64,000 bases of DNA from Methylomonas sp. UP202. GTDB lineage: Bacteria; Pseudomonadota; Gammaproteobacteria; Methylococcales; Methylomonadaceae. Below, in pieces: positions 1 through 64,000 of this stretch. The stretch covers positions 1 through 64,000 of the forward strand of contig NZ_CP123898.1 in NCBI RefSeq assembly GCF_029910655.1, written 5' to 3'. The notes under the pieces were generated by a model. The model was given only the letters and a program-made list of their open reading frames with translations. It did not search any database and was not told the DNA's origin. The position numbers and the translations under genes are program-made. Each line of letters starts with the position of its first letter. Within the stretch, counting starts at the first letter, position 1.

Positions 1-224
1 CTGGATTCTAGTTGTTTAGTTAAGTCATGGACTTCATCCGGTGCACGCCATGGCAGTTTAATTCCAACTGGATACGGCGTTTCAATTGAGGAGCATGCAA
101 GATCAATGCAGGATATTCCTAAAATAAACATAGATCTTATAAATGTATCGTCTTTAAGATACTGATGCATCCTTTTTTTGGAATTAAATGTCAAAATTCG
201 TCCCTTCTTATAGTTTTCTTTCAT
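1..224 (-). CDS. Partial unknown protein, cut by window edge
   Basis: A frame of 74 codons begins at an ATG at 224 and runs leftward off the window with no stop, so only the N-terminal part is visible. An AGGAAG stretch lies about 12 bases upstream of the start. The N-terminus is basic, and a hydrophobic run near residues 32-45 (MFILGISCIDLAC) could be a membrane segment or a late signal/lipobox. The gene is AT-rich compared with the transfer genes further right and next to IS debris. I do not recognise the family. A start at an internal ATG (168) is possible. Confidence 0.5.
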   Translation of the reverse strand, partial: MKENYKKGRILTFNSKKRMHQYLKDDTFIRSMFILGISCIDLACSSIETPYPVGIKLPWRAPDEVHDLTKQLES

Positions 225-304
225 TCAACCCATCACTTCCTTTTAAAAGAACAGACAATTTCAAGATAACATAAAATATCTTCGCAATAACAACTGCAAT
301 TCGA

Positions 305-725
305 GGTTCTGCCGCAAATTTTCAGTAAGCCGAAAGCCCACTAGCCTTTTAGGCAAATTAATCTGCTAAAGCCATAAACGGGCGGTAGTCCTGATTCCCA
401 ATTCGCGACAGCGGCCCTTCTGAATATGGGCTGTTTCAATGTCCGCCAAGGTGGCATTTGTCAAATAGAATGCTTTGAAGCCGAGCATGAAATGCGTCAG
501 CTTTTTGATGGCTCGATGATCCCGATTCGCTCGAAACGCTCTCTTTGATCGCGAAGCGGTCGGGCCATCCGATATGTTCAATGGTCTGCGTAAAAAAGGT
601 AAATCCATTGGCCTTTAACCTTCATATTGATTTCGTCCATCCATTACAACGCTGCGGTCCCGCTGTTTTCATCACGATTTCGCTAACCATGGAGAGATAC
701 CGGACGCGGTACGAAGCCCCCCCCT
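305..725 (-). pseudogene. Decayed IS6-family transposase remnant
   Basis: Read on the minus strand, pieces of an IS6 (IS26-like) DDE transposase appear in order but in different frames: RYRVRYLSMV near 715, WMDEINMKVKGQWIYL near 640, EHIGWPDRFAIKES near 560 and DHRAIKKLTHFMLGFKAF near 500. The last matches the C-terminal signature of the family around the catalytic Glu region, and WMDEI..VKG matches the first Asp region. The sequence between the Asp blocks is shortened, so the element has lost DNA and frame. GGTTCTGCCGCAAATTTT at 305-322 resembles an IS6 terminal inverted repeat and probably marks the element end. It cannot encode an active enzyme. Confidence 0.65.
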
Positions 726-789
726 AACGAACGTAAAAAGACACGGCGCAAAAGGATAACTTCTTTGGGAAGTGGATGTTGAGGAAATT

Positions 790-1109
790 AACATGCGATG
801 GGGACCACTCAAACACCGGCTATTATCCAAGTTCAGCGGCAAATTTGCTACAGAGAGCCTTTTACAAGGCGCCAAAAGATTTTGCACTTGGCGTTTTCCA
901 AGCTGAATCGCCAACTGATCCAGTTGGCTTGCCAACACCTGCCTGTGACACGTTATAACGGGTTGTGCCTGGTGGCAGCCGACGGATCCAAGATGCGCAG
1001 TTCTTGCAGGATGTCGCCTGCTGGGCGATGCGCGATGTGGCGGCCTGTGCCTTGTATCTGCCCGGTCTGGATATGACGCTGTCGTTCCAACTTTATTTCG
1101 GCCAACTTA
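790..1109 (+). pseudogene. Decayed IS4-family transposase remnant
   Basis: A plus-strand frame contains REPFTRRQKILHLAF..LNRQLIQ..CQHLPVTRYNGLCLVAADGSKMR, which fits the N-terminal part of IS4-family transposases up to the first catalytic Asp (AADGS). The following part continues in another frame (ACALYLPGLDMTLSFQLYFG), so at least one frameshift and a deletion separate them. No C-terminal half is visible before the 23-bp repeat at 1110. It is a fossil with no coding capacity. Confidence 0.55.
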
Positions 1110-1132
1110 CGGACGGAAGCCGTCACTCGCCG
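1110..1132. repeat. 23-bp inverted repeat, left copy
   Basis: These 23 bases (core GACGGAAGCCGTCACTCGCC) are the exact reverse complement of 4694-4716. The two copies bracket the broken toxin-antitoxin pair and the tyrosine recombinase. Weak similarity continues beyond the repeat on the side away from the enclosed genes (both sides show TTGGCC). They may be ends of an old mobile segment. Confidence 0.6.
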
Positions 1133-1200
1133 GGTCTGTTTTCCTTACCCCCTCTTCCCAAGCCTATCGCGTCCGTGGATAGGGCTCTTGGGGGTGTAAG

Positions 1201-1230
1201 CCGGAACCCCAGAAATTTCCGTCATCATTA
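1201..1230 (+). repeat. Imperfect direct repeat left of recombinase
   Basis: This 30-base stretch starts CCGGAACC and ends TTCCGTCATCATTA. It resembles 4110-4140, which starts CCGGAACC and ends TTCCGTCACTACTTA, in the same orientation. The pair flanks the tyrosine recombinase gene and could be recombination sites, though identity is only about three quarters. Confidence 0.35.
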
Positions 1231-1287
1231 GGTGGGCACAAGCAGCCATTTCACCAGCCGTCATTTCGATCATGGCTGCCCTAGCCA

Positions 1288-1608
1288 TCACTCTTTGAGC
1301 CGGTCAGCCAGTCGTGTCATCAGGTCCATGCGCTCATGGAAAATAGCCACGATCAGAGCAGGCGCTGCCTCACGCGGTAGACAGAAGACGTAATGATGTT
1401 CGTACCGCCCCATCCGTAGAGCCGGAAAAAGCGCGCTCATGTCTTTGAATACACCCCGGCCATCGGCGAGACTGACGATACCTTGTGCCAACGTAGCGAT
1501 GCAGTGGCGCACTTGCGCTTCCGATTGCTTGCGAGCGTAGCGGACAATGTCGCGCAGGTCGGACTCTGCCGCCGCAGTGAGAACGTAGCGGTCAAGCCTG
1601 GCCCGCGG
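1288..1608 (-). pseudogene. RelE/ParE-type toxin, start codon lost
   Basis: The minus-strand frame has RYVLTAAAESDLRDIVRYAR, then GRGVFKDMSALFPALRMGRY, HHYVFCLPR and VAIFHERMDLMTRLADRL, a nearly full-length RelE/ParE-family mRNA interferase or gyrase toxin of about 100 residues. Between an upstream TGA (1609-1611) and the conserved LDRYVLT there is no ATG, GTG or TTG. The first possible start is a GTG at 1512, which would remove the first third of the fold. The toxin is therefore probably silent or made only as a fragment. It follows its broken antitoxin directly, with a slight overlap. Confidence 0.65.
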
Positions 1609-1843
1609 TCAATTCTTCATCGAGTATTTCACTGATGCTCTTGGTAGTCACATTGTCAGCAAGTCCCTCATGGATGCGGGTATCGAGCAGGGTTTGCAGC
1701 TCCTTCCATGCTTGATTGGCATCGGCATCGCCGGGAAACAGCCTTTCCAGCGCGTATTGCTTGATGGTCTTACCCTACAAGGCAGCCAGTGCTTTCAGGC
1801 TTTGGTGCTGCTGGTCTGTTTTGTCGATGGTTAGGCGACTCAT
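1592..1843 (-). pseudogene. Antitoxin gene interrupted by an amber codon
   Basis: Translation from the ATG at 1843 gives MSRLTIDKTDQQHQSLKALAAL, then a TAG at 1775-1777, then GKTIKQYALERLFPGDADA and onward to EILDEELTAGQA before TGA at 1592. The frame on both sides of the TAG is continuous and antitoxin-like (about 83 residues in all). A single change of CAG to TAG explains the break. The gene sits immediately upstream of the toxin, the usual order for ParD/RelB-like antitoxin and ParE/RelE toxin pairs. The short N-terminal peptide would keep part of a DNA-binding domain only. Confidence 0.7.
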
Positions 1844-2193
1844 GGGATAAACACCAAAATTACACATCCCCACATTATCACCTATGTTCTCATGGAGCAA
1901 ACCGTTGTACCTGACAACATTGGCTCACCTCAGGTTGTCGTAAAACATTTACCACTAGGCGATCCTGTCGCGGCGGCTGGCGAAGTAAGTGGAACCCGGT
2001 AACGTCAGGGCGCTGGCGTTGATTTCACAGATGATCGACGTGTTTACGCTCGAATCCAGTCACTTTTATCCCGCGCACAAACAGCCTCAATGGCTAAAAC
2101 TGCGTTTTATCGGGTGTTGCAGCGGATTAGCGCCGAATTAATCAATAATTTATTTAGTGTTTCACTGATATATTTAACTAGTTGGATTTCTAA
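1844..2193. other. Non-coding stretch, no gene seen
   Basis: This roughly 350-base stretch contains no convincing gene. A short inverted pair GACAAC/GTTGTC lies near 1913-1940. A plus-strand open stretch around 2030-2190 gives no recognisable product. Confidence 0.5.
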
Positions 2194-2219
2194 GTTGATA
2201 TAGCCCTAATTATATCAAC
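2194..2219. promoter_or_regulatory. Perfect 9-bp palindrome upstream of the recombinase
   Basis: GTTGATATA (2194-2202) and TATATCAAC (2211-2219) form perfect arms around an 8-base spacer. The site lies about 90 bp upstream of the tyrosine recombinase start in an AT-rich promoter-like region. It looks like an operator for a dimeric regulator, perhaps autoregulation. Confidence 0.5.
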
Positions 2220-2306
2220 TAGATCAAAAATGCTTATGGTATAGTTCGGCCAGACCCATCCCCCGGCTCCAGGCCGATTTTCCCACCCAGGAGAGCGCTG
2301 CCCTTC

Positions 2307-4046
2307 ATGAACTTAGCCGATTTAATACTGCTGCGAGGCTGGATCAACGGAATACCCTACCCCGCGCTCGACGAGCAACGCGCGGAAAGCGACGAACCTG
2401 CCCGCCGACGCCTGAAAACCCTGCGCCGAGCCCTGGCGATCAAAGCCCGTTTTTATGGCCAGCTGGATTTCGTTGAACTCTGGATGAGTCCACGTCAAGC
2501 TACGTCGACGTGGTCGACGCGCGCGGAACACGCCTTAAACACCCTGAACCGATGGCCCGATCCGGTACCGGCGGGCGATCAGGCGTTACGACGTTGGTTG
2601 CCTGAAAACGTGTGTGCGGCGTTGCCCGCGTCAGTCGCCACCTGCGCAGATGCGGTCCAGTGGTTAGCCGAGAACGAAGCCGCCGGCTCCGAAATCCCCA
2701 CCGCTCGAAAACAGGCGCAGAAAACTCTGACCCTCTTTTTAAAGCAACATGCCAAGAAGCTGGGATACCAATCTCGCCCCAGCATGCCCAAGCTCCATTC
2801 ACTCGCCTCGTCGCAGTCGATGGCGCCGTTGGAACAGGTATTAATCCCCATCGAACTGAACGGTGAACACGGGAGTAATCGCTCGCCAGACGCGTGCCGG
2901 ATCGACGCCAATCACGATTTAGCCGCGATTCACAGCTGGCTGTCGTTAAAAAATGACAACCCGAAAACTTACCAAGCGTACAAAAAAGAGCTGGAACGCC
3001 TGTTACTCTGGGCCATCTTAGAACGTAAACGCGCCCTGTCCTCATTGAGCACCGACGATTGCCGCGCGTACATCCAGTTTTTGAAAAATTTGACGACGGC
3101 CGATCAGCAATGGGTGACACAGCAACCCGCCAATAAGCGACACGGAAAATGGAAGCCCTTTTACTATCGAACACCAAAGGGAGCCGCTCCTGTTTTGGGG
3201 GATTCGACCGAACCCGCACCACCGCAACCCGTGCTATCAGCTAAAAGCATTAATTACGCGAAAACCGTGATAAACGGGTGCATGGCCTGGCTCGTCAAAC
3301 AACACTATCTAACGCACAATAACTTCGACGACATGCCGAATATCAAGTGCGCGCAGTCCCCGCTACAAACGGCAAACCGGGCCTTCACCTTGACCCAGAT
3401 GCAAACCATCTTGGCCTATGCCCAAGAACAGATTCAGCCGGGATCCGCGACGGAAACCGCCGATCGGCGCTTGTGGTTTATTTTGACGTTTGCTTTTTAC
3501 ACGGGGCTTCGCCTCCATGAATTGGCGGCAGCGAGTTTCGGCGATATCGAAACCCTGGATGATGACCAGGGCGCACATTATTTTTTGCGGGTCGTTGGAA
3601 AGCACAGTAAGTTACGGAAAACCTCCCTTCCATCCACCTTAATAGAAGCGCTACAGTCCTACTTAAGAGCGTGCGGGCGTCCCAGTCTGTTTGAACGGTT
3701 ACCGCCGGAAGCACCACTAATCCCGAGTCTGCGTGACCCTACCGCTCGTAAGCATCTCAGCCCCGCAGGCCTGCATAAAACGTTAGCGGCTTTTTTCGAT
3801 CAGTTGTATGTCAGCTTAAGCAAGGATCCAGAAGCGGATTTACATTTAGTGAATAAAATCCGCAAAGCTTCCACACACTGGCTACGCCATAGTTACGGTA
3901 GTTATTTGGCCAATGACAAACAAGTACCGCTAGCTTATATTCGCGACGAATTGGGACATGCCGATATCAGTACCACGTCGCTGTATTTAAACACCGACGC
4001 CAAACAGCGACAAAAAGTCGTGAGTGACGCTTTCAACGGAGTCTAG
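2307..4046 (+). CDS. Tyrosine recombinase / site-specific integrase
   Basis: This 579-residue protein is a tyrosine site-specific recombinase that would break and rejoin DNA through a covalent 3-prime phosphotyrosine. The C-terminal half carries the catalytic set: the first Arg in FYTGLRLHEL, the HWLRHS box (His and second Arg), LGHAD (His) and the nucleophile in TTSLYLNTD near the end. The N-terminal 190 residues are an extra domain of unknown role, followed by a typical core-binding domain around residues 200-330. An AGGAG lies about 14 bases before the ATG. It may resolve plasmid dimers or move the segment bracketed by the 23-bp inverted repeats. Longer than the usual 300-400 residues of the family. 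Confidence 0.85.
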   Translation: MNLADLILLRGWINGIPYPALDEQRAESDEPARRRLKTLRRALAIKARFYGQLDFVELWMSPRQATSTWSTRAEHALNTLNRWPDPVPAGDQALRRWLPENVCAALPASVATCADAVQWLAENEAAGSEIPTARKQAQKTLTLFLKQHAKKLGYQSRPSMPKLHSLASSQSMAPLEQVLIPIELNGEHGSNRSPDACRIDANHDLAAIHSWLSLKNDNPKTYQAYKKELERLLLWAILERKRALSSLSTDDCRAYIQFLKNLTTADQQWVTQQPANKRHGKWKPFYYRTPKGAAPVLGDSTEPAPPQPVLSAKSINYAKTVINGCMAWLVKQHYLTHNNFDDMPNIKCAQSPLQTANRAFTLTQMQTILAYAQEQIQPGSATETADRRLWFILTFAFYTGLRLHELAAASFGDIETLDDDQGAHYFLRVVGKHSKLRKTSLPSTLIEALQSYLRACGRPSLFERLPPEAPLIPSLRDPTARKHLSPAGLHKTLAAFFDQLYVSLSKDPEADLHLVNKIRKASTHWLRHSYGSYLANDKQVPLAYIRDELGHADISTTSLYLNTDAKQRQKVVSDAFNGV

Positions 4047-4109
4047 CGTGTGGGATATGTTTGTTAATTCGCGTTGAGCATACTTTATGGTCGCTAATTA
4101 CGGTTTCAC

Positions 4110-4140
4110 CCGGAACCGACGAAAATTCCGTCACTACTTA
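4110..4140 (+). repeat. Imperfect direct repeat right of recombinase
   Basis: Partner of 1201-1230, in direct orientation (CCGGAACC, then AAAATTCCGTCACTACTTA). It begins about 60 bp after the recombinase stop codon. Candidate recombination site; identity is modest. Confidence 0.35.
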
Positions 4141-4693
4141 AAGTTAGCTTTGGCTTAGTTTGCTGGAATACTACTGTTTTCTGGCAGTATTTTCAGTGAT
4201 TCCTCCTTGCAATAAATAGCTAGCTATATATTGCATATTACTAGCTAGCTATCGCACCTTTTGCCAAAAATTTTTCCAAGTTTCCCAGCAGGAGATAGCG
4301 GCAAAAATAGCAACCCTCCTAAATCAACAAGCTAGCTAGCTATTTGAATTAAAACAATAGCTAGCTAATATTTTGAGACTCGGAAACCAAACCAATAATA
4401 AGTGAAGACTTGTAATCTCTGGGAGCCGTATCATCGGGCGTGTTTTCGCATAATACTTACGCGGAACGGCGTTAAGCCATGTAAGAGTCAAGGCTTTGAT
4501 CCTCATTCTGGGACAAATTCAAGTTGACGCGATCACGTGCCGATTGAGTCTAATTAGCGTTCTATGATGGATGGGCAAAAATCTTTTCAGATAAAGACTG
4601 GATCCCTCCTATGTATTGTTATTGTGCTTGCTTGGATGTATTTTAGAAAAGCTAGCTAGGTCTTTAACGAAGTATAGCTAGCTAGTAAGGTAC

Positions 4694-4716
4694 CGGCGAG
4701 TGACGGCTTCCGTCCG
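4694..4716. repeat. 23-bp inverted repeat, right copy
   Basis: Exact reverse complement of 1110-1132. It lies at the left edge of the GC-rich hairpin island and right of the ATAGCTAGCTAT variants at 4651-4685. Confidence 0.6.
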
Positions 4717-4931
4717 GAAAGATTTTGGCCCAACCATGGGACGAAAATCAGGACTCCACCGTCACGGTGATGGCCTTCGGCGGCCCCGATGCGTCCGCGT
4801 CACCTCGTTTCGACCCAACCAGGGGTCGAAACATCGGCTCTCGCATGACTTGACGGCGTGTCGCAAGGCCTTGCAGGTTTTCTGCGAAAACCCGCCCGGC
4901 GCTACGCCTATCGGGGACTAAAGTTCATCAC
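4717..4931. other. GC-rich island with several perfect hairpins
   Basis: This island is GC-rich inside an AT-rich intergenic region. It contains the stems CACCGT/ACGGTG near 4758, TTTCGACCC/GGGTCGAAA (4808-4816 and 4823-4831), and GGTTTTC/GAAAACC (4876-4882 and 4886-4892, 3-base loop). A 73-codon frame over it has no coding character. It could be a single-strand initiation site, a structured RNA or a recombination site. I cannot choose between these. Confidence 0.35.
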
Positions 4932-5119
4932 TTCGCTTTCGCTCCGTTTCCATGAATTTCAGCGACAATGGAAGGGAAGCGAGAATTGCGAGAAGCCATA
5001 CAGGATAGCTAGCTATTTACATTAGGCGATTACCTAGCTATCTAGCTAAATTATTTCACTATAAATAGCTAGCTATGTATAATGTGTGCATAGCTAGCTA
5101 TTTATATGGAGTCCTGAAA

Positions 5120-5815
5120 ATGCCTGTACTTGTGTTTGCTTCGAGCAAAGGCGGAGCTGGAAAAACAACTGCTGCAATTGTCCTGACTTGCGAATTAGCA
5201 AGGCAGGGTAAGGATAAAGCGATTGACATTGCATTAATCGACGCAGATCCCAATCAACATAGCGCGGCTTGGGCTAATAAGCCAGGGAAACCAAAAAATG
5301 TAAAATTGTTTGGCAATGTAACAAGTGAAAATATTTTAGAAACCATAGAAGAGGCCCAAAGTCAAGCTGCTTTTGTCATCGTTGATCTGGAGGGTGTAGC
5401 GAGTACTGCAGTGATAGGCGCTATGAGTCGTGCTGATCTTGTTATAGTTCCTTGCCAGGCCTCGCAGAATGATGCTAGAGAAGCAATAAAAACTATAAAA
5501 ACAATCAAATATAGCTGCAAAGTTTCAGGACGAAATATTGCTTATTCGGTCCTTTTTACCCGTTTGAGCGCTGCAATCATAACCAAGACAGCTAAGGCCC
5601 TTGCTAATGATTTTTCCGAGGCAGATATTGATTTGTTTAAATGTTCATTAATAGACCGTGAAGCGTTTAAAAGCATCTTCTCTTACGGGGGATCTGTTTA
5701 TGATTTAGAAGAGACCAGCAAAAGAGAAGGAGCTAGCATAGAAAAGGCTGCTGATAATGCAAGGCTTTTTGCAGCAGAAGTTAAGCAAAAATTGAAAGCA
5801 AATTTAGACAGGTAG
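5120..5815 (+). CDS. parA: ParA-family partition ATPase
   Basis: This 231-residue ParA/Soj-type ATPase binds non-specific DNA in its ATP form and moves plasmid copies apart with a centromere-binding partner. The deviant Walker A motif KGGAGKT is at residues 10-16, the second Asp motif at ALIDADPN near residue 50, and VIVDLEG near residue 90 fits Walker B. I chose the ATG at 5120, with GGAG at 5108-5111, over an upstream in-frame ATG at 5075 that lies inside an operator palindrome. There is no N-terminal helix-turn-helix, so this is a short (type Ib) ParA and autoregulation probably falls to the partner. It forms an operon with the next gene (10-bp gap). Confidence 0.88.
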   Translation: MPVLVFASSKGGAGKTTAAIVLTCELARQGKDKAIDIALIDADPNQHSAAWANKPGKPKNVKLFGNVTSENILETIEEAQSQAAFVIVDLEGVASTAVIGAMSRADLVIVPCQASQNDAREAIKTIKTIKYSCKVSGRNIAYSVLFTRLSAAIITKTAKALANDFSEADIDLFKCSLIDREAFKSIFSYGGSVYDLEETSKREGASIEKAADNARLFAAEVKQKLKANLDR

Positions 5816-5825
5816 AGGATATAAG

Positions 5826-6188
5826 ATGAGTAATAACACTAGGGAGCGTTTATCTTTAGAAGAAGAAGATATTAACATTGAGGATTTAGTATTATCACCG
5901 ACCCCGCCGCCAACATATGACCAATTTAATAAAATGAAACAGGCTGGAGAATTATTCGGTTTTACTGATCGTTCACCGAAGCCTAAAAAGCTGAAAAAGA
6001 CTTCGCCATATATTGTGCAACATAATACGAAGCTTCGTTTAGGAATGAAGGAATTATTAAATGATCTAATGATTGAAATCGGAGCAAGAAGCACTCAGGA
6101 AACATTGGAATTGAGCATTCTAGCCATGATTGAAAAGTCAGGTAATAAGGAACTATTAAAAAAATTTAACCAGCTAATAGATAGCTAG
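5826..6188 (+). CDS. Small ParB-like partner of ParA
   Basis: This 120-residue protein follows parA by 10 bp, with AGAGG before the ATG. The N-terminal half is acidic and probably disordered (LSLEEEDINIEDL). The C-terminal half (VQHNTKLRLGMKELLNDLMI..., then STQETLELSILAMIEK) looks like a short ribbon-helix-helix DNA-binding fold, as in the small centromere-binding proteins that work with type Ib ParA. It would bind the ATAGCTAGCTAT palindromes and repress its own promoter. Its stop codon lies inside the palindrome copy at 6181-6192. The family assignment rests on position and general fold, not on a recognised motif. Confidence 0.6.
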   Translation: MSNNTRERLSLEEEDINIEDLVLSPTPPPTYDQFNKMKQAGELFGFTDRSPKPKKLKKTSPYIVQHNTKLRLGMKELLNDLMIEIGARSTQETLELSILAMIEKSGNKELLKKFNQLIDS

Positions 6189-6192
6189 CTAT
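6181..6192. repeat. ATAGCTAGCTAT palindrome at convergent gene ends
   Basis: A perfect copy of the 12-bp palindrome. The plus-strand TAG of the parB-like gene (6186-6188) and the minus-strand TAG of the rep gene (6189-6191) are both inside it and directly adjacent, so one site spans both gene ends. Confidence 0.8.
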
Positions 6193-7538
6193 ACCGCAGG
6201 ACGGTTAGGATCTTCTAAAGTACGTAAATAATATTCGAAACTGGTTTCTTCTTCACCAGTTAATAACTCATCCCGCAATTGCACATAGAATACTGCCTGA
6301 ACCATGGGGCTATCAAATCCGTGTTTTTTATAACTCCGAAATAGTGCTTGGTTATTCACTTGGATATTTGCAATGAAATCCCTCCTTTTTTCTTCTTTCC
6401 AATCTTCAGTTTTTTTGGAAAAAATTTCTTTGATGCGTTGCTCGCAAAATTTCTTCCATTGCTTTTCTAGCTTTTCTTTTAATTTTTTTTCTTTAATTAA
6501 TTCAGCATTTCTTTTCGATTCTTGTTCATCAATCAATTCTTTCGGTGATTTTTTAGGTCTGTAGTCTGTTTCTATAGCTTTTACTAAATAGGCTGCTGTA
6601 CTAGAAATCGTTTTGCCATTACGCTGTTGATCCAGCATATATAAGATATTTCCTTGTATGCGCTCTGCATCAAATTCAGTAACAAGCGATTTTGCTTTTG
6701 TTTCCTTAATTCCATATTGAATCAAATTTTTGAAAAGTACATCCGATAATTCAGCTGATGAGGATGAAAAATCATCATGAGATAAACAGTTATCACTTAT
6801 TTCAGTAAAGCCATTTTCAACATTAAAATTAATTGGTAATGGAAATGGCGATCTTCTTTCGATGCTAAAGATTAGTTCATCAACATTCCGGCCCTTTTTA
6901 TTTACAGAATAAGTTACAGTTATGTCTGTTTGCTTAGAAATTTCATTTACAGATGGTTTAATTACATCTCTATTAAATATTTTATAAGCTACATCAGGGT
7001 TTGTTCCAAGTAAATGGTATATGTTAGGTAGTTTAAAGATTATATTGATTGAATCGCGCTGAGCTCGACTTAAAGCATCTAAAAAGTATTCATATAAAAC
7101 TAACGCATGTCTTTTTTTCACTTTACGTTGTACTAGTAACAGTATTTTTGCGTAAAGAGTTGGTTGGTTAATTTTTTCAGCTAATTTAGGGTTCAGAATA
7201 TATTTAACTTTTCCATTTTGTATGACACCGCTTGCTAAAAATGTACAGACTCCCCATTCTGTTGCTCTGTCTTCACCAAATGTATTCCATTCGATAATAG
7301 TGCTAGTCAGAACACGAAGGGCATCTTTAATTACCTCGTAGTTTTCGCTCGATTCAAGTCCAATCAACGTGAAAACTTCGCGAATAGGAATCGATAATTC
7401 TTCAATCCTAAATTTATTCCGTTGTGAATGCCAAATAATTGCATTCAAAAGTTTTCTTTCTAATAATGAAAACTTATTGGCAATCTGAACTGTGCCTGTG
7501 GGCTTATAAAATAATGCCGTTTCTAAATTTTCCATCAT
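6189..7538 (-). CDS. repB: Replication initiator, Rep_3 (RepB/Initiator) family
   Basis: This 449-residue protein starts replication by binding iterons. The N-terminal part has the Rep_3 signature: VQIANKFSLLERKLLNAIIW at residues 17-36, then LTSTIIEWNTFGED, a first winged helix, and the second one around residues 150-240 (KRHALVLYEYFLDALSR). The C-terminal 150 residues are a lysine/glutamate-rich helix region (KKLKEKLEKQWKKF) not needed in smaller homologues. The double ATG at 7538 has no strong ribosome-binding site, as is common for tightly limited initiators. Its upstream DNA (7.6-8.2 kb) carries the iterons. It converges on the parA operon. Confidence 0.85.
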   Translation of the reverse strand: MMENLETALFYKPTGTVQIANKFSLLERKLLNAIIWHSQRNKFRIEELSIPIREVFTLIGLESSENYEVIKDALRVLTSTIIEWNTFGEDRATEWGVCTFLASGVIQNGKVKYILNPKLAEKINQPTLYAKILLLVQRKVKKRHALVLYEYFLDALSRAQRDSINIIFKLPNIYHLLGTNPDVAYKIFNRDVIKPSVNEISKQTDITVTYSVNKKGRNVDELIFSIERRSPFPLPINFNVENGFTEISDNCLSHDDFSSSSAELSDVLFKNLIQYGIKETKAKSLVTEFDAERIQGNILYMLDQQRNGKTISSTAAYLVKAIETDYRPKKSPKELIDEQESKRNAELIKEKKLKEKLEKQWKKFCEQRIKEIFSKKTEDWKEEKRRDFIANIQVNNQALFRSYKKHGFDSPMVQAVFYVQLRDELLTGEEETSFEYYLRTLEDPNRPAV

Positions 7539-7628
7539 TGAATTATTTATAAAAGTGATAAAAAGTCAATAAAAAAAATCACCTGAACGTTACAATGAAA
7601 CACAACAACATTTCTTGAGATTTTTTTA

Positions 7629-7829
7629 GGTGAGAGGATTTGGTGAGTTTGGGCTTTTGTTGTTGTTTAACTTTTTTAATCTATTTAACATGTTTAGAGT
7701 GGTTTATAACATACTGTAAATTAAGCCATTCTCCGACATTAGGTGAGAATATCTGGGGTAAAGGGTGAGAGGATTTGGGGGAAGAGGTGCGAGGATTTGG
7801 TGGAAAAGGTGCGAGGATTTGGTGAAGGT
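7629..7829. repeat. 22-bp iterons of the plasmid origin (oriV)
   Basis: Four 22-bp repeats run head to tail at 7742-7763, 7764-7785, 7786-7807 and 7808-7829, and an isolated copy lies at 7629-7650. The core is GGTGAGAGGATTTGGTG with variation at a few bases. Position just upstream of the rep gene and the 22-bp period (two helical turns) are those of Rep_3-binding iterons. The AT-rich stretch 7539-7628 between the iterons and rep is the likely melting region. Confidence 0.75.
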
Positions 7830-7864
7830 GAGGCTTTCTGGTGCCTCCGAGGACTTTTTGCAAA

Positions 7865-8192
7865 GGTGAGGGCTTTTGGTGGTGGTGAGGCCTTTCACAT
7901 GGGTGAGAGCTTTTGGTGGAGGAGGTGCCTTTCGCAAAGGTGAGAACTTTTGGTGAAGGAGGGGCCTTTCGCATGGGTGAGAGCTTTTGGTGAAGGTGAG
8001 GCCTTTCACATGGGTGAGAGCTTTTGGTGGAGGAGGTGCCTTTCGCAAAGGTGAGAGCTTTTGGTGAAGGAGGGACCTTTCGCATGGGTGAGAACTTTTG
8101 GTGAAGGCGAGGCCTTTCACATGGGTGAGAGTTTTTGGTGGAGGAGGTGCCTTTCGCAAAGGTGAGAACTTTTGGTGAAGGTGAGACCATTT
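7865..8192. repeat. 37-bp tandem array with 111-bp higher-order period
   Basis: Nine units begin with GGTGAG at 7865, 7902, 7939, 7976, 8013, 8050, 8087, 8124 and 8161, exactly 37 bp apart. Each starts with GGTGAGAGCTTTTGGTG, which matches the 22-bp iteron core, followed by a GC-rich tail of three types. The order of tails is C-A-B-C-A-B-C-A plus a final variant, so the true period is three units (111 bp). Because 111 is a multiple of 3, long artificial minus-strand frames run through it. It probably adds RepB-binding sites for copy control or handcuffing. Confidence 0.75.
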
Positions 8193-8195
8193 TTT

Positions 8196-8570
8196 TCATG
8201 CTTCCTCCCCAATCAGATATCTTTTGCTTTTGTTGTTCGTTTCGGATCTATGAAATATCACAGCGGTACCTGTCGCTACTACCATCATGAGCCCCCCTTT
8301 CCCCATTGCTAAAAACTCGTGATCGATTGAAACACCAACGATACCACTGGCTCCGCAGGTCTTGGCACGCGCGACTAGGCCGTCGAGCGCATCCTGGCGA
8401 GCCTTGCTCAATTCTTTCTCGTACCCTCTGGTATGGCCGCCGAAAAAGTTTCGCCAGCTTGCAAAAAGGTCGACAAACACGTTGGCGCCTAGTACGGCTT
8501 CGCTACTGACAATCCCTAAGTATTCGTCGATGGTATAGCCCTCCAGTTTTGGTGTAGTGCTAACAAGCAT
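8196..8570 (-). CDS. YbjQ-like (DUF74) family protein
   Basis: This is a protein of about 124 residues. STTPKLEGYTIDEYLGIVSSEAVLGANVF near the N-terminus, SKARQDALDGLVARAKTCGA in the middle and GIVGVSIDHEF are characteristic of the YbjQ/DUF74 family, small pentameric beta-rich proteins of unknown function sometimes annotated as heavy-metal binding. I took the ATG at 8570, preceded by GAGAG, which places MLVSTTP at the start as in homologues. An in-frame ATG at 8588 would add six residues. It is divergent from traL and its C-terminus runs into the iteron array. The role on a plasmid is unknown. Confidence 0.75.
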   Translation of the reverse strand: MLVSTTPKLEGYTIDEYLGIVSSEAVLGANVFVDLFASWRNFFGGHTRGYEKELSKARQDALDGLVARAKTCGASGIVGVSIDHEFLAMGKGGLMMVVATGTAVIFHRSETNNKSKRYLIGEEA

Positions 8571-8617
8571 GGCCGCTCTCTCGAACAAAACGCCCTATTT
8601 AACACATTTTTTAAAAA

Positions 8618-8664
8618 AAACCCGCTGGGAAGATGCGTTTTAAAAGCATCTAGCCAGCGGGTTT
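8618..8664. promoter_or_regulatory. 47-bp palindrome, copy 1 (upstream of traL)
   Basis: The arms AAACCCGCTGG and AGATGC pair with GCATCT and CCAGCGGGTTT around a 9-base centre (GTTTTAAAA), with one 2-base mismatch in each arm. It is identical to 42531-42577 and the exact reverse complement of 40233-40279. It ends 45 bp before traL. The neighbouring genes diverge here, so a terminator is unlikely. Length and symmetry fit an FlhDC-type operator. Confidence 0.7.
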
Positions 8665-8709
8665 TATTTTTCGTTTTGTGCACAATAGTCACCAACCCTG
8701 GAGGCTAGC

Positions 8710-8991
8710 ATGGAACCGACGAAGATCCCGCGCTTTATCGACGAACCACCGATCTTGCTGATTTGGACCGCTCACGATTTGGTGATTGTGGTGGCGATGA
8801 TGTTGCTCGGCATCTTCATTGACCACTTGTTGTATTGCCTGATTGCATCCTACTTCGTGATCAAGTTCATCCGCCGCTTCACCGACAACCGGCCGAATGG
8901 TTTTCTGGTACATGCGTGTTATTGGATCGGCTTGCTGCCGACCGGCGCCATCTCGATTCCCAATCCCTACATCCGGCGGTTTTACCAATGA
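8710..8991 (+). CDS. traL: Conjugation pilus assembly protein TraL
   Basis: This 93-residue inner-membrane protein is the first gene of the transfer operon. TraL helps assemble the type IV secretion core of F-type systems. Two membrane segments are visible: LLIWTAHDLVIVVAMMLLGIF (residues about 15-36) and HLLYCLIASYFVIKFI. The IPRFIDEPP motif near the N-terminus and the NPYIRRFYQ end are typical of TraL. GGAGG (8700-8704) precedes the start at the normal distance. It overlaps traE through ATGA. Confidence 0.9.
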   Translation: MEPTKIPRFIDEPPILLIWTAHDLVIVVAMMLLGIFIDHLLYCLIASYFVIKFIRRFTDNRPNGFLVHACYWIGLLPTGAISIPNPYIRRFYQ

Positions 8992-9605
8992 AGCTGAACG
9001 TGTTCTTAGAGTCCTGGGGCTTTGTGCAGGCCGAAAACCGGTTGCACCGGTACCTGCTGATCGGGTTACTGGTCACCAATGTGGTCACGGCGTTTGCCGC
9101 GCTCCGAACCGAACGGACGGTCATCATGATTCCGCCCAATCTGACCGAGAAAGTGGAAATATCCCGGCAGGATGCCTCCGCTAAGACCTTCGAAGCCTGG
9201 GGGCTATTCCTGGCGCAATTGCTCGGCAACGTCACGCCGAACACCCTGGATTTCGTGGCCGATTCGGTCTCGCCGTTGTTGTCGTCGCAAATTCATCGAG
9301 AAACCGTGAACGCGATGCACGACCAAATCAACGCGTTAAAGATCGACAAAATCTCGACCACGTTCACGCCGAACCAAGTCTATTACGAACAGGACACCAA
9401 CAAGGTGTTCGTGACCGGTCAATTGACGACCAAAGGCCCCAACGATAAACCCGAAGCCGCCTACCGCACCTACGAATTCCAGATTGCCATCGTCAATTAC
9501 AACCCGGTGGTCACCGACCTGAATGTGTATCAGGGGGAGCCTAAGACAAAAGAGTATTTAGAAATGCAAAGACAAATGGAGGCCTCGACGCATGCCAATC
9601 CGTAA
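8988..9605 (+). CDS. traE: Conjugation protein TraE (VirB5-like core component)
   Basis: This 205-residue protein has a single N-terminal membrane segment (YLLIGLLVTNVVTAFAAL, about residues 22-40) and a periplasmic domain, as for TraE, which works with TraK, TraB and TraV in the envelope-spanning channel. VIMIPPNLTEKVEIS and TFEAWGLFLAQLLGNVTP are family features. I placed the start at 8988, overlapping the traL stop, because the longer open frame upstream is only traL read in another frame. The last 14 bases overlap traK, so the genes are probably translationally coupled. Confidence 0.9.
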   Translation: MKLNVFLESWGFVQAENRLHRYLLIGLLVTNVVTAFAALRTERTVIMIPPNLTEKVEISRQDASAKTFEAWGLFLAQLLGNVTPNTLDFVADSVSPLLSSQIHRETVNAMHDQINALKIDKISTTFTPNQVYYEQDTNKVFVTGQLTTKGPNDKPEAAYRTYEFQIAIVNYNPVVTDLNVYQGEPKTKEYLEMQRQMEASTHANP

Positions 9606-10473
9606 CTTCGTACTGATGATGGGCCTGATGGGACTGAGCTGCGGTGCCGCGGTTGCGGAGGACTCAGCGGTGGAGTTGCCTCCCGTGCCGGCCAGCGTCT
9701 TAAAGACTGGTTCGGCCCCGGAGCCTACGACCGGCGGCGGCATCACCCCGCAAACCATCAAGGTCTCGCCGGGCATCAATGAAATTGTGACGGTGGCGCA
9801 AAACCATCTGAACCGAATCGTGACCCCGTTTCCCAATCCGCGGGTCAGAACCGTCAGCCGGGCCGAAACTCAAGTGGAAGGCAATGTGGTGTACGTCGCC
9901 AGCAATAGCGAGGATCCGGTGACGCTGTACATTACGCCCGGCGAAAACGAAGCGCTCGCCATTTCCCTGACTTTGGCGCCGAAACTGATCCCGCCCCGAG
10001 AGATACGCCTGGAATTGGCTGGCGTCGAGTATTCGCGCCTGGCGCAGTCGCAACCGGCGTCTAAAAAAGCCGGCGACAGCGACGATACCGTGCAGCAAGA
10101 ACATATCGCCCAGCTCAAAACCACGCTGCGCGAGCTGGCGTTGATGCAAAGTCCCAGCGGGTTCAGCGGCCGACCGGTGACGGCCAACGAAACCGTTTAT
10201 TGCGACCAGGCCGGGATCCAAACCACGGTGGGCCAAGCCTTTGACGGACGCCATACCACGATCCTGATCGCCAAAACTGTCAATACCACGCCGCAGCGGG
10301 TCGAGCTCGATGAGCGCGCGTGCGTCGGCCAAGGGGCTGGGGTCAGCGACGTGGTGGCGGTAGCCGCCTGGCCGGAGGTGTGGTTGGAACCCGGACAATC
10401 GACCGAGTTGTTTGTGGTGATGAAGCAGCGCGGCATTACCGACGAGCAAATTAGACCGTCGCTACTGCATTAA
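9592..10473 (+). CDS. traK: Conjugation secretin-like protein TraK
   Basis: This 293-residue protein has a signal peptide (cleavage after about residue 22, GAAVAEDS). TraK is the VirB9-like outer-membrane core component that contacts TraV and TraB. The beta-rich middle (NHLNRIVTPFPNPRVRT, VYVASNSEDPVTLYI) matches TraK. The C-terminal part contains two Cys (ETVYCDQ and ERACVG) that could form a disulfide with help from the DsbC encoded three genes on. The start overlaps traE. Confidence 0.88.
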   Translation: MPIRNFVLMMGLMGLSCGAAVAEDSAVELPPVPASVLKTGSAPEPTTGGGITPQTIKVSPGINEIVTVAQNHLNRIVTPFPNPRVRTVSRAETQVEGNVVYVASNSEDPVTLYITPGENEALAISLTLAPKLIPPREIRLELAGVEYSRLAQSQPASKKAGDSDDTVQQEHIAQLKTTLRELALMQSPSGFSGRPVTANETVYCDQAGIQTTVGQAFDGRHTTILIAKTVNTTPQRVELDERACVGQGAGVSDVVAVAAWPEVWLEPGQSTELFVVMKQRGITDEQIRPSLLH

Positions 10474-10482
10474 GGGCCCGTT

Positions 10483-11811
10483 ATGAAACACGCGATACTC
10501 GAAAAATGGGACGCTCTGAATCCGGCTCATCAACGGATGATCGTCGTCACGGGGATTCTGGTGACGCTGATGGTGGTGATCAGTGGGCTATTAGGGGATG
10601 CGCCGCCGCCCACATCCAGCAGCGCCAAGAAGGACATCGCCCGGCATATCTTCACGGATTCGGACCCCCGATCCTTGGGTATCGACGGCTTGGGGGCGCA
10701 GCTTCGGCAATTGCAATCCGAACAACATACGCTACGCGGCTTGTTGGAGAGTATGGCTAACCAAAATCAGCAGTATCAAGCCTCCGATCAGCAACGGATC
10801 AAACAGTTGGCCGACCAAACCGGTCAAACCGCGCAAACCCAGATCGAAGCCTTGAAGGCCGAAGTCGAGCGCTTGAAAACCGAAGGCCAAGCCGAACCGT
10901 CAAGCTCGCAAGCCGTGTTGCCGCCCGAATCGCCGGCAAAACCGCATCCGGTCAAAGAGCGGGTCAACCCGGCCGACGCCTTGTTCAATCCGCGGGTTTA
11001 TCAGGATCAGACGGCAATGCCCGCCGATCCGGTCCCCGCCAATCCGGTCAAGGATGCCGATCGCAATGCCTTGCAAATCCGGGTGATCAAGCAAACGGCC
11101 AGCTCCGACACCGAGACCAAGAAAAAGACCGAAGTCGCGGAAACCAAAAAAGCCGAACAAGAGAGTGTGCAGATACCGGCGGGCAGCATTTTATCCGGCA
11201 ATCTACTCAACGGAATGGATGCACCGACCGGCAGCAGCGCTCAGAAGAACCCCTTTCCGGTTTTAGTGCGACTGAAAACCGACGCCATTTTGCCCAATCG
11301 CTACACCGCCGATGTTAGGGAATGCTTCGTGGTGTCCTCCGGTTACGGCGACCTCAGTTCCGAGCGGGCCTATATCCGTGCCGAGTCCATTTCGTGCGTC
11401 CGCCAAGACGGCGGCGTCATCGAAGTCCCGCTGGATGCGTACGCGGTCGGCGAAGACGGCAAGGTCGGCATACGCGGCCGCTTCGTCAGCAAACAGGGCG
11501 CTTTGCTGCGCAATGCGTTGCTGGCAGGCTTTCTGCGCGGTTTTTCCGACATGTTCGGCCGCACCCAAACGCAGGTATTGGCCCTGGCGGGGCCGGCCGG
11601 GGTGGCCACTACCCCGTTCCAACGCTCCTTCAGCCAGGATTCGATGGAGGGCGGGGCTCTACGCGGGACGGGTTACGCGATGGAGCGTTTGGCCAATTAT
11701 TACATCGATTATGCCGAGAACCTGTTCCCGGTGATCGAAATCGACAACACCCGCAAAATCAATCTGGTGGTGCAACGCGGTACCAAACTGCGATTGCTCG
11801 AAAAAGGTTAG
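10483..11811 (+). CDS. traB: Conjugation core protein TraB (VirB10/TrbI family)
   Basis: This 442-residue VirB10-type protein spans both membranes and links the ATPase platform to the outer-membrane pore. It has one N-terminal membrane segment (MIVVTGILVTLMVVISGLL, about residues 19-37), a coiled coil at about 70-135 (LRQLQSEQHTLRGLLESM), a Pro-rich stretch and a C-terminal beta-barrel domain beginning near residue 230 (IPAGSILSGNLLNGMDAPTG). The conserved end IDNTRKINLVVQRGTKLRLL is present. It lies 9 bp after traK. Confidence 0.9.
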   Translation: MKHAILEKWDALNPAHQRMIVVTGILVTLMVVISGLLGDAPPPTSSSAKKDIARHIFTDSDPRSLGIDGLGAQLRQLQSEQHTLRGLLESMANQNQQYQASDQQRIKQLADQTGQTAQTQIEALKAEVERLKTEGQAEPSSSQAVLPPESPAKPHPVKERVNPADALFNPRVYQDQTAMPADPVPANPVKDADRNALQIRVIKQTASSDTETKKKTEVAETKKAEQESVQIPAGSILSGNLLNGMDAPTGSSAQKNPFPVLVRLKTDAILPNRYTADVRECFVVSSGYGDLSSERAYIRAESISCVRQDGGVIEVPLDAYAVGEDGKVGIRGRFVSKQGALLRNALLAGFLRGFSDMFGRTQTQVLALAGPAGVATTPFQRSFSQDSMEGGALRGTGYAMERLANYYIDYAENLFPVIEIDNTRKINLVVQRGTKLRLLEKG

Positions 11812-11840
11812 TCATACAGGTATCTATCAATGGAGCGTCC

Positions 11841-12602
11841 ATGAAACTTCTACCGGCCATATTATTGTTGGCGTCCAGCTTGAGCTATGCGGATCCCGCC
11901 ACCCAAAACCCGCCCGCCCGATCGACGACCACCGAAGCGGCCCTGTTTGCCAAAGGCGCCATCAGCGCGATGAAGGCCTTACCGATTGATGCCTTCAATA
12001 TGGTGGAAGCGAACGGCGAAACCTACTTCATCTCCCGCAATGGCCGTTTCGCCTTCAAAGGGCAGTTGATGGACACCTGGTCAAGGACGCCGATTACCAA
12101 AATCGAGCAAGTCGACGCGGTGATGAACCGGATTCCCCTGGCGGAGATGAAGCTCAATATCGACGAGCTGGGACCGGTGGTGGTCGGCCACGGTAAAACC
12201 CCGGTGGTAGTGTTCGTCGACCCGCAATGCCCGTATTGCAAAAAGCTGCAACAGCAGATGCCGGCACTAGCCGATCGGTATACCTTCAAGATCGTTCCGA
12301 TCGCGGTCTTGGGACCCGAGTCGAGCATCCTGGTTAACAAAATCGGCTGCATGCTGCAAACCCAGGACAAGGATAAGGCGAAAGACGCATTGCTGAATCA
12401 GGCCTACAACGGCTTGCCGGAGCAACTCCCCGGTTCTTGCAATAAGGAACCGATGCAAAAAACGCTGATCACCTCGGCGCTGTTGGGGCTGAGCGCGGTG
12501 CCGTTTGTGATCGCCCAGGACGGCCGTACGCATAAAGGCGTCCCCGACGATTTAGCCGCCTGGCTCGGAAATGCCCAAACCGTTGCAACCGCAAAACCCT
12601 AA
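11841..12602 (+). CDS. dsbC: Thiol:disulfide interchange protein, DsbC type
   Basis: This 253-residue periplasmic disulfide isomerase has a signal peptide (MKLLPAILLLASSLSYA) and a C-terminal thioredoxin fold with CPYC at about residues 130-133 (VFVDPQCPYCKKL). The cis-Pro is in SAVPFVIAQDG. The N-terminal part (IDAFNMVEANGETYFISRNG) fits the DsbC dimerisation region. It would correct disulfides in the Cys-rich TraU and TraN encoded downstream. GGAG (11832-11835) supports the ATG at 11841. A dsbC gene at this position is typical of IncA/C- and SXT-like operons. Confidence 0.88.
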   Translation: MKLLPAILLLASSLSYADPATQNPPARSTTTEAALFAKGAISAMKALPIDAFNMVEANGETYFISRNGRFAFKGQLMDTWSRTPITKIEQVDAVMNRIPLAEMKLNIDELGPVVVGHGKTPVVVFVDPQCPYCKKLQQQMPALADRYTFKIVPIAVLGPESSILVNKIGCMLQTQDKDKAKDALLNQAYNGLPEQLPGSCNKEPMQKTLITSALLGLSAVPFVIAQDGRTHKGVPDDLAAWLGNAQTVATAKP

Positions 12603-12613
12603 GGGTGAGAGAC

Positions 12614-13168
12614 ATGTTTAGACCGATGCTATGGATATCGGCGTTGTCGCTGATGAGCGGCTGCACGCTGATTCCCGATTCCTATGGCTGCAAGGGGATG
12701 CCGGACGACCCGATTTGTATGTCGACCGAATTGGCGTATCAAGCGACGGACAACCTACCGCCGCCCAGTGACACTGCGGCTGCCAACGGTGCGACGCGAC
12801 CGGTACCGCCGACACTGACCGGGGCCGGTCCGGAGCGATCGCCGGCGCCGAAAATCGAAGACCCGACGCCGATTCGCACGCCGTCGGAAGTGATGCGAAT
12901 TTGGGTGGCGCCCTGGGAGGACAAAGACGGCGATTTGAACGTCTCGGGTTACGTGTTTACCGAGATAGAGCCCAGGCGTTGGATGATCGGAAAGAAATCC
13001 GTGACGCAAAATCCACCATTGCGGGCTCTGCAAGTGGAACAACGCGATCCGCCAAAAAAGGACAAATTGGATCTTGATGGCTTGGCGGAGGGTAAACGAA
13101 TGCCGGGTGGGGCTGGCAAAATGCCGGAGGGTTTTGAAGCACTGTTGAAAGCCAGATCGCCTTTTTAG
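12614..13168 (+). CDS. traV: Conjugation outer-membrane lipoprotein TraV
   Basis: This 184-residue lipoprotein (VirB7-like) anchors the TraK/TraB core to the outer membrane. The lipobox is SLMSGC with Cys17. TraV features follow: CTLIPDSYGCKGMPDDPICMS with two further Cys, then a long Pro-rich linker and RIWVAPWEDKDGDLNVSGYV. I chose the ATG at 12614, preceded by GGGTGAGAG, over an in-frame GTG three codons upstream. Confidence 0.87.
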   Translation: MFRPMLWISALSLMSGCTLIPDSYGCKGMPDDPICMSTELAYQATDNLPPPSDTAAANGATRPVPPTLTGAGPERSPAPKIEDPTPIRTPSEVMRIWVAPWEDKDGDLNVSGYVFTEIEPRRWMIGKKSVTQNPPLRALQVEQRDPPKKDKLDLDGLAEGKRMPGGAGKMPEGFEALLKARSPF

Positions 13169-13182
13169 CCAACGAATTGACC

Positions 13183-13279
13183 ACCTTTAACCGGTGAGTA
13201 GGGCGTTAGATCGCCGAACCGGGCGTAGCCGCGCCCGAGATCAGGGTTTAACGCCCATTTACTCACTGTTTTTAAAGGT
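13183..13279 (+). promoter_or_regulatory. Long structured leader before the pilin gene
   Basis: An extended imperfect stem lies directly before traA. ACCTTTAA (13183-13190) pairs with TTAAAGGT (13272-13279), and GTGAGTA plus GGGCGTTA (13194-13208) pair with TAACGCCC (13249-13256) plus TTACTCAC (about 13259-13266). Inside it is GGGCG/CGCCC (13221-13225 and 13232-13236) with a 6-base loop. It leaves only six bases before the ATG, so folding could control pilin translation or stabilise a processed pilin mRNA. Confidence 0.55.
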
Positions 13280-13285
13280 ATCACT

Positions 13286-13597
13286 ATGAAAATGTTGCAA
13301 AAAAAATCCGCGATCCAGTTCTTGGTTGCATTGATGGCCGTGGCCGGCATGTTTCTGTTCTCCACCGAATCGTTCGCCGGTACCAACAGTAGCGAGTTCA
13401 ACGCTGTGTACACCTTGTTGACCAACTGGATGCAAGGCTCGTTGGGTAAATTGATTGCATCGGCGTTCATCGTCGTCGGCCTGATTGCCGGGGTGCTGCG
13501 TAACTCCCTAATGGGCTTTGCGGTCGGTGTCGCCGCCGGTCTGGGTTTGTTCACCGCCCCCGGCATCATCAACGCCGTCGTTACCGCGACGTTGTAA
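13286..13597 (+). CDS. traA: F-type propilin TraA
   Basis: This 103-residue protein is a propilin. A long basic leader and hydrophobic signal end at ESFA (residue 31), leaving a mature pilin of 72 residues, close to the 70 of F pilin. The mature part has two hydrophobic helices (LIASAFIVVGLIAGVL and FAVGVAAGLGLFTAPGI) separated by a short basic loop (RNSL), the pattern needed to sit in the inner membrane before extrusion. Its position between traV and traC is that of SXT/IncA/C operons rather than of F. It is bracketed by strong RNA hairpins. Confidence 0.87.
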   Translation: MKMLQKKSAIQFLVALMAVAGMFLFSTESFAGTNSSEFNAVYTLLTNWMQGSLGKLIASAFIVVGLIAGVLRNSLMGFAVGVAAGLGLFTAPGIINAVVTATL

Positions 13598-13600
13598 TCC

Positions 13601-13620
13601 TATCGATTGTGCAATCGATA
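13601..13620. promoter_or_regulatory. Perfect hairpin right after the pilin stop
   Basis: TATCGATTG (13601-13609) and CAATCGATA (13612-13620) form a 9-bp stem with a 2-base spacer, three bases after the traA stop codon. No U-run follows, so it is not a classical terminator. It may protect the pilin mRNA 3-prime end or mark the 5-prime edge of the structured RNA downstream. Confidence 0.5.
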
Positions 13621-13621
13621 A

Positions 13622-13765
13622 ACCGTGACCGAAGTTTGAATCCGCAAGCTGTTGCGTGATGTTCGACACACGATCGGTAACGAGGTTCGGCGGGCAACCG
13701 CCATCTGACTTTCGAAATGGGTACTGAAAGTGGATCCTCGGCGAAATAACAATGGCAGGGAAAAG
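13622..13765 (+). ncRNA. Candidate structured RNA (omega/HEARO-like) before PLMP ORF
   Basis: These 144 bases carry no gene but many nested stems. GTGACCGA (about 13625) pairs with TCGGTAAC (about 13674) with one mismatch and encloses CGCAA-GCTG-TTGCG. GGCGG (13689-13693) and CCGCC (13698-13702) close a GCAA tetraloop, and CTTTC (13709-13713) pairs with GAAAG (13726-13730). The stretch ends directly at an ORF resembling the N-terminus of IscB. IscB genes are preceded by a guide RNA (omega RNA, Rfam HEARO) of similar size, so I infer a relic or derivative. No covariance check was possible. Confidence 0.45.
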
Positions 13766-13918
13766 GTGGCGGTGTTTGGTTGCGATGGGACGGCGCTAAC
13801 GCCGTGCCACGCGGCGAAAGCCAGAAAGCTGGTCAAAAACCGACGCGCGCGGGTACGAACGAAGCAACCTTTTTCCATACAGTTAAATCACACACCCAAC
13901 GGCCATACCAATGCCTAA
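13766..13918 (+). CDS. Stand-alone PLMP/RRXRR-domain small protein (IscB N-terminus-like)
   Basis: This 50-residue basic protein reads AVFGCDGTALTPCHAAKARK, then LVKNRRARVRTKQPFSIQL. This fits the PLMP (RRXRR) domain that starts IscB and contacts its omega RNA: a short strand, P-C-H-x-A-[KR]-A-R, then [KR]A.V and PF[TS]I.L. Full IscB proteins have 400-500 residues with RuvC and HNH domains; none follow here. I prefer the GTG at 13766, with AGGG six bases upstream and a start matching IscB proteins. An in-frame GTG at 13730 would add 12 residues. The stop overlaps the traC start by 8 bases, suggesting translational coupling. It may be a decayed fragment or an exapted RNA-binding protein. Confidence 0.6.
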   Translation: MAVFGCDGTALTPCHAAKARKLVKNRRARVRTKQPFSIQLNHTPNGHTNA

Positions 13919-16310
13919 GCTCGACTATCACAGAATCGACCAGCTTTTTTCCATCCTGGCGTTTGACCCGGACACGCAGCTGTTTTTGGGGGAAGACCGG
14001 AGTCTTAGCTTCGGGTTTCTGTGCGAGCCCTTGTTCGGTAACGATCCCTCGATTGCCGATCGCATCAATGTCTTGCTGAACCAGGAATGGCCGATCGATT
14101 CCTTGCTCCAAATCAGCTTGTGGGCGTCGCCGGATATCGACACTATTCTGGCGGCCCTGAAAACGCGGCGATTGGAGCAACAAAACCCGCTGTATCAAGC
14201 TCTGGTTTCATCCAATGTGGACTATTTGCGCGGGGCGACGCAACATGCGATCGACGTCGCTTTGGCGACGCGGGTCCGGCGGTTTCATGTCTTGGTCACG
14301 GCCAAACTCCCGCTGGCCGGCGCCAAACCCAATGTCAAAGAGATGAAGCAAGCGACGGAGTTGCGTCTGGCCTCGTCTCAAGCCCTGGCCACCATCGGAT
14401 TGAGGCCGAAGACGCTGACGGCCGACGTGTATGTGCGACTCCTCAATACCCTGCTTAATTGGCAGCCTGAAGCCAGTTGGCACGATCTGGTGGTTCCCGA
14501 ATGCGATCCGCGCAAGTTGATCCGCGAACAGTTATTCGACTTCGATAACGAATTGGCGGTCGACGTGACCGGCGTGACGCTGGGCAATAAACGGGTGAAA
14601 ACCCTGTCGGTCAAACGCTTTCCGGATCAAATCTATTTCGGTTCGGCGCTCAGTTATTTAGGGGATCTGTTGAGCGGCGCGCGCGGGATTCGGGACAACG
14701 TGTTGCTGACGGTGACCTTGCATTACCCGGATTCGGAAGCGACGCGGATGAAGTTGGAAACCAAACGTCAATTCACCGCCAATCAGGCGGTCGGTCCGCT
14801 GTTGACCCTTGTCCCGCAATTAGCGGTCCGAAAGCACCATTTCGATTTGCTGTTCGAGGCGCTGAACGATGGCGATCGTCCCATCCGCGCTTACTTCGGC
14901 ATGGTGCTGTTTTGCGACCCGCAGGAAGAATCCCAAGCGGTGGCCAACGCGCGTACCTACTACCGGGAGTTGGGCTTCCAACTGCTCGAAGACCGCTATT
15001 TTTGTTTGCCCTACTTTTTGAACTGTCTGCCGCTGGGTGCCGAATTGCGCCAGGTGCAAGTCAGTAACCGCTATATCACGCTGGCGACCCGGCACGCGAT
15101 TCCGCTATTGCCCTTGTTCGCCGACTGGGCCGGTACCGGTTCGCCGGTGCTGAATTTTGTATCGCGGGGCGGCCAGCTGGTCAATGTCTCGCTGTTCGAT
15201 TCCGGCTCGAATTTCAATTGTTGCATCGCTGCCCAATCGGGCTCCGGCAAATCGTTCTTAACCAACGAACTGATCGTCAATTACCTGACCGAAGGGGCGC
15301 AGATCTGGGTGATCGACGTCGGCCGCTCGTACCAGAATCTGGCCGATACTTTGGATGGCGAATTCATGGAGTTTACCGCCGACAAGCAGATTTGCCTCAA
15401 CCCTTTCGAACTGGTGCGAAGTTGGGAAGACGAGGCCGACGTGGTGGCCGGTTTGGTCACCGCGATGGCGGCGCCGACCGAAAAGCTTAGCGACTTTCAG
15501 ACCGCCGGCTTAAAGCGGGTCCTGAAAGGTCTTTGGGACGAAAAGGCGCAAGCGATGACGGTCGATGACATCGCCCAGCGCTTGCGCGCGGAAGCCGATC
15601 AGCGGCTCATGGATGTCGGCGAACAGCTGTTCCCCTTTACCTTGGCCGGCGAATACGGCCGGTTTTTCAACGGCCGAAACAATGTGCGGTTCGAAAACAG
15701 TTTTACCGTGTTGGAACTGGAGGAGTTAAAGGGCCGTAAACACTTGCAACAAGTAGTGTTGCTGCAATTGATCTACCAAATCCAGCAGGAAATGTATCTG
15801 GGCGAGCGCGACCGGCGCAAGATCGTGATTATCGACGAGTCCTGGGATTTGCTGAGCATGGGCGATGCCGCCACCTTCATCGAACACGGCTACCGGCGGT
15901 TTCGCAAATACGGCGGCGCTGCGGTCACCATCACCCAATCGGTCAACGACTTGTACCGCTCGCCGACCGGGCGGGCCATCGTCGAGAACTCGGCGAATAT
16001 GTACTTATTGGGCCAAAAAGCCGAAGCGCTCGAGGCCATCCGAGCGGAAAACCGCCTACCGATATCCGACGGAGCCTTTCAATTGCTCAAATCGGTGCAC
16101 ACCATTCCCGGCGTGTACTCGGAAATTTTCTTCATCACCGAATACGGGCAAGGCATTGCCAGGCTGGTGGTCGACCCCTACAAGCGCTTGCTGTATTCGA
16201 CCAAAGCCGAGCACGTCAATGCCATCAAAAACCTCAAGCGGCAAGGGCTCACGACCGATGCCGCTATCCGACAGTTATTACAACCACCGGAGATCCGCCA
16301 TGTCGCTTAA
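13911..16310 (+). CDS. traC: Type IV secretion ATPase TraC (VirB4 family)
   Basis: This 799-residue ATPase drives pilus assembly at the inner-membrane face. The N-terminal 400 residues are the TraC/VirB4 N-domain. Walker A is AQSGSGKSF at about residues 441-449 and Walker B is IVIIDESWDLL near 638. VTITQSVNDLY around 680 and the IVENSANMYLLGQK motif are family features. It has no membrane segment. Its start overlaps the small PLMP gene and its stop overlaps trbI. Confidence 0.93.
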   Translation: MPKLDYHRIDQLFSILAFDPDTQLFLGEDRSLSFGFLCEPLFGNDPSIADRINVLLNQEWPIDSLLQISLWASPDIDTILAALKTRRLEQQNPLYQALVSSNVDYLRGATQHAIDVALATRVRRFHVLVTAKLPLAGAKPNVKEMKQATELRLASSQALATIGLRPKTLTADVYVRLLNTLLNWQPEASWHDLVVPECDPRKLIREQLFDFDNELAVDVTGVTLGNKRVKTLSVKRFPDQIYFGSALSYLGDLLSGARGIRDNVLLTVTLHYPDSEATRMKLETKRQFTANQAVGPLLTLVPQLAVRKHHFDLLFEALNDGDRPIRAYFGMVLFCDPQEESQAVANARTYYRELGFQLLEDRYFCLPYFLNCLPLGAELRQVQVSNRYITLATRHAIPLLPLFADWAGTGSPVLNFVSRGGQLVNVSLFDSGSNFNCCIAAQSGSGKSFLTNELIVNYLTEGAQIWVIDVGRSYQNLADTLDGEFMEFTADKQICLNPFELVRSWEDEADVVAGLVTAMAAPTEKLSDFQTAGLKRVLKGLWDEKAQAMTVDDIAQRLRAEADQRLMDVGEQLFPFTLAGEYGRFFNGRNNVRFENSFTVLELEELKGRKHLQQVVLLQLIYQIQQEMYLGERDRRKIVIIDESWDLLSMGDAATFIEHGYRRFRKYGGAAVTITQSVNDLYRSPTGRAIVENSANMYLLGQKAEALEAIRAENRLPISDGAFQLLKSVHTIPGVYSEIFFITEYGQGIARLVVDPYKRLLYSTKAEHVNAIKNLKRQGLTTDAAIRQLLQPPEIRHVA

Positions 16311-16605
16311 ATCCTTACTGGCCGTGGCGTTGGCCGCCATCGCCCTTAGCGTGTCGTCCAGCTATTGGCTGGTGCGGCATTCGTTATCGGCCGAACTGGA
16401 CAAACTGAATCTGTTGACGCCGGTGTTCGTCATCGATCGGACCGGCTGGATGCGTGGCTTGCCCAAAGACGCCAGCCAGGGGGCCATCGAACAAGCGATG
16501 CAAGCCTGGCAAGCGAAAGTGGCCAAACTGGCGGCCTCCGGTTTCGTGGTGGTCGATGCCAATTTAGTGGTCGGGGCGCCGGAGGACGTGTATGTCAACG
16601 ACTAG
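16300..16605 (+). CDS. trbI: F-type conjugation protein TrbI
   Basis: This 101-residue inner-membrane protein of the F-type TrbI family influences pilus retraction and outgrowth. A single N-terminal membrane segment (LLAVALAAIALSVSSSYWLV) precedes a periplasmic part with VFVIDRTGWMRGL and a C-terminal FVVVDANLVVGAPEDVYV, a TrbI/TraW-style beta motif. The start at 16300 overlaps the traC stop (ATG 11 bases before its end). It overlaps the next gene by 14 bases. Confidence 0.78.
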   Translation: MSLKSLLAVALAAIALSVSSSYWLVRHSLSAELDKLNLLTPVFVIDRTGWMRGLPKDASQGAIEQAMQAWQAKVAKLAASGFVVVDANLVVGAPEDVYVND

Positions 16606-17119
16606 ACCCCTGGACCAAAAAGCCTTTTGGCTGAAACGCGCGCTCCCCGCGCTCCTGGCGATTCTGATCGGAGGGGCTTATCTGGAAGATCGGTTCCGGG
16701 TGGGGATCGACGATCAAAAGGATCAGTGTTTGCCCGGCAATCACCGTTGGTTTCTGATCGACACCTACGACAAAGCCATCGAGCGGGACCATTTGGTGGC
16801 GTTCGTCGCCGACCAACGGATGGCGATGGCGCCGTGGTTTTCGTTTACCCACGTGGTCATCAAGATCGCGACGGGCGTACCGGGTGATACGGTAAGGGTA
16901 GGGGCAAGGGACACGCGGGTCAACGATACCGTGGTCTCGGAAGGCTTGGCCTTGTCGTCCAAACTCGGCAAGCCTGCATCCGTCTTTATTCGCACCGAGT
17001 TCGTCGCGGACGGCGATTTGTGGGTCACGGGCACCACGCCCAACAGCTACGACTCGCGGTATTGGGGACTGGTGCATCCGGATCAACTGATCGGGAAGGT
17101 CTATGCGTTGCCGTTTTAA
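16592..17119 (+). CDS. Conjugative S26 signal peptidase, TrhF/TraF type
   Basis: This 175-residue S26-family peptidase is membrane-anchored by LPALLAILIGGAYL (about 16-29). It probably processes the pilin or other exported transfer proteins. The general-base Lys fits VIKIATGVPGDTVRVG, the classical S26 box with VPGD. At the place of the Ser nucleophile the sequence is KDQCLPGNHRWFL, with Cys instead of Ser. I recall similar CLP motifs in TrhF proteins of IncH/IncA/C plasmids, so this may be a family feature. The C-terminus SYDSRYWGLV is the conserved box E. It overlaps traW by 17 bases. Confidence 0.8.
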   Translation: MSTTRPLDQKAFWLKRALPALLAILIGGAYLEDRFRVGIDDQKDQCLPGNHRWFLIDTYDKAIERDHLVAFVADQRMAMAPWFSFTHVVIKIATGVPGDTVRVGARDTRVNDTVVSEGLALSSKLGKPASVFIRTEFVADGDLWVTGTTPNSYDSRYWGLVHPDQLIGKVYALPF

Positions 17120-18269
17120 GCGGATTGCCTTGGGTGTCGCGTTGATCGGCGCCGTCTCGCTCGTGACTCGTGCGGATACCGATGGCTTAGACCGGTCGCG
17201 GGCGATACTGCAACAGGTGCCGCACACCGCCCGTCCGGCCTGGTTGGACGGCAACCCGCACGCGGCCCATGCCCAAGCGCAAGCCCTGGCGACCTTGCGG
17301 GAAGCTCCGTCGCCGCAACCCTTCGCCCAACCGGTCCGGGATCCGCGTCGGCATTATGTCCTGTATGCCTCGACGTCGTTAGGGCGGGACGGACTGTTAC
17401 GTCTGTTCGAAGCCGCCGCCGGTCGAGACGATGTGTTAGTGGTGTTCAGAGGCATTCGCGAGGGGCAACATGTGCAAGATTTCATCCGCGAGATTCATGG
17501 GCTAGCGCAAACCCTGGACGCGCAAAAGATCCCACCTATCGAACTGGATCCGACCCGGTTTCAACACGCTGGCATTCAGCTGGTCCCGAGTTTGACCGTG
17601 GAAGCCGGTGATCGGGTGTTGGCCAAGGTCGCAGGGGCCAGCGATATCGCCTGGTTCGAGACGCAGTTAAAAAACCGGCCGGCGCCGGAGGGTCGCGTCT
17701 TGGATCTGGGCGTACACGGCGATACCCACGCGATTGCCGAGCCGGATTTGATCGAGGTGATGAAACAGCGGATGGCCGGCATCGATTGGGCGGCTAAAAA
17801 GCGCGCTGCCCAAGCCCATTTCTGGCAAAAGGCCCCGCTGTTAGCCTTGGCGGCGGCTGCCCAAGACCGCGAGCGTTTGATTGATATCACCGTGACCGCG
17901 CCGAGAGACGTCACGGCACCCAACGGCCAGCTCATCGTTCGGCAAGGCCAACGCATCAACCCGCTGAGTCAACTGCCGTTTACCCAGCGTCTGGTGGTGT
18001 TCGATGCCACGCAACCGGCTCAAGTCGCCGCGGCCGAGCGGGAAGGGCAGGCTGTGGCCGGCCGGCCGGTGACGTACCTGATTACCGGAATGGACCGGGA
18101 CCAAGGCTGGCAGGCTTTTAACGCGCTGGAGGAACGTTTGGGCAAGCCGGTGTTCTTGCTGACTGCCGAAGTGCGTCAGCGTTTTAATCTGGAAGCGGTG
18201 CCCAGTGTGGTCGAGCAAGACGGCCATCGGATCAAGGTCAGAGAAATCGCGGTGGCCCGTCATGAGTAA
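17103..18269 (+). CDS. traW: TrbC-TraW fusion, pilus assembly
   Basis: This 388-residue periplasmic protein has a signal peptide (IALGVALIGAVSLVTRA). Residues about 80-210 resemble TrbC (YVLYASTSLGRDGLLRLFEAAAG, VVFRGI, VPSLTVEAGD). Residues about 215-388 resemble TraW (LDLGVHGDTHAIAEPDLIEV, PVTYLITGMD, LTAEVRQRFNLEAVPSVV). F encodes these as two proteins that interact with TraU; fusion is usual in the SXT/IncA/C branch. The stop overlaps the traU start by 8 bases. Confidence 0.85.
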   Translation: MRCRFKRIALGVALIGAVSLVTRADTDGLDRSRAILQQVPHTARPAWLDGNPHAAHAQAQALATLREAPSPQPFAQPVRDPRRHYVLYASTSLGRDGLLRLFEAAAGRDDVLVVFRGIREGQHVQDFIREIHGLAQTLDAQKIPPIELDPTRFQHAGIQLVPSLTVEAGDRVLAKVAGASDIAWFETQLKNRPAPEGRVLDLGVHGDTHAIAEPDLIEVMKQRMAGIDWAAKKRAAQAHFWQKAPLLALAAAAQDRERLIDITVTAPRDVTAPNGQLIVRQGQRINPLSQLPFTQRLVVFDATQPAQVAAAEREGQAVAGRPVTYLITGMDRDQGWQAFNALEERLGKPVFLLTAEVRQRFNLEAVPSVVEQDGHRIKVREIAVARHE

Positions 18270-19425
18270 CCTTAGGGTCCTAAATTGTGCAAAGGATTTT
18301 CCAGCAATGCTCTCGATGAGAAGTCGGCACCCGATCTCTGTGTTTGTTACTACATTCGCGTTTCATTTCCGAGATTCGCAGCGTTGGAAAGCCTGTTTGA
18401 TGGCGGTGTGGTTAAGCGTTGCACTGAGCTCGACGCCTGCGGACGCGGCGGACGCCTTGTGTCCGGATGCCGAACTGTGGTCCGGTAAATTGATCACCGA
18501 TATCTGTTGGGGCTGCCTGTTCCCGATCCGTCTGGCCGGCGGGGTGTTGGATTTTCGCTCGCCCCAATCCAAAGACAGCATCGGCGATGACCTGATTCCC
18601 ACGGCGGCGACCAGCAAGGTGTTTTGTGTTTGCGACGATAAGGATCTGATACCCAAAGTGGGCATGACGATGGGCTATTGGGGGCCGGCCCGCGTGGTGG
18701 AGTTGGTCCCGAATCCTTGGTGCGCTCCCACCTTGGGCGGCACCAAGATCAACAGCTCGACCGTGCGCTTGTGGGGCGGCTCGTCGCCGGTTAACTACGA
18801 CACCGACGAAACCGTCTTCGTCAATTACCACTACTATGCCTTCCCGATTTACGTCATGCTCGATTTATTCTGGGAAGACCGCTGTTTCGCCGACGGTTAC
18901 AAGGACTTCGACTTGATGTACATCTCGGAACTGGATCCGACCTGGAATAACGACGAACTGGCGTTCTTTACCAATCCGGAAGTCGTGCTGTTTGCCAACC
19001 CGGTCGCACTGGCGGCGTGCGCGGCCGATGCGATCTCGGCGTCGGCGGGGAAGCCGATCGACGAGATGTTTTGGTGCGCGGGTGCCTGGGGCGGGATTTA
19101 TCCCTTATCCGGGCATACCCATCCCGGCGAGGGCATTGCCCCGCGTCAGACCAGTTTATTGTTGACGCGGGCCACGGCGGCCTTGCATCGGCGCGGCCTG
19201 GCGCACAAAACCGTCGGCGACGCGCAGGTGTGCGGCGGCACGATTTCGCCGTTCATTCCCAAATCGCAATATGCGACCACGATGTTCTATCCGGTTGCGG
19301 ATACCGATGCCAAACATGCCATCGGCGAAAGCGATTTGCTCTGGGGGGCGGGGCATTCCTACCCCGGCGCCGGCGAAAACCACGTCTATATCTTGTGGCG
19401 GTTCACCGACTGCTGTCTATTCTAG
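18262..19425 (+). CDS. traU: Conjugation protein TraU
   Basis: This 387-residue periplasmic TraU is needed for DNA transfer and pilus assembly. It is Cys-rich (ALCPDAELWSGKLITDICWG, CVCDDKD, NPWCAP, CAGAWGG, TDCCLF), which explains the operon's disulfide enzymes. The export signal is late (about residues 48-62, ACLMAVWLSVALSSTPADA). A later start at the ATG 18307 is possible and would give a more normal signal peptide. It ends 2 bases before the inserted recombinase element, so translation is intact. Confidence 0.88.
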   Translation: MSNLRVLNCAKDFPAMLSMRSRHPISVFVTTFAFHFRDSQRWKACLMAVWLSVALSSTPADAADALCPDAELWSGKLITDICWGCLFPIRLAGGVLDFRSPQSKDSIGDDLIPTAATSKVFCVCDDKDLIPKVGMTMGYWGPARVVELVPNPWCAPTLGGTKINSSTVRLWGGSSPVNYDTDETVFVNYHYYAFPIYVMLDLFWEDRCFADGYKDFDLMYISELDPTWNNDELAFFTNPEVVLFANPVALAACAADAISASAGKPIDEMFWCAGAWGGIYPLSGHTHPGEGIAPRQTSLLLTRATAALHRRGLAHKTVGDAQVCGGTISPFIPKSQYATTMFYPVADTDAKHAIGESDLLWGAGHSYPGAGENHVYILWRFTDCCLF

Positions 19426-19427
19426 GG

Positions 19428-19440
19428 TGAACTGTTCACG
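19428..19440 (+). repeat. Left terminal inverted repeat of the element
   Basis: TGAACTGTTCACG, exact inverse of 25467-25479, three bases after the traU stop. It is itself nearly symmetrical around a central T, like a tyrosine-recombinase core site. Confidence 0.65.
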
Positions 19441-19624
19441 ATGAATCAGTCTAAAACATTGATTAACAATACAAATGTGAGATAAAACATGAGCAGAGCA
19501 TTCCTAAAAGCAAACGGTATCAACCCGATCATAAAAGTGTTCATGCGATGGCCTTATCCATTGGAATGCCTAGATTGTCCAATGGGCATTTGTTCACCGT
19601 TATGTGTTGATCAGTAGGTGCGCC

Positions 19625-20938
19625 GTGAACACTATTGTCCGATCAGCCATTCATCTTGATCAGCATCCAGCTATGCCGTCTGAGGCATTGGCATCCTGTG
19701 CGTTACCAACGGGCTTTTTATTTTTGGTTGACGATGATACGGGACGCGTCATAGAGCCGGTATTACTCTATCTGATGGATCGATTCCTCATTCGTCACGG
19801 CAATACCAGGCCGAATACGTTTCGAGCCACGGTTTACAACCTGAAGGATTGGTGGGCGTTTCTGGCGGAGTTTGCCAAAACTTGGAACGAAGTCAGTGAG
19901 GATGATCTTCGATTTTACCGCGACGCTATGCTGCAGACCGTGTCGCCCAAAACCCATCAACCCTATGACGTAGGCACTGTCCGCCGTCGACTGACCACGG
20001 TATTGCAATTCTATGACTGGGCCCGGCGGGCAGGGTTTTTCGGAGTGATTTTCGATTCAAAATCCACTCGCCAAATCGTCCGATCGATGGACCACGATGC
20101 GTTGGCGCATTTGCATGCAAATCCGGTACAGCGTACCACCTCTGATTTACTACCATTACCACGTCGGGGCGCCGATGATGCCGTTCGACCATTGACTGAA
20201 ACGGAGTATCGCACGGTTGCCCATTGTCTTGGGCCACTACCGCCAGGCAGCACACGATCTGGCGATGATTGCCGACCAACCGTGGACCGGCTGATTGCCG
20301 AAATTGCCCTCCATACCGGCATGCGGCGGGATGAAATTTCATCACTGAATCGTTGGCAAATTCTAGATCTGCGACCCGATGTATCTCAACCTTTCGGTGT
20401 GGTGAAACTGCGGCTCAGTAAAACCAAGGGTCTCAGGCCGCGTGTCGTGTTCATGCCCAATTGGCTGGTAACGGCACTGCATTGGTATATCGATCATGAG
20501 CGCAAGGACGCACTGCATGCCGCCAAAAAGCAAAGCCAACTCAAAGAACCGAGCGCATTGTTTTTGAACGGTATCCATGCCGGACGTCATGTTGGAAAAC
20601 CGATTCAAAATGGCAGTATCGATGCGCATTTTCGGCAGGCTCTGTTTGCCGCCGGCTTGACGCATACCGTACATAAAACGGATCCGGAAACAGGGAAACC
20701 TTATACCACGCAAGAACCCCGTCATGTTTTCCACGACCTCAGGCATACCTTTGCGACCTGGCTGTATTGGTTTGAAAAGTCGCAGGGTAATGCGGAACCC
20801 TGGAAAAAGATTCAGGCACGCTTGGGGCATACCGCGTTGGCAACCACCACCAATCTCTACTTGCGCGCCGTGACGGATTTTGAAGCCCAGGTCAGTGATA
20901 CCACCATGAAGTTTTTCGAGGCGATGCGTCATGGCTGA
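19625..20938 (+). CDS. Tyrosine recombinase, TnpA-like (element gene 1)
   Basis: This protein of about 437 residues has the full catalytic set: Arg in IALHTGMRRDEISSL, HDLRHTFATW, and LGHTALATTTNLYLRAV with His and Tyr. An N-terminal SAM-like core-binding domain (residues about 50-150, NTFRATVYNLKDWWAFLAEF) precedes it. Two GTG starts are possible, 19604 and 19625; I prefer 19625, with AGGTG just upstream. It would do the strand exchange that moves the element. The stop overlaps the next start (ATGGCTGA). Confidence 0.85.
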   Translation: MNTIVRSAIHLDQHPAMPSEALASCALPTGFLFLVDDDTGRVIEPVLLYLMDRFLIRHGNTRPNTFRATVYNLKDWWAFLAEFAKTWNEVSEDDLRFYRDAMLQTVSPKTHQPYDVGTVRRRLTTVLQFYDWARRAGFFGVIFDSKSTRQIVRSMDHDALAHLHANPVQRTTSDLLPLPRRGADDAVRPLTETEYRTVAHCLGPLPPGSTRSGDDCRPTVDRLIAEIALHTGMRRDEISSLNRWQILDLRPDVSQPFGVVKLRLSKTKGLRPRVVFMPNWLVTALHWYIDHERKDALHAAKKQSQLKEPSALFLNGIHAGRHVGKPIQNGSIDAHFRQALFAAGLTHTVHKTDPETGKPYTTQEPRHVFHDLRHTFATWLYWFEKSQGNAEPWKKIQARLGHTALATTTNLYLRAVTDFEAQVSDTTMKFFEAMRHG

Positions 20939-22778
20939 TTCATTTGCTGATCGCCGCTCCACACGTCCCAGTCGCTACGCACAACTCGTGGGTACGACCG
21001 TGGCGGATCTCGACGCCGTTCGCCGGGAACGCCTATCCTCGGTCAGTGAAGAAACTGATGGGGATGGCAAACGTCGGTTATTCATTCGTTTCCCGACACC
21101 ACACAGCCGAGAATCCATTCAAACCTTGGAGGTTTCAAACTGGCTGATGGCGTCCGAGTTGGCCGTTGCCTTTGCCGAGATGGTCGTCGTATGGGGTGGG
21201 GATAAAACCGAACCAAGTCGGCAAACATTTATCAACGATCTGAACCATGGGTTTTTCCAGTATCTGGCTCGCAATGATAGACCATCGCCCAGTCTGGCAA
21301 CCCTTAACACGGCATTCATCAATGGTTTTATCGAATGGCTGGGACGCATGGAAGACGGTGCCTATGTGCTTGCGGCGTACACCCGCTTGCATTATCTGGG
21401 TGCGGTTCGCAGCGTGGTTTCTCACCTGAAAAAATCTAAGCAGTACCGTTCCCAGTTAAGCAAGGATTTACATATTCGCCGCAATCCCTGGCCAGGGGCG
21501 TCACGGCAAGTCGCACATCCGACAAAAATCATCGAGCCGGCGGATTGGATCCATCTTCACAGTACTTGCATCGAAGCCTGTACGCAAATCATGCAAACCG
21601 TCGAACAAGGCTGGATGATGTTGACCGAAGAATCCCCCGAACCCAATAGCCTGGCAAGCCATTTGCAAAGACTGGACGCACTGTTTCCGACAGTGATTGG
21701 GTCTTTCGTCAAACTTCAGCAACTCGACGCACCATTAGCCCGCCAAATCGGCACGCCGGAAGCTCTGGCGGCACTCAGAACCTACTTTCACCCCTCGCCA
21801 AGGGATCTGGTGCCGTTCCTACTGTTATTAGCCATGGTGAGCTTTTTCAGTGGCGAAACGCTGTTTGCAACCCGCCGAAGTGACGTGTCCTATATCGAAA
21901 TCCAGGGTGTCAAACGCTTGGTTTGGCGCCCCTATAAATCGAGAAGCCGACGCCGACAGCATCGCAGTTTTCCGATCTCGGATGCCCCAGACAGTCCGAC
22001 AGTGTTGATTCCGTTTATCGAGCGCTGGACAGCGCGGATTCGTCCAGTAGCCACGCCGCGTTTGCAAGAATGGTTGTTTATCTGGATTCCCGTGAACAAA
22101 CCGTCTGAGCCTCATGGTTTCGAATCCAAGTCGGGAGGTAGCAAAGGGGCTTGGCAAAACCATTTGTCAGCCTTTTTGATCGAGAACGAACTCCCTCATC
22201 TGACACTCAGGCAAGTTCGCACAACCGGCCTGGATAATGTCCATACCTGGTTTGACGGCGATCTGCAGGCACTTCAAGCGGTCAGCGGCCATCAAAACCC
22301 TGAGGTCCTCCTCTCGCATTACACGTCCGATGCGGCACGCAAACGCCAGGATGAACGACTCGGCGACGTCATGACCTTGCGTAGCCGTTGGCGAGAAACC
22401 GATGGCACTATCGATCCACGCACATTGCCGCCCAAACAGGACTTGGCAGCCGCAACACCAGGATGGCGTTGCTTTGATCCCTATGACAGCCCGGTGCCTG
22501 GTCAAGACAAAGGCAAATTGTGCAGTGCTTACGGCGCTTGTCCAGGCTGTGCGTTAGCCCATTTGAATCTTCAGGACGGCTACGCGCTGGCCCGTGTTCT
22601 ACAGCTCAAAGTCAAAATCGAACAGGCCCAAACCCAATTACCGGCTGCACGCTGGTTGACGGCGTGGGCACCGAGACTGCAACGCCTGATCGAATACTGG
22701 CTCCCGCGTTTTCAGGATGAAACGGTGATCCTCGAAGCCGCCCAATGGGATTTGGACGACCTGCCTGAACTGGAGTAA
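20931..22778 (+). CDS. Tyrosine-recombinase-like protein, TnpB-like (gene 2)
   Basis: This 615-residue protein has the general layout of TnpB-type recombinases but with altered catalytic boxes. Where the first Arg is expected it reads FFSGETLFATRRSDV, and the HxxR box reads LTLRQVRTTG (Arg in place of His). The C-terminal SGHQNPEVLLSHYTSD keeps His and Tyr. Near residue 510 a CFDPYDSP...CSAYGACPGC cluster of four Cys looks like a zinc-binding module. It may be a DNA-binding subunit rather than an independent enzyme. It overlaps gene 1 by 8 bases. Confidence 0.72.
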   Translation: MADSFADRRSTRPSRYAQLVGTTVADLDAVRRERLSSVSEETDGDGKRRLFIRFPTPHSRESIQTLEVSNWLMASELAVAFAEMVVVWGGDKTEPSRQTFINDLNHGFFQYLARNDRPSPSLATLNTAFINGFIEWLGRMEDGAYVLAAYTRLHYLGAVRSVVSHLKKSKQYRSQLSKDLHIRRNPWPGASRQVAHPTKIIEPADWIHLHSTCIEACTQIMQTVEQGWMMLTEESPEPNSLASHLQRLDALFPTVIGSFVKLQQLDAPLARQIGTPEALAALRTYFHPSPRDLVPFLLLLAMVSFFSGETLFATRRSDVSYIEIQGVKRLVWRPYKSRSRRRQHRSFPISDAPDSPTVLIPFIERWTARIRPVATPRLQEWLFIWIPVNKPSEPHGFESKSGGSKGAWQNHLSAFLIENELPHLTLRQVRTTGLDNVHTWFDGDLQALQAVSGHQNPEVLLSHYTSDAARKRQDERLGDVMTLRSRWRETDGTIDPRTLPPKQDLAAATPGWRCFDPYDSPVPGQDKGKLCSAYGACPGCALAHLNLQDGYALARVLQLKVKIEQAQTQLPAARWLTAWAPRLQRLIEYWLPRFQDETVILEAAQWDLDDLPELE

Positions 22779-22783
22779 TCGTC

Positions 22784-24865
22784 ATGACCTCACTCAATTC
22801 TTTCACCAAACCCCAGATTCATTTGCTATCGGCCGATGATCTGACCGCGCAACGTGTTTCCCCCATCAGCCTCTGGGGTGACGCCCAATGGCGCCTGGAA
22901 AATCCGACCCCAGGGCAACCCGATCATCGCGCCACCGTGAACTGGAATATCAAACTGCCGCACGGACAAAACCTACTGGATCCGCAATGGGCCGGGTTAC
23001 TCGACAGCTTACGGCGCTTTGTCTGGAGTTTACTGACCGATCCCCGTGAAGGTAAAAGCCTGAAAACCACGTCGATGGCAACCATTAGTCGGATGTTGGC
23101 TTATCTGGTCAACTGGATGGCCACACAGGATTTTCGAGCTATCCATGAATTGGACAACCATGCCAGTTGGGAATACGTCGAACACGTCGCCATAACGGGG
23201 AGCGATAAGCAATATTCCTCCTTGCATGAGGGTTGGGTCTGGCAACGGCTCCATATTTTGACGCTGCTGTATAAGCAAAGTGGCGCATTGCGGGAATCCG
23301 GCGTCAGCCCGATGCCGGAGCCGCCGTTTGACGGCCGCAATCCCTTCGATGTTGCCAAACGCATCACGAATCGCCAGCGTGATTTCATTCCGCCCTTACC
23401 GGATGCAGTGGCATTGCCGATCATGACAGCAGCAGAGCGGTTGATCGGGGTACCTGCCGATAACGTGATCAAGCTGCAGGACGTTTATCTTGCAGCTTAT
23501 GCACAAGGCGGACCTGGCAATCACAAAGGGCCAGGCCACAGTTTGCCGGTTAGAACCGATGCCGCTCGCCGGGCCGTCCATTCATTCCAGTTTTCGGTGC
23601 TTGCTGGTGAATCAGTACCTTGGCATGACGTCATCGACACTCAACCGCGAAGAGGCGCTGGGCAAGTTGATTTCGTTGCCGCCATCCGATCGCTGATCCT
23701 GGATATTCGGATTGCCTGCATCATCGTGTTACAAAGCCATGTCGGTTTACGCATCAGTGAAGTGATGGGCCTAAAAGCCGGTATCGATCCCGACAGCGGA
23801 TTGCCGTCCTGCCTGCAACAACGCCCGTCAAAAACCGGCTTGAATACCATTTTTTATCTCAAAAGCCTGGCCGCCAAAATCCATGGCAGACCGGTGGAAT
23901 GGATCGTCGGCGCTCGCCCCACCGACAGTCAATATCTTCCGCCCCCGGTCAGGGCATTAGTCGTACTCGAACGATTGTTTCGCCCATGGCGTCAATTAGG
24001 CGAATGCCAGCATCTGATCGTGTCGTTTTGCGCTAGCCGCGGGCTGCCGAAAAACCAACGATCGGTTGGGCGTCCCTTCAGTCAGAATGTCAATCTCGGC
24101 CAAAAGGATTTTCTGCGCCGCTATGTCGATTGGCAAGCATTACCGCCCAGCCCTGAGCTAGACGCGTACCGGGATGGGCGTTCGCTACGCACGCACCAGT
24201 GGCGGAAAACCTTTGCGCTGTATGTCATCCAGGTGGATAGCCGCATGCTGCCGCACATAAGCCAGCATTTCAAACACCTGTCTCTGGCCATGACCGAGCA
24301 AGGCTACATCGGTCGCGATCCGGAAATCATTGAAGCCATGTCCGATGCTCGGGCTCGTTTGACCGTAAGGTTGCTGTATGAAGCCGCAACGGGTGATGCG
24401 ACCTATGCCGGCAACATGGCACCATGGCTCGAAGCCCATCGAAAGTCGGTTAGAGCATCCATGCAGGACAAGACTCCGGAACAAATCCTTAGCGACCTGG
24501 AACACGAAGTCGTCGAGCACGATTTTAGAATTTGGTTCGCTGACCATGGGAAATGCCTGATCGAGTTGAAACCGGAATCGGCACGTTGCCATCAGATCGC
24601 CGGCACTACACATTGGGAGGACTCGAATCCGAATTTCCAATACCGCGAACCGTCGGTTTGCGTTGGTTGCGAATGTTTCCTGATCGACCGGGAAAGCGCT
24701 GGGTTCTGGCGTAAACGCTATTTGGATAATCAACTAGCCGTGGAGAATGCCGAACGCATCGGCCGTGGTGACGAGTTTTATGTCGCTCGTCAGCGGGCGC
24801 GGCAAGCGGCGGCCATTCTGCACGTACTAGGTGAAGACATCGGGGAGAACGGCCATGACGCGTAA
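22784..24865 (+). CDS. Tyrosine recombinase, third of the trio (gene 3)
   Basis: This 693-residue recombinase has Arg in LQSHVGLRISEVMGL, a THQWRKTFALYVI box (His and Arg) and a C-terminal ISQHFKHLSLAMTEQGYIG with His and Tyr. The N-terminus (about 300 residues) is a large DNA-binding region. Near residues 625-640 SVCVGCECFLIDR is a possible metal site. It starts 5 bp after gene 2 and overlaps gene 4. The three proteins probably act together at the element ends. Confidence 0.78.
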   Translation: MTSLNSFTKPQIHLLSADDLTAQRVSPISLWGDAQWRLENPTPGQPDHRATVNWNIKLPHGQNLLDPQWAGLLDSLRRFVWSLLTDPREGKSLKTTSMATISRMLAYLVNWMATQDFRAIHELDNHASWEYVEHVAITGSDKQYSSLHEGWVWQRLHILTLLYKQSGALRESGVSPMPEPPFDGRNPFDVAKRITNRQRDFIPPLPDAVALPIMTAAERLIGVPADNVIKLQDVYLAAYAQGGPGNHKGPGHSLPVRTDAARRAVHSFQFSVLAGESVPWHDVIDTQPRRGAGQVDFVAAIRSLILDIRIACIIVLQSHVGLRISEVMGLKAGIDPDSGLPSCLQQRPSKTGLNTIFYLKSLAAKIHGRPVEWIVGARPTDSQYLPPPVRALVVLERLFRPWRQLGECQHLIVSFCASRGLPKNQRSVGRPFSQNVNLGQKDFLRRYVDWQALPPSPELDAYRDGRSLRTHQWRKTFALYVIQVDSRMLPHISQHFKHLSLAMTEQGYIGRDPEIIEAMSDARARLTVRLLYEAATGDATYAGNMAPWLEAHRKSVRASMQDKTPEQILSDLEHEVVEHDFRIWFADHGKCLIELKPESARCHQIAGTTHWEDSNPNFQYREPSVCVGCECFLIDRESAGFWRKRYLDNQLAVENAERIGRGDEFYVARQRARQAAAILHVLGEDIGENGHDA

Positions 24866-25367
24866 CGCCAAAACACCACCCCCCATCGACCCGATCGAGC
24901 AAGACTTCCAGGATGCGCTTGAACGCCTGGAGGGAGGTGCACCGCTAGACCCAAAGCTCGCCAAACAAGCCAAGTTAGGCACGCTCAAAATCAACGTTTC
25001 GGTGGTTGCCCAGGAAGCCGGTCACAGCCGAACCCTGATTGGACACGACGGTTGCAAATACCCTCGCATCAGGACACGCATCATGGCATTGAAAGCACCA
25101 GTTGCGCCAACAACAAACGCCGAAATGGTCATCCGGCACCTGCGCGAAGAGAACGCCGAGCTACGGAGAAAACTGGGTCAACGCGACACGGAAAATGCTG
25201 CGCTGATAGTCCGGCTCCGTCAATTGGAAATCGACACCCAACGGGCGCTGCGCAAAGCCGAACGCATGGCCAACCGATCCGAAAAACCATCAGATCAGCT
25301 TGCCGGCGCGAGCATTCCATCTGAACGCGGCGAAATTTTACCTTTTCCGGCACCCCAGGAGGAGTGA
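24855..25367 (+). CDS. TnpC-like coiled-coil accessory protein (gene 4)
   Basis: This 170-residue protein starts at the ATG at 24855, overlapping gene 3 by 11 bases. A helix-turn-helix-like part (LGTLKINVSVVAQEAGHSRT, about residues 35-55) is followed by a strong coiled coil (residues about 90-140, EMVIRHLREENAELRRKLG). Small coiled-coil TnpC proteins regulate transposition in Tn554-type elements. The tail SERGEILPFPAPQEE has no clear role. The position, size and structure support this, not a specific motif. Confidence 0.65.
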   Translation: MTRNAKTPPPIDPIEQDFQDALERLEGGAPLDPKLAKQAKLGTLKINVSVVAQEAGHSRTLIGHDGCKYPRIRTRIMALKAPVAPTTNAEMVIRHLREENAELRRKLGQRDTENAALIVRLRQLEIDTQRALRKAERMANRSEKPSDQLAGASIPSERGEILPFPAPQEE

Positions 25368-25466
25368 GTGCAATTATTTACCCCATATAAAGTATCAACC
25401 GGCTGCCGCCGGTACCGATCCATCGGTTATTATCGATTCCGGCAGGTTCCCATATTAGGATGGGCC

Positions 25467-25479
25467 CGTGAACAGTTCA
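25467..25479 (-). repeat. Right terminal inverted repeat of the element
   Basis: CGTGAACAGTTCA is the reverse complement of 19428-19440. Just inside it are small inverted repeats (CCCAT/ATGGG near 25450, CCGGC/GCCGG near 25392). Confidence 0.65.
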
Positions 25480-25575
25480 GAACCGGCATTTACTGCTGTA
25501 ACCCATGCTCTGCAAGGGATACTGGCGTTTCGTGGACACCTTCGTCCAATAGAAACTGCTGTATCGGGTTTTAAC

Positions 25576-28365
25576 ATGGCGATCGAATTTACCCAACGCA
25601 CCTCCACCCGCGCGATCTGCCGTGGCTTGATCGCGTTGCTGATCTGGGTGCCGACCCATGCCGTGGTGGCCGACACGATGACCGAGTCGGCCAAGCTGGG
25701 CCAGCAAGCCGGCAAGGACGCTGTCAGCGGCTTTGTGATGCCGACGCTGAGCGCGGATCAAAAAACCCTGACCTTGTTCCCCAATTCCGGCAAGGACCTT
25801 TCGGTACCGATCAGCGATTTGTTTCCGGATTCGCAATCCGGCAATGCCACCACCTTTACCCAGTTGTACGGCGATAACACCGCCACGCTCAAAGCCGGCA
25901 ACGCGATGCAAACGACGATGGAAAGTCAGGTCAGTCAGACCGGCGAAGCCTATCGGACCTTGATCAAGTCGGCCAATCGCGCGCATCCGGATGTGTACAA
26001 CGATCCGCTGTGGGGCACCACCGATAACGTGATGCAGCACCAGGACGTGTTCGGTCGGTTTTTTACCGACTGTAAAACCGATGTCAAGGCCACGTTAAAC
26101 CTCGGTGCCGGTACCGGACCGGATTACCAAATGTGCCGGCGCACCCCGCCGATCAACAGCCGCTGCGTGGCGACGCATGACGTGGTGCTGGAACCGGTCA
26201 TTCTACCGGCGCAAGGGGAGACCAAGATTGCCTCGTGCGGCGACGGTTGCGTCGATATCTGGGTCGGCAAAGTCGGCAACAACTACTGGTGCTCGGGCGG
26301 CTGCGCCAAGAAACAACAGGCCAGCGAATACATCGTCACGCACCCCGAAGCCATTACCTCGGCCACGATTACCCGCGCGCTTTGGGACGACTACATGCGC
26401 ATTTTTATTGACGATCAGCAAGTGTGGCAGGGCAATAACGGTTGGAGCACCGCGTCGGTGTGCGAGATGAACACCAGCTGGAGTAAGAGACCGAACTTCG
26501 ACGTGACCTCGTACTTTACCCAAACCCCAAAAGACGGCGCTTTGAAGTTCAACATCAAGGCCTTGGTGTCTGGTTGCGGCGAGGCCTATGCCAAAATTAC
26601 GATTCACTATGATCCGGCCAAGCTCATCATCAAGGACGAGTGGGCGATGAACGATCAAGCCTGTTCGACCCTGCTCAAAGCCGTGGACGACGGAGTGTGT
26701 ACCAACGTCAAATCCACTTGCGACATCAATGCTGGAACGTTAACCAACGGCAAATACTGCATCAGCATCACGACCTCCGCCGGCCAAATGGCGGTGTGCG
26801 AACCGTATTTCAAGGATGCGCCGTTCGCCGGCGTCCCGGAGACGTGTACCCAGGCGACGATGACCGCCAGCTGCAATCCGCACAATTTGCCGTGCTGGAC
26901 CAATGCGCAGGGCGTCAAGCAGTGCGTCAGCGATATCGAAAGCCAAGTCCCTCAAACCTGCGAAACCCTGGAGGCGAAGGGTTGCGGATTTATCAAATCC
27001 GAATGCGTCGACGGCACTATCGGTCGCAGCGGCAAGTGTTGGCTGTCGCAGGACACCTACGATTGCGGTAAGCAATTTGGCGTGATTACGGCGAGCCCGG
27101 TGGCCAAGCCCGATTGTGGCGAGACGGTGCGTTGCATGGGCGAGGAATGCGTCGACATCACCCGCACCGAGAGCCAGGATTTTGCCAACGCGGTCGCGGC
27201 GCTGAACTCGGCGCAACAAGCGGCGATGGACAAAAAATGCGTCGACGAGAAAGACGTCACCACCTGCACGGTGTTCGAGGGCACGGGCGGCTCCTGCAAA
27301 ATCGTCAACCTGACCAGTACGATCGACTGCTGTACCTCGCCCAGCTCGATCGGCATCGGCGAGTATATCGACCTGATGTACAAGGTCAGCAAGACCCACA
27401 ACGTGATCATGCGGCTGGATGAAGATAATGCTATCCGCGGCGCCTGGCAGACCCTGTCGGATCCTTACATCGACGGGGTGTATACCCCGGCCAAAACCGC
27501 CTGGGACAACGTGCTGGCCGAACTCGATTCGGTGGTTGATAACATCAGCGGCGAATGCACGGCCAGTTTCACCAAAACGGCGTACTTGGACTTCATCAGT
27601 GCCTTGCGCAATACCGCAATGGAAAAAATGGTGACTTGGACGGCCGACGTGTTCGGGCCGGAAGCGGCCAATGCCTTGTTCAGTGCCACCACCAGCCAGG
27701 GAACCACCGAAGCAGTAGACGCCGCCGGCAACTTAAACAGTACTGGGGCAAATCTACAATTGGGCGGCGGCGCGGCCTATATCGGCACCCTACTCAACGT
27801 CATCATGATTGCCTATGCGATCTATCAGATCATGAACATGATCGTGCAGATGATCTATAAGTGTGAGCAATCCGAATACGATTTGATGGCCAAGAACTCG
27901 GTGAAAGCCTGTAGTTACATTGGGCAATACTGCGGTTCGAAGATTCTCGGGATGTGCGTCCAGCAAAACTACGCCTATTGCTGCTTCAACTCGCCGCTGG
28001 CCCGAATACTCCAGGAACAGATTCGCCCGCAATTGGGGATGAGTTTTGGCGATCCCAAGACGCCGCAGTGCGAAGGCATTCCGATCGGCAAATTGCAACA
28101 GGTCAACTGGAGCCAGGTTAACTTGAACGAATGGATCCATATCCTGACCAGTACCGGCCGACTGCCGTCGACCCAGACGCCGGACAAATTGACGTTAGAC
28201 GTGCTGACCGGGACCGGCTCCGATCTGAACTACAACGGCGACCGGACTAACAGCCGGGACCGCAACGTGTTGCGGTTAAAGAATATCGATATGAACCAGA
28301 CCCGCAAAGACGCCGAACAACAAGGCTGGTCGATCGGACCGGTCCCCACTTCACCCAACCCTTAA
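25576..28365 (+). CDS. traN: Mating-pair stabilisation protein TraN
   Basis: This 929-residue outer-membrane adhesin, rich in Cys, stabilises mating aggregates by contacting the recipient surface. A signal peptide is visible (ICRGLIALLIWVPTHAVVADT). Cys-rich blocks span residues about 160-600 (CGDGCVDIWVGKVGNNYWCSGGC, CTQATMTASCNPHNLPCW, QTCETLEAKGCGFIKSEC) and there is a C-terminal conserved domain (CSYIGQYCGSKILGMC..., YAYCCFNSPLARILQEQIRP). I chose the ATG at 25576. A GTG at 25468 is in frame but lies in the terminal repeat of the inserted element. The element has separated traN from traU, so traN may now depend on read-through or a new promoter. Confidence 0.88.
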   Translation: MAIEFTQRTSTRAICRGLIALLIWVPTHAVVADTMTESAKLGQQAGKDAVSGFVMPTLSADQKTLTLFPNSGKDLSVPISDLFPDSQSGNATTFTQLYGDNTATLKAGNAMQTTMESQVSQTGEAYRTLIKSANRAHPDVYNDPLWGTTDNVMQHQDVFGRFFTDCKTDVKATLNLGAGTGPDYQMCRRTPPINSRCVATHDVVLEPVILPAQGETKIASCGDGCVDIWVGKVGNNYWCSGGCAKKQQASEYIVTHPEAITSATITRALWDDYMRIFIDDQQVWQGNNGWSTASVCEMNTSWSKRPNFDVTSYFTQTPKDGALKFNIKALVSGCGEAYAKITIHYDPAKLIIKDEWAMNDQACSTLLKAVDDGVCTNVKSTCDINAGTLTNGKYCISITTSAGQMAVCEPYFKDAPFAGVPETCTQATMTASCNPHNLPCWTNAQGVKQCVSDIESQVPQTCETLEAKGCGFIKSECVDGTIGRSGKCWLSQDTYDCGKQFGVITASPVAKPDCGETVRCMGEECVDITRTESQDFANAVAALNSAQQAAMDKKCVDEKDVTTCTVFEGTGGSCKIVNLTSTIDCCTSPSSIGIGEYIDLMYKVSKTHNVIMRLDEDNAIRGAWQTLSDPYIDGVYTPAKTAWDNVLAELDSVVDNISGECTASFTKTAYLDFISALRNTAMEKMVTWTADVFGPEAANALFSATTSQGTTEAVDAAGNLNSTGANLQLGGGAAYIGTLLNVIMIAYAIYQIMNMIVQMIYKCEQSEYDLMAKNSVKACSYIGQYCGSKILGMCVQQNYAYCCFNSPLARILQEQIRPQLGMSFGDPKTPQCEGIPIGKLQQVNWSQVNLNEWIHILTSTGRLPSTQTPDKLTLDVLTGTGSDLNYNGDRTNSRDRNVLRLKNIDMNQTRKDAEQQGWSIGPVPTSPNP

Positions 28366-28376
28366 GGAAAAGAGCC

Positions 28377-29396
28377 ATGCCCCGACGTTGCCAGTACCCG
28401 TTAGCGATCGCCATCGCCTTCGCCCTCAACGCTTGCGCCCCGGTCGCCCGCCCGCTCAACGTGCCGGCCGCGCAACAAAGAGTATTGCCGGCCGATGAAG
28501 CCCACCAAATCTCGTTTTTGCTACGGGACCTACTTGGCAGCCGAAGTAAACGGCAAGATTTGCAGGACTTGATGTATCAAGAAGTCAATGCCAAACGGAG
28601 CAAGGCAAAAAATGCCGGTGTGGCCGCAAAGCCGGCCGGTTCTAGCGATACGATCCGTAATCTTGCCGAGGATGCCAGCTTTGTCGGGGCGGTGGCGACC
28701 GGAGCGCCGCTCGCCCCGGCTGGGATGGACGTGGCGACCGGTATCGGGATGGCGGGATTGGCGCTGAGTTTTTTAACGCCGTCCGAGAAACCGGCCGATC
28801 TTTATCAGGTGTACGGTCGGCTGTACATGGATCAAAGCTATGCCAATGCGCTGAGTATTCCGGTGACGGCCCGGCTGGATATGCTGCGCCGCTTCGAATC
28901 CGCTGTCCAGCAAGCCGGCTTGACCGCGGACTGCGTGGAGAACTGCGGTGATGATAAAAGCGTCCGCTGGCGGGTGTATAGCCTGGCCGGCGGCGGCGAA
29001 CCTTTGCTGGCGATCTTGCGGCTGGCCGATACCGAGCCGGCGCCCCGAGATCCGGTGCGGGATGCGCTTTTAGGGTATCCGGCCATATTGCAGAGTGCCA
29101 CCGATAAAGACGATAGCGTAGCCACAGCCCATAGCTTGGTGATCCGCCGGGCGCCGCCGGTGCCGGCCACTTTCGATCCTACCCGGCAATTTCAGGATGC
29201 CGAACACACCGCCTGGGACAACCCCAAGGCTCGCCAAGTGCTGCGGCACATGACGGCCGACGGCCATTGGCTGTTCGCCTGGAATCTCACGGACGGGCAA
29301 CACCTGGCGGCCTGGAAAGGGCGCTTATTTGCGATTTCCCAGCCCAGTTATTGGGTGGATATTCGTAATGCCATCGACTATGAAATTCTGGAGTAA
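28377..29396 (+). CDS. Predicted lipoprotein of the transfer operon
   Basis: This 339-residue protein has an N-terminal lipoprotein signal ending at ALNAC (Cys20, lipobox-like). A Gly/Ala-rich hydrophobic stretch (VGAVATGAPLAPAGMDVATGIGMAGLALSFL, about residues 100-135) could insert in a membrane. It is followed by a soluble part with CVENCGDD and HLAAWKGRLF. It lies 11 bp after traN and 5 bp before the S49 peptidase gene, so it is part of the operon. I do not recognise a family. Confidence 0.65.
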   Translation: MPRRCQYPLAIAIAFALNACAPVARPLNVPAAQQRVLPADEAHQISFLLRDLLGSRSKRQDLQDLMYQEVNAKRSKAKNAGVAAKPAGSSDTIRNLAEDASFVGAVATGAPLAPAGMDVATGIGMAGLALSFLTPSEKPADLYQVYGRLYMDQSYANALSIPVTARLDMLRRFESAVQQAGLTADCVENCGDDKSVRWRVYSLAGGGEPLLAILRLADTEPAPRDPVRDALLGYPAILQSATDKDDSVATAHSLVIRRAPPVPATFDPTRQFQDAEHTAWDNPKARQVLRHMTADGHWLFAWNLTDGQHLAAWKGRLFAISQPSYWVDIRNAIDYEILE

Positions 29397-29401
29397 AGAC
29401 C

Positions 29402-30352
29402 ATGAGCGAATACGATACGACCGTCAGCGGGTTGCTGGACATCATTAAAAACAACACGGCCGTCATGCGCAAGACCCAACGAATCAATACCGCGTTTAAA
29501 ACGCTCTCGCTGTTGACCGTCTTGGGGTTTTTGGGCTTGTCGATCTATTCGAACTGGCAGACGTTGGTTAGCCGAAACGATCCGCATGTCGCGATGGTAC
29601 GGATCAGCGGCGAAATCGCCCCGGATAGCCCCACCAATGCCGATAGCGTGATCGACAGTTTGCGCACGGCGTTCGCGCAGGCGCAATCCAAGGCGGTGAT
29701 GCTGGAAATCAATAGTCCCGGCGGCACCCCGGTGCAGGCCGGCCAGATCTTCGATGAAGTGTTACGGCTCAAAACCAAGTATCCGGACAAAAAGGTGGTG
29801 TCCGTCATCAACGATTTAGGCGCCTCCGGCGGCTATTACGTGGCGGTGGCCGGTGACGAAATTTATGCCAACCGGGCCAGTATGGTGGGATCGATCGGGG
29901 TACGGATGGACTCGTTCGGTTTTACCGGCATCATGCAAAAACTCGGCGTGGAGCGGCGTTTGTACACCGCCGGCAAATTTAAAGGGTTCGCCGACATGTT
30001 CTCCGAGCCGGAGCCCGAAGCGGTCGATCAGATCAAGACCTTGTTGTCGCACGTACACGACCAATTTATCGCCGTGGTGAAGACCCATCGCGGCCAACGG
30101 CTGAAAGATGATCCGAATTTGTTTTCCGGAATGGTCTGGAGCGGCGAGGATGCGCTCGCGCTTGGTTTGATCGACGGCATGGGCGATCGGCGCAGCGTGG
30201 CCGAGCAAACCCTGAAACTCGAAAAAATCGTCGATTACACCCAGCAAGAAGACCTTCTGACCCGGTGGGGTCGAGCGCGGGCGTCGCTCAGTGCGCTGGT
30301 TTCCGCCCTGACCAGTTTGGGTGCGTTGCTGGGTTCGGCGACGCTGAGTTAG
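29402..30352 (+). CDS. S49-family membrane protease (SppA-like)
   Basis: This 316-residue inner-membrane protease has a single anchor (LSLLTVLGFLGLSIYSNW, about 37-54). The catalytic Ser is Ser142 in DLGASGGYYVAVAGDEI and the Lys base is probably Lys194 in TAGKFKGF, 52 residues later as in bacterial SppA. INSPGGTPVQAGQI is the conserved oxyanion region. Half-length S49 proteins act as oligomers. In IncA/C-like operons a similar gene occurs near traN. It may clear signal peptides or surplus pilin. Confidence 0.85.
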   Translation: MSEYDTTVSGLLDIIKNNTAVMRKTQRINTAFKTLSLLTVLGFLGLSIYSNWQTLVSRNDPHVAMVRISGEIAPDSPTNADSVIDSLRTAFAQAQSKAVMLEINSPGGTPVQAGQIFDEVLRLKTKYPDKKVVSVINDLGASGGYYVAVAGDEIYANRASMVGSIGVRMDSFGFTGIMQKLGVERRLYTAGKFKGFADMFSEPEPEAVDQIKTLLSHVHDQFIAVVKTHRGQRLKDDPNLFSGMVWSGEDALALGLIDGMGDRRSVAEQTLKLEKIVDYTQQEDLLTRWGRARASLSALVSALTSLGALLGSATLS

Positions 30353-30441
30353 CCGGCGGCGGTTTGTCTAAATGTTACGCAGCGGGCTAACTGTTTGAAT
30401 TGGTAGATCGATCGAGGGCTTTTCGCCCATTTGTCACAAAC

Positions 30442-30464
30442 TTGTCCACAGATTTTGTGGATAA
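30442..30464. promoter_or_regulatory. Pair of opposed DnaA-box-like sites
   Basis: TTGTCCACA (30442-30450) and TGTGGATAA (30456-30464, reverse complement TTATCCACA) both match the DnaA-box consensus TTWTNCACA and face each other with 5 bases between. They lie between two convergent genes. They could be a DnaA-binding site or simply a stem-loop at the gene ends. Confidence 0.4.
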
Positions 30465-30481
30465 GTCGGTGACCTGGGCGA

Positions 30482-31006
30482 TCAGTTGATGTGGGCTTTG
30501 GTTTTCTCCGTCATGACGTCGAACGCGTCCGGGGCGCGCAGCGTCAGGCGGCTAACGCCGTTTCGAAGCAATTCGTCTCGCCATTCGAGGAGCTTCTCGG
30601 CTTGTTTGAACAGGCGGCACTCTTCGAAGGCTTCTTTCTCGGCAGGGGGCATGTCGTGAGGGGGCGGGCCTAATTCGGCGTCGACATCCCTAACGGCTAG
30701 GGCGTGGGCGAGTTGCAGCCAGAATTGATCTTCGCCGAGCGATTCGCGGAAGGTTTGGTAAATGGGTTTGGACTCGAAGGTGTCGGCGATCAGTCGCTGG
30801 GGGAATCCTGGCAGATCGACGACTGAATGCCCGCAGTCCAGGAGGTCGGCGTAGCTCAACAGCTTCTCGATCAGCGCGCGATAAGGGGCGGTGTGTTTGG
30901 CATTTTTGTGTTCGGCGCTACGGACGGATTTATCGGCCAGGTAGAGAAATTCCAGTAGCAGTAAATATTCGTCTTGCGACAAGCGAATGTCGGCGTATTC
31001 AGTCAT
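30482..31006 (-). CDS. Unknown protein, 174 residues
   Basis: This minus-strand gene interrupts the plus-strand transfer operon between the S49 protease and traF. The product is soluble and mostly helical (YLLLLEFLYLADKSVRSAEH, ALIEKLLSYADLLDCGH, EECRLFKQAEKLLEWRDEL). It has no signal peptide and no recognised motif. The region upstream of its start (31007-31114) is shared with the traF promoter and contains a degenerate copy of the 47-bp palindrome. It might be a regulator or an exclusion-type accessory factor; this is only position-based. Confidence 0.55.
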   Translation of the reverse strand: MTEYADIRLSQDEYLLLLEFLYLADKSVRSAEHKNAKHTAPYRALIEKLLSYADLLDCGHSVVDLPGFPQRLIADTFESKPIYQTFRESLGEDQFWLQLAHALAVRDVDAELGPPPHDMPPAEKEAFEECRLFKQAEKLLEWRDELLRNGVSRLTLRAPDAFDVMTEKTKAHIN

Positions 31007-31044
31007 GAATGATACTCGCGTAAGGCGTTAAAAACGGGGGTCGG

Positions 31045-31086
31045 GACCCGCGCTGGGGGCTTTCATAAGCACCTAGCCGGCTGGTT
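31045..31086. promoter_or_regulatory. Degenerate copy of the 47-bp palindrome, before traF
   Basis: The right arm AAGCACCTAGCCGGCTGGTT matches AAGCATCTAGCCAGCGGGTT of the perfect copies at 17 of 20 positions. The left arm ACCCGCGCTGGG resembles ACCCGCTGGG, and the centre is about five bases shorter. It ends 28 bp before traF, in a divergent intergenic region. Confidence 0.4.
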
Positions 31087-31114
31087 CTAACAAAAAAATC
31101 GGGACATTGGAATC

Positions 31115-32077
31115 ATGTTTGAACGTTTACTCACAGTGTTTTGCCTATTGCTGCTTCCTTGCGCGGCCTTGTCCGATCAGGCTGAGCCGTCTTTTTTTCT
31201 GGATAAACAACGCGGGTGGTTCTGGCGGGAGCTATCTCCGGAACCTAGTATAGAACAAACGCCCAGTCCGTCCGAGACAGAGGAAAAAATTTCATCGCAT
31301 CCTCAGAAACAGGAGATGCCACCCCCCGAGCCTGCGCAGCCGCCGGCGTATCTCTCGGCCGAATGGTTTCGGAAAAACCTCGAACATTACAAAGATGCCG
31401 CCATCGACAGCCCGACCGAGCAGAACGTTTTGGCTTACTACTACTTGCAACGGGTGATGATGGATAAGGCTCAGCGGTTTGCCAACGTGGCGCAACGGGT
31501 GGTGATGGCCGATCCGCGACTGGACGAGAACAACCGCCGGCCGCTGGCCACCTTTGCCTCCAATGCCGCCAATCAACGGGCCACCCAGGCCAACGAGCAG
31601 GCCATGTCCACCATCGCCAAACAAGCCGGTTTGTTGTTTTTCTTTCGTTCGGATTGCCACTTTTGCGAGGCGCAAGCGCCGTTGTTAAGCGTATTGGAGC
31701 AACGCTTCGGTTTCAAAGTGTACCCGGTGTCCTTGGACGGCAAGCCGATGCCGTCCGGATTCTATAAACAATTTCGGACCGATACCGGCCAAGCCCTGGC
31801 CCTGGGGGTGATGTCCACTCCGGCCCTGTTCTTGATGAAACCGCCCAACGAGATCTTGCCCGTGGCGCAAGGGGTGGTCTCGCTGGACGACTTGACCTCG
31901 CGGGTGTTGCTATCGGCCAAACACGCCGGCTGGATTTCCGAACCACTGTTCAACACGGCGCGCGGGGTGACCGATTCCTCGTTTCTGCTGCCGGAGGCCG
32001 GGGTTTTGACAGAACCCGTCATGAACGACGCCGGCCGCTTGGTGGAGGCGTTGCGCCGGCAACCCTTGCGACCTTAA
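31115..32077 (+). CDS. traF: F-type pilus assembly protein TraF (thioredoxin-like)
   Basis: This 320-residue periplasmic protein has a signal peptide (VFCLLLLPCAALS). The C-terminal half has a thioredoxin fold with a CHFC redox pair at about residues 181-184 (FFFRSDCHFCEAQAP) and a cis-Pro in VMSTPALFLM. TraF of F lacks the CxxC, whereas this branch keeps it, so the protein probably acts with DsbC in folding TraU, TraN and TraH. Pro-rich residues about 50-80 link the signal to the TraF domain. Confidence 0.88.
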   Translation: MFERLLTVFCLLLLPCAALSDQAEPSFFLDKQRGWFWRELSPEPSIEQTPSPSETEEKISSHPQKQEMPPPEPAQPPAYLSAEWFRKNLEHYKDAAIDSPTEQNVLAYYYLQRVMMDKAQRFANVAQRVVMADPRLDENNRRPLATFASNAANQRATQANEQAMSTIAKQAGLLFFFRSDCHFCEAQAPLLSVLEQRFGFKVYPVSLDGKPMPSGFYKQFRTDTGQALALGVMSTPALFLMKPPNEILPVAQGVVSLDDLTSRVLLSAKHAGWISEPLFNTARGVTDSSFLLPEAGVLTEPVMNDAGRLVEALRRQPLRP

Positions 32078-32110
32078 TCGTCTTTTACACTTTGCCATCT
32101 GGGAGCGGAT

Positions 32111-33559
32111 ATGAGGCACTCGAATACGTTTGGGATTTTTGTTCTGGTCTGGCTGTTGGTACAGCCGGCCAGTGTCTTCGCCGATTTGCAACAGGAAATG
32201 GACGCGATGTTTGGGACGATGACCAACGTCACCACGCCGACCGCACACCTCGGGCAGCGGCGTGGCGTCATTACCGGGGGTTCGATCGTCTCGCGCAACA
32301 AGATCGTGGAAACCAATCTGGTGTCCTTTCTGCCGCCATCGTTTAGCGCCGGTTGCGGCGGGATCGATTTATTCGGCGGCAGCTTCTCATTTATCAACAA
32401 GGATCAATTCATCACGTTGATGCGGTCGGTGGCGGCCAATGCCACCGGCTACGCCTTCCAGCTGGCCATCGATTCGATGTGTAACCAGTGCGGGGTGCTG
32501 ATGTCCGGCTTGCAAAAGCGGATTCAAGATCTCAATCAGATGTTCTCCAATTCCTGCCAATTGGCGCAAGGGATCGTCAACGATGCCACCAGCTTGTTGC
32601 CGGCGTCGGCGACCGAGAAAATGCAAAAGTCGGAAATCTCGTTTTCAAAAGGGATTACTGACGTGTTCGGCGCGCTGACCAATACCAGTACCCAGGGCGA
32701 CCCGACGCAGCAAGTGAAAAACAACGCTGCAACCGAAATGAAGACCATCATTCAGGGTAATTTGGTCTGGCGAGCGCTCAACGAAAAAGGCGCCAAAAAC
32801 TGGTTTCAGTTCGGCGGCGTCGACTTGCTGCAAGCGATGATGAGCATCAGCGGCACGGTCATCGTCAACGAACCGACCTCAGCCCCGGATGGCCACGGCG
32901 AGACCAATCCGGTCGAAACGCTGAACGGCATTATCGGCATTAAAGAACTGCTCAACGGCTCGGGCAGCGGCAGTTATAACCAAGTCAAAATGTATTCGTG
33001 CGACACCACCGAAGCGGACGGCTGTTTAAATCCGACTATCAAGGATACGACCCTCGTCGGTTTACGCAAACGTGTGACCGACTTATTGATCGGCAATAGC
33101 GTCAAACCGGGCCTGGTCTACAAATTCGGCACCAATACCGGCGATCTGAGCGCGGATGAGAAGGCGTTTATGGAGCTGGTACCGGGCGCCGTGGCCGCGA
33201 TGATCCGCAACATGGCTCGCCAGGATTACGGTATGGCCCGGCTATTCGCCGAAGACGCGGCGCCGGCGATCGCGCTGGAGCTGGCGCAAGCGATGATTCA
33301 AAACTTATACGACGCCGCCCGCTATGCCGCCTCCTTACAAGACAGCGCCTACGCCGCCAAATTGGCCGACACCCTCAGCGTGTCCCGGCAACAAATCGAG
33401 GCCGATTCCACCGAGCTAGCGATGCGCCACGGCAATATCAAGGCGGTACTCGAGTTCTACGCGAGCATCATGAAAGCCACCCAAACCCGCAATTACGCGG
33501 AATTCGAACAAACCGGCGCATCCGCCGCCCAGTATCCCACCCATGAGGAGACCAAATGA
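32111..33559 (+). CDS. traH: Pilus assembly protein TraH
   Basis: This 482-residue protein has a signal peptide (FGIFVLVWLLVQPASVFA). TraH forms part of the F-type pilus assembly complex with TraF, TraU and TrbC. SCGAGCGGIDLF-like and MCNQCG-like Cys pairs are seen as SFSAGCGGIDLFGGS and IDSMCNQCGVLMSGL, and MNGVLMSG...NQMFSNSCQLAQGI fits the family. The conserved LVKAGAVAAMIRN-like region appears as MELVPGAVAAMIRNMARQ. The stop overlaps traG by 4 bases. Confidence 0.88.
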   Translation: MRHSNTFGIFVLVWLLVQPASVFADLQQEMDAMFGTMTNVTTPTAHLGQRRGVITGGSIVSRNKIVETNLVSFLPPSFSAGCGGIDLFGGSFSFINKDQFITLMRSVAANATGYAFQLAIDSMCNQCGVLMSGLQKRIQDLNQMFSNSCQLAQGIVNDATSLLPASATEKMQKSEISFSKGITDVFGALTNTSTQGDPTQQVKNNAATEMKTIIQGNLVWRALNEKGAKNWFQFGGVDLLQAMMSISGTVIVNEPTSAPDGHGETNPVETLNGIIGIKELLNGSGSGSYNQVKMYSCDTTEADGCLNPTIKDTTLVGLRKRVTDLLIGNSVKPGLVYKFGTNTGDLSADEKAFMELVPGAVAAMIRNMARQDYGMARLFAEDAAPAIALELAQAMIQNLYDAARYAASLQDSAYAAKLADTLSVSRQQIEADSTELAMRHGNIKAVLEFYASIMKATQTRNYAEFEQTGASAAQYPTHEETK

Positions 33560-36500
33560 GCTACGAAATCTTTTCCATCGGGGATTCCCAGTTTCTGGCC
33601 TCGATCCTCAATGCGATCGCGATGATCGCCCAAACTGACCATTACAAGGCGGCGGCGTCGATTGGTGCCTCGCTGGGCGTGACGATGGTGATGCTGCGGG
33701 GCCTGACCCAATTCAATGCTAGCGGCATTCGCTATCAGGACGTGTTCGCGTCGATGTTGATTTATACCGCCTTGTTTGCGCCGGGGGTGCAGGTCAAAGT
33801 GGAAGACGCCTATTCCGGCAATGTGGTGGTGGTCAACAACGTACCGTTCGGGCCGGCGGTCGCCGGCTCGATCATGTCCAATATGGGCTATCGGCTGACG
33901 CGCTTGTTCGAACAGGCGTTCGCGGTCCCGAGCATGACAGAACACGGTTTTGCCGATCCCTTAAACACCTTGATCGCGGTCCGAAAAAACTTGTTGTCGC
34001 GGATTACCTTGGGCAAAGCCAATTCGCCAACGGCCCAAGTCGATCTGGAAGCCTCGTTCGTCAATTACATCAAGGAATGCACGATAACCGGCGTGGATCT
34101 GAACTTGAACACGATGGATGCGATTATGCGCACCTCGAATGTGATGACGGCGATCCGCTTTAACTCCAAAATCTACACCACCGAGGTCTATTTGGGGTCG
34201 GGTCCGCAGATTTTGACCTGTACCGACGCCTATGTGGCATTGGACAATTACGTGACCCAGTATGCCATCACCGGTCTGGAGGATTTGCTGCAACAAACTT
34301 TGAACCTCAATAGCCCTGGGGATGTTAGCACCCGGATTAGCGATGCCTTATCGGCCTTATCCAATAGCACCATCAGCGCCAACGATTACATGTTGTCCAG
34401 CTTGATCGTGCCGATGTTCGAAAAAGGCATCGTCGGGCGTTATGAAGACGGTATGAAGTGGAACAAGGCGGCGATGGTCCATCAATCGATCCAGCAGCGC
34501 AATATGCAGTGGGCGGCGGAACAGACGCTGTTTACTCGGATCGTCCGGCCAATGATGACCTGGATCGAGGGTTTGAGCTATGCCATTACCCCGTTGATGG
34601 TGTTCGCGGTGATGTTGGGGTCGGCCGGTATTTCGATGGTCGGCCAGTATTTCAAAATGCTGTTGTGGATCCAGTTGTGGATGCCGATCATGGCGGTCAT
34701 CAATTTGTACATCAACATGTCGGCGCTGGGCAAACTGGATGCGCTGGATGCGCAAGGCTTCAACATTCCCTCGATCGAAGGGATCTACCAGATGGACATG
34801 GTGCTGCAGGATTGGGTGGCGATCGGCGGCATGCTGGCGTCGTCGACGCCGGCGATCGCCTTGATGCTGGTCTACGGCGGTTCGGTGACCGCCACTCATT
34901 TCATGGGCCGCATGCAGAGCGGCGATTATATTGACGAGCGCGCGGGTTCGCCGGCGGTGTTGGCCACGGCGCCGGTGTTTGCCAACCAGTCTAGCTACCA
35001 TCACGCTCCGTTGAGAGGGACCCATCAAACCGGTGCCGAGAGCGTATTGCCTACCTTTCATGTCGGACGCGACGTGTCCGAAGCGGTTTCGTCCTCGTCG
35101 AACTGGATGCGCCAGGCCGGCACGCAATTCATGAGCTCGCTGGCGAATTCGGCGGGTAATAGTTTTGCATCGAATCGAGACGCCTCGACCGGCTCCAGTT
35201 ACTCACAGAGGCTCAATAGCAGCTCGTCCGAAACCGACAAATTGATGCGCAGTCAAGGGGAGGGGTACGCACAACGCTATAGCGATACCGATATCACCTC
35301 GGATCAATTTGCGTCAGTGCTGTCTGGCGGCCTGGCCGCCGGCGACAGTTGGTTCCCCCGAAAAGACGAAGAGGGCGGGGAGAGCGAGAGCGAGAGCGGT
35401 GGACGTTCCAATCGAAATGGCCAACAAACCCGGAAAGACCGGCTTAGGGGCGACATCAGCGATCGGTTGCAAAGTCAGTTCGGGCTCAATAGCTCACGTT
35501 CCAACGAAATCGCCAACGATATGGCCACGCGCTTGACCGACGATGCCGGGTTTCAAACCGACTTGGCCCGCAGCGTGGCATCCGATGCACAATCTGGGAC
35601 TCGCGAAGTCGTGTCGCTCGGCCTTAACCACCAAACCCTGCAAAGTTTGCAATCATCAGCGAACGACGTGCTGTCCGCGTCGGAAGCCTATAGCGCTACC
35701 CAGTCGATGCAAAGCCGACTCGGCACGAACGCCCAATTCGGCGCGCTGGAATCTGGCCACGCGATCAGTAGCCACCCTGGTTTAATGAGCCGACTGAATA
35801 ATGAGCTATTGCGATATGGTTTAAGCGGGGACGCGCAAAGCCTGGCCGGCGAATGGCGCCAGTCGGGCTTGATTACCGATAAGGATCAAGCCTACGCGGC
35901 GGCCGGCATGTCATTGCTGACCGGACATTCGCCGGCGAGATTCCGGAACATGAATCGAGCCGAAGCGGGACAAGCCAAAGCGTCCGGATTTGAATTGCTG
36001 GGCGATGCGTTCGCGACGAAAACCGGTCAAGTGGCCGATCCTCACAAGAATGCCGGACTTCAAGCCGATGCGCCTGCTTACGGCAACGCGCGGGGGCAAT
36101 TCGATCGCGCCGGCGTGGTCGACCCGCGCGGAGCGGCCGGCAATTTGCCAGGGCACGTCAATGCTCGGATGGGCGAAATTGGCCTTCAGGTGAGCGCTGG
36201 CGAAGCGAAAGTCGGCGATTTTCATACTAAAGAGACCCGTGAGCTCAAGGCGGGTACCCAATCTGAATTTTCAGAAATGGCGGGGGCTAAGGCTGACTAT
36301 TTTGCCAAAGAGATAGCCCATCTGGCCAGAGGTGAAAAATCGGTGGGTGAGATGAATTACGATTTTGCGGCTGGGGCACTTTATAGCGCTAGAGTACATA
36401 TTGAAGCACTTGGAGGGGGAGTCAATGGTGCTGTCAATACATTTTTCGATTCGATGTCCAATCATCTTGCGGAGGGCGATGGTTATGCGACTGCGGCTCA

Positions 36501-37224
36501 AAAAGCTTTTAATGAGGCGGGCGAGGGAGGCGAACAAGCTGTTAAAGCCTGGCGAGAGCTTAAGGGAAATGAAGTGGCTCATCTACTAACGCCCAGCCAG
36601 CTGGATTATTACCAATCTGCGCTTACGGAAACCGGAGTCGGAATCAGGCCCGCGGATTTCGGAATAGGTGATGGCGCTGGAACTGCGGCAGCACGAGAGA
36701 AATTAATTGCGGAGCATGGCCCGGACTTAGGCGGCGATATCGCCGAATTGCTCAATCGTGCTGCGACGCAAAACAGACCGGATCTCGCACGCTCGATCGG
36801 CAACTACAACGACGCCGTAAAAAAAAACAGTAGTGCCGGCTCAGTAGAGGCGCCGAAGACGTTACAGCCGCTATTCGAGCAAGTGGAAAGCCGATACGGG
36901 TTGCCTGACGGGATTTTAAGTCGGATGGCGTCAACCGAGTCGGCGTTTGACAGTCATGCACTATCGCCGAAGGGCGCGCAAGGCGTGATGCAGCTGATGC
37001 CGGACACGGCGGCACGGTTTGGTGTGACAGATCGGGAGGATCCAGAACAAGCGATTGATGGGGCGGGGCAATATATGCGCTTTTTGCTTGACCGTTATAA
37101 CGGCAATTTAGAATTTGCGGTGGCGGCGTATAACGCCGGCGAGGGTAGTGTTGATAAACACCATGGCGTGCCGCCGCTCAAAGAAACGCAGGATTATGTC
37201 AAAAAGGTATTGGGCTCGTCGTAA
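33556..37224 (+). CDS. traG: TraG with a C-terminal lytic transglycosylase domain
   Basis: This 1222-residue inner-membrane protein is needed for pilus assembly and mating stabilisation. The N-terminal 470 residues carry several membrane segments (around residues 20-80 and 330-450: LMVFAVMLGSAGISMVGQYF, WVAIGGMLASSTPAIALML). A long hydrophilic periplasmic region rich in Ser/Gln/Gly follows. The last 110 residues are a Slt-type transglycosylase domain: catalytic Glu in MASTESAFDSHALSPKGAQG near residue 1128, then VMQLMPDTAARFGV and VAAYNAGEGSV. TraG of F has no such domain. It would cut peptidoglycan for the channel. The middle part (36.2-36.6 kb) is less GC-rich. Confidence 0.88.
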   Translation: MSYEIFSIGDSQFLASILNAIAMIAQTDHYKAAASIGASLGVTMVMLRGLTQFNASGIRYQDVFASMLIYTALFAPGVQVKVEDAYSGNVVVVNNVPFGPAVAGSIMSNMGYRLTRLFEQAFAVPSMTEHGFADPLNTLIAVRKNLLSRITLGKANSPTAQVDLEASFVNYIKECTITGVDLNLNTMDAIMRTSNVMTAIRFNSKIYTTEVYLGSGPQILTCTDAYVALDNYVTQYAITGLEDLLQQTLNLNSPGDVSTRISDALSALSNSTISANDYMLSSLIVPMFEKGIVGRYEDGMKWNKAAMVHQSIQQRNMQWAAEQTLFTRIVRPMMTWIEGLSYAITPLMVFAVMLGSAGISMVGQYFKMLLWIQLWMPIMAVINLYINMSALGKLDALDAQGFNIPSIEGIYQMDMVLQDWVAIGGMLASSTPAIALMLVYGGSVTATHFMGRMQSGDYIDERAGSPAVLATAPVFANQSSYHHAPLRGTHQTGAESVLPTFHVGRDVSEAVSSSSNWMRQAGTQFMSSLANSAGNSFASNRDASTGSSYSQRLNSSSSETDKLMRSQGEGYAQRYSDTDITSDQFASVLSGGLAAGDSWFPRKDEEGGESESESGGRSNRNGQQTRKDRLRGDISDRLQSQFGLNSSRSNEIANDMATRLTDDAGFQTDLARSVASDAQSGTREVVSLGLNHQTLQSLQSSANDVLSASEAYSATQSMQSRLGTNAQFGALESGHAISSHPGLMSRLNNELLRYGLSGDAQSLAGEWRQSGLITDKDQAYAAAGMSLLTGHSPARFRNMNRAEAGQAKASGFELLGDAFATKTGQVADPHKNAGLQADAPAYGNARGQFDRAGVVDPRGAAGNLPGHVNARMGEIGLQVSAGEAKVGDFHTKETRELKAGTQSEFSEMAGAKADYFAKEIAHLARGEKSVGEMNYDFAAGALYSARVHIEALGGGVNGAVNTFFDSMSNHLAEGDGYATAAQKAFNEAGEGGEQAVKAWRELKGNEVAHLLTPSQLDYYQSALTETGVGIRPADFGIGDGAGTAAAREKLIAEHGPDLGGDIAELLNRAATQNRPDLARSIGNYNDAVKKNSSAGSVEAPKTLQPLFEQVESRYGLPDGILSRMASTESAFDSHALSPKGAQGVMQLMPDTAARFGVTDREDPEQAIDGAGQYMRFLLDRYNGNLEFAVAAYNAGEGSVDKHHGVPPLKETQDYVKKVLGSS

Positions 37225-37271
37225 CTGAGCCTACGGGATATCCAAAGCGTATTGTAAAGCTCGGATAGCTG

Positions 37272-37547
37272 TCAAAGGTAAGTTACGAATACTTCAAAAG
37301 ATACAAAACAAACGAAAAAAACGAAAATACGGAAAAGTAACCCAAAAAAAGTAATGGGTTTCTTTGGTTCTCTAAAAACCTGAACTGTCCCGCCGCACAA
37401 CTTACAGACGGAATGCATGGCCACGCCGTATGAAAAATACACATACGGGACAATTCGGCGCTGGCAATGCGGACATGCGATGCGCCCGTCATCAATTTGT
37501 GACGGGCGTTTCGGTCGATATGTAGTTGGTGCACTGAGTCTAATCAT
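37272..37547 (-). CDS. Small zinc-ribbon membrane protein
   Basis: This 91-residue protein is encoded after the FlhC-like gene, with ATGA overlap (ATG at 37547, FlhC stop at 37544-37546), which fixes the start. It has a CxxC...CxxC zinc ribbon (IACPHCQRRIVPYV, then VCKLCGGTVQVF) and a C-terminal membrane segment of aromatic and aliphatic residues (FFGLLFRIFVFFVCFVSFEV). I do not know its function. Coupling to the activator genes suggests a linked regulatory or envelope role. Confidence 0.65.
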   Translation of the reverse strand: MIRLSAPTTYRPKRPSQIDDGRIACPHCQRRIVPYVYFSYGVAMHSVCKLCGGTVQVFREPKKPITFFGLLFRIFVFFVCFVSFEVFVTYL

Positions 37548-38050
37548 GGATGAGCTTTGTTGCAAAATGGGCATTTTCTGGCCAGACGACTGCCCTCACA
37601 GGCTAAATATTGTTTACCACATTTTGGGCAATTCACAAAATAATTGGATGAACATCGAAAGTCTCTAGTCAGTGTCCAGGCTTCATTGATGTTTTGCGGG
37701 TGTATCTCGAATTGCATGTACTGCGGAACCAGTATTGTGAAGATATCCCAAGCATCAATAACCAATTTAATATTTACCGAGTTATCATTGTTTTTATGCA
37801 ATTGTGCATAGATCAGCATAAACAATGTTGCGTAAAGTTGATTTTTGCGGCTTGATAACACGTAGGCTGAGGATGCTAGCAGTCCAGGTGTTGGCGATTG
37901 AGCGTGTATTTCTCTGTACAGTCGTCTCAATAAGGATTTTGATAATTGAGTATGAATAAAAACGATGGAAGTTCGAAAGCCGGCCTCGATCATTGCGAGA
38001 GCTAATTGATGTTTGTCGAAAACAGTACTTGCATTGTCAATTTTATGCAT
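37544..38050 (-). CDS. FlhC-like transcription activator (SetC/AcaC type)
   Basis: This 168-residue protein resembles FlhC: HQLALAMIEAGFRTSIVFIH, RRLYREIHAQSPTPGLLASS, INEAWTLTRDFRCSS and the zinc site CPKCGKQYLACEG...RKCPFC with four Cys. FlhC pairs with FlhD in an FlhD4C2 complex that activates transcription. SXT (SetCD) and IncA/C plasmids (AcaCD) use such pairs as master activators of conjugation. It lies 6 bp after the FlhD-like gene. I infer it turns on the transfer operons through the 47-bp palindromes. Confidence 0.8.
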   Translation of the reverse strand: MHKIDNASTVFDKHQLALAMIEAGFRTSIVFIHTQLSKSLLRRLYREIHAQSPTPGLLASSAYVLSSRKNQLYATLFMLIYAQLHKNNDNSVNIKLVIDAWDIFTILVPQYMQFEIHPQNINEAWTLTRDFRCSSNYFVNCPKCGKQYLACEGSRLARKCPFCNKAHP

Positions 38051-38056
38051 AAATAA

Positions 38057-38335
38057 CTATCCATTTTTATTTAAAAATTCTAGAATAATGCTGGGATCTT
38101 GATGATTTGGTCCGAGCATGCGCTTTAGTTGATCGCTTTCAAAACGTGGAATAAACAATAAAAAACCAGTTTTAGATAGCGCGATAATATCGTCGATGCT
38201 AATTGATTTAATCAAATTTGCCGTATCAGTATCCACTCCCATAAGTATCTGCAATTTGCTGCTTTGATCATTTAAGATAAGTTCTCGAATGTACAATAAA
38301 AGCTTTAGATTGAATGCTTCAATTGCATCGGTCAT
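38057..38335 (-). CDS. FlhD-like transcription activator (SetD/AcaD type)
   Basis: This 92-residue helical protein has the FlhD pattern: an N-terminal FNLKLLLYIRELILNDQSSK matching the LLYIRE.NLSYLLLAQ.LI segment in position, a middle helix LMGVDTDTANLIKSI and LSKTGFLLFIPRFESDQLKRML near the end. Similarity is weaker than for the FlhC partner, but size and the gene pair support it. It sits 2 bp after the transglycosylase gene and 6 bp before the FlhC-like gene, in one minus-strand operon. Confidence 0.7.
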   Translation of the reverse strand: MTDAIEAFNLKLLLYIRELILNDQSSKLQILMGVDTDTANLIKSISIDDIIALSKTGFLLFIPRFESDQLKRMLGPNHQDPSIILEFLNKNG

Positions 38336-38337
38336 GA

Positions 38338-38889
38338 TTAATCTCCAAAATAGGCTCTCAGCGCTTTTGCAATCGCTAGGGTTCTTTTGCCGTAATGATA
38401 AGCGCGGGCTAATCGCTCAGGCTCGTTTCCATAACCGGCATGATACCGTCCTAGTCCCAGCGCTCTGTCACTGGGCTCGGATCGAATGGCCTCGGCCAGA
38501 ATGTCGGCACCGATTCGTAGATTCACGTTTGCATCGAACAGGCTACGGATGTCGTGGACTCGATGGCCATGCCACTTGATGTTCACCTGCATTAAGCCGA
38601 TATCGATTGATCGAATCCCTTTGTCTAATTCCTGTTCTAGGCTCTGAAGCGCTTCGGCATGGGTTTGAGGCAGCATCGACTTGCCGGCCGAGTTGATCGC
38701 TAACGGCCAAGGCGATATCGTTTTGTTACCGCAGTATTTCGATGATTCCATCAATGATACGGCATACAATTCAAAGGGGTCTAGCCCTTTTTCCATCGCA
38801 ATGCTTCCCCAGTCCGATTCAGTCAATGGGTTAGTGTAAGCGTTAGCCGACAGGGCGCTCAAGACGCAGATCATCCACACTTTTCGCAT
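38338..38889 (-). CDS. Periplasmic lytic transglycosylase (Slt/VirB1-like)
   Basis: This 183-residue protein has a signal peptide (KVWMICVLSALSANA) and a soluble lytic transglycosylase domain: the catalytic Glu in LYAVSLMESSKYCG, IDIGLMQVNIKWHG, LFDANVNLRIGADIL, and LGRYHAGYGN. It opens local gaps in peptidoglycan for the transfer apparatus. It is the first gene of the operon with the FlhD/FlhC-like activators, an arrangement also known from SXT/IncA/C elements. It duplicates the function of the TraG C-terminal domain. Confidence 0.85.
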   Translation of the reverse strand: MRKVWMICVLSALSANAYTNPLTESDWGSIAMEKGLDPFELYAVSLMESSKYCGNKTISPWPLAINSAGKSMLPQTHAEALQSLEQELDKGIRSIDIGLMQVNIKWHGHRVHDIRSLFDANVNLRIGADILAEAIRSEPSDRALGLGRYHAGYGNEPERLARAYHYGKRTLAIAKALRAYFGD

Positions 38890-38948
38890 ATTCAGTGTCT
38901 ACCCTTTTAGAACAACACAGGAATCAAAAAACGCAATAGCGCAAGTCG

Positions 38949-39185
38949 CTATTGTTCGGTATTCAGACTTGATTTGAGCTTCACCAGGGTCTGATTCGTT
39001 TCGAGCCGGTTCGGCGGCGTGTCAGGCATGGCTGACACGGTTTGTAGACCATTCCGCGCGCTGACGACGCCGAGTGTCGCCAAGGTCCGCAGCCTTTCCG
39101 CCCGGTCCCTGGCCGGTATCGTTTCGATCGCTGCATACAGTTCCGGGGAGGATCCTGAATTGATCGTAACCAATATTTTCATCAT
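38949..39185 (-). CDS. ParR/StbB-like partner of ParM
   Basis: This 78-residue protein starts at ATG 39185, where the parM-like stop overlaps by one base (TGATG). An in-frame upstream start within parM is not needed. The N-terminal part (MKILVTINSGSSPELYAAI) looks like a beta strand followed by a helix, as in a ribbon-helix-helix DNA-binding domain. The acidic/polar C-terminal tail could contact filament ends. It is called ParR-like from size, order and fold only. Confidence 0.55.
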   Translation of the reverse strand: MMKILVTINSGSSPELYAAIETIPARDRAERLRTLATLGVVSARNGLQTVSAMPDTPPNRLETNQTLVKLKSSLNTEQ

Positions 39186-40153
39186 CACGCTCGGCTGAAA
39201 TAGAAAAAGCCGAGGGCATTGGCCATCGCCGGCTGCGCCGGCAGACATACTGGGTTCAAGGGGAAAATACGCCTGGCGGCCTCTTGATACAGCGCGCCGC
39301 CGCCGCCCGCGAGCAGGACGATATCCACGGAAGCTTTCTCGCGCCGCAGCGATTGTTTCATCGCTGCCAAGGCCACCTCCGCGACCGATTGCGCGGCCGC
39401 AGATAAATACGCCTGGATTTCAATGGCCTGTCCCAGCAATAACACTGTGGTGCCGCCGGCTCTTAAGACGTCCTCGATTTTTTCCAGGGGAAGATGGCCA
39501 CCATAGTCTTGGCAAATCAGTTCGCTGGCTTTATCGAGTAAGACCGACATGGCTTCCAGGCTGGTACCGGACGATGCCGTCACGATTTCGCCTTCGTTCA
39601 GTAGTACCCAGTCCACCGAGAAAAACCCCGGATCGATCACCAGCACCCGTCCGGCGTTGAGCCGTTGGTCTTGCGTGCTGAGCAGTTGTTCGACAAAGGC
39701 GCCGACGGGTTGCGGGATCACTTCAACGTGGCCCACGGTAATTTGGCGTTTCGGCGTGACCTGATGAACGCCGGTTAATTGCGCAGCAAGAGCATCCCGC
39801 GTGGATTTGTCCTGCCATTGGGAGACGGGCAGCCCGGTGGTCAACACGTCGATGTGGGTTTTTTCCGTCGCCAGCAAGGCGGCGTGGAATAGCGCTCGAT
39901 ATGAGGGGGTCGCCGCATAGTCCCGATGTAGCGCCCGGTTCCAGTTGCTCAGTTTGCTGACGCTGAGGCCTGCGCCCCAGGATGCGCCGTCGACGGTGAC
40001 GCGTAATGTATCGCTTTCACGATCGATGGCTTGCGGCAAGTGTTCGACCGGGGCGGAGCCAGCCGGAAATAAGCGGGTGGTGGGAATTGATTGATGATCG
40101 CCGAAGGCGATTTTAACGTTCGAGTAGCCGATATCTAAGCCAAGTGCAAACAT
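39185..40153 (-). CDS. parM: ParM/StbA-like actin-type partition ATPase
   Basis: This 322-residue protein belongs to the actin-like ATPase family of plasmid partition filaments. The phosphate-1 motif is LGLDIGYSNVKIAFGD at the N-terminus. The phosphate-2 motif is LVIDPGFFSVDWVLL near residue 185, and the adenosine motif VLLAGGGGALYQEA is near 285. It would polymerise to push sister plasmids apart with the ParR-like protein. It is one of two partition systems on this molecule (the other is parA at 5.1 kb). A near-palindrome at 40195-40214 lies upstream. Confidence 0.85.
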   Translation of the reverse strand: MFALGLDIGYSNVKIAFGDHQSIPTTRLFPAGSAPVEHLPQAIDRESDTLRVTVDGASWGAGLSVSKLSNWNRALHRDYAATPSYRALFHAALLATEKTHIDVLTTGLPVSQWQDKSTRDALAAQLTGVHQVTPKRQITVGHVEVIPQPVGAFVEQLLSTQDQRLNAGRVLVIDPGFFSVDWVLLNEGEIVTASSGTSLEAMSVLLDKASELICQDYGGHLPLEKIEDVLRAGGTTVLLLGQAIEIQAYLSAAAQSVAEVALAAMKQSLRREKASVDIVLLAGGGGALYQEAARRIFPLNPVCLPAQPAMANALGFFYFSRA

Positions 40154-40194
40154 GAAAGGGTCCTTGTTGGAGAATGAAAAGGTCGAGCGACTGA

Positions 40195-40214
40195 AGATAG
40201 ACGCGCGTCGATCT
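40195..40214. promoter_or_regulatory. Operator-like palindrome upstream of parM
   Basis: AGAT-A-GACGC and GCGTC-G-ATCT form a 20-bp palindrome with one mismatched pair, about 40 bp upstream of the parM start. It may be bound by the ParR-like protein. Confidence 0.45.
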
Positions 40215-40232
40215 TAACAACTTTAAAAAAAA

Positions 40233-40279
40233 AAACCCGCTGGCTAGATGCTTTTAAAACGCATCTTCCCAGCGGGTTT
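40233..40279. promoter_or_regulatory. 47-bp palindrome, copy 2 (upstream of mobI-like gene)
   Basis: Exact reverse complement of the copies at 8618 and 42531. It ends 58 bp before the MobI-like start and lies 80 bp upstream of the divergent parM start. No gene is transcribed into it, so an operator is more likely than a terminator. Confidence 0.7.
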
Positions 40280-40337
40280 TTACAAACAAATACGCTACCA
40301 TGCCAGTTTTGCTATTCGGAAAGGGAAGGTAAATCTC

Positions 40338-41318
40338 ATGGCGAATATACAACCTAATAATTCTATAGAATCAAGCGAGTATCATCACTATAATGCGCCG
40401 CCGGAAGTATGCTCCTGGATATTCGACCAAATTGAACAGCTACGTGAACAGGCTCATACAATCATTAGTCAGTATGCGGAACGCTATTGCGCATTGGTTA
40501 GAACGAACGTGGGTGCCATTCGGTATTCAGTGGGCATCAAACTGGAGCAAAAGACAAACGATAAATTTTCCGTTTCGTGGGGCGTTGGTAAGTGGCAGGG
40601 AAATACATTTACCCAAACCAAAAAATTTAAGTTGCAACGTAATCGGTTTCGTGTTTACTATTTGAATGATTATTTAGCTAATGCGCCAATAGAGCTAAAG
40701 GCTCTGGTGAACGAGACGGAAGATAATTTAGAGCGTATAAGAAAACTGCAACATAAAATAGATATACTGCTGGCTTCTATTATGAAATATGAGTCAACAT
40801 TTTTTGGAGAAAATATACCGGCAACTGCGCCTGCATTGGAAGAAAGGCGGCGTGGAGCAACACAAAAAAAAATTGAAAATACTAGCTCAAATCCAGACGA
40901 TAACCAAGTATCAGGCAGCATAAAAGAATGGATCTTTAATCAGAAAAATTTGCTTTGCAAGGAAGCGGAAATGTACGTGTCTTACTACTGGAGCAACAAT
41001 AGAAGAAACGATGGTCTGGAGTCGCCATCAATTTCACTGGGTTTGCGGATTAAGAATAATCGCGGTAATTCTATTAGTATTGAGTGGTTCGAAGCAAAAT
41101 TTGTAGGGAAAAAAGTTCTTGAAAAAAAACGATTCAAAAAACGGAAAAACGTACATCGATACTCGATCTTAGATAAAATTATCGAAACAGAACCAAATTG
41201 GTTTTCGAAACTGGTAATAGACACGGAAGAAGAGCTAGCACGGATCCGGCAAATGATATTTATTTTATCCAAAATAAAAGAAACGTTTTTGGACTACCAA
41301 TACATTTACTTAGTATAG
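40338..41318 (+). CDS. Duplicated MobI-like conjugation protein
   Basis: This 326-residue protein is made of two homologous halves. Residues about 20-160 contain YSVGIKL...FSVSWGVGKW..., KALVNETEDNLERIRKL. Residues about 195-326 contain ISLGLRIKNNRG...ISIEWFEAKFVG, KLVIDTEEELARIRQM. The second half matches my recollection of MobI (SXT, IncA/C), a helper needed at oriT, which is normally single. The start at 40338 (AAGG upstream) excludes an open extension that would cross the palindrome. MobI genes lie beside oriT, which suggests that oriT is in the flanking non-coding DNA. Confidence 0.55.
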   Translation: MANIQPNNSIESSEYHHYNAPPEVCSWIFDQIEQLREQAHTIISQYAERYCALVRTNVGAIRYSVGIKLEQKTNDKFSVSWGVGKWQGNTFTQTKKFKLQRNRFRVYYLNDYLANAPIELKALVNETEDNLERIRKLQHKIDILLASIMKYESTFFGENIPATAPALEERRRGATQKKIENTSSNPDDNQVSGSIKEWIFNQKNLLCKEAEMYVSYYWSNNRRNDGLESPSISLGLRIKNNRGNSISIEWFEAKFVGKKVLEKKRFKKRKNVHRYSILDKIIETEPNWFSKLVIDTEEELARIRQMIFILSKIKETFLDYQYIYLV

Positions 41319-42100
41319 GAATATCTGATGCATTCGTAGCCTATAATCTGGTATCCATCAAATTATTGAATTGTCCCTTGAGCGCTATTGGAAAACTGAA
41401 TTACCCTGAGCTTCTCTAGGCGCTCGCTGCGTTAAGTGATGTAAGCAACCGGACAAGTTTTTTGTGTACCTATCAACATCTGCTGGGCTATACGCGACCG
41501 AGTTAGCCCCTTTATAAGTGTTCCTCCGGATTCACCGTGTGCCGTTCCGTCGCACATCCCCGAAAAACCAACGCCAATCGGCCTCTGCGTTGCCGTGAGA
41601 AGGGTTTTAACGCTCTTGATCCTGCGAGCGTAGGACAGTTGCCGAGCAGATATCTCCACTTTTCGGTCCCTTGCATCAGCCGCAGGTGTCGGATTTGAGC
41701 CAAATCGTCATTTCTTACATGAGTATTCGACGAATAATCGATCGCTATCGATCTGAAAATCGACTGGCAAACGACTAAGTGGTGTCAAAATCGAGCAAAT
41801 CGCTTAAAACGGGACCACTGTCGATTGCTAGTCATGCGACAGGCGATAAAGGTCGCGCTTGTCGTTGGAAAGGAAGTAATCAGGCGTTGCTTGCCGGACC
41901 TCTTTGGCATCAATGGAAAATCGGTGCTCGGTCTGCCGATAGGCGGATTGGCATCCAGGTATTTCTGGAATCGGTCGCGATTGAAACGACTTCAAAACAC
42001 GCTAGCGATGCGCGCAAACACATATCGAATTCAGAGCAACGGCTGTGTTCCTGCGTGTGGTCGTTTCTTTGGCAGCCCGTCTTAATGTAACCAATCCGTG
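41319..42100. other. Non-coding stretch after the MobI-like gene
   Basis: No convincing gene is seen in these 780 bases. Frames of about 75-100 codons exist on both strands (for example 41834-42085 plus, 41432-41659 minus) but have no ribosome-binding site or family signature. The sequence has short inverted elements around 41740 (CGATCG, TATCGAT). It may be remnant DNA or part of a transfer origin region. Confidence 0.4.
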
Positions 42101-42461
42101 AAAAAAATAATGGTGTATGGCTTGATAACACATTGAAAATAAATGATAAAAAAATCAAAGTTCAAAAATAGTCAACAAGCGAAATGCATTATTTTTTTCG
42201 CAAGGCATGCACCATTATTTTTTTACAGACCCATGCGCCATTAACCGGGAAATGGATAAGTCATTGAACTAGCGCGAAAAATCACTTTTTATCCGACAAT
42301 CCTGGCGGCCTAGTGATGTCAGAATGCGAGCAATATCGTAAAAGTTATCACGCGATGCACCATTATTTTTTTCCACCATCAAGACCCATATTTATAAAAT
42401 GGTGCACGGTTGTGGAAAAAAATAATGGTGCATAGTGTGTGGACAGATTTTAATGGTGTAT
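42101..42461. repeat. Cluster of ATGCACCATTATTTTTTT repeats, candidate cis site
   Basis: The 18-mer ATGCACCATTATTTTTTT occurs at 42207-42224 and within 42355-42376. It occurs inverted at 42101-42118 (one change) and within 42412-42433, with partial copies at 42184-42198 and 42446-42461. The copies 42355-42376 and 42412-42433 form a perfect 22-bp inverted repeat (ends CCAC/GTGG) around 35 bp. There is no gene here. The region lies between the MobI-like gene and the traI operon, so oriT or a relaxosome-protein binding region is plausible. Confidence 0.6.
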
Positions 42462-42530
42462 TTCCCGTGGACTTCTGGGATTAGGGTTGTATGGCGGCCA
42501 AGGATGAACGGCATGTGCTCGTTAAATGGA

Positions 42531-42577
42531 AAACCCGCTGGGAAGATGCGTTTTAAAAGCATCTAGCCAGCGGGTTT
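42531..42577. promoter_or_regulatory. 47-bp palindrome, copy 3 (upstream of traI operon)
   Basis: Identical to the copy at 8618 in the same orientation. It ends 50 bp before the lipoprotein gene that opens the traI-traD operon. A GATATGCT at 42592-42599 could be part of a -10 element. Confidence 0.7.
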
Positions 42578-42627
42578 CATTTTTGGAATGCGATATGCTG
42601 ACCTGACCCTAAACAGAGGACAGGCTG

Positions 42628-43077
42628 ATGCGGACTTACACTTTCCTACTTATTCTTTTTTTGGCCGGTTGCGCCCAGGCGCCCATTGATCCGGCAACCT
42701 CGCAAAACGTCATCAATTCAGTCACGGACCCGTCCCCAAGACCAGACTGGCGGCTTAGCGTGGATGGCTTTGCCTCGGAAACGGGCGGGGCGGCGCTACG
42801 TCAGCCGTCGATTGAGCACGTGGTTACGCGCAAACCACCCGCGCAAACCAGCGAGGCGAAAAACAACAACGGATTCGTCACTCGCTCCCTCAGCGAGGCG
42901 GAGCCGTCGGGCACTCAACCGAGTTGTCAGACCGATTCGGCCGACATTGAAAGAGCCTGGCGAAAGTATTGTCGGCACAAACTGGATATGACCGACTGCG
43001 ATCGCGAGATCGTTCGAACCACCCAAATGCCGCCTCGATTGAAGGCGTCGTGCGATCCGAAAAGTCTAAAAAAATAA
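42628..43077 (+). CDS. Small lipoprotein opening the traI operon
   Basis: This 149-residue protein has a clear lipoprotein signal (TFLLILFLAGC, Cys15). The rest is polar and low in structure, with a C-terminal Cys pair region (IERAWRKYCRHKLDMTDCDRE) that may form a small disulfide-linked helix hairpin. It lies 15 bp before traI and just after the 47-bp palindrome. Function unknown; possibly an exclusion or mating-channel lipoprotein. An in-frame ATG at 42628 is the only sensible start. Confidence 0.65.
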   Translation: MRTYTFLLILFLAGCAQAPIDPATSQNVINSVTDPSPRPDWRLSVDGFASETGGAALRQPSIEHVVTRKPPAQTSEAKNNNGFVTRSLSEAEPSGTQPSCQTDSADIERAWRKYCRHKLDMTDCDREIVRTTQMPPRLKASCDPKSLKK

Positions 43078-43092
43078 TTCGGGGGACCGGGG

Positions 43093-45180
43093 ATGTTTGC
43101 GAGTTTGATCAACCGGATATTGGGGGTCGCCGAGCTCGAAGAAGACGTGCCCCGTTACCCGCCGTTTGCCAAAGGCCTGCCGGTGAGACAACCCCAGAAA
43201 ATATTGGAATCCCAAGCGGAGTTAATTCAAAAGATCAGACACTACTTGAGCGTAACGGACGAGGAATATCAACTGCGGGTATATCCATTGATACTCAATT
43301 ACGCGCGATTTGTGCATTTGTTGCCGGCGTCCGAAAAGCATCACCATCGAGGGGCGGGCGGTTTATTCCGGCATGGACTGGAGGTGGGATACGAAGCCGT
43401 TTATCAGTCGCACGGTGTGTTATACGGCATAGACGAAACGCCGGCAAAACGCAAACAACTTACACCCCGCTGGCGGCTGGCGATTTTCATTGCCGGCATG
43501 CTGCATGATTTAGGCAAACCGGTCACCGATATCGAAATTAAATCGGAAGACGGGCGAGATACCTGCAATATTCTGGGCAACGACATTGAGACTTGGGCAA
43601 AGAAACTAAAAATCCAGCGCTATTATCTGCATTGGCGAGCGAATCGGCATGGCGACCACGAGGTGGTCTCGGCGGCATTGATCAACAAAATCATCATCGC
43701 AAGCGTTTCAGAATATTTAAACGAATACGGCCCAACCATCTATAAAGAAATGCTGCTGACGATTGCCGGCACGTCGCATCATTCAAGGATGTTTGGGTTG
43801 GTGATGGACGCGGATTACAACAGTGTTGAAAGGGACCTCAAGGAAAACTGTATTCCCATCGACCCGTCGATTGGAGCCCCCATCGAATGGTTCATATTGG
43901 ATGCCATGCGGCAACTGGTTAAAAAGGGAAAATGGGCCGACAATGTCAAAAGGGCGATCGTCTGGCGATTGAAAGAAGGCCTGTTTATCGTCTGGGACGA
44001 AGCGGCCGAGGAGATTTGTCGCCTGATCACCCAAAACAATATTCCCGGTATTCCGAAACACCCGGATACCTTAGCCGACATCCTCTTCGATCGGCAGCTG
44101 GCCGTTCCGTATCGAATCGATGCGCGCGAGGTTAGACGATATTGGACGATTCAGCCGGACTGCCTGGATACGCCGCTCAGAGTGCTCAAGTTATCGGACC
44201 CTCGGCACGTGTATCCCGAAGCCGCACCCTTAATTGTCAACGGACAGGTGATCCACATCGACGATCGAGACGGGCAGCCTGATCCGATAGCAGGTATCGA
44301 CATCGTGGCCGCCACGTCAGCCCGCGCTGACGACAACGTATCCACGCCTGGGGCGCCGCATCACCCACTGTCGGCACCGGAAACAGCGCCGAGAGCGGTC
44401 GTCGAAACCGAGGCGCGGGAAGTGCTTCAAGTCGGCTCGCCAAACCCGGCGGCATCGAGTCATGCCCAACTGAGCCCACCGACGGCCGTGCCGGACGCAT
44501 CGGAACCGAGGGAGGCAGCAAAGCTTGCCGAGATTCAAGTCGCCAGGCAGTGGTTGGCGTCAAAATCCGTGGCGGGCGACTTACTGATAAAAACCATAGA
44601 TTCCGGCTCGGCCGATCATTTTCAAATCCAACCGAAAGGCCGCGTCTTGGTGCTGCATCAGCAGATTGCCGTCCGGATAGGACAAGCCCCCATCGAGATT
44701 GTCAGGGCGCTGGATGCGGCCGAGATGATCGAAGTCGATCCGCGCAAGCCGATGGTCAAGGTGACCGAGATCGGCGGCGTCAAAGGCGTATTGCTGAATC
44801 AAGAAACCAGCCGAAACCTAGCGGTGCTGATTCACACGAGGGGGTCTACCCCGGTGTCCCAACAGCTTGGTCAGACTAGCGAAGACGCTCTGGACACGCA
44901 TCCTCCGGCACAACGTCTCGCTCAGACTCAGGCAGTGAAATCGGGGTCACTCGACGATACCCATGCCATTGAGCAACTTATTCAATCTATTAAAGCCTTC
45001 GAACTGCCTTTTGCAATTAAAGAGACGGAGGACGGGTTTATCGTGGATATGGTATTGCTGAAGCAGTATATCGAAGATAAGCAGTTATTCGAGTTTAAAC
45101 AGATATTTCGATATGTCTTCAACAGACAAGACATTCAAATCGACAATACCATTGATAAATTCATCGTCAAAAAGTCATGA
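43093..45180 (+). CDS. traI: MOBH-family relaxase TraI
   Basis: This 695-residue relaxase nicks oriT and leads the strand into the recipient. It is of the MOBH (TraI_2) class: EKHHHRGAGGLFRHGLEV at about residues 81-98 and the HD motif MLHDLGKPVTD near 136-146, which coordinates metal instead of the HUH fold of F TraI. A C-terminal TraI_2_C-like domain covers about residues 475-580 (RQWLASKSVAGDLLIKTID, GRVLVLHQQIAVRIG). The middle, residues about 400-470, is a Pro/Ala-rich linker. The stop overlaps traD by 4 bases. Confidence 0.88.
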   Translation: MFASLINRILGVAELEEDVPRYPPFAKGLPVRQPQKILESQAELIQKIRHYLSVTDEEYQLRVYPLILNYARFVHLLPASEKHHHRGAGGLFRHGLEVGYEAVYQSHGVLYGIDETPAKRKQLTPRWRLAIFIAGMLHDLGKPVTDIEIKSEDGRDTCNILGNDIETWAKKLKIQRYYLHWRANRHGDHEVVSAALINKIIIASVSEYLNEYGPTIYKEMLLTIAGTSHHSRMFGLVMDADYNSVERDLKENCIPIDPSIGAPIEWFILDAMRQLVKKGKWADNVKRAIVWRLKEGLFIVWDEAAEEICRLITQNNIPGIPKHPDTLADILFDRQLAVPYRIDAREVRRYWTIQPDCLDTPLRVLKLSDPRHVYPEAAPLIVNGQVIHIDDRDGQPDPIAGIDIVAATSARADDNVSTPGAPHHPLSAPETAPRAVVETEAREVLQVGSPNPAASSHAQLSPPTAVPDASEPREAAKLAEIQVARQWLASKSVAGDLLIKTIDSGSADHFQIQPKGRVLVLHQQIAVRIGQAPIEIVRALDAAEMIEVDPRKPMVKVTEIGGVKGVLLNQETSRNLAVLIHTRGSTPVSQQLGQTSEDALDTHPPAQRLAQTQAVKSGSLDDTHAIEQLIQSIKAFELPFAIKETEDGFIVDMVLLKQYIEDKQLFEFKQIFRYVFNRQDIQIDNTIDKFIVKKS

Positions 45181-47021
45181 AAGACGAATACGACTATCAG
45201 CTACCCTGGCGGCCCAATTACGAAGTCACCGCGATTGTGGTCTGGTTCGCCTTTGGACTGGTGGCGTATGTCATGGTGATCTTTTCCGGATTGCCGCGCG
45301 AACCATTTAACGGGCTGATGGCGGTGTGTCTCTTGATGGCCGGTAGGCGTTTGCCGTCATCGGCTAGGGTGTGGTATCGCAAGTACCGTCTGAAGTATTT
45401 CAAATTCCAACGCTTCAACGTCGCCAGTCTTGCCGGGATCGTGCGGCGCCATCCCGACCAATGGTGGCTGGGTTGGGGCTTCGAGTGGAATCAGCAGCAC
45501 GCCCAATTGGCCTACGACATCCAAAAACGCGATTTAACCGGCTTGATTCCGGTCAATCTTGATCGGATGGGGGCGACCTGGATCCACGGTCTGGGATTAA
45601 GCGAAGGCTACATCCGGCAAGCCATTGCGCATAGCGCCGGCCACACCCTGATCGTTGGCACCACCGGCGCCGGCAAGACCCGGCTGTTCGACATCCTGGT
45701 CACGCAGGCCGTACTGCGCAACGAAGCCGTGATTATCATCGACCCCAAGGGCGACAAAGATCTGAAATGGTGTGCCGAACGTGCCTGTAGGCTGTCCGGT
45801 TCGCCGCAGCGATTCGTCTACTTCCATCCGGCCTTTCCGGACCAGAGCGTGCGCATCGATCCTTTGAAGAATTTCAATCGCTCGTCCGAGCTGGCCAGCC
45901 GAATTGCCGCGGTCAGTCCCGGTGAGTCCGGCTCGGACCCCTTCAAGGCCTTCGGTCAGAAGGCGCTGGATAATATTGTGCAAGGGCTGTTTGCCGCCGA
46001 AGAACAACCGTCCTTGGTGAAACTTCGCACCTATCTGGAAGGCGGCCCCGTGCCCTTGGTCATTAAAGCGCTGGCCCGTTATTTCGACAAGGTCCTCGAT
46101 TTCGAATGGCGTGCCAGTGTGGGTTTGAAGAAGCAGGACTTTAGCGATAAAACCGCGCAGTTGTTGGTCAGGTTCTATCGGGAGCGCGTGCAGGCGGAAC
46201 AACAGAACACCGACCTGGAAGGGCTGATTTCCATGTTCGAACACGACCGCACCCATTTCAGCAAAATGATTGCCTCGCTGTTGCCGCTGATGAATATGCT
46301 GACCTCCGGCAGCTTAGGGGCCTTATTGTCGCCGGATCAAAGCGACGCGAACGATACGCGGGCCATCACCGATGCCGCCGAAATCATTAAAGGCGCCCAA
46401 GTGGCCTATATCGGCCTGGATTCCTTATCGGACAGCATGGTCGGTAGCGCAATCGGCTCCATACTGCTGGCGGATCTGGCGGCTGTCGCCGGCGACCGCT
46501 ACAACCACGGCATCGACAACCGGCCGGTCAATATCTTCGTCGACGAAGCGGCCGAGGTGATTAACGACCCGTGCATCCAGCTCTTGAACAAAGGCCGCGG
46601 CGCCAAATTCCGCTTGTTCATCGCCACCCAAACCTTTGCCGACTTCTCGGCCCGATTGGGTTCCGAAGCCAAGGCTCGGCAAATACTGGCCAACCTCAAC
46701 AACCTCATCGCGCTTCGCGTGATGGATGCCGAAACCCAAACCTACATTACCGATAACCTACCCAAAACCCGATTGAAATACGTCATGAGAACCCAGGGCG
46801 TTTCTACCCATTCAGCAAATCCAGCGGTATTTTCCGGAAATATCGGCGAACGGTTGATGGAGGAAGAGGGCGACTTATTCGCTCCGCAGCTATTAGGCCA
46901 ATTGCCCGATCTGCACTACATCGCCAAATTGTCCGGCGGCCGCATCGTCAAGGGCCGCCTGCCGATACTCATTTCTGAATTGGATAAGGAACACACGAAT
47001 GTCAAATCCCAAACGGCGTAA
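45177..47021 (+). CDS. traD: Coupling protein TraD (VirD4 family)
   Basis: This 614-residue hexameric ATPase links the relaxosome to the secretion channel. There are two N-terminal membrane segments (IVVWFAFGLVAYVMVIFSGL and GLMAVCLLMAG). Walker A is VGTTGAGKTRL near residue 160, IIIDPKGDKDLKW is the conserved Asp block, and Walker B VNIFVDEAAEV is near 451. It follows traI directly, as in SXT and IncA/C, and its last 23 bases overlap the next gene. Confidence 0.92.
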   Translation: MKDEYDYQLPWRPNYEVTAIVVWFAFGLVAYVMVIFSGLPREPFNGLMAVCLLMAGRRLPSSARVWYRKYRLKYFKFQRFNVASLAGIVRRHPDQWWLGWGFEWNQQHAQLAYDIQKRDLTGLIPVNLDRMGATWIHGLGLSEGYIRQAIAHSAGHTLIVGTTGAGKTRLFDILVTQAVLRNEAVIIIDPKGDKDLKWCAERACRLSGSPQRFVYFHPAFPDQSVRIDPLKNFNRSSELASRIAAVSPGESGSDPFKAFGQKALDNIVQGLFAAEEQPSLVKLRTYLEGGPVPLVIKALARYFDKVLDFEWRASVGLKKQDFSDKTAQLLVRFYRERVQAEQQNTDLEGLISMFEHDRTHFSKMIASLLPLMNMLTSGSLGALLSPDQSDANDTRAITDAAEIIKGAQVAYIGLDSLSDSMVGSAIGSILLADLAAVAGDRYNHGIDNRPVNIFVDEAAEVINDPCIQLLNKGRGAKFRLFIATQTFADFSARLGSEAKARQILANLNNLIALRVMDAETQTYITDNLPKTRLKYVMRTQGVSTHSANPAVFSGNIGERLMEEEGDLFAPQLLGQLPDLHYIAKLSGGRIVKGRLPILISELDKEHTNVKSQTA

Positions 47022-47406
47022 ACCCGAAAAACCGATGGAAGTAGTCCAATTGGAATGGTGGCGCAAATCAAACCGGTCCGAGAACCAGGAATTGCAAATC
47101 CTGGAACTCGACTGGCCGGTGGCCATCGAGATCATCCAGTGCGCGATCAAAATCCTGCTCGAACACGGCCAGGATGCTGAGCAACAGGAAACCACCATCA
47201 CTGAGATGATGCTTAAAGTGCTGTCACGGTATGCTCGGGCATCCGCGCAAGCTCATCCGGATGACGGCTTCCGGCTGCACCAGACGGTCCACGCCCTGCA
47301 AACCTGTTTGTCCGAGCGGTTAGCCACGGAGGTACCGATCGACAGGTTGGTGACCAACCCCAGAGTGATGGCCATCCTTGAGCGTATTTCGGCGGCGGTG
47401 TCATGA
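46999..47406 (+). CDS. Unknown protein between traD and traJ-like gene
   Basis: This 135-residue soluble helical protein (LDWPVAIEIIQCAIKILLEH, MMLKVLSRYARASAQAH, LHQTVHALQTCLSERL) has no signal peptide. It overlaps traD by 23 bases and the next gene by ATGA, so it is in the operon. A small gene at this place also occurs in SXT-like elements. I do not recognise a motif. Confidence 0.6.
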   Translation: MSNPKRRKPEKPMEVVQLEWWRKSNRSENQELQILELDWPVAIEIIQCAIKILLEHGQDAEQQETTITEMMLKVLSRYARASAQAHPDDGFRLHQTVHALQTCLSERLATEVPIDRLVTNPRVMAILERISAAVS

Positions 47407-48035
47407 CCAAAAGCCTCTTTGTCACCTTCATCTTGTGGATCGCCGAAGTGTTTTTGGTCGCGGTATTGGTCTCCGATCGCTGGCTGACCGATATGCAAGA
47501 CACCGAAGACCGGATGATCGTCGAATACCTCGGCGCCGATCACGATCGGCGCATCCGCGAGGAGGCCACCTCGGTATTCAATGCCTTATTGGTGCAAACC
47601 GGCATTCAACAAAACGTTTACCACTTTTTCATTCCCACGACAGCGGAGCGCGAGAAATCGGTCGGTTTTGAGCACTTTGGGCAGACCGATTATTTTCCGT
47701 TTGTCCAAAGCAAATTGGACGTGTTGTTCGGGACCTTTTACCAATCGCTACGGCGTTTGTTTTTGCTGTTATCGTGGTGGCCGTTTTTAATCGCCTCCGT
47801 TATCCCCAGCGCGGTGGACGGCTTGGTGCAACGCAAAATCAAGCAATCCAACTTCGATTACTCCAGTCCTCTAGCGCACCGCTATAGCTTCTACGCCGTC
47901 ATCGGCATCGTCTACTTGCTGCTGCTCGGCTTGACCTTCCCATTTCCGATTCCGCCGCAAGCCATGCCGATCGCCTGTGTCCTGATCGCCTTGGCCATGA
48001 ACATCTATTTTGCCCACACCCAAAAACGCGTTTAA
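47403..48035 (+). CDS. DUF4400 (TraJ-like) membrane protein
   Basis: This 210-residue protein has an N-terminal membrane segment (LFVTFILWIAEVFLVAVLV), a periplasmic stretch and three further hydrophobic segments (LFLLLSWWPFLIASVIPSAV, FYAVIGIVYLLLLGLTFPF, AMPIACVLIALAMNIYF). VDGLVQRKIKQSNFDYSSPLAH is characteristic of DUF4400, annotated TraJ in SXT/IncA/C operons and found after traD. Unrelated to the F regulator TraJ. Its role in transfer is not established. Confidence 0.72.
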   Translation: MTKSLFVTFILWIAEVFLVAVLVSDRWLTDMQDTEDRMIVEYLGADHDRRIREEATSVFNALLVQTGIQQNVYHFFIPTTAEREKSVGFEHFGQTDYFPFVQSKLDVLFGTFYQSLRRLFLLLSWWPFLIASVIPSAVDGLVQRKIKQSNFDYSSPLAHRYSFYAVIGIVYLLLLGLTFPFPIPPQAMPIACVLIALAMNIYFAHTQKRV

Positions 48036-48052
48036 CCGAAGGAGCGCGACCG

Positions 48053-48532
48053 ATGTCATCGTACCGCTGGAATGTCCGCCTGATACCGCTGCTAACACTG
48101 CTGGCCTTTGCCGGCGTGGGGCATGCCGAAACGCTCAGTGGTCAAGTGGTGGGCGTCCACGATGGCGATACCTTAACGCTCCTCACAGCGACGGCCCAGA
48201 CCGTCAAAGTACGTCTGGCCAACATTGACGCTCCGGAAAGCGATCAAGCCTACGGGCAAGTCGCCAAGCTCGGCTTAGCCAATGCCGTGCTCGGTCGTGC
48301 AATCACCGTCGACGCTACTCAGCGCGATTTTTACGGCCGCGTGGTAGGGCAAGTCAGTTATCAGGGGCGAGACATCAATCTAGAGCAAGTCGCCAACGGG
48401 CTGGCTTGGGTGTATCGGCAATTCACCGACGATCCGGTCTACCTGCAAGCCGAACAGGCTGCGAGTCAGGCAAAAATAGGCTTGTGGCAAGATCCGGCGC
48501 CGGTGGCGCCGTGGCTGTTCCGGCATCATTAA
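48053..48532 (+). CDS. Secreted thermonuclease-family nuclease
   Basis: This 159-residue protein has a signal peptide (LLTLLAFAGVGHA) and a staphylococcal-nuclease fold: SGQVVGVHDGDTLTLL, VKVRLANIDAPESDQAYG, DFYGRVVGQV and VANGLAWVYRQF. Catalytic Arg and Asp positions are kept (RLANIDAPE, GR). It is a Ca-dependent nuclease of the periplasm. Such genes are common passengers of conjugative operons. Confidence 0.85.
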   Translation: MSSYRWNVRLIPLLTLLAFAGVGHAETLSGQVVGVHDGDTLTLLTATAQTVKVRLANIDAPESDQAYGQVAKLGLANAVLGRAITVDATQRDFYGRVVGQVSYQGRDINLEQVANGLAWVYRQFTDDPVYLQAEQAASQAKIGLWQDPAPVAPWLFRHH

Positions 48533-48555
48533 TCGACGACACGCAGGCGGATGAT

Positions 48556-48912
48556 ATGAATATGGCGAAAGCGAGCGAGGCGGACCTTAAAATGGCGCTT
48601 GAATTGGCTTCAGCGTTGGAAGCGATCAGTCACTGGTCCGGCGGTACGATGCCGGAAAACATAGCCAAGCCTCAACAAGATGAAGACGACTGGGAACCGT
48701 TCACTCTCGATGACCCTGAGCACTGTCGACGCGTGTGCGAATACCTGATTCGATTGGCACGGAGCGCCTCCTTGTTTCGCGTGGTGATGGGGATGGTTGT
48801 ACTGCTCGATCCGGAGAACCGATTCATCGATCCTGGCGCCGACATATTGGCGTATCACCCGGATACGGTCGCGGCACTGAAGGCAATCGCCGAGCCGATG
48901 CAGGGGAGCTAG
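48556..48912 (+). CDS. Unknown small protein at end of traI operon
   Basis: This 118-residue acidic soluble protein starts at ATG 48556 and has no signal or membrane segment. The helical part LKMALELASALEAISHWSGG is followed by CRRVCEYLIRLARSASLFRVVMGMVVLLDPEN. It lies 23 bp after the nuclease gene and 2 bp before the acyltransferase gene. I do not recognise the family. Confidence 0.55.
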   Translation: MNMAKASEADLKMALELASALEAISHWSGGTMPENIAKPQQDEDDWEPFTLDDPEHCRRVCEYLIRLARSASLFRVVMGMVVLLDPENRFIDPGADILAYHPDTVAALKAIAEPMQGS

Positions 48913-48914
48913 CG

Positions 48915-50327
48915 ATGCTGTTTACCGCGCCGGAATTCATGTACTTGTTTCTGCCGACGATCCTGGGGTTGTGGTGGTGGTTCGTGTCGCGCAACTACGG
49001 AAAGAGCGCGCAGTGGCTCATTGTCGGCAGTTCCGTGCTGTTCTATGCGGCATGGAGCACCCAGTATGCCGCACTCCTCGTCGCCAACGCCATCTTGAAT
49101 TTCTACTGGGGCAAACGTATTGCCCGTACCCGCTCTGCCGTCTTGCTCAGACTTGGTATTCTCTACAACTTGGTTTTGCTGGCCTATTTCAAGTACGCCG
49201 ACTTTCTGATCGAGACAGCGAACGCGCTCACCGGCCACCAATGGCCTTTGTTGCAGGTGGTCTTGCCGCTTGGGATTTCGTTCTTCACCTTTCAGGCGAT
49301 TGCCTATCTGGTCGATTGCGGCAAAGGCCAGGTCGAGGATTTCGATATCGGCAGCTTTGCCTTTTCGATCTCGTTTTTCCCGCACCTGATTGCCGGTCCG
49401 ATTCTGCATTACTCGGACGTGATGCCGCAGTTGCGTCAAGGTATCCGCTTCGATCCGGAACGGATGACCAAAGGCCTGTTCTTGTTTGCAGTGGGTTTAA
49501 GCAAGAAAACCGTGATCGCCGATCGATTGGCCGGCGTCGTGGATCCGCTGTTTACCCTGAGCGATCAACTCACGCTTTGCGAAGCTTGGACAGCTGCGTT
49601 GGGTTACGGCTTGCAAATCTATTTCGACTTTTCGGGCTACTGCGACATGGCCATCGGGATCGGACTGATGTTCGGTATCGCGTTACCGCAAAACTTCAAT
49701 TCACCGTACCAAGCCGTCACGATCGCCGACTTTTGGCAACGCTGGCATATGACGCTCTCGCGTTTTCTGCGCGACTACCTCTACATCCCGCTGGGCGGTA
49801 GCCGGGAAGGCTTTGGTCGCGGATTAGCGGCCGCGGCCGTCACCATGCTGCTGGGCGGCTTATGGCACGGCGCCGCCTGGACCTTCGTCGCCTGGGGCGC
49901 GATGCACGGCGGCATGATAGCGCTTTACCGGCTATGGACCAAAACCGGGTACGCACTACCTCGTTGTCTGGCAAGCACATTGACACTGTGTGGCGTATTC
50001 CTGGCCTGGGTGCTATTCCGGGCAGACAGCATGGCCCAGGCCTTACAGATTTGGCAAGCGATGCTGGGACTCAACGGTCTGAAGATACCGGTGATGTTGG
50101 CCGGCTGGTTTGCGCCAGACACGGTTCCGATATCGGGGTTGGTCAACGGTCTGGATATGCTCGCCCTCGGCATCCTACTGGTGATTTGTCTGCGTTACCG
50201 GCATGCGCAAGCGCAACTCGACACCTTCAACCCCGGTTTCAAGGCACTAGTCGCCTTTGCCGGTTTGTTTTTCGCCGGCACTTGGTTATCAGCCGCCCAT
50301 GAAAGCTTCATCTACTGGTCGTTTTAG
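48915..50327 (+). CDS. MBOAT O-acyltransferase (AlgI-like)
   Basis: This 470-residue polytopic membrane O-acyltransferase of the AlgI/DltB branch transfers acyl groups across the membrane to a polysaccharide or other surface glycan. Typical blocks are LPLGISFFTFQAIAYLVDC, FFPHLIAGPILHYSDVMPQ, YCDMAIGIGLMFGI.LPQNF, FWQRWHMTLSRFLRDYLYIP and GGLWHGAAWTFVAWG, with the catalytic His. The start at 48915 follows AGGGGAGC. It pairs with the next gene, which overlaps its 3-prime end by 29 bases. The substrate is not evident. Confidence 0.9.
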   Translation: MLFTAPEFMYLFLPTILGLWWWFVSRNYGKSAQWLIVGSSVLFYAAWSTQYAALLVANAILNFYWGKRIARTRSAVLLRLGILYNLVLLAYFKYADFLIETANALTGHQWPLLQVVLPLGISFFTFQAIAYLVDCGKGQVEDFDIGSFAFSISFFPHLIAGPILHYSDVMPQLRQGIRFDPERMTKGLFLFAVGLSKKTVIADRLAGVVDPLFTLSDQLTLCEAWTAALGYGLQIYFDFSGYCDMAIGIGLMFGIALPQNFNSPYQAVTIADFWQRWHMTLSRFLRDYLYIPLGGSREGFGRGLAAAAVTMLLGGLWHGAAWTFVAWGAMHGGMIALYRLWTKTGYALPRCLASTLTLCGVFLAWVLFRADSMAQALQIWQAMLGLNGLKIPVMLAGWFAPDTVPISGLVNGLDMLALGILLVICLRYRHAQAQLDTFNPGFKALVAFAGLFFAGTWLSAAHESFIYWSF

Positions 50328-51336
50328 TTTTAAGCACTGTTGGCTGGCCGCGCTGGCGATATGTGTCGTGATCGGCGGCGCAATGCCGGTTTGGAACTGG
50401 GCGGTTAACCCTTATCAGATATTCGAAACGAACCAGGGGATTGCGGAACCCTACACTTCGCCGGCGACCAACGAACGTTACCTTAAAGTGCGGCATTTGC
50501 TGGGGGCGATATCGGCAAACCGTGAAAAACCAGCGATCGACTGCTTATTGGTCGGTTCATCGGTGATGGGGCTACTGGACCCGCGGTTGTTCAAAACGTA
50601 CTTTCCGGACAGCCAGTGCTACAACCTGGCTTTTCTAGCGGGCCGGCCTGGGGAAATCCTGGCCACGCTACAAGCCTTGATCGCGCATGGACTGCCCATT
50701 CGCCGTGTCGTGTACGGACTGGAGCCGTTTGCGTTTTCCGATCCGGTCAGCGAGGGACCGGCCAATCGCCTGCATCCGATCGTGACCGGCGAATCCCGCT
50801 GGAAATTCTATCTGGACTACTTGTTCGAACCGAGCCTGGGGGATGGCATCGGCACTCTGTTCGACGCGCTTAACCGTACCGTGTCCGTGCGATACCACGT
50901 CGATGAAGACGGCCGTTACGAGCTGGTTCGTTACGACAAGGCGATACGGACGGATGAAGCGCAATACGTGCAGCAGACGTTTGAGCAGGGGAAGGGGCCG
51001 AAAGCGGTTTCGCCGTGGATAAACACGCGATTTGGCGAGTTTGAATCCATAGTGGCGTTCTTAAACAGTCAACAAATCGACGCGCATTATTATTTAAATC
51101 CTTTACACCCGAGTATTGCGGCGATCTATGGCGACTCAGGGCTTCAGTATTTTAAAACCAAGATTTATAGTATTGCCGGTGAAAAATATATTCCAGACTG
51201 TGCATCATTATTGAAACAAAACGCGAATTACCGGTTTTACGATTACAAGCACTTTCGAACGTCGGAATCGCAGTCCGTATTGGACTGTGCTTTGGGCATG
51301 CGCTCAAGGCAAGTACGACTACATGTCGACAAATGA
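50299..51336 (+). CDS. Membrane-anchored SGNH-like partner of the MBOAT protein
   Basis: This 345-residue protein has one N-terminal membrane segment (LAALAICVVIGGAMPVWNWAV) and a periplasmic domain with CLLVGSSVMGLLDPRLF, fitting the GxSx block of SGNH/DltD/AlgJ-type acyltransferase partners, and YYLNPLHPSIAAIYGDSG with a possible His. Such proteins take the acyl group from the MBOAT partner to the glycan. The start at 50299 lies inside the upstream gene. GC content falls near the 3-prime end. Confidence 0.7.
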   Translation: MKASSTGRFSFKHCWLAALAICVVIGGAMPVWNWAVNPYQIFETNQGIAEPYTSPATNERYLKVRHLLGAISANREKPAIDCLLVGSSVMGLLDPRLFKTYFPDSQCYNLAFLAGRPGEILATLQALIAHGLPIRRVVYGLEPFAFSDPVSEGPANRLHPIVTGESRWKFYLDYLFEPSLGDGIGTLFDALNRTVSVRYHVDEDGRYELVRYDKAIRTDEAQYVQQTFEQGKGPKAVSPWINTRFGEFESIVAFLNSQQIDAHYYLNPLHPSIAAIYGDSGLQYFKTKIYSIAGEKYIPDCASLLKQNANYRFYDYKHFRTSESQSVLDCALGMRSRQVRLHVDK

Positions 51337-51490
51337 TCGACACAGGAAATGCAATGGCTGATCCATCAAGCCGCTATCGACTGAAACACGACTAGCGATA
51401 GACAGCAAGCCAACAACCTCTAGACAGTCTGTTGCATTAATAGAGATTGACCGTAGACTCGTTCGTACAATTAAAGATTATTAAACCACC

Positions 51491-52351
51491 ATGATGACTC
51501 TATTATTATTGATTGCTGCCATTAATTTATTATCGATTTTTATGGCTAAAAGCGGACTATTCGTCGCGAATTTACCGAATGTTAAAATGATTCGAAAGAA
51601 TCTGTTGTTGCCGTTAGAGGACAGGGAACAACGATTTTTATCATTTAGAGACAATCTAATAATCGAACGAAAGCGATTTTCTGAAAAGCACTTATCCATC
51701 GATACGCAAAAAAACAAACCAGTCGTTTTTTTTGATAGCAAAGCGCTGGATACTTTATATATCGTTTTGATGATAATTTTGTTGAGTGTGATACGTTGGC
51801 CGGCTAGCATTAACATGGAAAATATAATACTAGGTGGATTGTGGTTTTTAGCGGTGAGAGTAATAGTAATTAAATTATCGACGTATTTTGCGAATGCTGT
51901 ATGGCATACGATCATCGCCCACAATAAATATGCGTTAGCCATCTCAGGAATGTATTTTATTGTGATTGCGAGTGTATTGGTATTAGTGAGTGCACTTATT
52001 TTCCATAATGTATTACTAGTGCCAGTATCGATCGCAGGCTTTTTGCATCAAAACGAATGTGCCGATTGTGTAATGTACACAGGCATATTCGAGGTTTTGT
52101 TAATCTATCTTTATTTGCTGGTTCTGATTCCGGCGATTGAGATCCACCGGCTATGTATTAAAGCGATTAATCTTGGTTTAATGGGGTGGGAGGCGATTAA
52201 TGGCAATATTTGGTTTCATCTATTAGAAAGCGATCAACGCCGAGGCGATGTAAATGCACTGGATTGTGCGATCTATTTGGTTTATCAACGACGATTAATA
52301 TATATGCAAACGTATGGATGGTATTTGTTGTTTGCGATATATACTGTCTAA
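51491..52351 (+). CDS. Unknown AT-rich membrane protein
   Basis: This 286-residue protein has about five membrane segments (LLLLIAAINLLSIFMA, LYIVLMIILLSVI, YFIVIASVLVLVSALIF, VLLIYLYLLVLIPAI and a short C-terminal one). It is markedly AT-rich compared with the transfer genes, suggesting separate acquisition. ECADCVMYTG has a CxxC. No family is recognised and no operon partner is evident. Confidence 0.6.
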   Translation: MMTLLLLIAAINLLSIFMAKSGLFVANLPNVKMIRKNLLLPLEDREQRFLSFRDNLIIERKRFSEKHLSIDTQKNKPVVFFDSKALDTLYIVLMIILLSVIRWPASINMENIILGGLWFLAVRVIVIKLSTYFANAVWHTIIAHNKYALAISGMYFIVIASVLVLVSALIFHNVLLVPVSIAGFLHQNECADCVMYTGIFEVLLIYLYLLVLIPAIEIHRLCIKAINLGLMGWEAINGNIWFHLLESDQRRGDVNALDCAIYLVYQRRLIYMQTYGWYLLFAIYTV

Positions 52352-52399
52352 TGTCAGTCCGAACGATTTTGAACGAATTGTTAGGTTGCAGAGGTGATT

Positions 52400-52780
52400 A
52401 TGAGGATTCAGTCAGGATGTAAGGCGAGAATAATAAATAGCAGAGTAGGCAATAACGGGCGTATCGTCACTGTAATACGCAAGATAGGTCACGTTGCTGG
52501 TTTCACTAAAAGGCATGGTGGCAGATGGGAAGTGGATATTGAGCTTAAAGTTTCGGATGGCTATTGTTGCAATCACGTAGGCGAACTTCAGCTTGAAAGG
52601 ATTGACAACTATGACGGCAACAAAGTCGTTAGCTGGGAATCTCTGCAAGACATTTGGGTTCCTGAAGCAGAGTGCGTTGAGCGTGATGTTAGGTGCCGCT
52701 GGAAGATGCCGCTAAATACGTTGATTCACTACAATACCAAAAAGCTAAAAATGGTTTGTGCTTCGGTATTGTTACTGTAA
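52400..52780 (+). CDS. Small KOW-like domain protein of unknown function
   Basis: This protein of about 126 residues starts at ATG 52400, with AGAGG upstream; a GTG at 52394 is in frame. The start QSGCKARIINSRVGNNGRIVT resembles a KOW-type small beta-barrel. The middle (WEVDIELKVSDGYCCNHVGEL) continues a beta-rich pattern. Proteins with this N-terminus occur as orphans in proteobacterial accessory regions. It ends just before an IS5-family element. Confidence 0.55.
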   Translation: MRIQSGCKARIINSRVGNNGRIVTVIRKIGHVAGFTKRHGGRWEVDIELKVSDGYCCNHVGELQLERIDNYDGNKVVSWESLQDIWVPEAECVERDVRCRWKMPLNTLIHYNTKKLKMVCASVLLL

Positions 52781-52816
52781 GTAGGGTTAGCACTGGCATA
52801 TTCGAGGTTCTGTTAA

Positions 52817-54020
52817 GGAACCTCTGATTAATTCCCCAAAACAGCAAGCGGTATAATATTCCAACGAAATCGCGGTAGAGACGACACCTATGGACCAGCC
52901 CCAACAACTCAGTTTTGCCGATGCCGAATACGCCAACAAAGGTAAAGTCACCCGGCGCGAGAAGTTTCTCGACCAGCTCGAAGGCTTATTGCCGTGGTCG
53001 CTGATGGTGGCGGTGATCGAGCCGCATTATGCGTCTGGTAAAGGACGCGGGCGCAAGCCGTTTCCCTTGAATGCCATGCTACACGTGCATGTCGCGCAGA
53101 TTGTCTACAACTATTCCGATCCTGGAATGGAAGATGCGCTCTACGAGATTGAATCGCTACGGCGCTTTTGCGGTATCCGCCTGGAAGCCGTGCCGGATGA
53201 AAGCACGATTTTGCAGTTCCGGCACCTGTTGGAAGCACACGGGCTCACCGAGCAGATCTTTCAGGCGATCAACCAAACCTTGGGAGAGCGAGGGCTGTTT
53301 TTATAAAGCCGGCACCATCGTCGATGCCAGCCTGATTGCCGCACCGACCTCGACCAAAAACCAAGACAAAGCGCGCGATCCCGAGATGCATGCCAGCAAG
53401 AAAGGCAATCAATGGTTTTTCGGCAGCAAATTCCACATCGGCGTCGATAGCGAAACCGGCTTAGTGCATAGCCTCAAAGTCACCTCGGGCAACGTCAGCG
53501 ACATAGTAGAAGCCGCCTCTTTGCTACACGGCGAAGAACAGTTCGTCCACGGCGATGCCGGTTATCAAGGTTTGGATAAACGCCCCGAGATGTCCAGCGA
53601 CAACCCGCCAGACTGCGTGATCGCGATGCGTCCAGGCAAGCTGACCAAGCTCGCGAAAGACGAGAGCGAACAGGCCCAGCGCCTTCGCCAAGCCGCGCGG
53701 GAACTGGCCAGTCGCCGCGCCAAGGTCGAACACGTCTTTCGGGATATTAAAATTCGGTTTGGTTATGCCAAGAACCGCTATCGCGGCTTGGCTAAAAACG
53801 CCGCCCGACTGACCTTTTTGACGGCCATTGCCAATGTCATTCGCGGGGATGCGTATGAACGTCGCAGCCTCATTGCGTCTGAAATTTAAAAATAAGCCCG
53901 GAAAAAGGGCTATGGTGGCGCAAAACGGGCTGAATTGGTGAAAAAAACGGTCGATGATTGAATTTTAAAACCGCTCTTTGGAGCGACTGGCTTTTAAAAC
54001 GGCTGTTTTTCAGAGATTCC
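52817..54020 (+). mobile_element. IS5-family insertion sequence (left copy)
   Basis: The ends are imperfect inverted repeats: GGAACCTCTGATTAA at 52817 and, on the minus strand from 54020, GGAATCTCTGAAAAA. Flanking TTAA (left) and CTAA (right) both fit the YTAR target of IS5-type elements but are not identical. It contains one frameshifted transposase gene. Confidence 0.7.
52890..53889 (+). pseudogene. IS5-family transposase with single-base frameshift
   Basis: The first part (MDQPQQLSFADAEYANKG to QTLGERGLFL, 138 codons) ends at a TAA at 53304. The rest continues in another frame from YKAGTIVDASLIAAPTSTKN to the C-terminal ...VEHVFRDIKIRFGY. The frames meet at a run of five T (53297-53301); four would restore the frame. 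All DDE blocks remain: TIVDAS (first D), GDAGYQG (second D) and the C-terminal HVFRDIK with E. It could be a disabled element or one using slippage at the T-run. Confidence 0.78.
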
Positions 54021-54050
54021 CTAAATCATTAAAACAGGAGTAGTAATAAT

Positions 54051-54170
54051 ATGCGACAATTTAATTTAAAATTTTTGGAAAATATTTTAATAGCGGCCAA
54101 CGACTTTTTATATAATAACTTTATGACATTGGCGATTATTGAAATAATCTTATGTGTATTGTTCGTTTAG
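54051..54170 (+). CDS. Short membrane peptide, 39 residues
   Basis: An ATG at 54051 with AGGAG at 54036-54040 opens a 39-residue frame to TAG at 54168. The product is amphipathic at first (FNLKFLENILIAANDF) and then hydrophobic (FMTLAIIEIILCVLFV), a single membrane span. It sits right after the IS5 element. No family is recognised; it is small enough that chance is possible. Confidence 0.4.
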   Translation: MRQFNLKFLENILIAANDFLYNNFMTLAIIEIILCVLFV

Positions 54171-54198
54171 AATGATAATTAACTTCCCGGAGACGCCT

Positions 54199-54477
54199 AT
54201 GCCTTTTGTTATCAGTCAACCTTATTTTTTATATATCGGGTGTATAATTCTGTATATTATTGGGATACTGAGTTTGCTTAAAGGAGAGTCACTATCTAGT
54301 ATTTCGCGCTGGATATCGTTGTCGCCACAAGATGCGTTTTCTTGTTTGACTTATGCTAATCCAATCTTTTGGGCGTGCGCATGGCCGATTTTGGCTACCA
54401 TTAATCTAGTATCAGGTATTTTTGGATTGATTGCTTTATGGATTTCTGTGGAGTATGTTTTGATTAGTCAGAAGTGA
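54199..54477 (+). CDS. Small membrane protein, 92 residues
   Basis: The ATG at 54199 has GGAG at 54189-54192. Two or three membrane segments are visible (FLYIGCIILYIIGILSLL, AWPILATINLVSGIFGLIALWI). AT-rich like its neighbours. The 3-prime end overlaps the convergent SRAP gene by 10 bases. Function unknown. Confidence 0.55.
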   Translation: MPFVISQPYFLYIGCIILYIIGILSLLKGESLSSISRWISLSPQDAFSCLTYANPIFWACAWPILATINLVSGIFGLIALWISVEYVLISQK

Positions 54478-55187
54478 TTCTTTATCGAAAGAAATGCCAA
54501 GTATATCAATGGAACCAGGTTGCGTATTATATAAGGCTCAATACATTTTGCATCATCATGCTGGGGTTTATTAACCCAATCGCTAACCGCTGTCAGCGTG
54601 ATGTCGGCATAAGCATCGTTTTCGAGTAACGACAATACCGCGTCGGCCCCGGCGGCTTTGTCCAACCAAGCATGATATTGATCGGGCGGAATAATCACCG
54701 GCATGCGTTCGTGAACGGTTTGCATCCGGACGTTGGCGGCGGTGGTAATGATGGTGCAGGAATACAAAGCCTCCGGACCTGATTGCCACTGCTCCCACAG
54801 TCCGGCAAAGGCGAACAAGCCGCGATCGGCGCGATGTATGTGAAAAGCTTGCTTGCCGTCAGCGCGCTGTTGCCATTCGTAATAGCCGTCGGCGGGAATC
54901 AAACACCGTTGGTGTTTTACGGCTTCCCGAAAGGCCGGCTTTTCAGTGAGGGTCTCCCGGCGGGCGTTGCTCAATTTCCAGCCGATCTTGCGATCCTTGG
55001 CCCAAGGCGGTACCAAACCCCACCACAAATTCACGGCTTTGCGCGTCCCGTCGGCGCGCTCGACGATATTCAGAATTTTCTGGCCGGGCGGAATGTTATA
55101 ACGGGGTTGCGTGCGAATCGACTTCAGCACCTGGAAATGCTCGGCTAGTGCTCCGCTGGTTGCGGTCAAGCTGTAACGGCCACACAT
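54468..55187 (-). CDS. SRAP (YedK/HMCES) abasic-site protein
   Basis: This 239-residue SRAP-family protein begins MCGRYS, so after Met removal Cys2 is the nucleophile that forms a thiazolidine crosslink with abasic sites in single-stranded DNA. RYNIPPGQ, GLVPPWAKD, NARRETLTEKPAFREA, RCLIPADGYYEW (catalytic Glu), HERMPVIIP (His) are all present. I used the ATG at 55187 because Cys2 must be N-terminal. It protects ssDNA, fitting conjugation. A GAAC-N7-GAAC element lies between it and umuD. The last 20 residues look like an extension. Confidence 0.9.
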   Translation of the reverse strand: MCGRYSLTATSGALAEHFQVLKSIRTQPRYNIPPGQKILNIVERADGTRKAVNLWWGLVPPWAKDRKIGWKLSNARRETLTEKPAFREAVKHQRCLIPADGYYEWQQRADGKQAFHIHRADRGLFAFAGLWEQWQSGPEALYSCTIITTAANVRMQTVHERMPVIIPPDQYHAWLDKAAGADAVLSLLENDAYADITLTAVSDWVNKPQHDDAKCIEPYIIRNLVPLIYLAFLSIKNHF

Positions 55188-55212
55188 GGGAATAGGCTCT
55201 GCAACAAGGTGA

Positions 55213-55227
55213 GAACAAATATAGAAC
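55213..55227. promoter_or_regulatory. GTTC-N7-GTTC element between SRAP and umuD
   Basis: GAAC (55213-55216), seven bases, GAAC (55224-55227): on the minus strand this is GTTC-N7-GTTC, the LexA box known from Alphaproteobacteria. It lies in the divergent region between two SOS-type genes. No gammaproteobacterial CTGT-N8-ACAG box is seen here. Confidence 0.4.
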
Positions 55228-55278
55228 AATTCCGGTTTCGACGGTAGACTATCCGCCCCTTGTCTCCGTCAGCTTGCC

Positions 55279-55764
55279 ATGATGTCCCATTCGTCTGTTC
55301 CATTCAAACCCGCTATCGCCGCTGATCCAGTCTCGGCGGCTCCGTTGGGGTTCTTTCGACCCAAGCGATGGTTGTCGGCGCTATGCTTGCCGCTGTTCGC
55401 CGGCAAGGTATCGGCGGGCTTCCCGTCGCCGGCGGCCGATTACGTCGATAAAACCCTCGATCTGAACGAGCTGTTGATCCAAAAACCGGCGGCGACCTTC
55501 TTTGTGCGGGCTCAAGGCGACTCGATGCTCGGTGCCGGCATTCATCCCAATGACATTCTGGTAGTGGATCGCTCCGTGGAACCGGTGTCGGGTAAGATTG
55601 TGATCTGCGCGTTGAACGGCGAGCTGACGGTTAAACGTCTGGTTTTCGAACAAGAACACTGGCGGTTGTGCGCCGAGAATCCGGATTACCCCGATTTGAT
55701 CCTGTCGGACGAACTAGAGCTGGTGATTTGGGGAGTAGTCACCAGCGTCATTCATCCGGTTTGA
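55279..55764 (+). CDS. umuD: UmuD-like S24 peptidase
   Basis: This 161-residue LexA/UmuD-family protein has a self-cleavage site that should be Ala-Gly in KVSAGFPSPA near residues 46-47. The catalytic Ser is in RAQGDSMLGAG (about 81) and Lys in ELTVKRLVF (about 118). After RecA-stimulated cleavage it would serve DNA polymerase V. The second Met (55282) is an alternative start. It ends one base before the umuC fragment, forming the usual pair. Confidence 0.88.
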   Translation: MMSHSSVPFKPAIAADPVSAAPLGFFRPKRWLSALCLPLFAGKVSAGFPSPAADYVDKTLDLNELLIQKPAATFFVRAQGDSMLGAGIHPNDILVVDRSVEPVSGKIVICALNGELTVKRLVFEQEHWRLCAENPDYPDLILSDELELVIWGVVTSVIHPV

Positions 55765-55765
55765 G

Positions 55766-56038
55766 ATGACGGCGGCGAACCACTCCAAACTGATCGCCCT
55801 GGTCGATTGCAATAATTTCTATGTCTCCTGCGAGCGCGTATTTCGACCCAATTTAATCGGGCGGCCGGTGGCGGTGCTCAGCAACAACGACGGCTGCATT
55901 GTCGCCCGCAGTAACGAAGTCAAAGCCCTGGGCATTAAAATGGGCGTGCCGGTGTTTCAAGTGCGTGACCTCATTGACCGGCATCGGATTCAACTGTGTT
56001 CTTCCAATTACAGCCTGTACGCCGTTATGTGGAATTAA
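55766..56038 (+). pseudogene. umuC: Truncated umuC (polymerase V N-terminus only)
   Basis: The 90-residue frame starts like UmuC: LIALVDCNNFYVSCERVFRP with the first catalytic Asp, then GRPVAVLSNNDGCIVARSNE and GIKMGVPVFQVRDLI, ending CSSNYSLYAVMWN. UmuC has about 420 residues, so the palm, thumb and clamp-binding parts are gone. Homology stops after SNYSLYA, near 56022, and unrelated AT-rich DNA follows. The product cannot be a polymerase. The IS at 56375 lies 350 bp away, so truncation happened by another route or an earlier insertion. Confidence 0.85.
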
Positions 56039-56374
56039 AATGCAAGCTATTTTTGATGATTTATCTGGTACCACAATCAATGAAATATTTCACGGCTGTG
56101 GCCGTAGTAAAAATCCCATATTTTGAATGCCAAGGTACGGCCAACTGCTGCCTTTGATACCTTAACACTGAATGTCTGAAATGAAATGTATGCCGGATTT
56201 TCTAACACGTCCGAGCGGACAATAAACAACGTGAATGACAGGAGAGATAGGCTAATAATGAAAATAGCTACCATGGGTAAGATGCAACGAAAGCTGTTAC
56301 GCCAATAAATCTGGAAGTTACTATTCATCAATTAAACGGCTAAAAAACTTAGCCTCGTTGGTCAGTTTATAATA
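56039..56374. other. AT-rich stretch, possible small membrane ORF on minus strand
   Basis: A minus-strand frame at 56077-56331 (84 codons) contains a hydrophobic span (CILPMVAIFIISLSLLSFTL) but has no clear ribosome-binding site or family. Nothing else is recognised between the umuC fragment and the IS. Confidence 0.35.
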
Positions 56375-57227
56375 GGGGCTGTTGCCGTTTTACATGGGCA
56401 ACCATATAAAAGCGCAAGCCAGAGCGATGACGCTTTCAAAATTGCGTTTCAGTTTGTCATACCGCGTCGCGATGGCTCTGAAATGTTTCAGTCTCGCAAA
56501 CACATTTTCAACCAGGTGGCGATATTTGTAGAGGCACCAATCCACAGCATCGTTGCCAATGGTTGAATTCTGCTTTCTTGGAATGATTGGCTCAGCACCT
56601 TTCTCTCGAATTTGAATCCGTAAGGGTTCGCTGTCATAGCCTTTGTCAGCAATCATATAGTTAGCCAAGGGAAGCTTCGCCACTAATTCCGGTGCTTCTT
56701 TACAATCGTGGACTTCGCCGCCCGTGACCGAGAAATGAATGGGCAGCCCGCAGGCATCCACGGCCATATGGATTTTGGTGGTGTTACCCGCTACCGATTT
56801 TCCGATCGCCGTTTCCCGTTCATGGGCTGCGCCGCTACTATGTTGATGCGCTTTCACAATACTGCCATCAATGAATGTCCACTCCAAATCCGGATCCACA
56901 ACCAGCTCCTGAAAGATGCCCATCAGTTTTTCTTGAAGCGACCAGGCATTGAATCGCTTATACACGGCATTCCACTTGCCAAACGTTGCCGGCAGATCTC
57001 GCCAAGGACAGCCGATTCGCATGCGATAAAAAATACCTTCTACCGTTTGCCGAAGCGTCGGCTTGTCGTAAATCCTCACGCTCAACAGGATGGCTTTGAA
57101 TTTATTCCAGTATTCATCCGTAAACATTTGTCGCGGCATAGTTTGCTTGTCTTTTGATTGAAAAGCTCAATCAATGAGGCAGAGTAGCTCAATTTCAAGG
57201 TTATCGATCCAAAATGGCAACAGCCCC
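56375..57227 (-). mobile_element. IS5-family insertion sequence (right copy)
   Basis: The ends are inverted repeats GGGGCTGTTGCC at 56375 and its complement ending at 57227, followed by TTTT-rich inner sequence on both sides. Both ends are flanked by TA, a likely short target duplication. It contains one intact transposase gene on the minus strand and differs from the IS5-family element at 52.8 kb. Confidence 0.8.
56390..57139 (-). CDS. IS5-family transposase (IS1031/IS427-like), intact
   Basis: This 249-residue DDE transposase has an N-terminal DUF4096-type domain (VRIYDKPTLRQTVEGIFYRM, GCPWRDLPATFGKWNAVYKR), then the DDE core: FIDGSIVKAHQHS (first D), MIADKGYDSEPL (second D) and LVENVFARLKHFRAIATRYD with E. 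It appears complete and in one frame. The inverted repeats lie 15 bp and 88 bp from its ends. Probably active or recently active. Confidence 0.88.
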   Translation of the reverse strand: MPRQMFTDEYWNKFKAILLSVRIYDKPTLRQTVEGIFYRMRIGCPWRDLPATFGKWNAVYKRFNAWSLQEKLMGIFQELVVDPDLEWTFIDGSIVKAHQHSSGAAHERETAIGKSVAGNTTKIHMAVDACGLPIHFSVTGGEVHDCKEAPELVAKLPLANYMIADKGYDSEPLRIQIREKGAEPIIPRKQNSTIGNDAVDWCLYKYRHLVENVFARLKHFRAIATRYDKLKRNFESVIALACAFIWLPM

Positions 57228-57259
57228 TAGTCATTAATGCCTCAATTATTTTAACGGTA

Positions 57260-59116
57260 TTAATACGAAGCCAGCGAGGAGGCGTTACGCGTGCCAGCTT
57301 TGACTTCATAAAGGGCCGCGTCCGCCAATTTGATCAATTCCTGCCATCCGGGCCGATTGCCAACAGAGCCTGCGACACCAATGCTCACGGTAAGCGGCCT
57401 GGGCAGATCGATGTCTTTGGGCTGTTGCGACTGAATGACCTGACGGATACGCTCGGCCAACGACAGCGCTGTTTGGCCGTCAGTGTTAGTGGCGATTACC
57501 AAAAACTCTTCCCCGCCAAAGCGGCAAGCGATATCTGTGGCTCTGACCGCTGTTTTCATTATATTTGCGACATGGGTCAACACGACATCACCGGCATCGT
57601 GACCCAGAGTATCGTTTACCATTTTGAAATGGTCCAGGTCCAGCATCATCACGCTGATCGATTTTTGATGACGCAGAACCGCTTCCCACTCCTGCTGCAA
57701 ACGTGATAGCGCGTAGCGTCTGTTCGGCAACCCAGTCAGCATATCGGTATTGGCAATAACGCTGAGACGCCGGTTGGCAACCGCCAACTCGGCATTGTAA
57801 TGCTCAATTTCCTGCTTTTCCTTTTCCAGCTCCTGCTGCAAGGTAATGATGCGTTGACCGGCTCGGATACGCGCCAATAAGATTCTGAGGTTGACTGGTT
57901 TGGTTACGTAATCGTCGATGCCAGCATCGAACGCTTCCACCAGCTCGTCTTCTGTAGTTGCTGCGGTTAACATAATGACGTACAGCATTTTGCCTATTTC
58001 CAAGTCGCGTAAGATTTTTGTGAGCGCGAGACCATCCATTGGCGACATGCGCCAGTCGGTAATGAGCAGTTGCGGTTTGCGTTCCAACACAATTTGCAAG
58101 GCGGATTTGCCATCCCGACAGACTTCTACCTGGTGGCCGGCTGCTGTCAGTTGTTTGCAGAGTCGCGTCAATAGTAAAGCGTCGTCGTCTACTAGTAATA
58201 TACGCAAACCGGGTAAGGTGTTGCTCGTATCGGATTCGGTTTCTGGAAAGGTGAGCCTGGTTTCGGTCTGGACGTCAATCAGCTTACCCCATTCGTGCCA
58301 TTGGCACACGACATCTTCGGCAAACGTACTAAATGCTTCTTTCTCAATGTTATGCAATGCCGCATCCCGCTGTAGATCGGGCAGGGACACTTTTCGGTAA
58401 GGGTCGTCCGCGATACAGTAATGCGCAATTTGCCTGGCAAATGCCAGTTGGCTGGCAAAGCGAACCATACGGTTAACTTCAGCCTGCGGCGGGCCGAAAC
58501 TCATTTTCAATGCGTTGACAAATACTTCCGGTATGCCCCAATCCTGTATCAGTATCAACGTCAGCCGGCGATGATTGATGGCAAAATATTGTTCTTCCAG
58601 TTTCAGTAGTTCAGCGCCGCTGGCTTGGGCGAGACACTTGGAGTAAATATCTGGCCATGCCGTCGCCAGTGCCAATTTGCCGATGTCGGCCAGTATTCCC
58701 ACAGTAAAAGCCTCTTCGGGAGCTACAGTGCGTTCACGGGCAGTAAGCACTGCGATGGCGACAGCCGTAGCTAGCGACTTCATCCAATAAGTGCCGTAAT
58801 CGAACTGTGTGCACGCTCCTTGCCGGTTATTGCCGACCAACGACAGACTCACGGCAAAATTGCGCACTGCGTGCAGCCCCATCATCTGTACTGCGTCGAA
58901 TACATTGGCTATAGGCCGGCGCGCACCGAACGCAGCTGAATTGGCAAAACTTAGGATACGCGCGGTCAAGGCCGGATCGGCCTTTATTACTTCAGCCAGT
59001 TTTTGTACGCTCGTATCTGTTTTTTGCACCAGTTGCATGACAGTCAAAGCAGTACCCGCCGGCGATGGCAAGTGCTTGGAAGCCTTGAATTCGTGAAAAT
59101 TGAAATCTTCTCCCAC
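57260..59116 (-). CDS. HDOD - response regulator - diguanylate cyclase
   Basis: This 618-residue signalling protein has three domains. Residues about 15-215 are an HDOD domain (GTALTVMQLVQKTDTSVQKL, AVQMMGLHAVRNFAVSL), residues about 305-425 a receiver domain (LRILLVDDDALLLTRL, phospho-acceptor Asp in LLITDWRMSPMDG) and residues about 450-618 a GGDEF domain (MLTGLPNRRYALSRL, LDLDHFKMVNDTLGHD, FGGEEFLVI) with an RATD inhibitory site five residues before GGEEF. It would make cyclic di-GMP after phosphorylation. It starts 2 bp downstream of the hybrid kinase gene, so they form an operon and the kinase is the probable phosphodonor. Confidence 0.9.
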   Translation of the reverse strand: MGEDFNFHEFKASKHLPSPAGTALTVMQLVQKTDTSVQKLAEVIKADPALTARILSFANSAAFGARRPIANVFDAVQMMGLHAVRNFAVSLSLVGNNRQGACTQFDYGTYWMKSLATAVAIAVLTARERTVAPEEAFTVGILADIGKLALATAWPDIYSKCLAQASGAELLKLEEQYFAINHRRLTLILIQDWGIPEVFVNALKMSFGPPQAEVNRMVRFASQLAFARQIAHYCIADDPYRKVSLPDLQRDAALHNIEKEAFSTFAEDVVCQWHEWGKLIDVQTETRLTFPETESDTSNTLPGLRILLVDDDALLLTRLCKQLTAAGHQVEVCRDGKSALQIVLERKPQLLITDWRMSPMDGLALTKILRDLEIGKMLYVIMLTAATTEDELVEAFDAGIDDYVTKPVNLRILLARIRAGQRIITLQQELEKEKQEIEHYNAELAVANRRLSVIANTDMLTGLPNRRYALSRLQQEWEAVLRHQKSISVMMLDLDHFKMVNDTLGHDAGDVVLTHVANIMKTAVRATDIACRFGGEEFLVIATNTDGQTALSLAERIRQVIQSQQPKDIDLPRPLTVSIGVAGSVGNRPGWQELIKLADAALYEVKAGTRNASSLASY

Positions 59117-59118
59117 TG

Positions 59119-62100
59119 TTAAGTTCCTACTTCCCGCCCCAGGGCCGCGATTAATTCGTTGACGGCATTCCTGACTGCCTTAACCATTTCTGCAAAATCG
59201 GCGGTATCGGAGTGTCTGGCACTATGCTCCAAATCAGCAGCCAACGCCGTCAAACGACCGGCGCAAAAATGCCCTGCCATACCTTTAATGGCGTGCGCAG
59301 CGTTGGCCAAGGCTGGCAGATCGCCAATGGCCAGCGCATTTTCTACATCGGAAAGTCTGGCTGGACTATCTTCGATAAATAGATCGACCATGTCCTGCAG
59401 CAATTCCGTATCATTGTCCAAATGCTTTAACGATGTGGCAAAATCCCATACTATGTCGTCTGTTCCGGTGTTGCTATGCCTTGCAATCGGCGTGTCGCCA
59501 CTCGATTCACCCAGTTCCCGTTTACCCAGCCAGTGTGTTAGCGTTTTTATTAACAGTGTTTTAGAAACCGGTTTGGTGAGGAAATCATCCATTCCTGCAG
59601 ACAGGCACTTATCGCGTTCCTCATTGGAGGCATGAGCTGTTAGGGCGACAACGGGCGTGCGCTCAAACTGTCCACTCAATTCACGTCCGCGCAGAGTGCG
59701 GACGGCCTCATAGCCGTCCATCACTGGCATTTGGCAATCCATCAACACCAGATCGTATCTACCATGCGTCAGCTTTTCCAACGCCTCCATTCCATTTTCC
59801 ACCAGATCAACGTAACAGTGGAAGCGGGTTAACCTGCCAACAATCACTTTTTGGTTAACTTTATTGTCTTCGGCGACCAAAATACGCTTACAACTAAAAT
59901 CCGGCAGCTCAAGGTTATTTGTAACTTTACCAGCCGGTTTTTCGACAGGCGTCTGGAGGGCGTTAATGATGGCATCGAAGAGCATTACTTGCCTCACAGG
60001 CTTTAACAAGACTTGCGCAAAACCAAATTTCGCCCGTTCGCTTTCGCTACCGAAGCCGCCAGACGACAATAGCAGTCGCGGTATCCGAGCGATTGCAGGA
60101 TCTTTGTCGATGGCATCGGCCAAAGCGTAACCATCCATCTCCGGCATTTGTAAGTCCGACAGCAGGATATCGAAGGGCTGGCTGTCACGCACCGCTGACG
60201 CAAGTATCTCCAGCGCCTCAGCGGCATTATTAGTTGCGGAAACATTCATTCCCCAATGTTCGAGGTAGTGAAACAAGATCTTGCGGTTGGTCGCATTGTC
60301 ATCAACGATCAAAGCGCGCTTTTCGGTCAAATCAGAAGCAGGAGCAGGCAAAACTGTTTCGCCGGCCTGCAGCGACAATGTGAACCAGAAACAGGCTCCC
60401 TCTCCTGAAGCACTTTCTACCCCAATGTTTCCCCCCATAATCTTAACCAGATTTTTACTGATAGACAGCCCCAAGCCAGTACCGCCAAATCGGCGTGCGG
60501 TCGAACTGTCAGCCTGTGCAAACGGCTGAAACAATCTGGCTTGGTCTTCCGGACTTAAACCAATGCCGGTATCTTTTACTTCAAAACGTAACATAGCTGT
60601 ATCGCCGTTTTGTTCTTGCTGCATTACCTTGATAAAGACCTCACCGTGATCGGTAAACTTGATCGCGTTGCCGACCAAATTAGTCAGTACTTGCCGTATC
60701 CGATTGGGGTCGCTCCGCCAGCGTTTTTGTAAATCCGGGGGCAAAAAGCAATTGAGCTCTAAACCTTTGTCATGGGCGCGTCCGGACATCAATGTACAGA
60801 CTTCCTCTATTATCACCTGTAAATTAAACTCGACGCATTCCAACTCGACCTTACCGGCCTCCAGCTTAGAAAAATCCAAAATATCGTTGATGATAATCAA
60901 CAGGGACTCCGCCGAATTACAGGCCGTATCAATTAAGTCGAGCTGCTCAGCGTTGAGATCAGTATCTTTAACAATATCCAACATGCCCAACACACCGTTC
61001 ATGGGTGTTCGGATTTCATGACTCATGTTAGCTAGAAATTCTGATTTAATCCTGGTAGCTTGTTCCGCAGCATTCCGTGCCGCTTCCAGCGATTTCTTTA
61101 CCTGTTCCTGCAAAATCGCTAGCGCCAGCATATCACTGACCTGCTGTAACATGGTCAGACGAGACTCAAGACGGACCGGGTAGGGATCCGTATATAAAAA
61201 TAAAATACCCAAGGTTTTGCCTGCCGACACTATCGGCAGGATGTAGTGGCCGTGTGCCTGCATGCCATCGAAAACATGATCGTGGCGTGGATCGCAAAAA
61301 CAATCGTCCGACACGATTAGCTCCTGCGAGATGGCTGCACGTCCGCACAGGCAGGCGCCGTAGGGAATGCGTTGTTCACGACGAATGAATTCCTCACTGA
61401 ATCTACCATGCAACACGAACATATCCAGAAAATCTTGCTCAGGGTCTTTTAGAAACAGGCCACCCTTTCGCTGCAGATCGAACGCTTTCAGTTCGAACAA
61501 AATGTCGAGCACCTGAGTAATGCGCTCCTGTAGAGGAAGCGTTTTTTGCAATGTTTCCGAAATAGCCAGTCTAGCGGTGGTATCGGCATTTTCCATCAAT
61601 AGCGCCTGTTCACTGTTAACTTGATCCGTTATATCACGCTGGATTTGAACATAACCGATCAGCGCTTTTTCGTTATCTCGAATGGCCGTGATATTGATAT
61701 CCGCCCAGTAATCCCTTTCGTCGGGCGGCGTGGTTTGGCCGGCAATCTGAAACGGCTCGGCTCCGCGACGGCGGTTGAGTAATCGTCCTCTCCAGGCGCC
61801 GTCTTCCAGTAGGTCGTGTTGCATGCGCGCCAACATTTCCTTGCTGGCATTGGAACTGTCTAGTATATCCGGCGTATTTCCTAGCAAATCAGATTCTGAC
61901 CAGCCAGTAAAATTGCATACGGTCGGGTTAGCATATTGAATATTGCCGGACGCGTCAGTGACTAGAATCATTTCGTTGCTGGCATCCAGCGCCCGCTTCA
62001 AGGTCAAAAGACAATTTTCATTTTCTTTCAACTGAGTAATGTCACGGCGGATTGACATATACTGAACCGGTTTGCCATTGTCCCCCAGAATTGGCATGAT

Positions 62101-62643
62101 GGTGGTATCCACCCAATAAAGTTCACCGTGTTTATTTCGGTTGCATATTTCGCCTTGCCAAGGCTCGCCCTGCGCAATGCTACGCCACATATCACGCATG
62201 AACGTTTTGTCGTGATAACCGGAATTTACGATGCGGTGATCTTGCCCTAACAATTCGTCCTCGCCGTAACCGGACACTTGGCAAAAGTGTCTGTTGGCCA
62301 GGGTAATTCGGCCTTGCGCGTCAGTGACACTGACCAGCGCATGGATATCTAATGCCTTAAATAGATGCTGTTGATATTTGGTATGACTGTCGTTAATGGC
62401 TTGTCCCTCTGCGATCCTGGATACTAAGGGCCGTATGGCGTATAGCCATATTACCGCAGCAGCCAGAACGCTCGGTACGATCGTGTCGATCAAAATGTTC
62501 TGTAGTGGAGTCAGCACAATTTCCCATAGCGACAATGCGTTCAGCAGCAATAACTTTAGAGTTTCGGCCGCTATCATCGCCATGCTGATAACAACAAGAA
62601 GGAAAACAAATGAGACTTTGATAACCGGTTTCGTCATAGACAA
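59119..62643 (-). CDS. Hybrid sensor histidine kinase with PAS, GAF, two REC, HPt
   Basis: This 1174-residue membrane kinase has membrane segments near residues 8-30 and 52-70 and PAS domains around 95-205 (VSVTDAQGRITLANRHF) and 220-345 (EMILVTDASGNIQYAN). A GAF domain covers about 370-520, and HisKA has the phospho-His in FLANMSHEIRTPMNGVLG near 545. The ATPase follows (NLVGNAIKFTDHG, GIGLSPEDQARLF, GGTGLGLSIS), then receivers (LIVDDNATNRKIL and ILVAEDNKVNQKV) and an HPt with His in AHAIKGMAGHF. It is a complete phosphorelay in one chain. The downstream REC-GGDEF protein, 2 bp away, is the natural output. Confidence 0.92.
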   Translation of the reverse strand: MSMTKPVIKVSFVFLLVVISMAMIAAETLKLLLLNALSLWEIVLTPLQNILIDTIVPSVLAAAVIWLYAIRPLVSRIAEGQAINDSHTKYQQHLFKALDIHALVSVTDAQGRITLANRHFCQVSGYGEDELLGQDHRIVNSGYHDKTFMRDMWRSIAQGEPWQGEICNRNKHGELYWVDTTIMPILGDNGKPVQYMSIRRDITQLKENENCLLTLKRALDASNEMILVTDASGNIQYANPTVCNFTGWSESDLLGNTPDILDSSNASKEMLARMQHDLLEDGAWRGRLLNRRRGAEPFQIAGQTTPPDERDYWADINITAIRDNEKALIGYVQIQRDITDQVNSEQALLMENADTTARLAISETLQKTLPLQERITQVLDILFELKAFDLQRKGGLFLKDPEQDFLDMFVLHGRFSEEFIRREQRIPYGACLCGRAAISQELIVSDDCFCDPRHDHVFDGMQAHGHYILPIVSAGKTLGILFLYTDPYPVRLESRLTMLQQVSDMLALAILQEQVKKSLEAARNAAEQATRIKSEFLANMSHEIRTPMNGVLGMLDIVKDTDLNAEQLDLIDTACNSAESLLIIINDILDFSKLEAGKVELECVEFNLQVIIEEVCTLMSGRAHDKGLELNCFLPPDLQKRWRSDPNRIRQVLTNLVGNAIKFTDHGEVFIKVMQQEQNGDTAMLRFEVKDTGIGLSPEDQARLFQPFAQADSSTARRFGGTGLGLSISKNLVKIMGGNIGVESASGEGACFWFTLSLQAGETVLPAPASDLTEKRALIVDDNATNRKILFHYLEHWGMNVSATNNAAEALEILASAVRDSQPFDILLSDLQMPEMDGYALADAIDKDPAIARIPRLLLSSGGFGSESERAKFGFAQVLLKPVRQVMLFDAIINALQTPVEKPAGKVTNNLELPDFSCKRILVAEDNKVNQKVIVGRLTRFHCYVDLVENGMEALEKLTHGRYDLVLMDCQMPVMDGYEAVRTLRGRELSGQFERTPVVALTAHASNEERDKCLSAGMDDFLTKPVSKTLLIKTLTHWLGKRELGESSGDTPIARHSNTGTDDIVWDFATSLKHLDNDTELLQDMVDLFIEDSPARLSDVENALAIGDLPALANAAHAIKGMAGHFCAGRLTALAADLEHSARHSDTADFAEMVKAVRNAVNELIAALGREVGT

Positions 62644-62769
62644 TGTTTGAAGGTATGTGTTCCGGAAAAGTTTAGTCTAAACTTTGTGCAAAAGATGTCC
62701 GAAGGATACCTTGTCCGAAAGCACTCAATCGATAAACTCTAACCATTCCAAACTTTTATAACGATCGCT

Positions 62770-63909
62770 TTGATATCGCTCGAGACTACTCAGCCCGCCT
62801 TAAAAATCCTGTTGGTCGACGATGACCGCATGACCCGCCTACACCTGAAAAACTTAGTGTGCAAAGCGGGGCATCGTGTGGTCGAAGCGGCGAATGGCCT
62901 CGAAGGTGTTTCGGCATTTGAAAACGAAGCGCCTGATTTGATATTGATGGATGTAAGCATGCCAGTGATGACTGGTTACGAAGCCGCTACCCTGATTAAA
63001 CAGCAAGCGTCAGAGCGTTTTGTACCAATCATTTTTCTCACCGCGCATAGCGACGATGAATCTTTGGCTCAATGTGTGGTCAGCGGCGGCGACGACTTTT
63101 TGGCAAAACCGGTCAATAAGGTCTTATTAAACGCCAAAATTACCGCGATGTTGCGTATTAGCCGCATGAATCGCGAGTTGGAAGTCTATAAAAGACGCAC
63201 AGAGGAGGAAATCGAATTGAGCCATCATGTGTTCGACTCGCTGACCCGACGGATGAGTGATAACATCATCTCGGAAATAACTAACTGGCAGCGTTCGGCT
63301 GGTCATTTTAACGGCGATTTGATGATTTATGACAAGTCGCCCTCCGGCAAATTGTATCTGCTGTTGGGCGATTTCACCGGGCACGGCCTATCCGCAGCAA
63401 TTGGAGCCCTGCCAACTTCGGACGTGTTTTTTGCTATGACGCGGCGCGATTTCGACGCCGCTTCTATTCTGGCCGAGATCAACCGGAAATTGCGCGAGAT
63501 CATGCCTATCAGCCACTTTTGCGCCAGTGGCTTTATATGCTACGACGCAGAAACGGATTTGATTGAAATATTCAATGGAGGCCTGCCTCCTATAATCGTC
63601 TTGGATGCTAACCGCAAAATCGTTAGCCACATTAATTCGCGTAACTTGCCCTTGGGCATTCTATCTGCAGGCAGTTTTCAACCAGAAATTACGACTCTAA
63701 CAAAAAAAATCGGATATACGCTGATACTCTATTCTGACGGTGTGACTGAAGCGCGAAATAGCGACGGCCAAATGTTTGGCGAGGATAGATTAAATGCAGC
63801 TTTACAAAGCGCTGACGCACCTTATTCCGCCATAAAGACGGCATTGGAACACTATATTGGTAGCCAACCCTTGGAGGACGATGTATCTTTAGTAACAATA
63901 AGTCTGTAA
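62770..63909 (+). CDS. Response regulator with PP2C (SpoIIE-type) phosphatase
   Basis: This protein of about 379 residues has an N-terminal receiver (KILLVDDDRMTRLHLKNLV, Asp in LILMDVSMPVMTG) and a C-terminal PP2C-type Ser/Thr phosphatase (LYLLLGDFTGHGLSAAIGA, LILYSDGVTEARNSDGQMFG, EDDVSLVTISL), as in RsbU-like and HsbR-like regulators. A helical linker (about residues 125-160) joins them. The likely start is a TTG at 62770 because the first ATG (62830) would cut into the receiver. No Shine-Dalgarno is evident. It is divergent from the hybrid kinase and probably part of the same pathway; its anti-sigma-antagonist substrate is not in the window. Confidence 0.88.
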   Translation: MISLETTQPALKILLVDDDRMTRLHLKNLVCKAGHRVVEAANGLEGVSAFENEAPDLILMDVSMPVMTGYEAATLIKQQASERFVPIIFLTAHSDDESLAQCVVSGGDDFLAKPVNKVLLNAKITAMLRISRMNRELEVYKRRTEEEIELSHHVFDSLTRRMSDNIISEITNWQRSAGHFNGDLMIYDKSPSGKLYLLLGDFTGHGLSAAIGALPTSDVFFAMTRRDFDAASILAEINRKLREIMPISHFCASGFICYDAETDLIEIFNGGLPPIIVLDANRKIVSHINSRNLPLGILSAGSFQPEITTLTKKIGYTLILYSDGVTEARNSDGQMFGEDRLNAALQSADAPYSAIKTALEHYIGSQPLEDDVSLVTISL

Positions 63910-64000
63910 GACGGTGTTCAGTTTATATGCATAAACCGACATTCAACAGATGTAATTGACCGGCAGCATAGGGTCGTTGCTTGCCTTTCACTACCCATCC
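63910..64000. other. Window end, no gene seen
   Basis: No gene or terminator is recognised in the last 91 bases. Confidence 0.5.

Follow-up and report, generated by a model that had tools for sequence, protein, structure and literature searches.

Stand-alone IscB-type PLMP genes in F-type transfer operons of Methylomonas and its relatives, with a co-occurring RNA module and a putative regulatory role

RNA-binding proteins that regulate themselves through cis leader elements are well known, the ribosomal-protein leaders being one example, and among regulators derived from nucleases TldR keeps its guide RNA and binds DNA. For the PLMP domain, we know of no described function outside a nuclease. 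Within the nucleases, it is a domain that meets RNA. In the IscB structure, PLMP recognizes the terminal hairpins of the omegaRNA through contacts that are mainly sequence-independent (PMC9640706). In IsrB, PLMP touches the Shine-Dalgarno sequence as well as the hairpins that stand in tandem at the 3' end, and the IsrB authors suggest that the PLMP-omegaRNA contact could contribute to the regulation of IsrB expression (PMC9581776).

The window analyzed here, a stretch of 64,000 nucleotides from Methylomonas sp. UP202, lies on the smaller of the two contigs of the assembly (5,526,923 and 148,958 bp), and this 148,958-bp contig is probably a plasmid. All of the window features described below are on the forward strand. 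The traV lipoprotein gene (12605..13168; Pfam PF09676, E 5.4e-19) is the upstream neighbor of traA (13286..13597), a TrbC/VirB2-type pilin gene that matches PF04956 at E 1.8e-5 and 25.3 bits, slightly below the cut-off of 27.9, and whose counterpart in the syntenic DH-1 plasmid is traA. Downstream lies traC, encoding the transfer ATPase (13911..16310; PF11130, E 2.8e-74). Between traA and traC, a frame from GTG 13766 to 13918 translates into 50 residues and a stop (VAVFGCDGTALTPCHAAKARKLVKNRRARVRTKQPFSIQLNHTPNGHTNA). The first-pass annotation had taken this frame for the first domain of IscB standing alone, with a P-C-H-x-A-[KR]-A-R block and a PF[TS]I.L end, and had noted an 8-base overlap of its stop with the start of traC; these observations are confirmed. 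The HMM search that it proposed as a check returned a match to PF14239 (RRXRR) of 38.4 bits (E 1.5e-9), which exceeds the curated cut-off of 25 and covers profile positions 1-48 of 174; the closest solved sequence is TbaIscB (9k30, E 2.1e-5), and both sequence blocks are present. In the NCBIfam model guided_IscB, by comparison, only positions 5-45 of 314 are matched, at 37 bits, far under the cut-off of 175. Neither RuvC nor HNH follows the domain: the frame stops at 13918, and traC begins at 13911.

The protein shares its domain family with IscB and IsrB (PF14239, NF040563, RF02033). An IscB RNA-guided endonuclease has RuvC plus HNH and, upstream, a HEARO omegaRNA with its guide, none of which accompanies the window ORF; unlike IscB and IsrB, the transfer-operon protein is also without a bridge helix. 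HEARO (RF02033) had no match in the window, even at a permissive threshold, or genome-wide, and these searches found no omegaRNA guide beside the gene. No full-length IscB was found in the host genome by profile search. AlphaFold2 predicts a beta-beta-alpha-beta-beta arrangement (pLDDT 86-88 in the core, 75 overall), an arrangement in keeping with what has been reported of PLMP in IsrB (PMC9581776).

The ORF is real, but its 50-residue extent, as first annotated, needs qualification. Upstream of GTG 13766, the frame stays open as far back as 13709 and offers a second in-frame GTG, at 13730. In three sister plasmid-type loci (L004, L005 and L144), an ATG stands 42 nt before the conserved core, where the window has CTG (13724), followed by GTG 13730; AGGG lies immediately 5' of GTG 13766. 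Given the ATG starts of the sister loci and GTG 13730, a 62-residue product is at least as likely as the 50-residue product from 13766, a start that is probably too far downstream. The gene is accordingly placed at 13730..13918, with 50-62 codons depending on which GTG is used. In the PLSDB gene table of the Methylomonas sp. DH-1 plasmid (L144), the tag RS22245 is absent between traA (RS22250) and traC (RS22240); the gap falls exactly on the PLMP ORF, which the source record may list as a pseudogene.

The same gene recurs between traA and traC in relatives, where the first-pass annotation had proposed to look for it. In the host genome, there are three PF14239 matches, all limited to the start of the profile, and three F-type transfer operons, each with the PLMP gene between the pilin gene and traC; two of the operons are on the large contig and one is in the window. 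A traC scan kept 80 loci, in which a small HMM then sought a PLMP ORF. One was present in 26, always adjoining traA (26/26), and 23 of these loci come from Methylomonas, Methylomicrobium, Methylovulum, Methylocaldum or Methylococcaceae; the other three are from a Methyloversatilis MAG (L007) and two Gammaproteobacteria MAGs (L015 and L073). Another 31 loci of the scan have a pilin match and no PLMP ORF, and most of the loci without the gene resemble SXT/R391-type elements. With profile A3, a search of 311 Methylococcales genomes gave 58 stand-alone-type places in 35 genomes, at 73.8 bits or more and with open frames of 67-266 aa, separated by a gap in score from full-length IscBs and IscB pieces at 56.4 bits or less. 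Thirty loci were fetched from the 58, and all 30 have the order pilin-PLMP-TraC on one strand. Across the class (369 genomes), the host's own copies were the sole stand-alone tra-type matches, the others being IscBs, IscB pieces and one fusion. That fusion (L132, 1498-2223, in a class-level genome) joins a PLMP domain (PF14239, 25.9 bits) ahead of QueH (PF02677, E 1.2e-56), an epoxyqueuosine reductase that takes part in tRNA modification, and presents PLMP as an RNA-binding add-on outside IscB. The PLMP alignment found no stand-alone gene in viral contigs; 21 of the 22 loci there have frames of at least 305 aa, and one frame, of 148 aa (L233), is IscB-like. As many as four PLMP-tra loci share a single genome in Methylomonas (G207 and G628), and several other genomes hold three or two; such genomes carry several related F-type transfer systems.

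The gene itself has already been predicted in databases, in Methylomonas and relatives, by name only and in listings that give no function, operon context or RNA partner. With the alignment as query, sequence databases yielded 135 protein clusters at E <= 1e-3, mostly of 80-95 aa among the 120 listed; the 50-mer as sole query found one near-identical copy in a protein search. Where NCBI names are given among the clusters listed, they read "RRXRR domain-containing protein" or "hypothetical protein." Four 66-aa PLMP proteins (P0073, P0075, P0085 and P0090) bear the JGI name "acyl-coenzyme A synthetase/AMP-(fatty) acid ligase," which is evidently wrong.

A short ORF of this kind could be a neutral remnant of an IscB insertion between traA and traC. 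IscB pieces near HEARO RNAs do occur in relatives: in L090/L113 and L103, frames of 52 and 64 aa stand right after well-scoring HEARO RNAs, and we regard these as genuine decaying fragments and as a contrast case. Some close pairs of PLMP genes also show little synonymous excess (synonymous to nonsynonymous changes 2 to 3 in L004/L005, 6 to 12 in L006/L007, 4 to 10 in L021/L022 and 7.7 to 12.3 in L020/L093), whereas others are dominated by synonymous change (9 to 0 in L014/L094, 16 to 2 in L001/L014, 16.5 to 5.5 in L018/L025 and 11 to 4 in L002/L025). Over the whole gene, 186 pairs with pS between 0.05 and 0.7 have a mean pN/pS of 0.54. The mixed ratios arise because the core is constrained and the tail relaxed: in 32 close pairs (pS 0.05-0.5), which share sequences, pN/pS is 0.18 over the 41-codon core and 0.58 over the tail. 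Nine positions (V, G, C, A, A, R, L, P and I) are invariant in 27 PLMP sequences. The domain core is under purifying selection, which bears out the selection that the first-pass annotation suggested, and the near-neutral change that it said would mark a dead fragment is far from what relatives show in the core. The gene, moreover, keeps one position across dozens of operons, and no omegaRNA was found beside it. Together with the selection, this already contradicts a neutral remnant, which we judge very improbable.

The PLMP gene is accompanied by an RNA module. Neither this module nor a stand-alone PLMP gene was described, by title or abstract start, among the open-licence papers that literature searches listed; the module is new here as the operon partner of the gene. 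Like the recurrence in dozens of operons, it was not part of the first-pass annotation. Read by eye in the leaders, it consists of a local stem ending in CCG or similar, AG, a linker of 3-6 nt, and a stem of 5-7 bp with a GNRA loop on top; the CGAG therefore lies partly within the first stem and partly beyond it. The loops of 48 modules are GCAA (29), GCGA (8), GAAA (5), GTAA (4) and GTGA (2). Usually, two copies precede traA and one is at the PLMP gene. In the window, the PLMP-side copy (13676..13706) is the only canonical one, with CGAG at 13681-13684, a stem pairing 13689-13693 with 13698-13702, and a GCAA loop at 13694-13697; it matches the covariance model described below at 29.2 bits. 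Immediately downstream, a further hairpin, ACTTTC...GAAAGT, is possible by fold prediction around the PLMP start region (13708..13731), and L004 has one too. The traA leader of the window (13194..13266) is divergent: a long imperfect hairpin that keeps CCGAGA near its apex stands in place of the tandem GNRA modules of the chromosomal operons and has no match to the model. The traA leaders of L004, L005 and L144 are built in the same way.

The module is found where the gene is found. A pattern scan for CGAG followed by a GNRA stem gave 66 forward matches and 1 reverse match in 30 sequences with PLMP (338 kb; L003 and the window overlap), versus 2 forward and 0 reverse in 54 sequences without it (525 kb), and the strand bias points to a module that acts as RNA. 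We built a covariance model, R1, from 38 sequences (31 nt) and searched with it 77 of the 84 sequences that the host and the traC scan had supplied. The 71 matches at or above 19.6 bits are all on the coding strand and fall in 28 of 29 PLMP loci and in 0 of 48 loci without PLMP, one of which (L023) ends at a contig edge before traC and cannot be judged. The PLMP locus without a match, L009, has two variant CGAG-GNRA hairpins before traA by eye. Since R1 was built from these same traC-scan loci, tests on wider genome sets weigh more, and some genomes in those sets also overlap the ones behind the model. Searched in full, the host genome gave 31 matches; the 7 best (E 1.4e-5 to 0.15) all belong to the three tra operons, and the 24 that remain (E 0.35 to 9.4) are noise or lie opposite one operon site, on its reverse strand. 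Among 121 family genomes, a match lies beside the gene in all 13 with a stand-alone tra-type gene. In 20 further loci, R1 matched 19 at E <= 0.01 and missed L222. A Methylomonas plasmid that has traV, traA and traC and no PLMP gene (AM2-LC) lacks the module. Six weak matches away from operons in the 121 genomes (E 8e-4 to 0.01) have no CGAG ahead of the hairpin, and Rfam returned nothing for five of them; the one match to the module pattern in viral contigs (L224) was judged to be chance. For the window region and the L011 leaders, Rfam gave no family beyond one unrelated sub-threshold match (E 2.5).

Structural constraint was assessed on alignment A4, which holds 23 traA leaders chosen by distance to traA, with duplicates removed, and omits the divergent leaders of the window, L004, L005, L144, L009 and L073, as well as L008, whose leader is cut by the contig end. 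(Alignment A5 omits the window, L004, L005 and L009.) A4 was relied on instead of A1, in which the stem-B pair count is biased by the choice of rows having the stem. On A4, the two GNRA stems were predicted by RNAalifold, as was the proximal A stem. Under the four-stem structure, 95.9% of cells pair, versus 91.9% when shuffled, and 19 cells are changed on both sides, versus 6.1, a count reached in 0 of 500 shuffles. Pairs with changes on both sides number 4, which is unremarkable (54 of 500 shuffles reach as many), and the 10 pair types (matched by 275 of 500) are no excess. These counts suggest that the module stems covary in part. A second kind of constraint is seen in the chromosomal group, whose third module extends over the opening codons of the PLMP gene as called. 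Among 16 non-redundant genes, wobble bases in the module stems were identical in 306/306 comparisons, whereas the N position of the loop was identical in 72/120 and core codons in 939/2084; because the comparisons share sequences, these figures are given as a contrast, with no p-value. Its location inside the called coding region means that the third module may serve the 3' side of traA rather than act as a PLMP leader.

By eye and count, the module seems to share with the end of an omegaRNA the order of its parts (helix strand, CGAG, linker and terminal hairpin, ahead of the PLMP start). Some IscB genes of Methylococcales relatives follow HEARO RNAs, the consensus of which ends in uuggCGAgGcgaAcauUAC, and the hairpin then stands before the start codon. 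Upstream of IscB-type ORFs, a GNRA hairpin of at least 4 bp occurs within 75 nt in 23 of 28 stretches (mean 0.9 and maximum 5 in 300 shuffles), and in 8 of the 28 the 40 nt ahead of the hairpin contain CGAG or CGAA as well (shuffle mean 0.2); two of the stretches are inner matches of the same ORFs, one belongs to the QueH fusion, and many are interrelated. For these omegaRNA 3' ends, a GNRA-capped hairpin just 5' of the IscB start is near-general, and the Rfam HEARO model stops short of it. In many IscB loci, as it seems to in the tra module, the GNRA hairpin lies between a CGAG-type sequence and the PLMP start codon, and the published structures set PLMP against terminal hairpins (PMC9581776, PMC9640706). 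In contrast to the omegaRNA, the tra modules are short, repeated and located at a pilin gene, have a shorter linker and lack UUAC. The likeness in order and GNRA loop is one of eye and count. R1 had no significant match in 23 IscB loci (best E 0.31) and finds no omegaRNA ends, and we therefore speak of resemblance and claim no homology.

The protein might instead serve as a decoy that ties up omegaRNA ends and so shields its element from cleavage by a resident IscB, in the manner of an inhibitor derived from a domain of its own target. Several Methylococcales genomes do hold full-length IscBs and HEARO RNAs, and PLMP touches omegaRNA ends in the structures (PMC9581776, PMC9640706). The host, however, has neither a full-length IscB nor a HEARO match, and a decoy leaves the cis modules and their codon-level constraint unexplained, so that we consider this role improbable.

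We think it somewhat likely that the gene encodes a domesticated IscB PLMP domain that has neither RuvC, HNH nor guide and that regulates the transfer operon as a small RNA-binding protein, recognizing the modules. The protein would bind the stem, CGAG, the linker of about 3-6 nt and the GNRA-capped hairpin, which resemble a stripped-down omegaRNA 3' end, at what are usually two sites just 5' of traA and one at the PLMP gene. The traA module nearer the gene ends 23-27 nt before an ATG in all 11 loci with the hairpin (14 were examined; some of the 11 have extra ATGs), and binding there could set the translation or the stability of the traA message. TraC might be controlled as well, through the overlap of the PLMP stop with the traC start, and the protein may regulate its own gene via the PLMP-side module. 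The sign we favor is negative feedback on pilin and TraC. The sequences show the gene, its position, the selection on protein and RNA, and the co-occurrence of protein and module; from these, we infer direct binding as well as the direction, sign and level of control. Such an arrangement would be like that of the ribosomal-protein-leader autoregulators, in which a small basic domain that binds RNA is paired with conserved RNA structures, one at the gene that encodes it and another at a gene under the same control; it differs from them in the origin of both protein and RNA, and the regulation here is a proposal. The putative regulatory role suggested in the first-pass annotation now has a conserved, co-occurring RNA module behind it, and its interpretation is partly supported.

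Two further arrangements would keep the modules and dispense with their recognition by the protein. The ORF could serve only for translational coupling into traC, its peptide being irrelevant, with the modules acting alone, for example in mRNA processing near the pilin gene. In 28 of 30 loci, the PLMP stop shares 4-11 bases with an ATG that belongs to a long frame, and modules lie on both sides of traA, both of which fit this arrangement. The strong selection on the amino-acid core, however, is something that coupling by itself would not require, and where the gene is absent the modules are absent too; we hold coupling alone to be a poor prospect. Alternatively, the modules could be bound by a host factor or be RNA stabilizers, while the PLMP protein works elsewhere in transfer. 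The tie between protein and module is one of co-occurrence, and GNRA hairpins are common RNA elements. Against separate roles stand the concordant presence and absence (28/29 versus 0/48 loci, 13/13 genomes and 19/20 further loci) and the same-genus plasmid that has neither PLMP gene nor module. We rate separate roles as unlikely, though less so than coupling alone or a decoy.

Several observations count against a regulator that recognizes the modules. The window and its three sister loci have traA leaders with no canonical module, and L009 and L222 are missed by R1. R1 is silent on omegaRNA ends, the HEARO searches gave no match, and the covariation counts are modest. The contacts between PLMP and hairpin in IscB, moreover, are described as mainly sequence-independent (PMC9640706).

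A regulatory PLMP protein would resemble TldR, a TnpB-derived RNA-guided transcription factor (PMC13418256), in that a part of an OMEGA system carried by a mobile element has given up cutting to regulate genes, a shift that is proposed here. The tra PLMP protein differs from TldR in having neither guide nor nuclease fold and in its proposed target, mRNA. Because the HEARO searches found no omegaRNA and hence no guide RNA, the comparison with TnpB-derived regulators drawn in the first-pass annotation holds only in spirit. More tentatively still, and with the balance tipped slightly to the side of doubt, we suggest that an OMEGA system has here been reduced to its PLMP domain and multi-copy miniature omegaRNA 3' ends and that, instead of cleaving DNA, it now controls a conjugative pilus post-transcriptionally; the domain alone would then have fixed a role in expression control which, for the entire nuclease, is no more than a suggestion of the IsrB authors.

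Cas9 probably descends from IscB, and a free PLMP protein kept together with an RNA module would reveal the abilities of the domain by itself. At 50-90 residues and about 30 nt, the protein and the RNA would make a handy pair for binding studies, and the idea, already in print, that IsrB expression is regulated by contact between PLMP and omegaRNA becomes directly testable. If the proposal is true, F-type conjugation in these methane-oxidizing bacteria has an extra layer of control.
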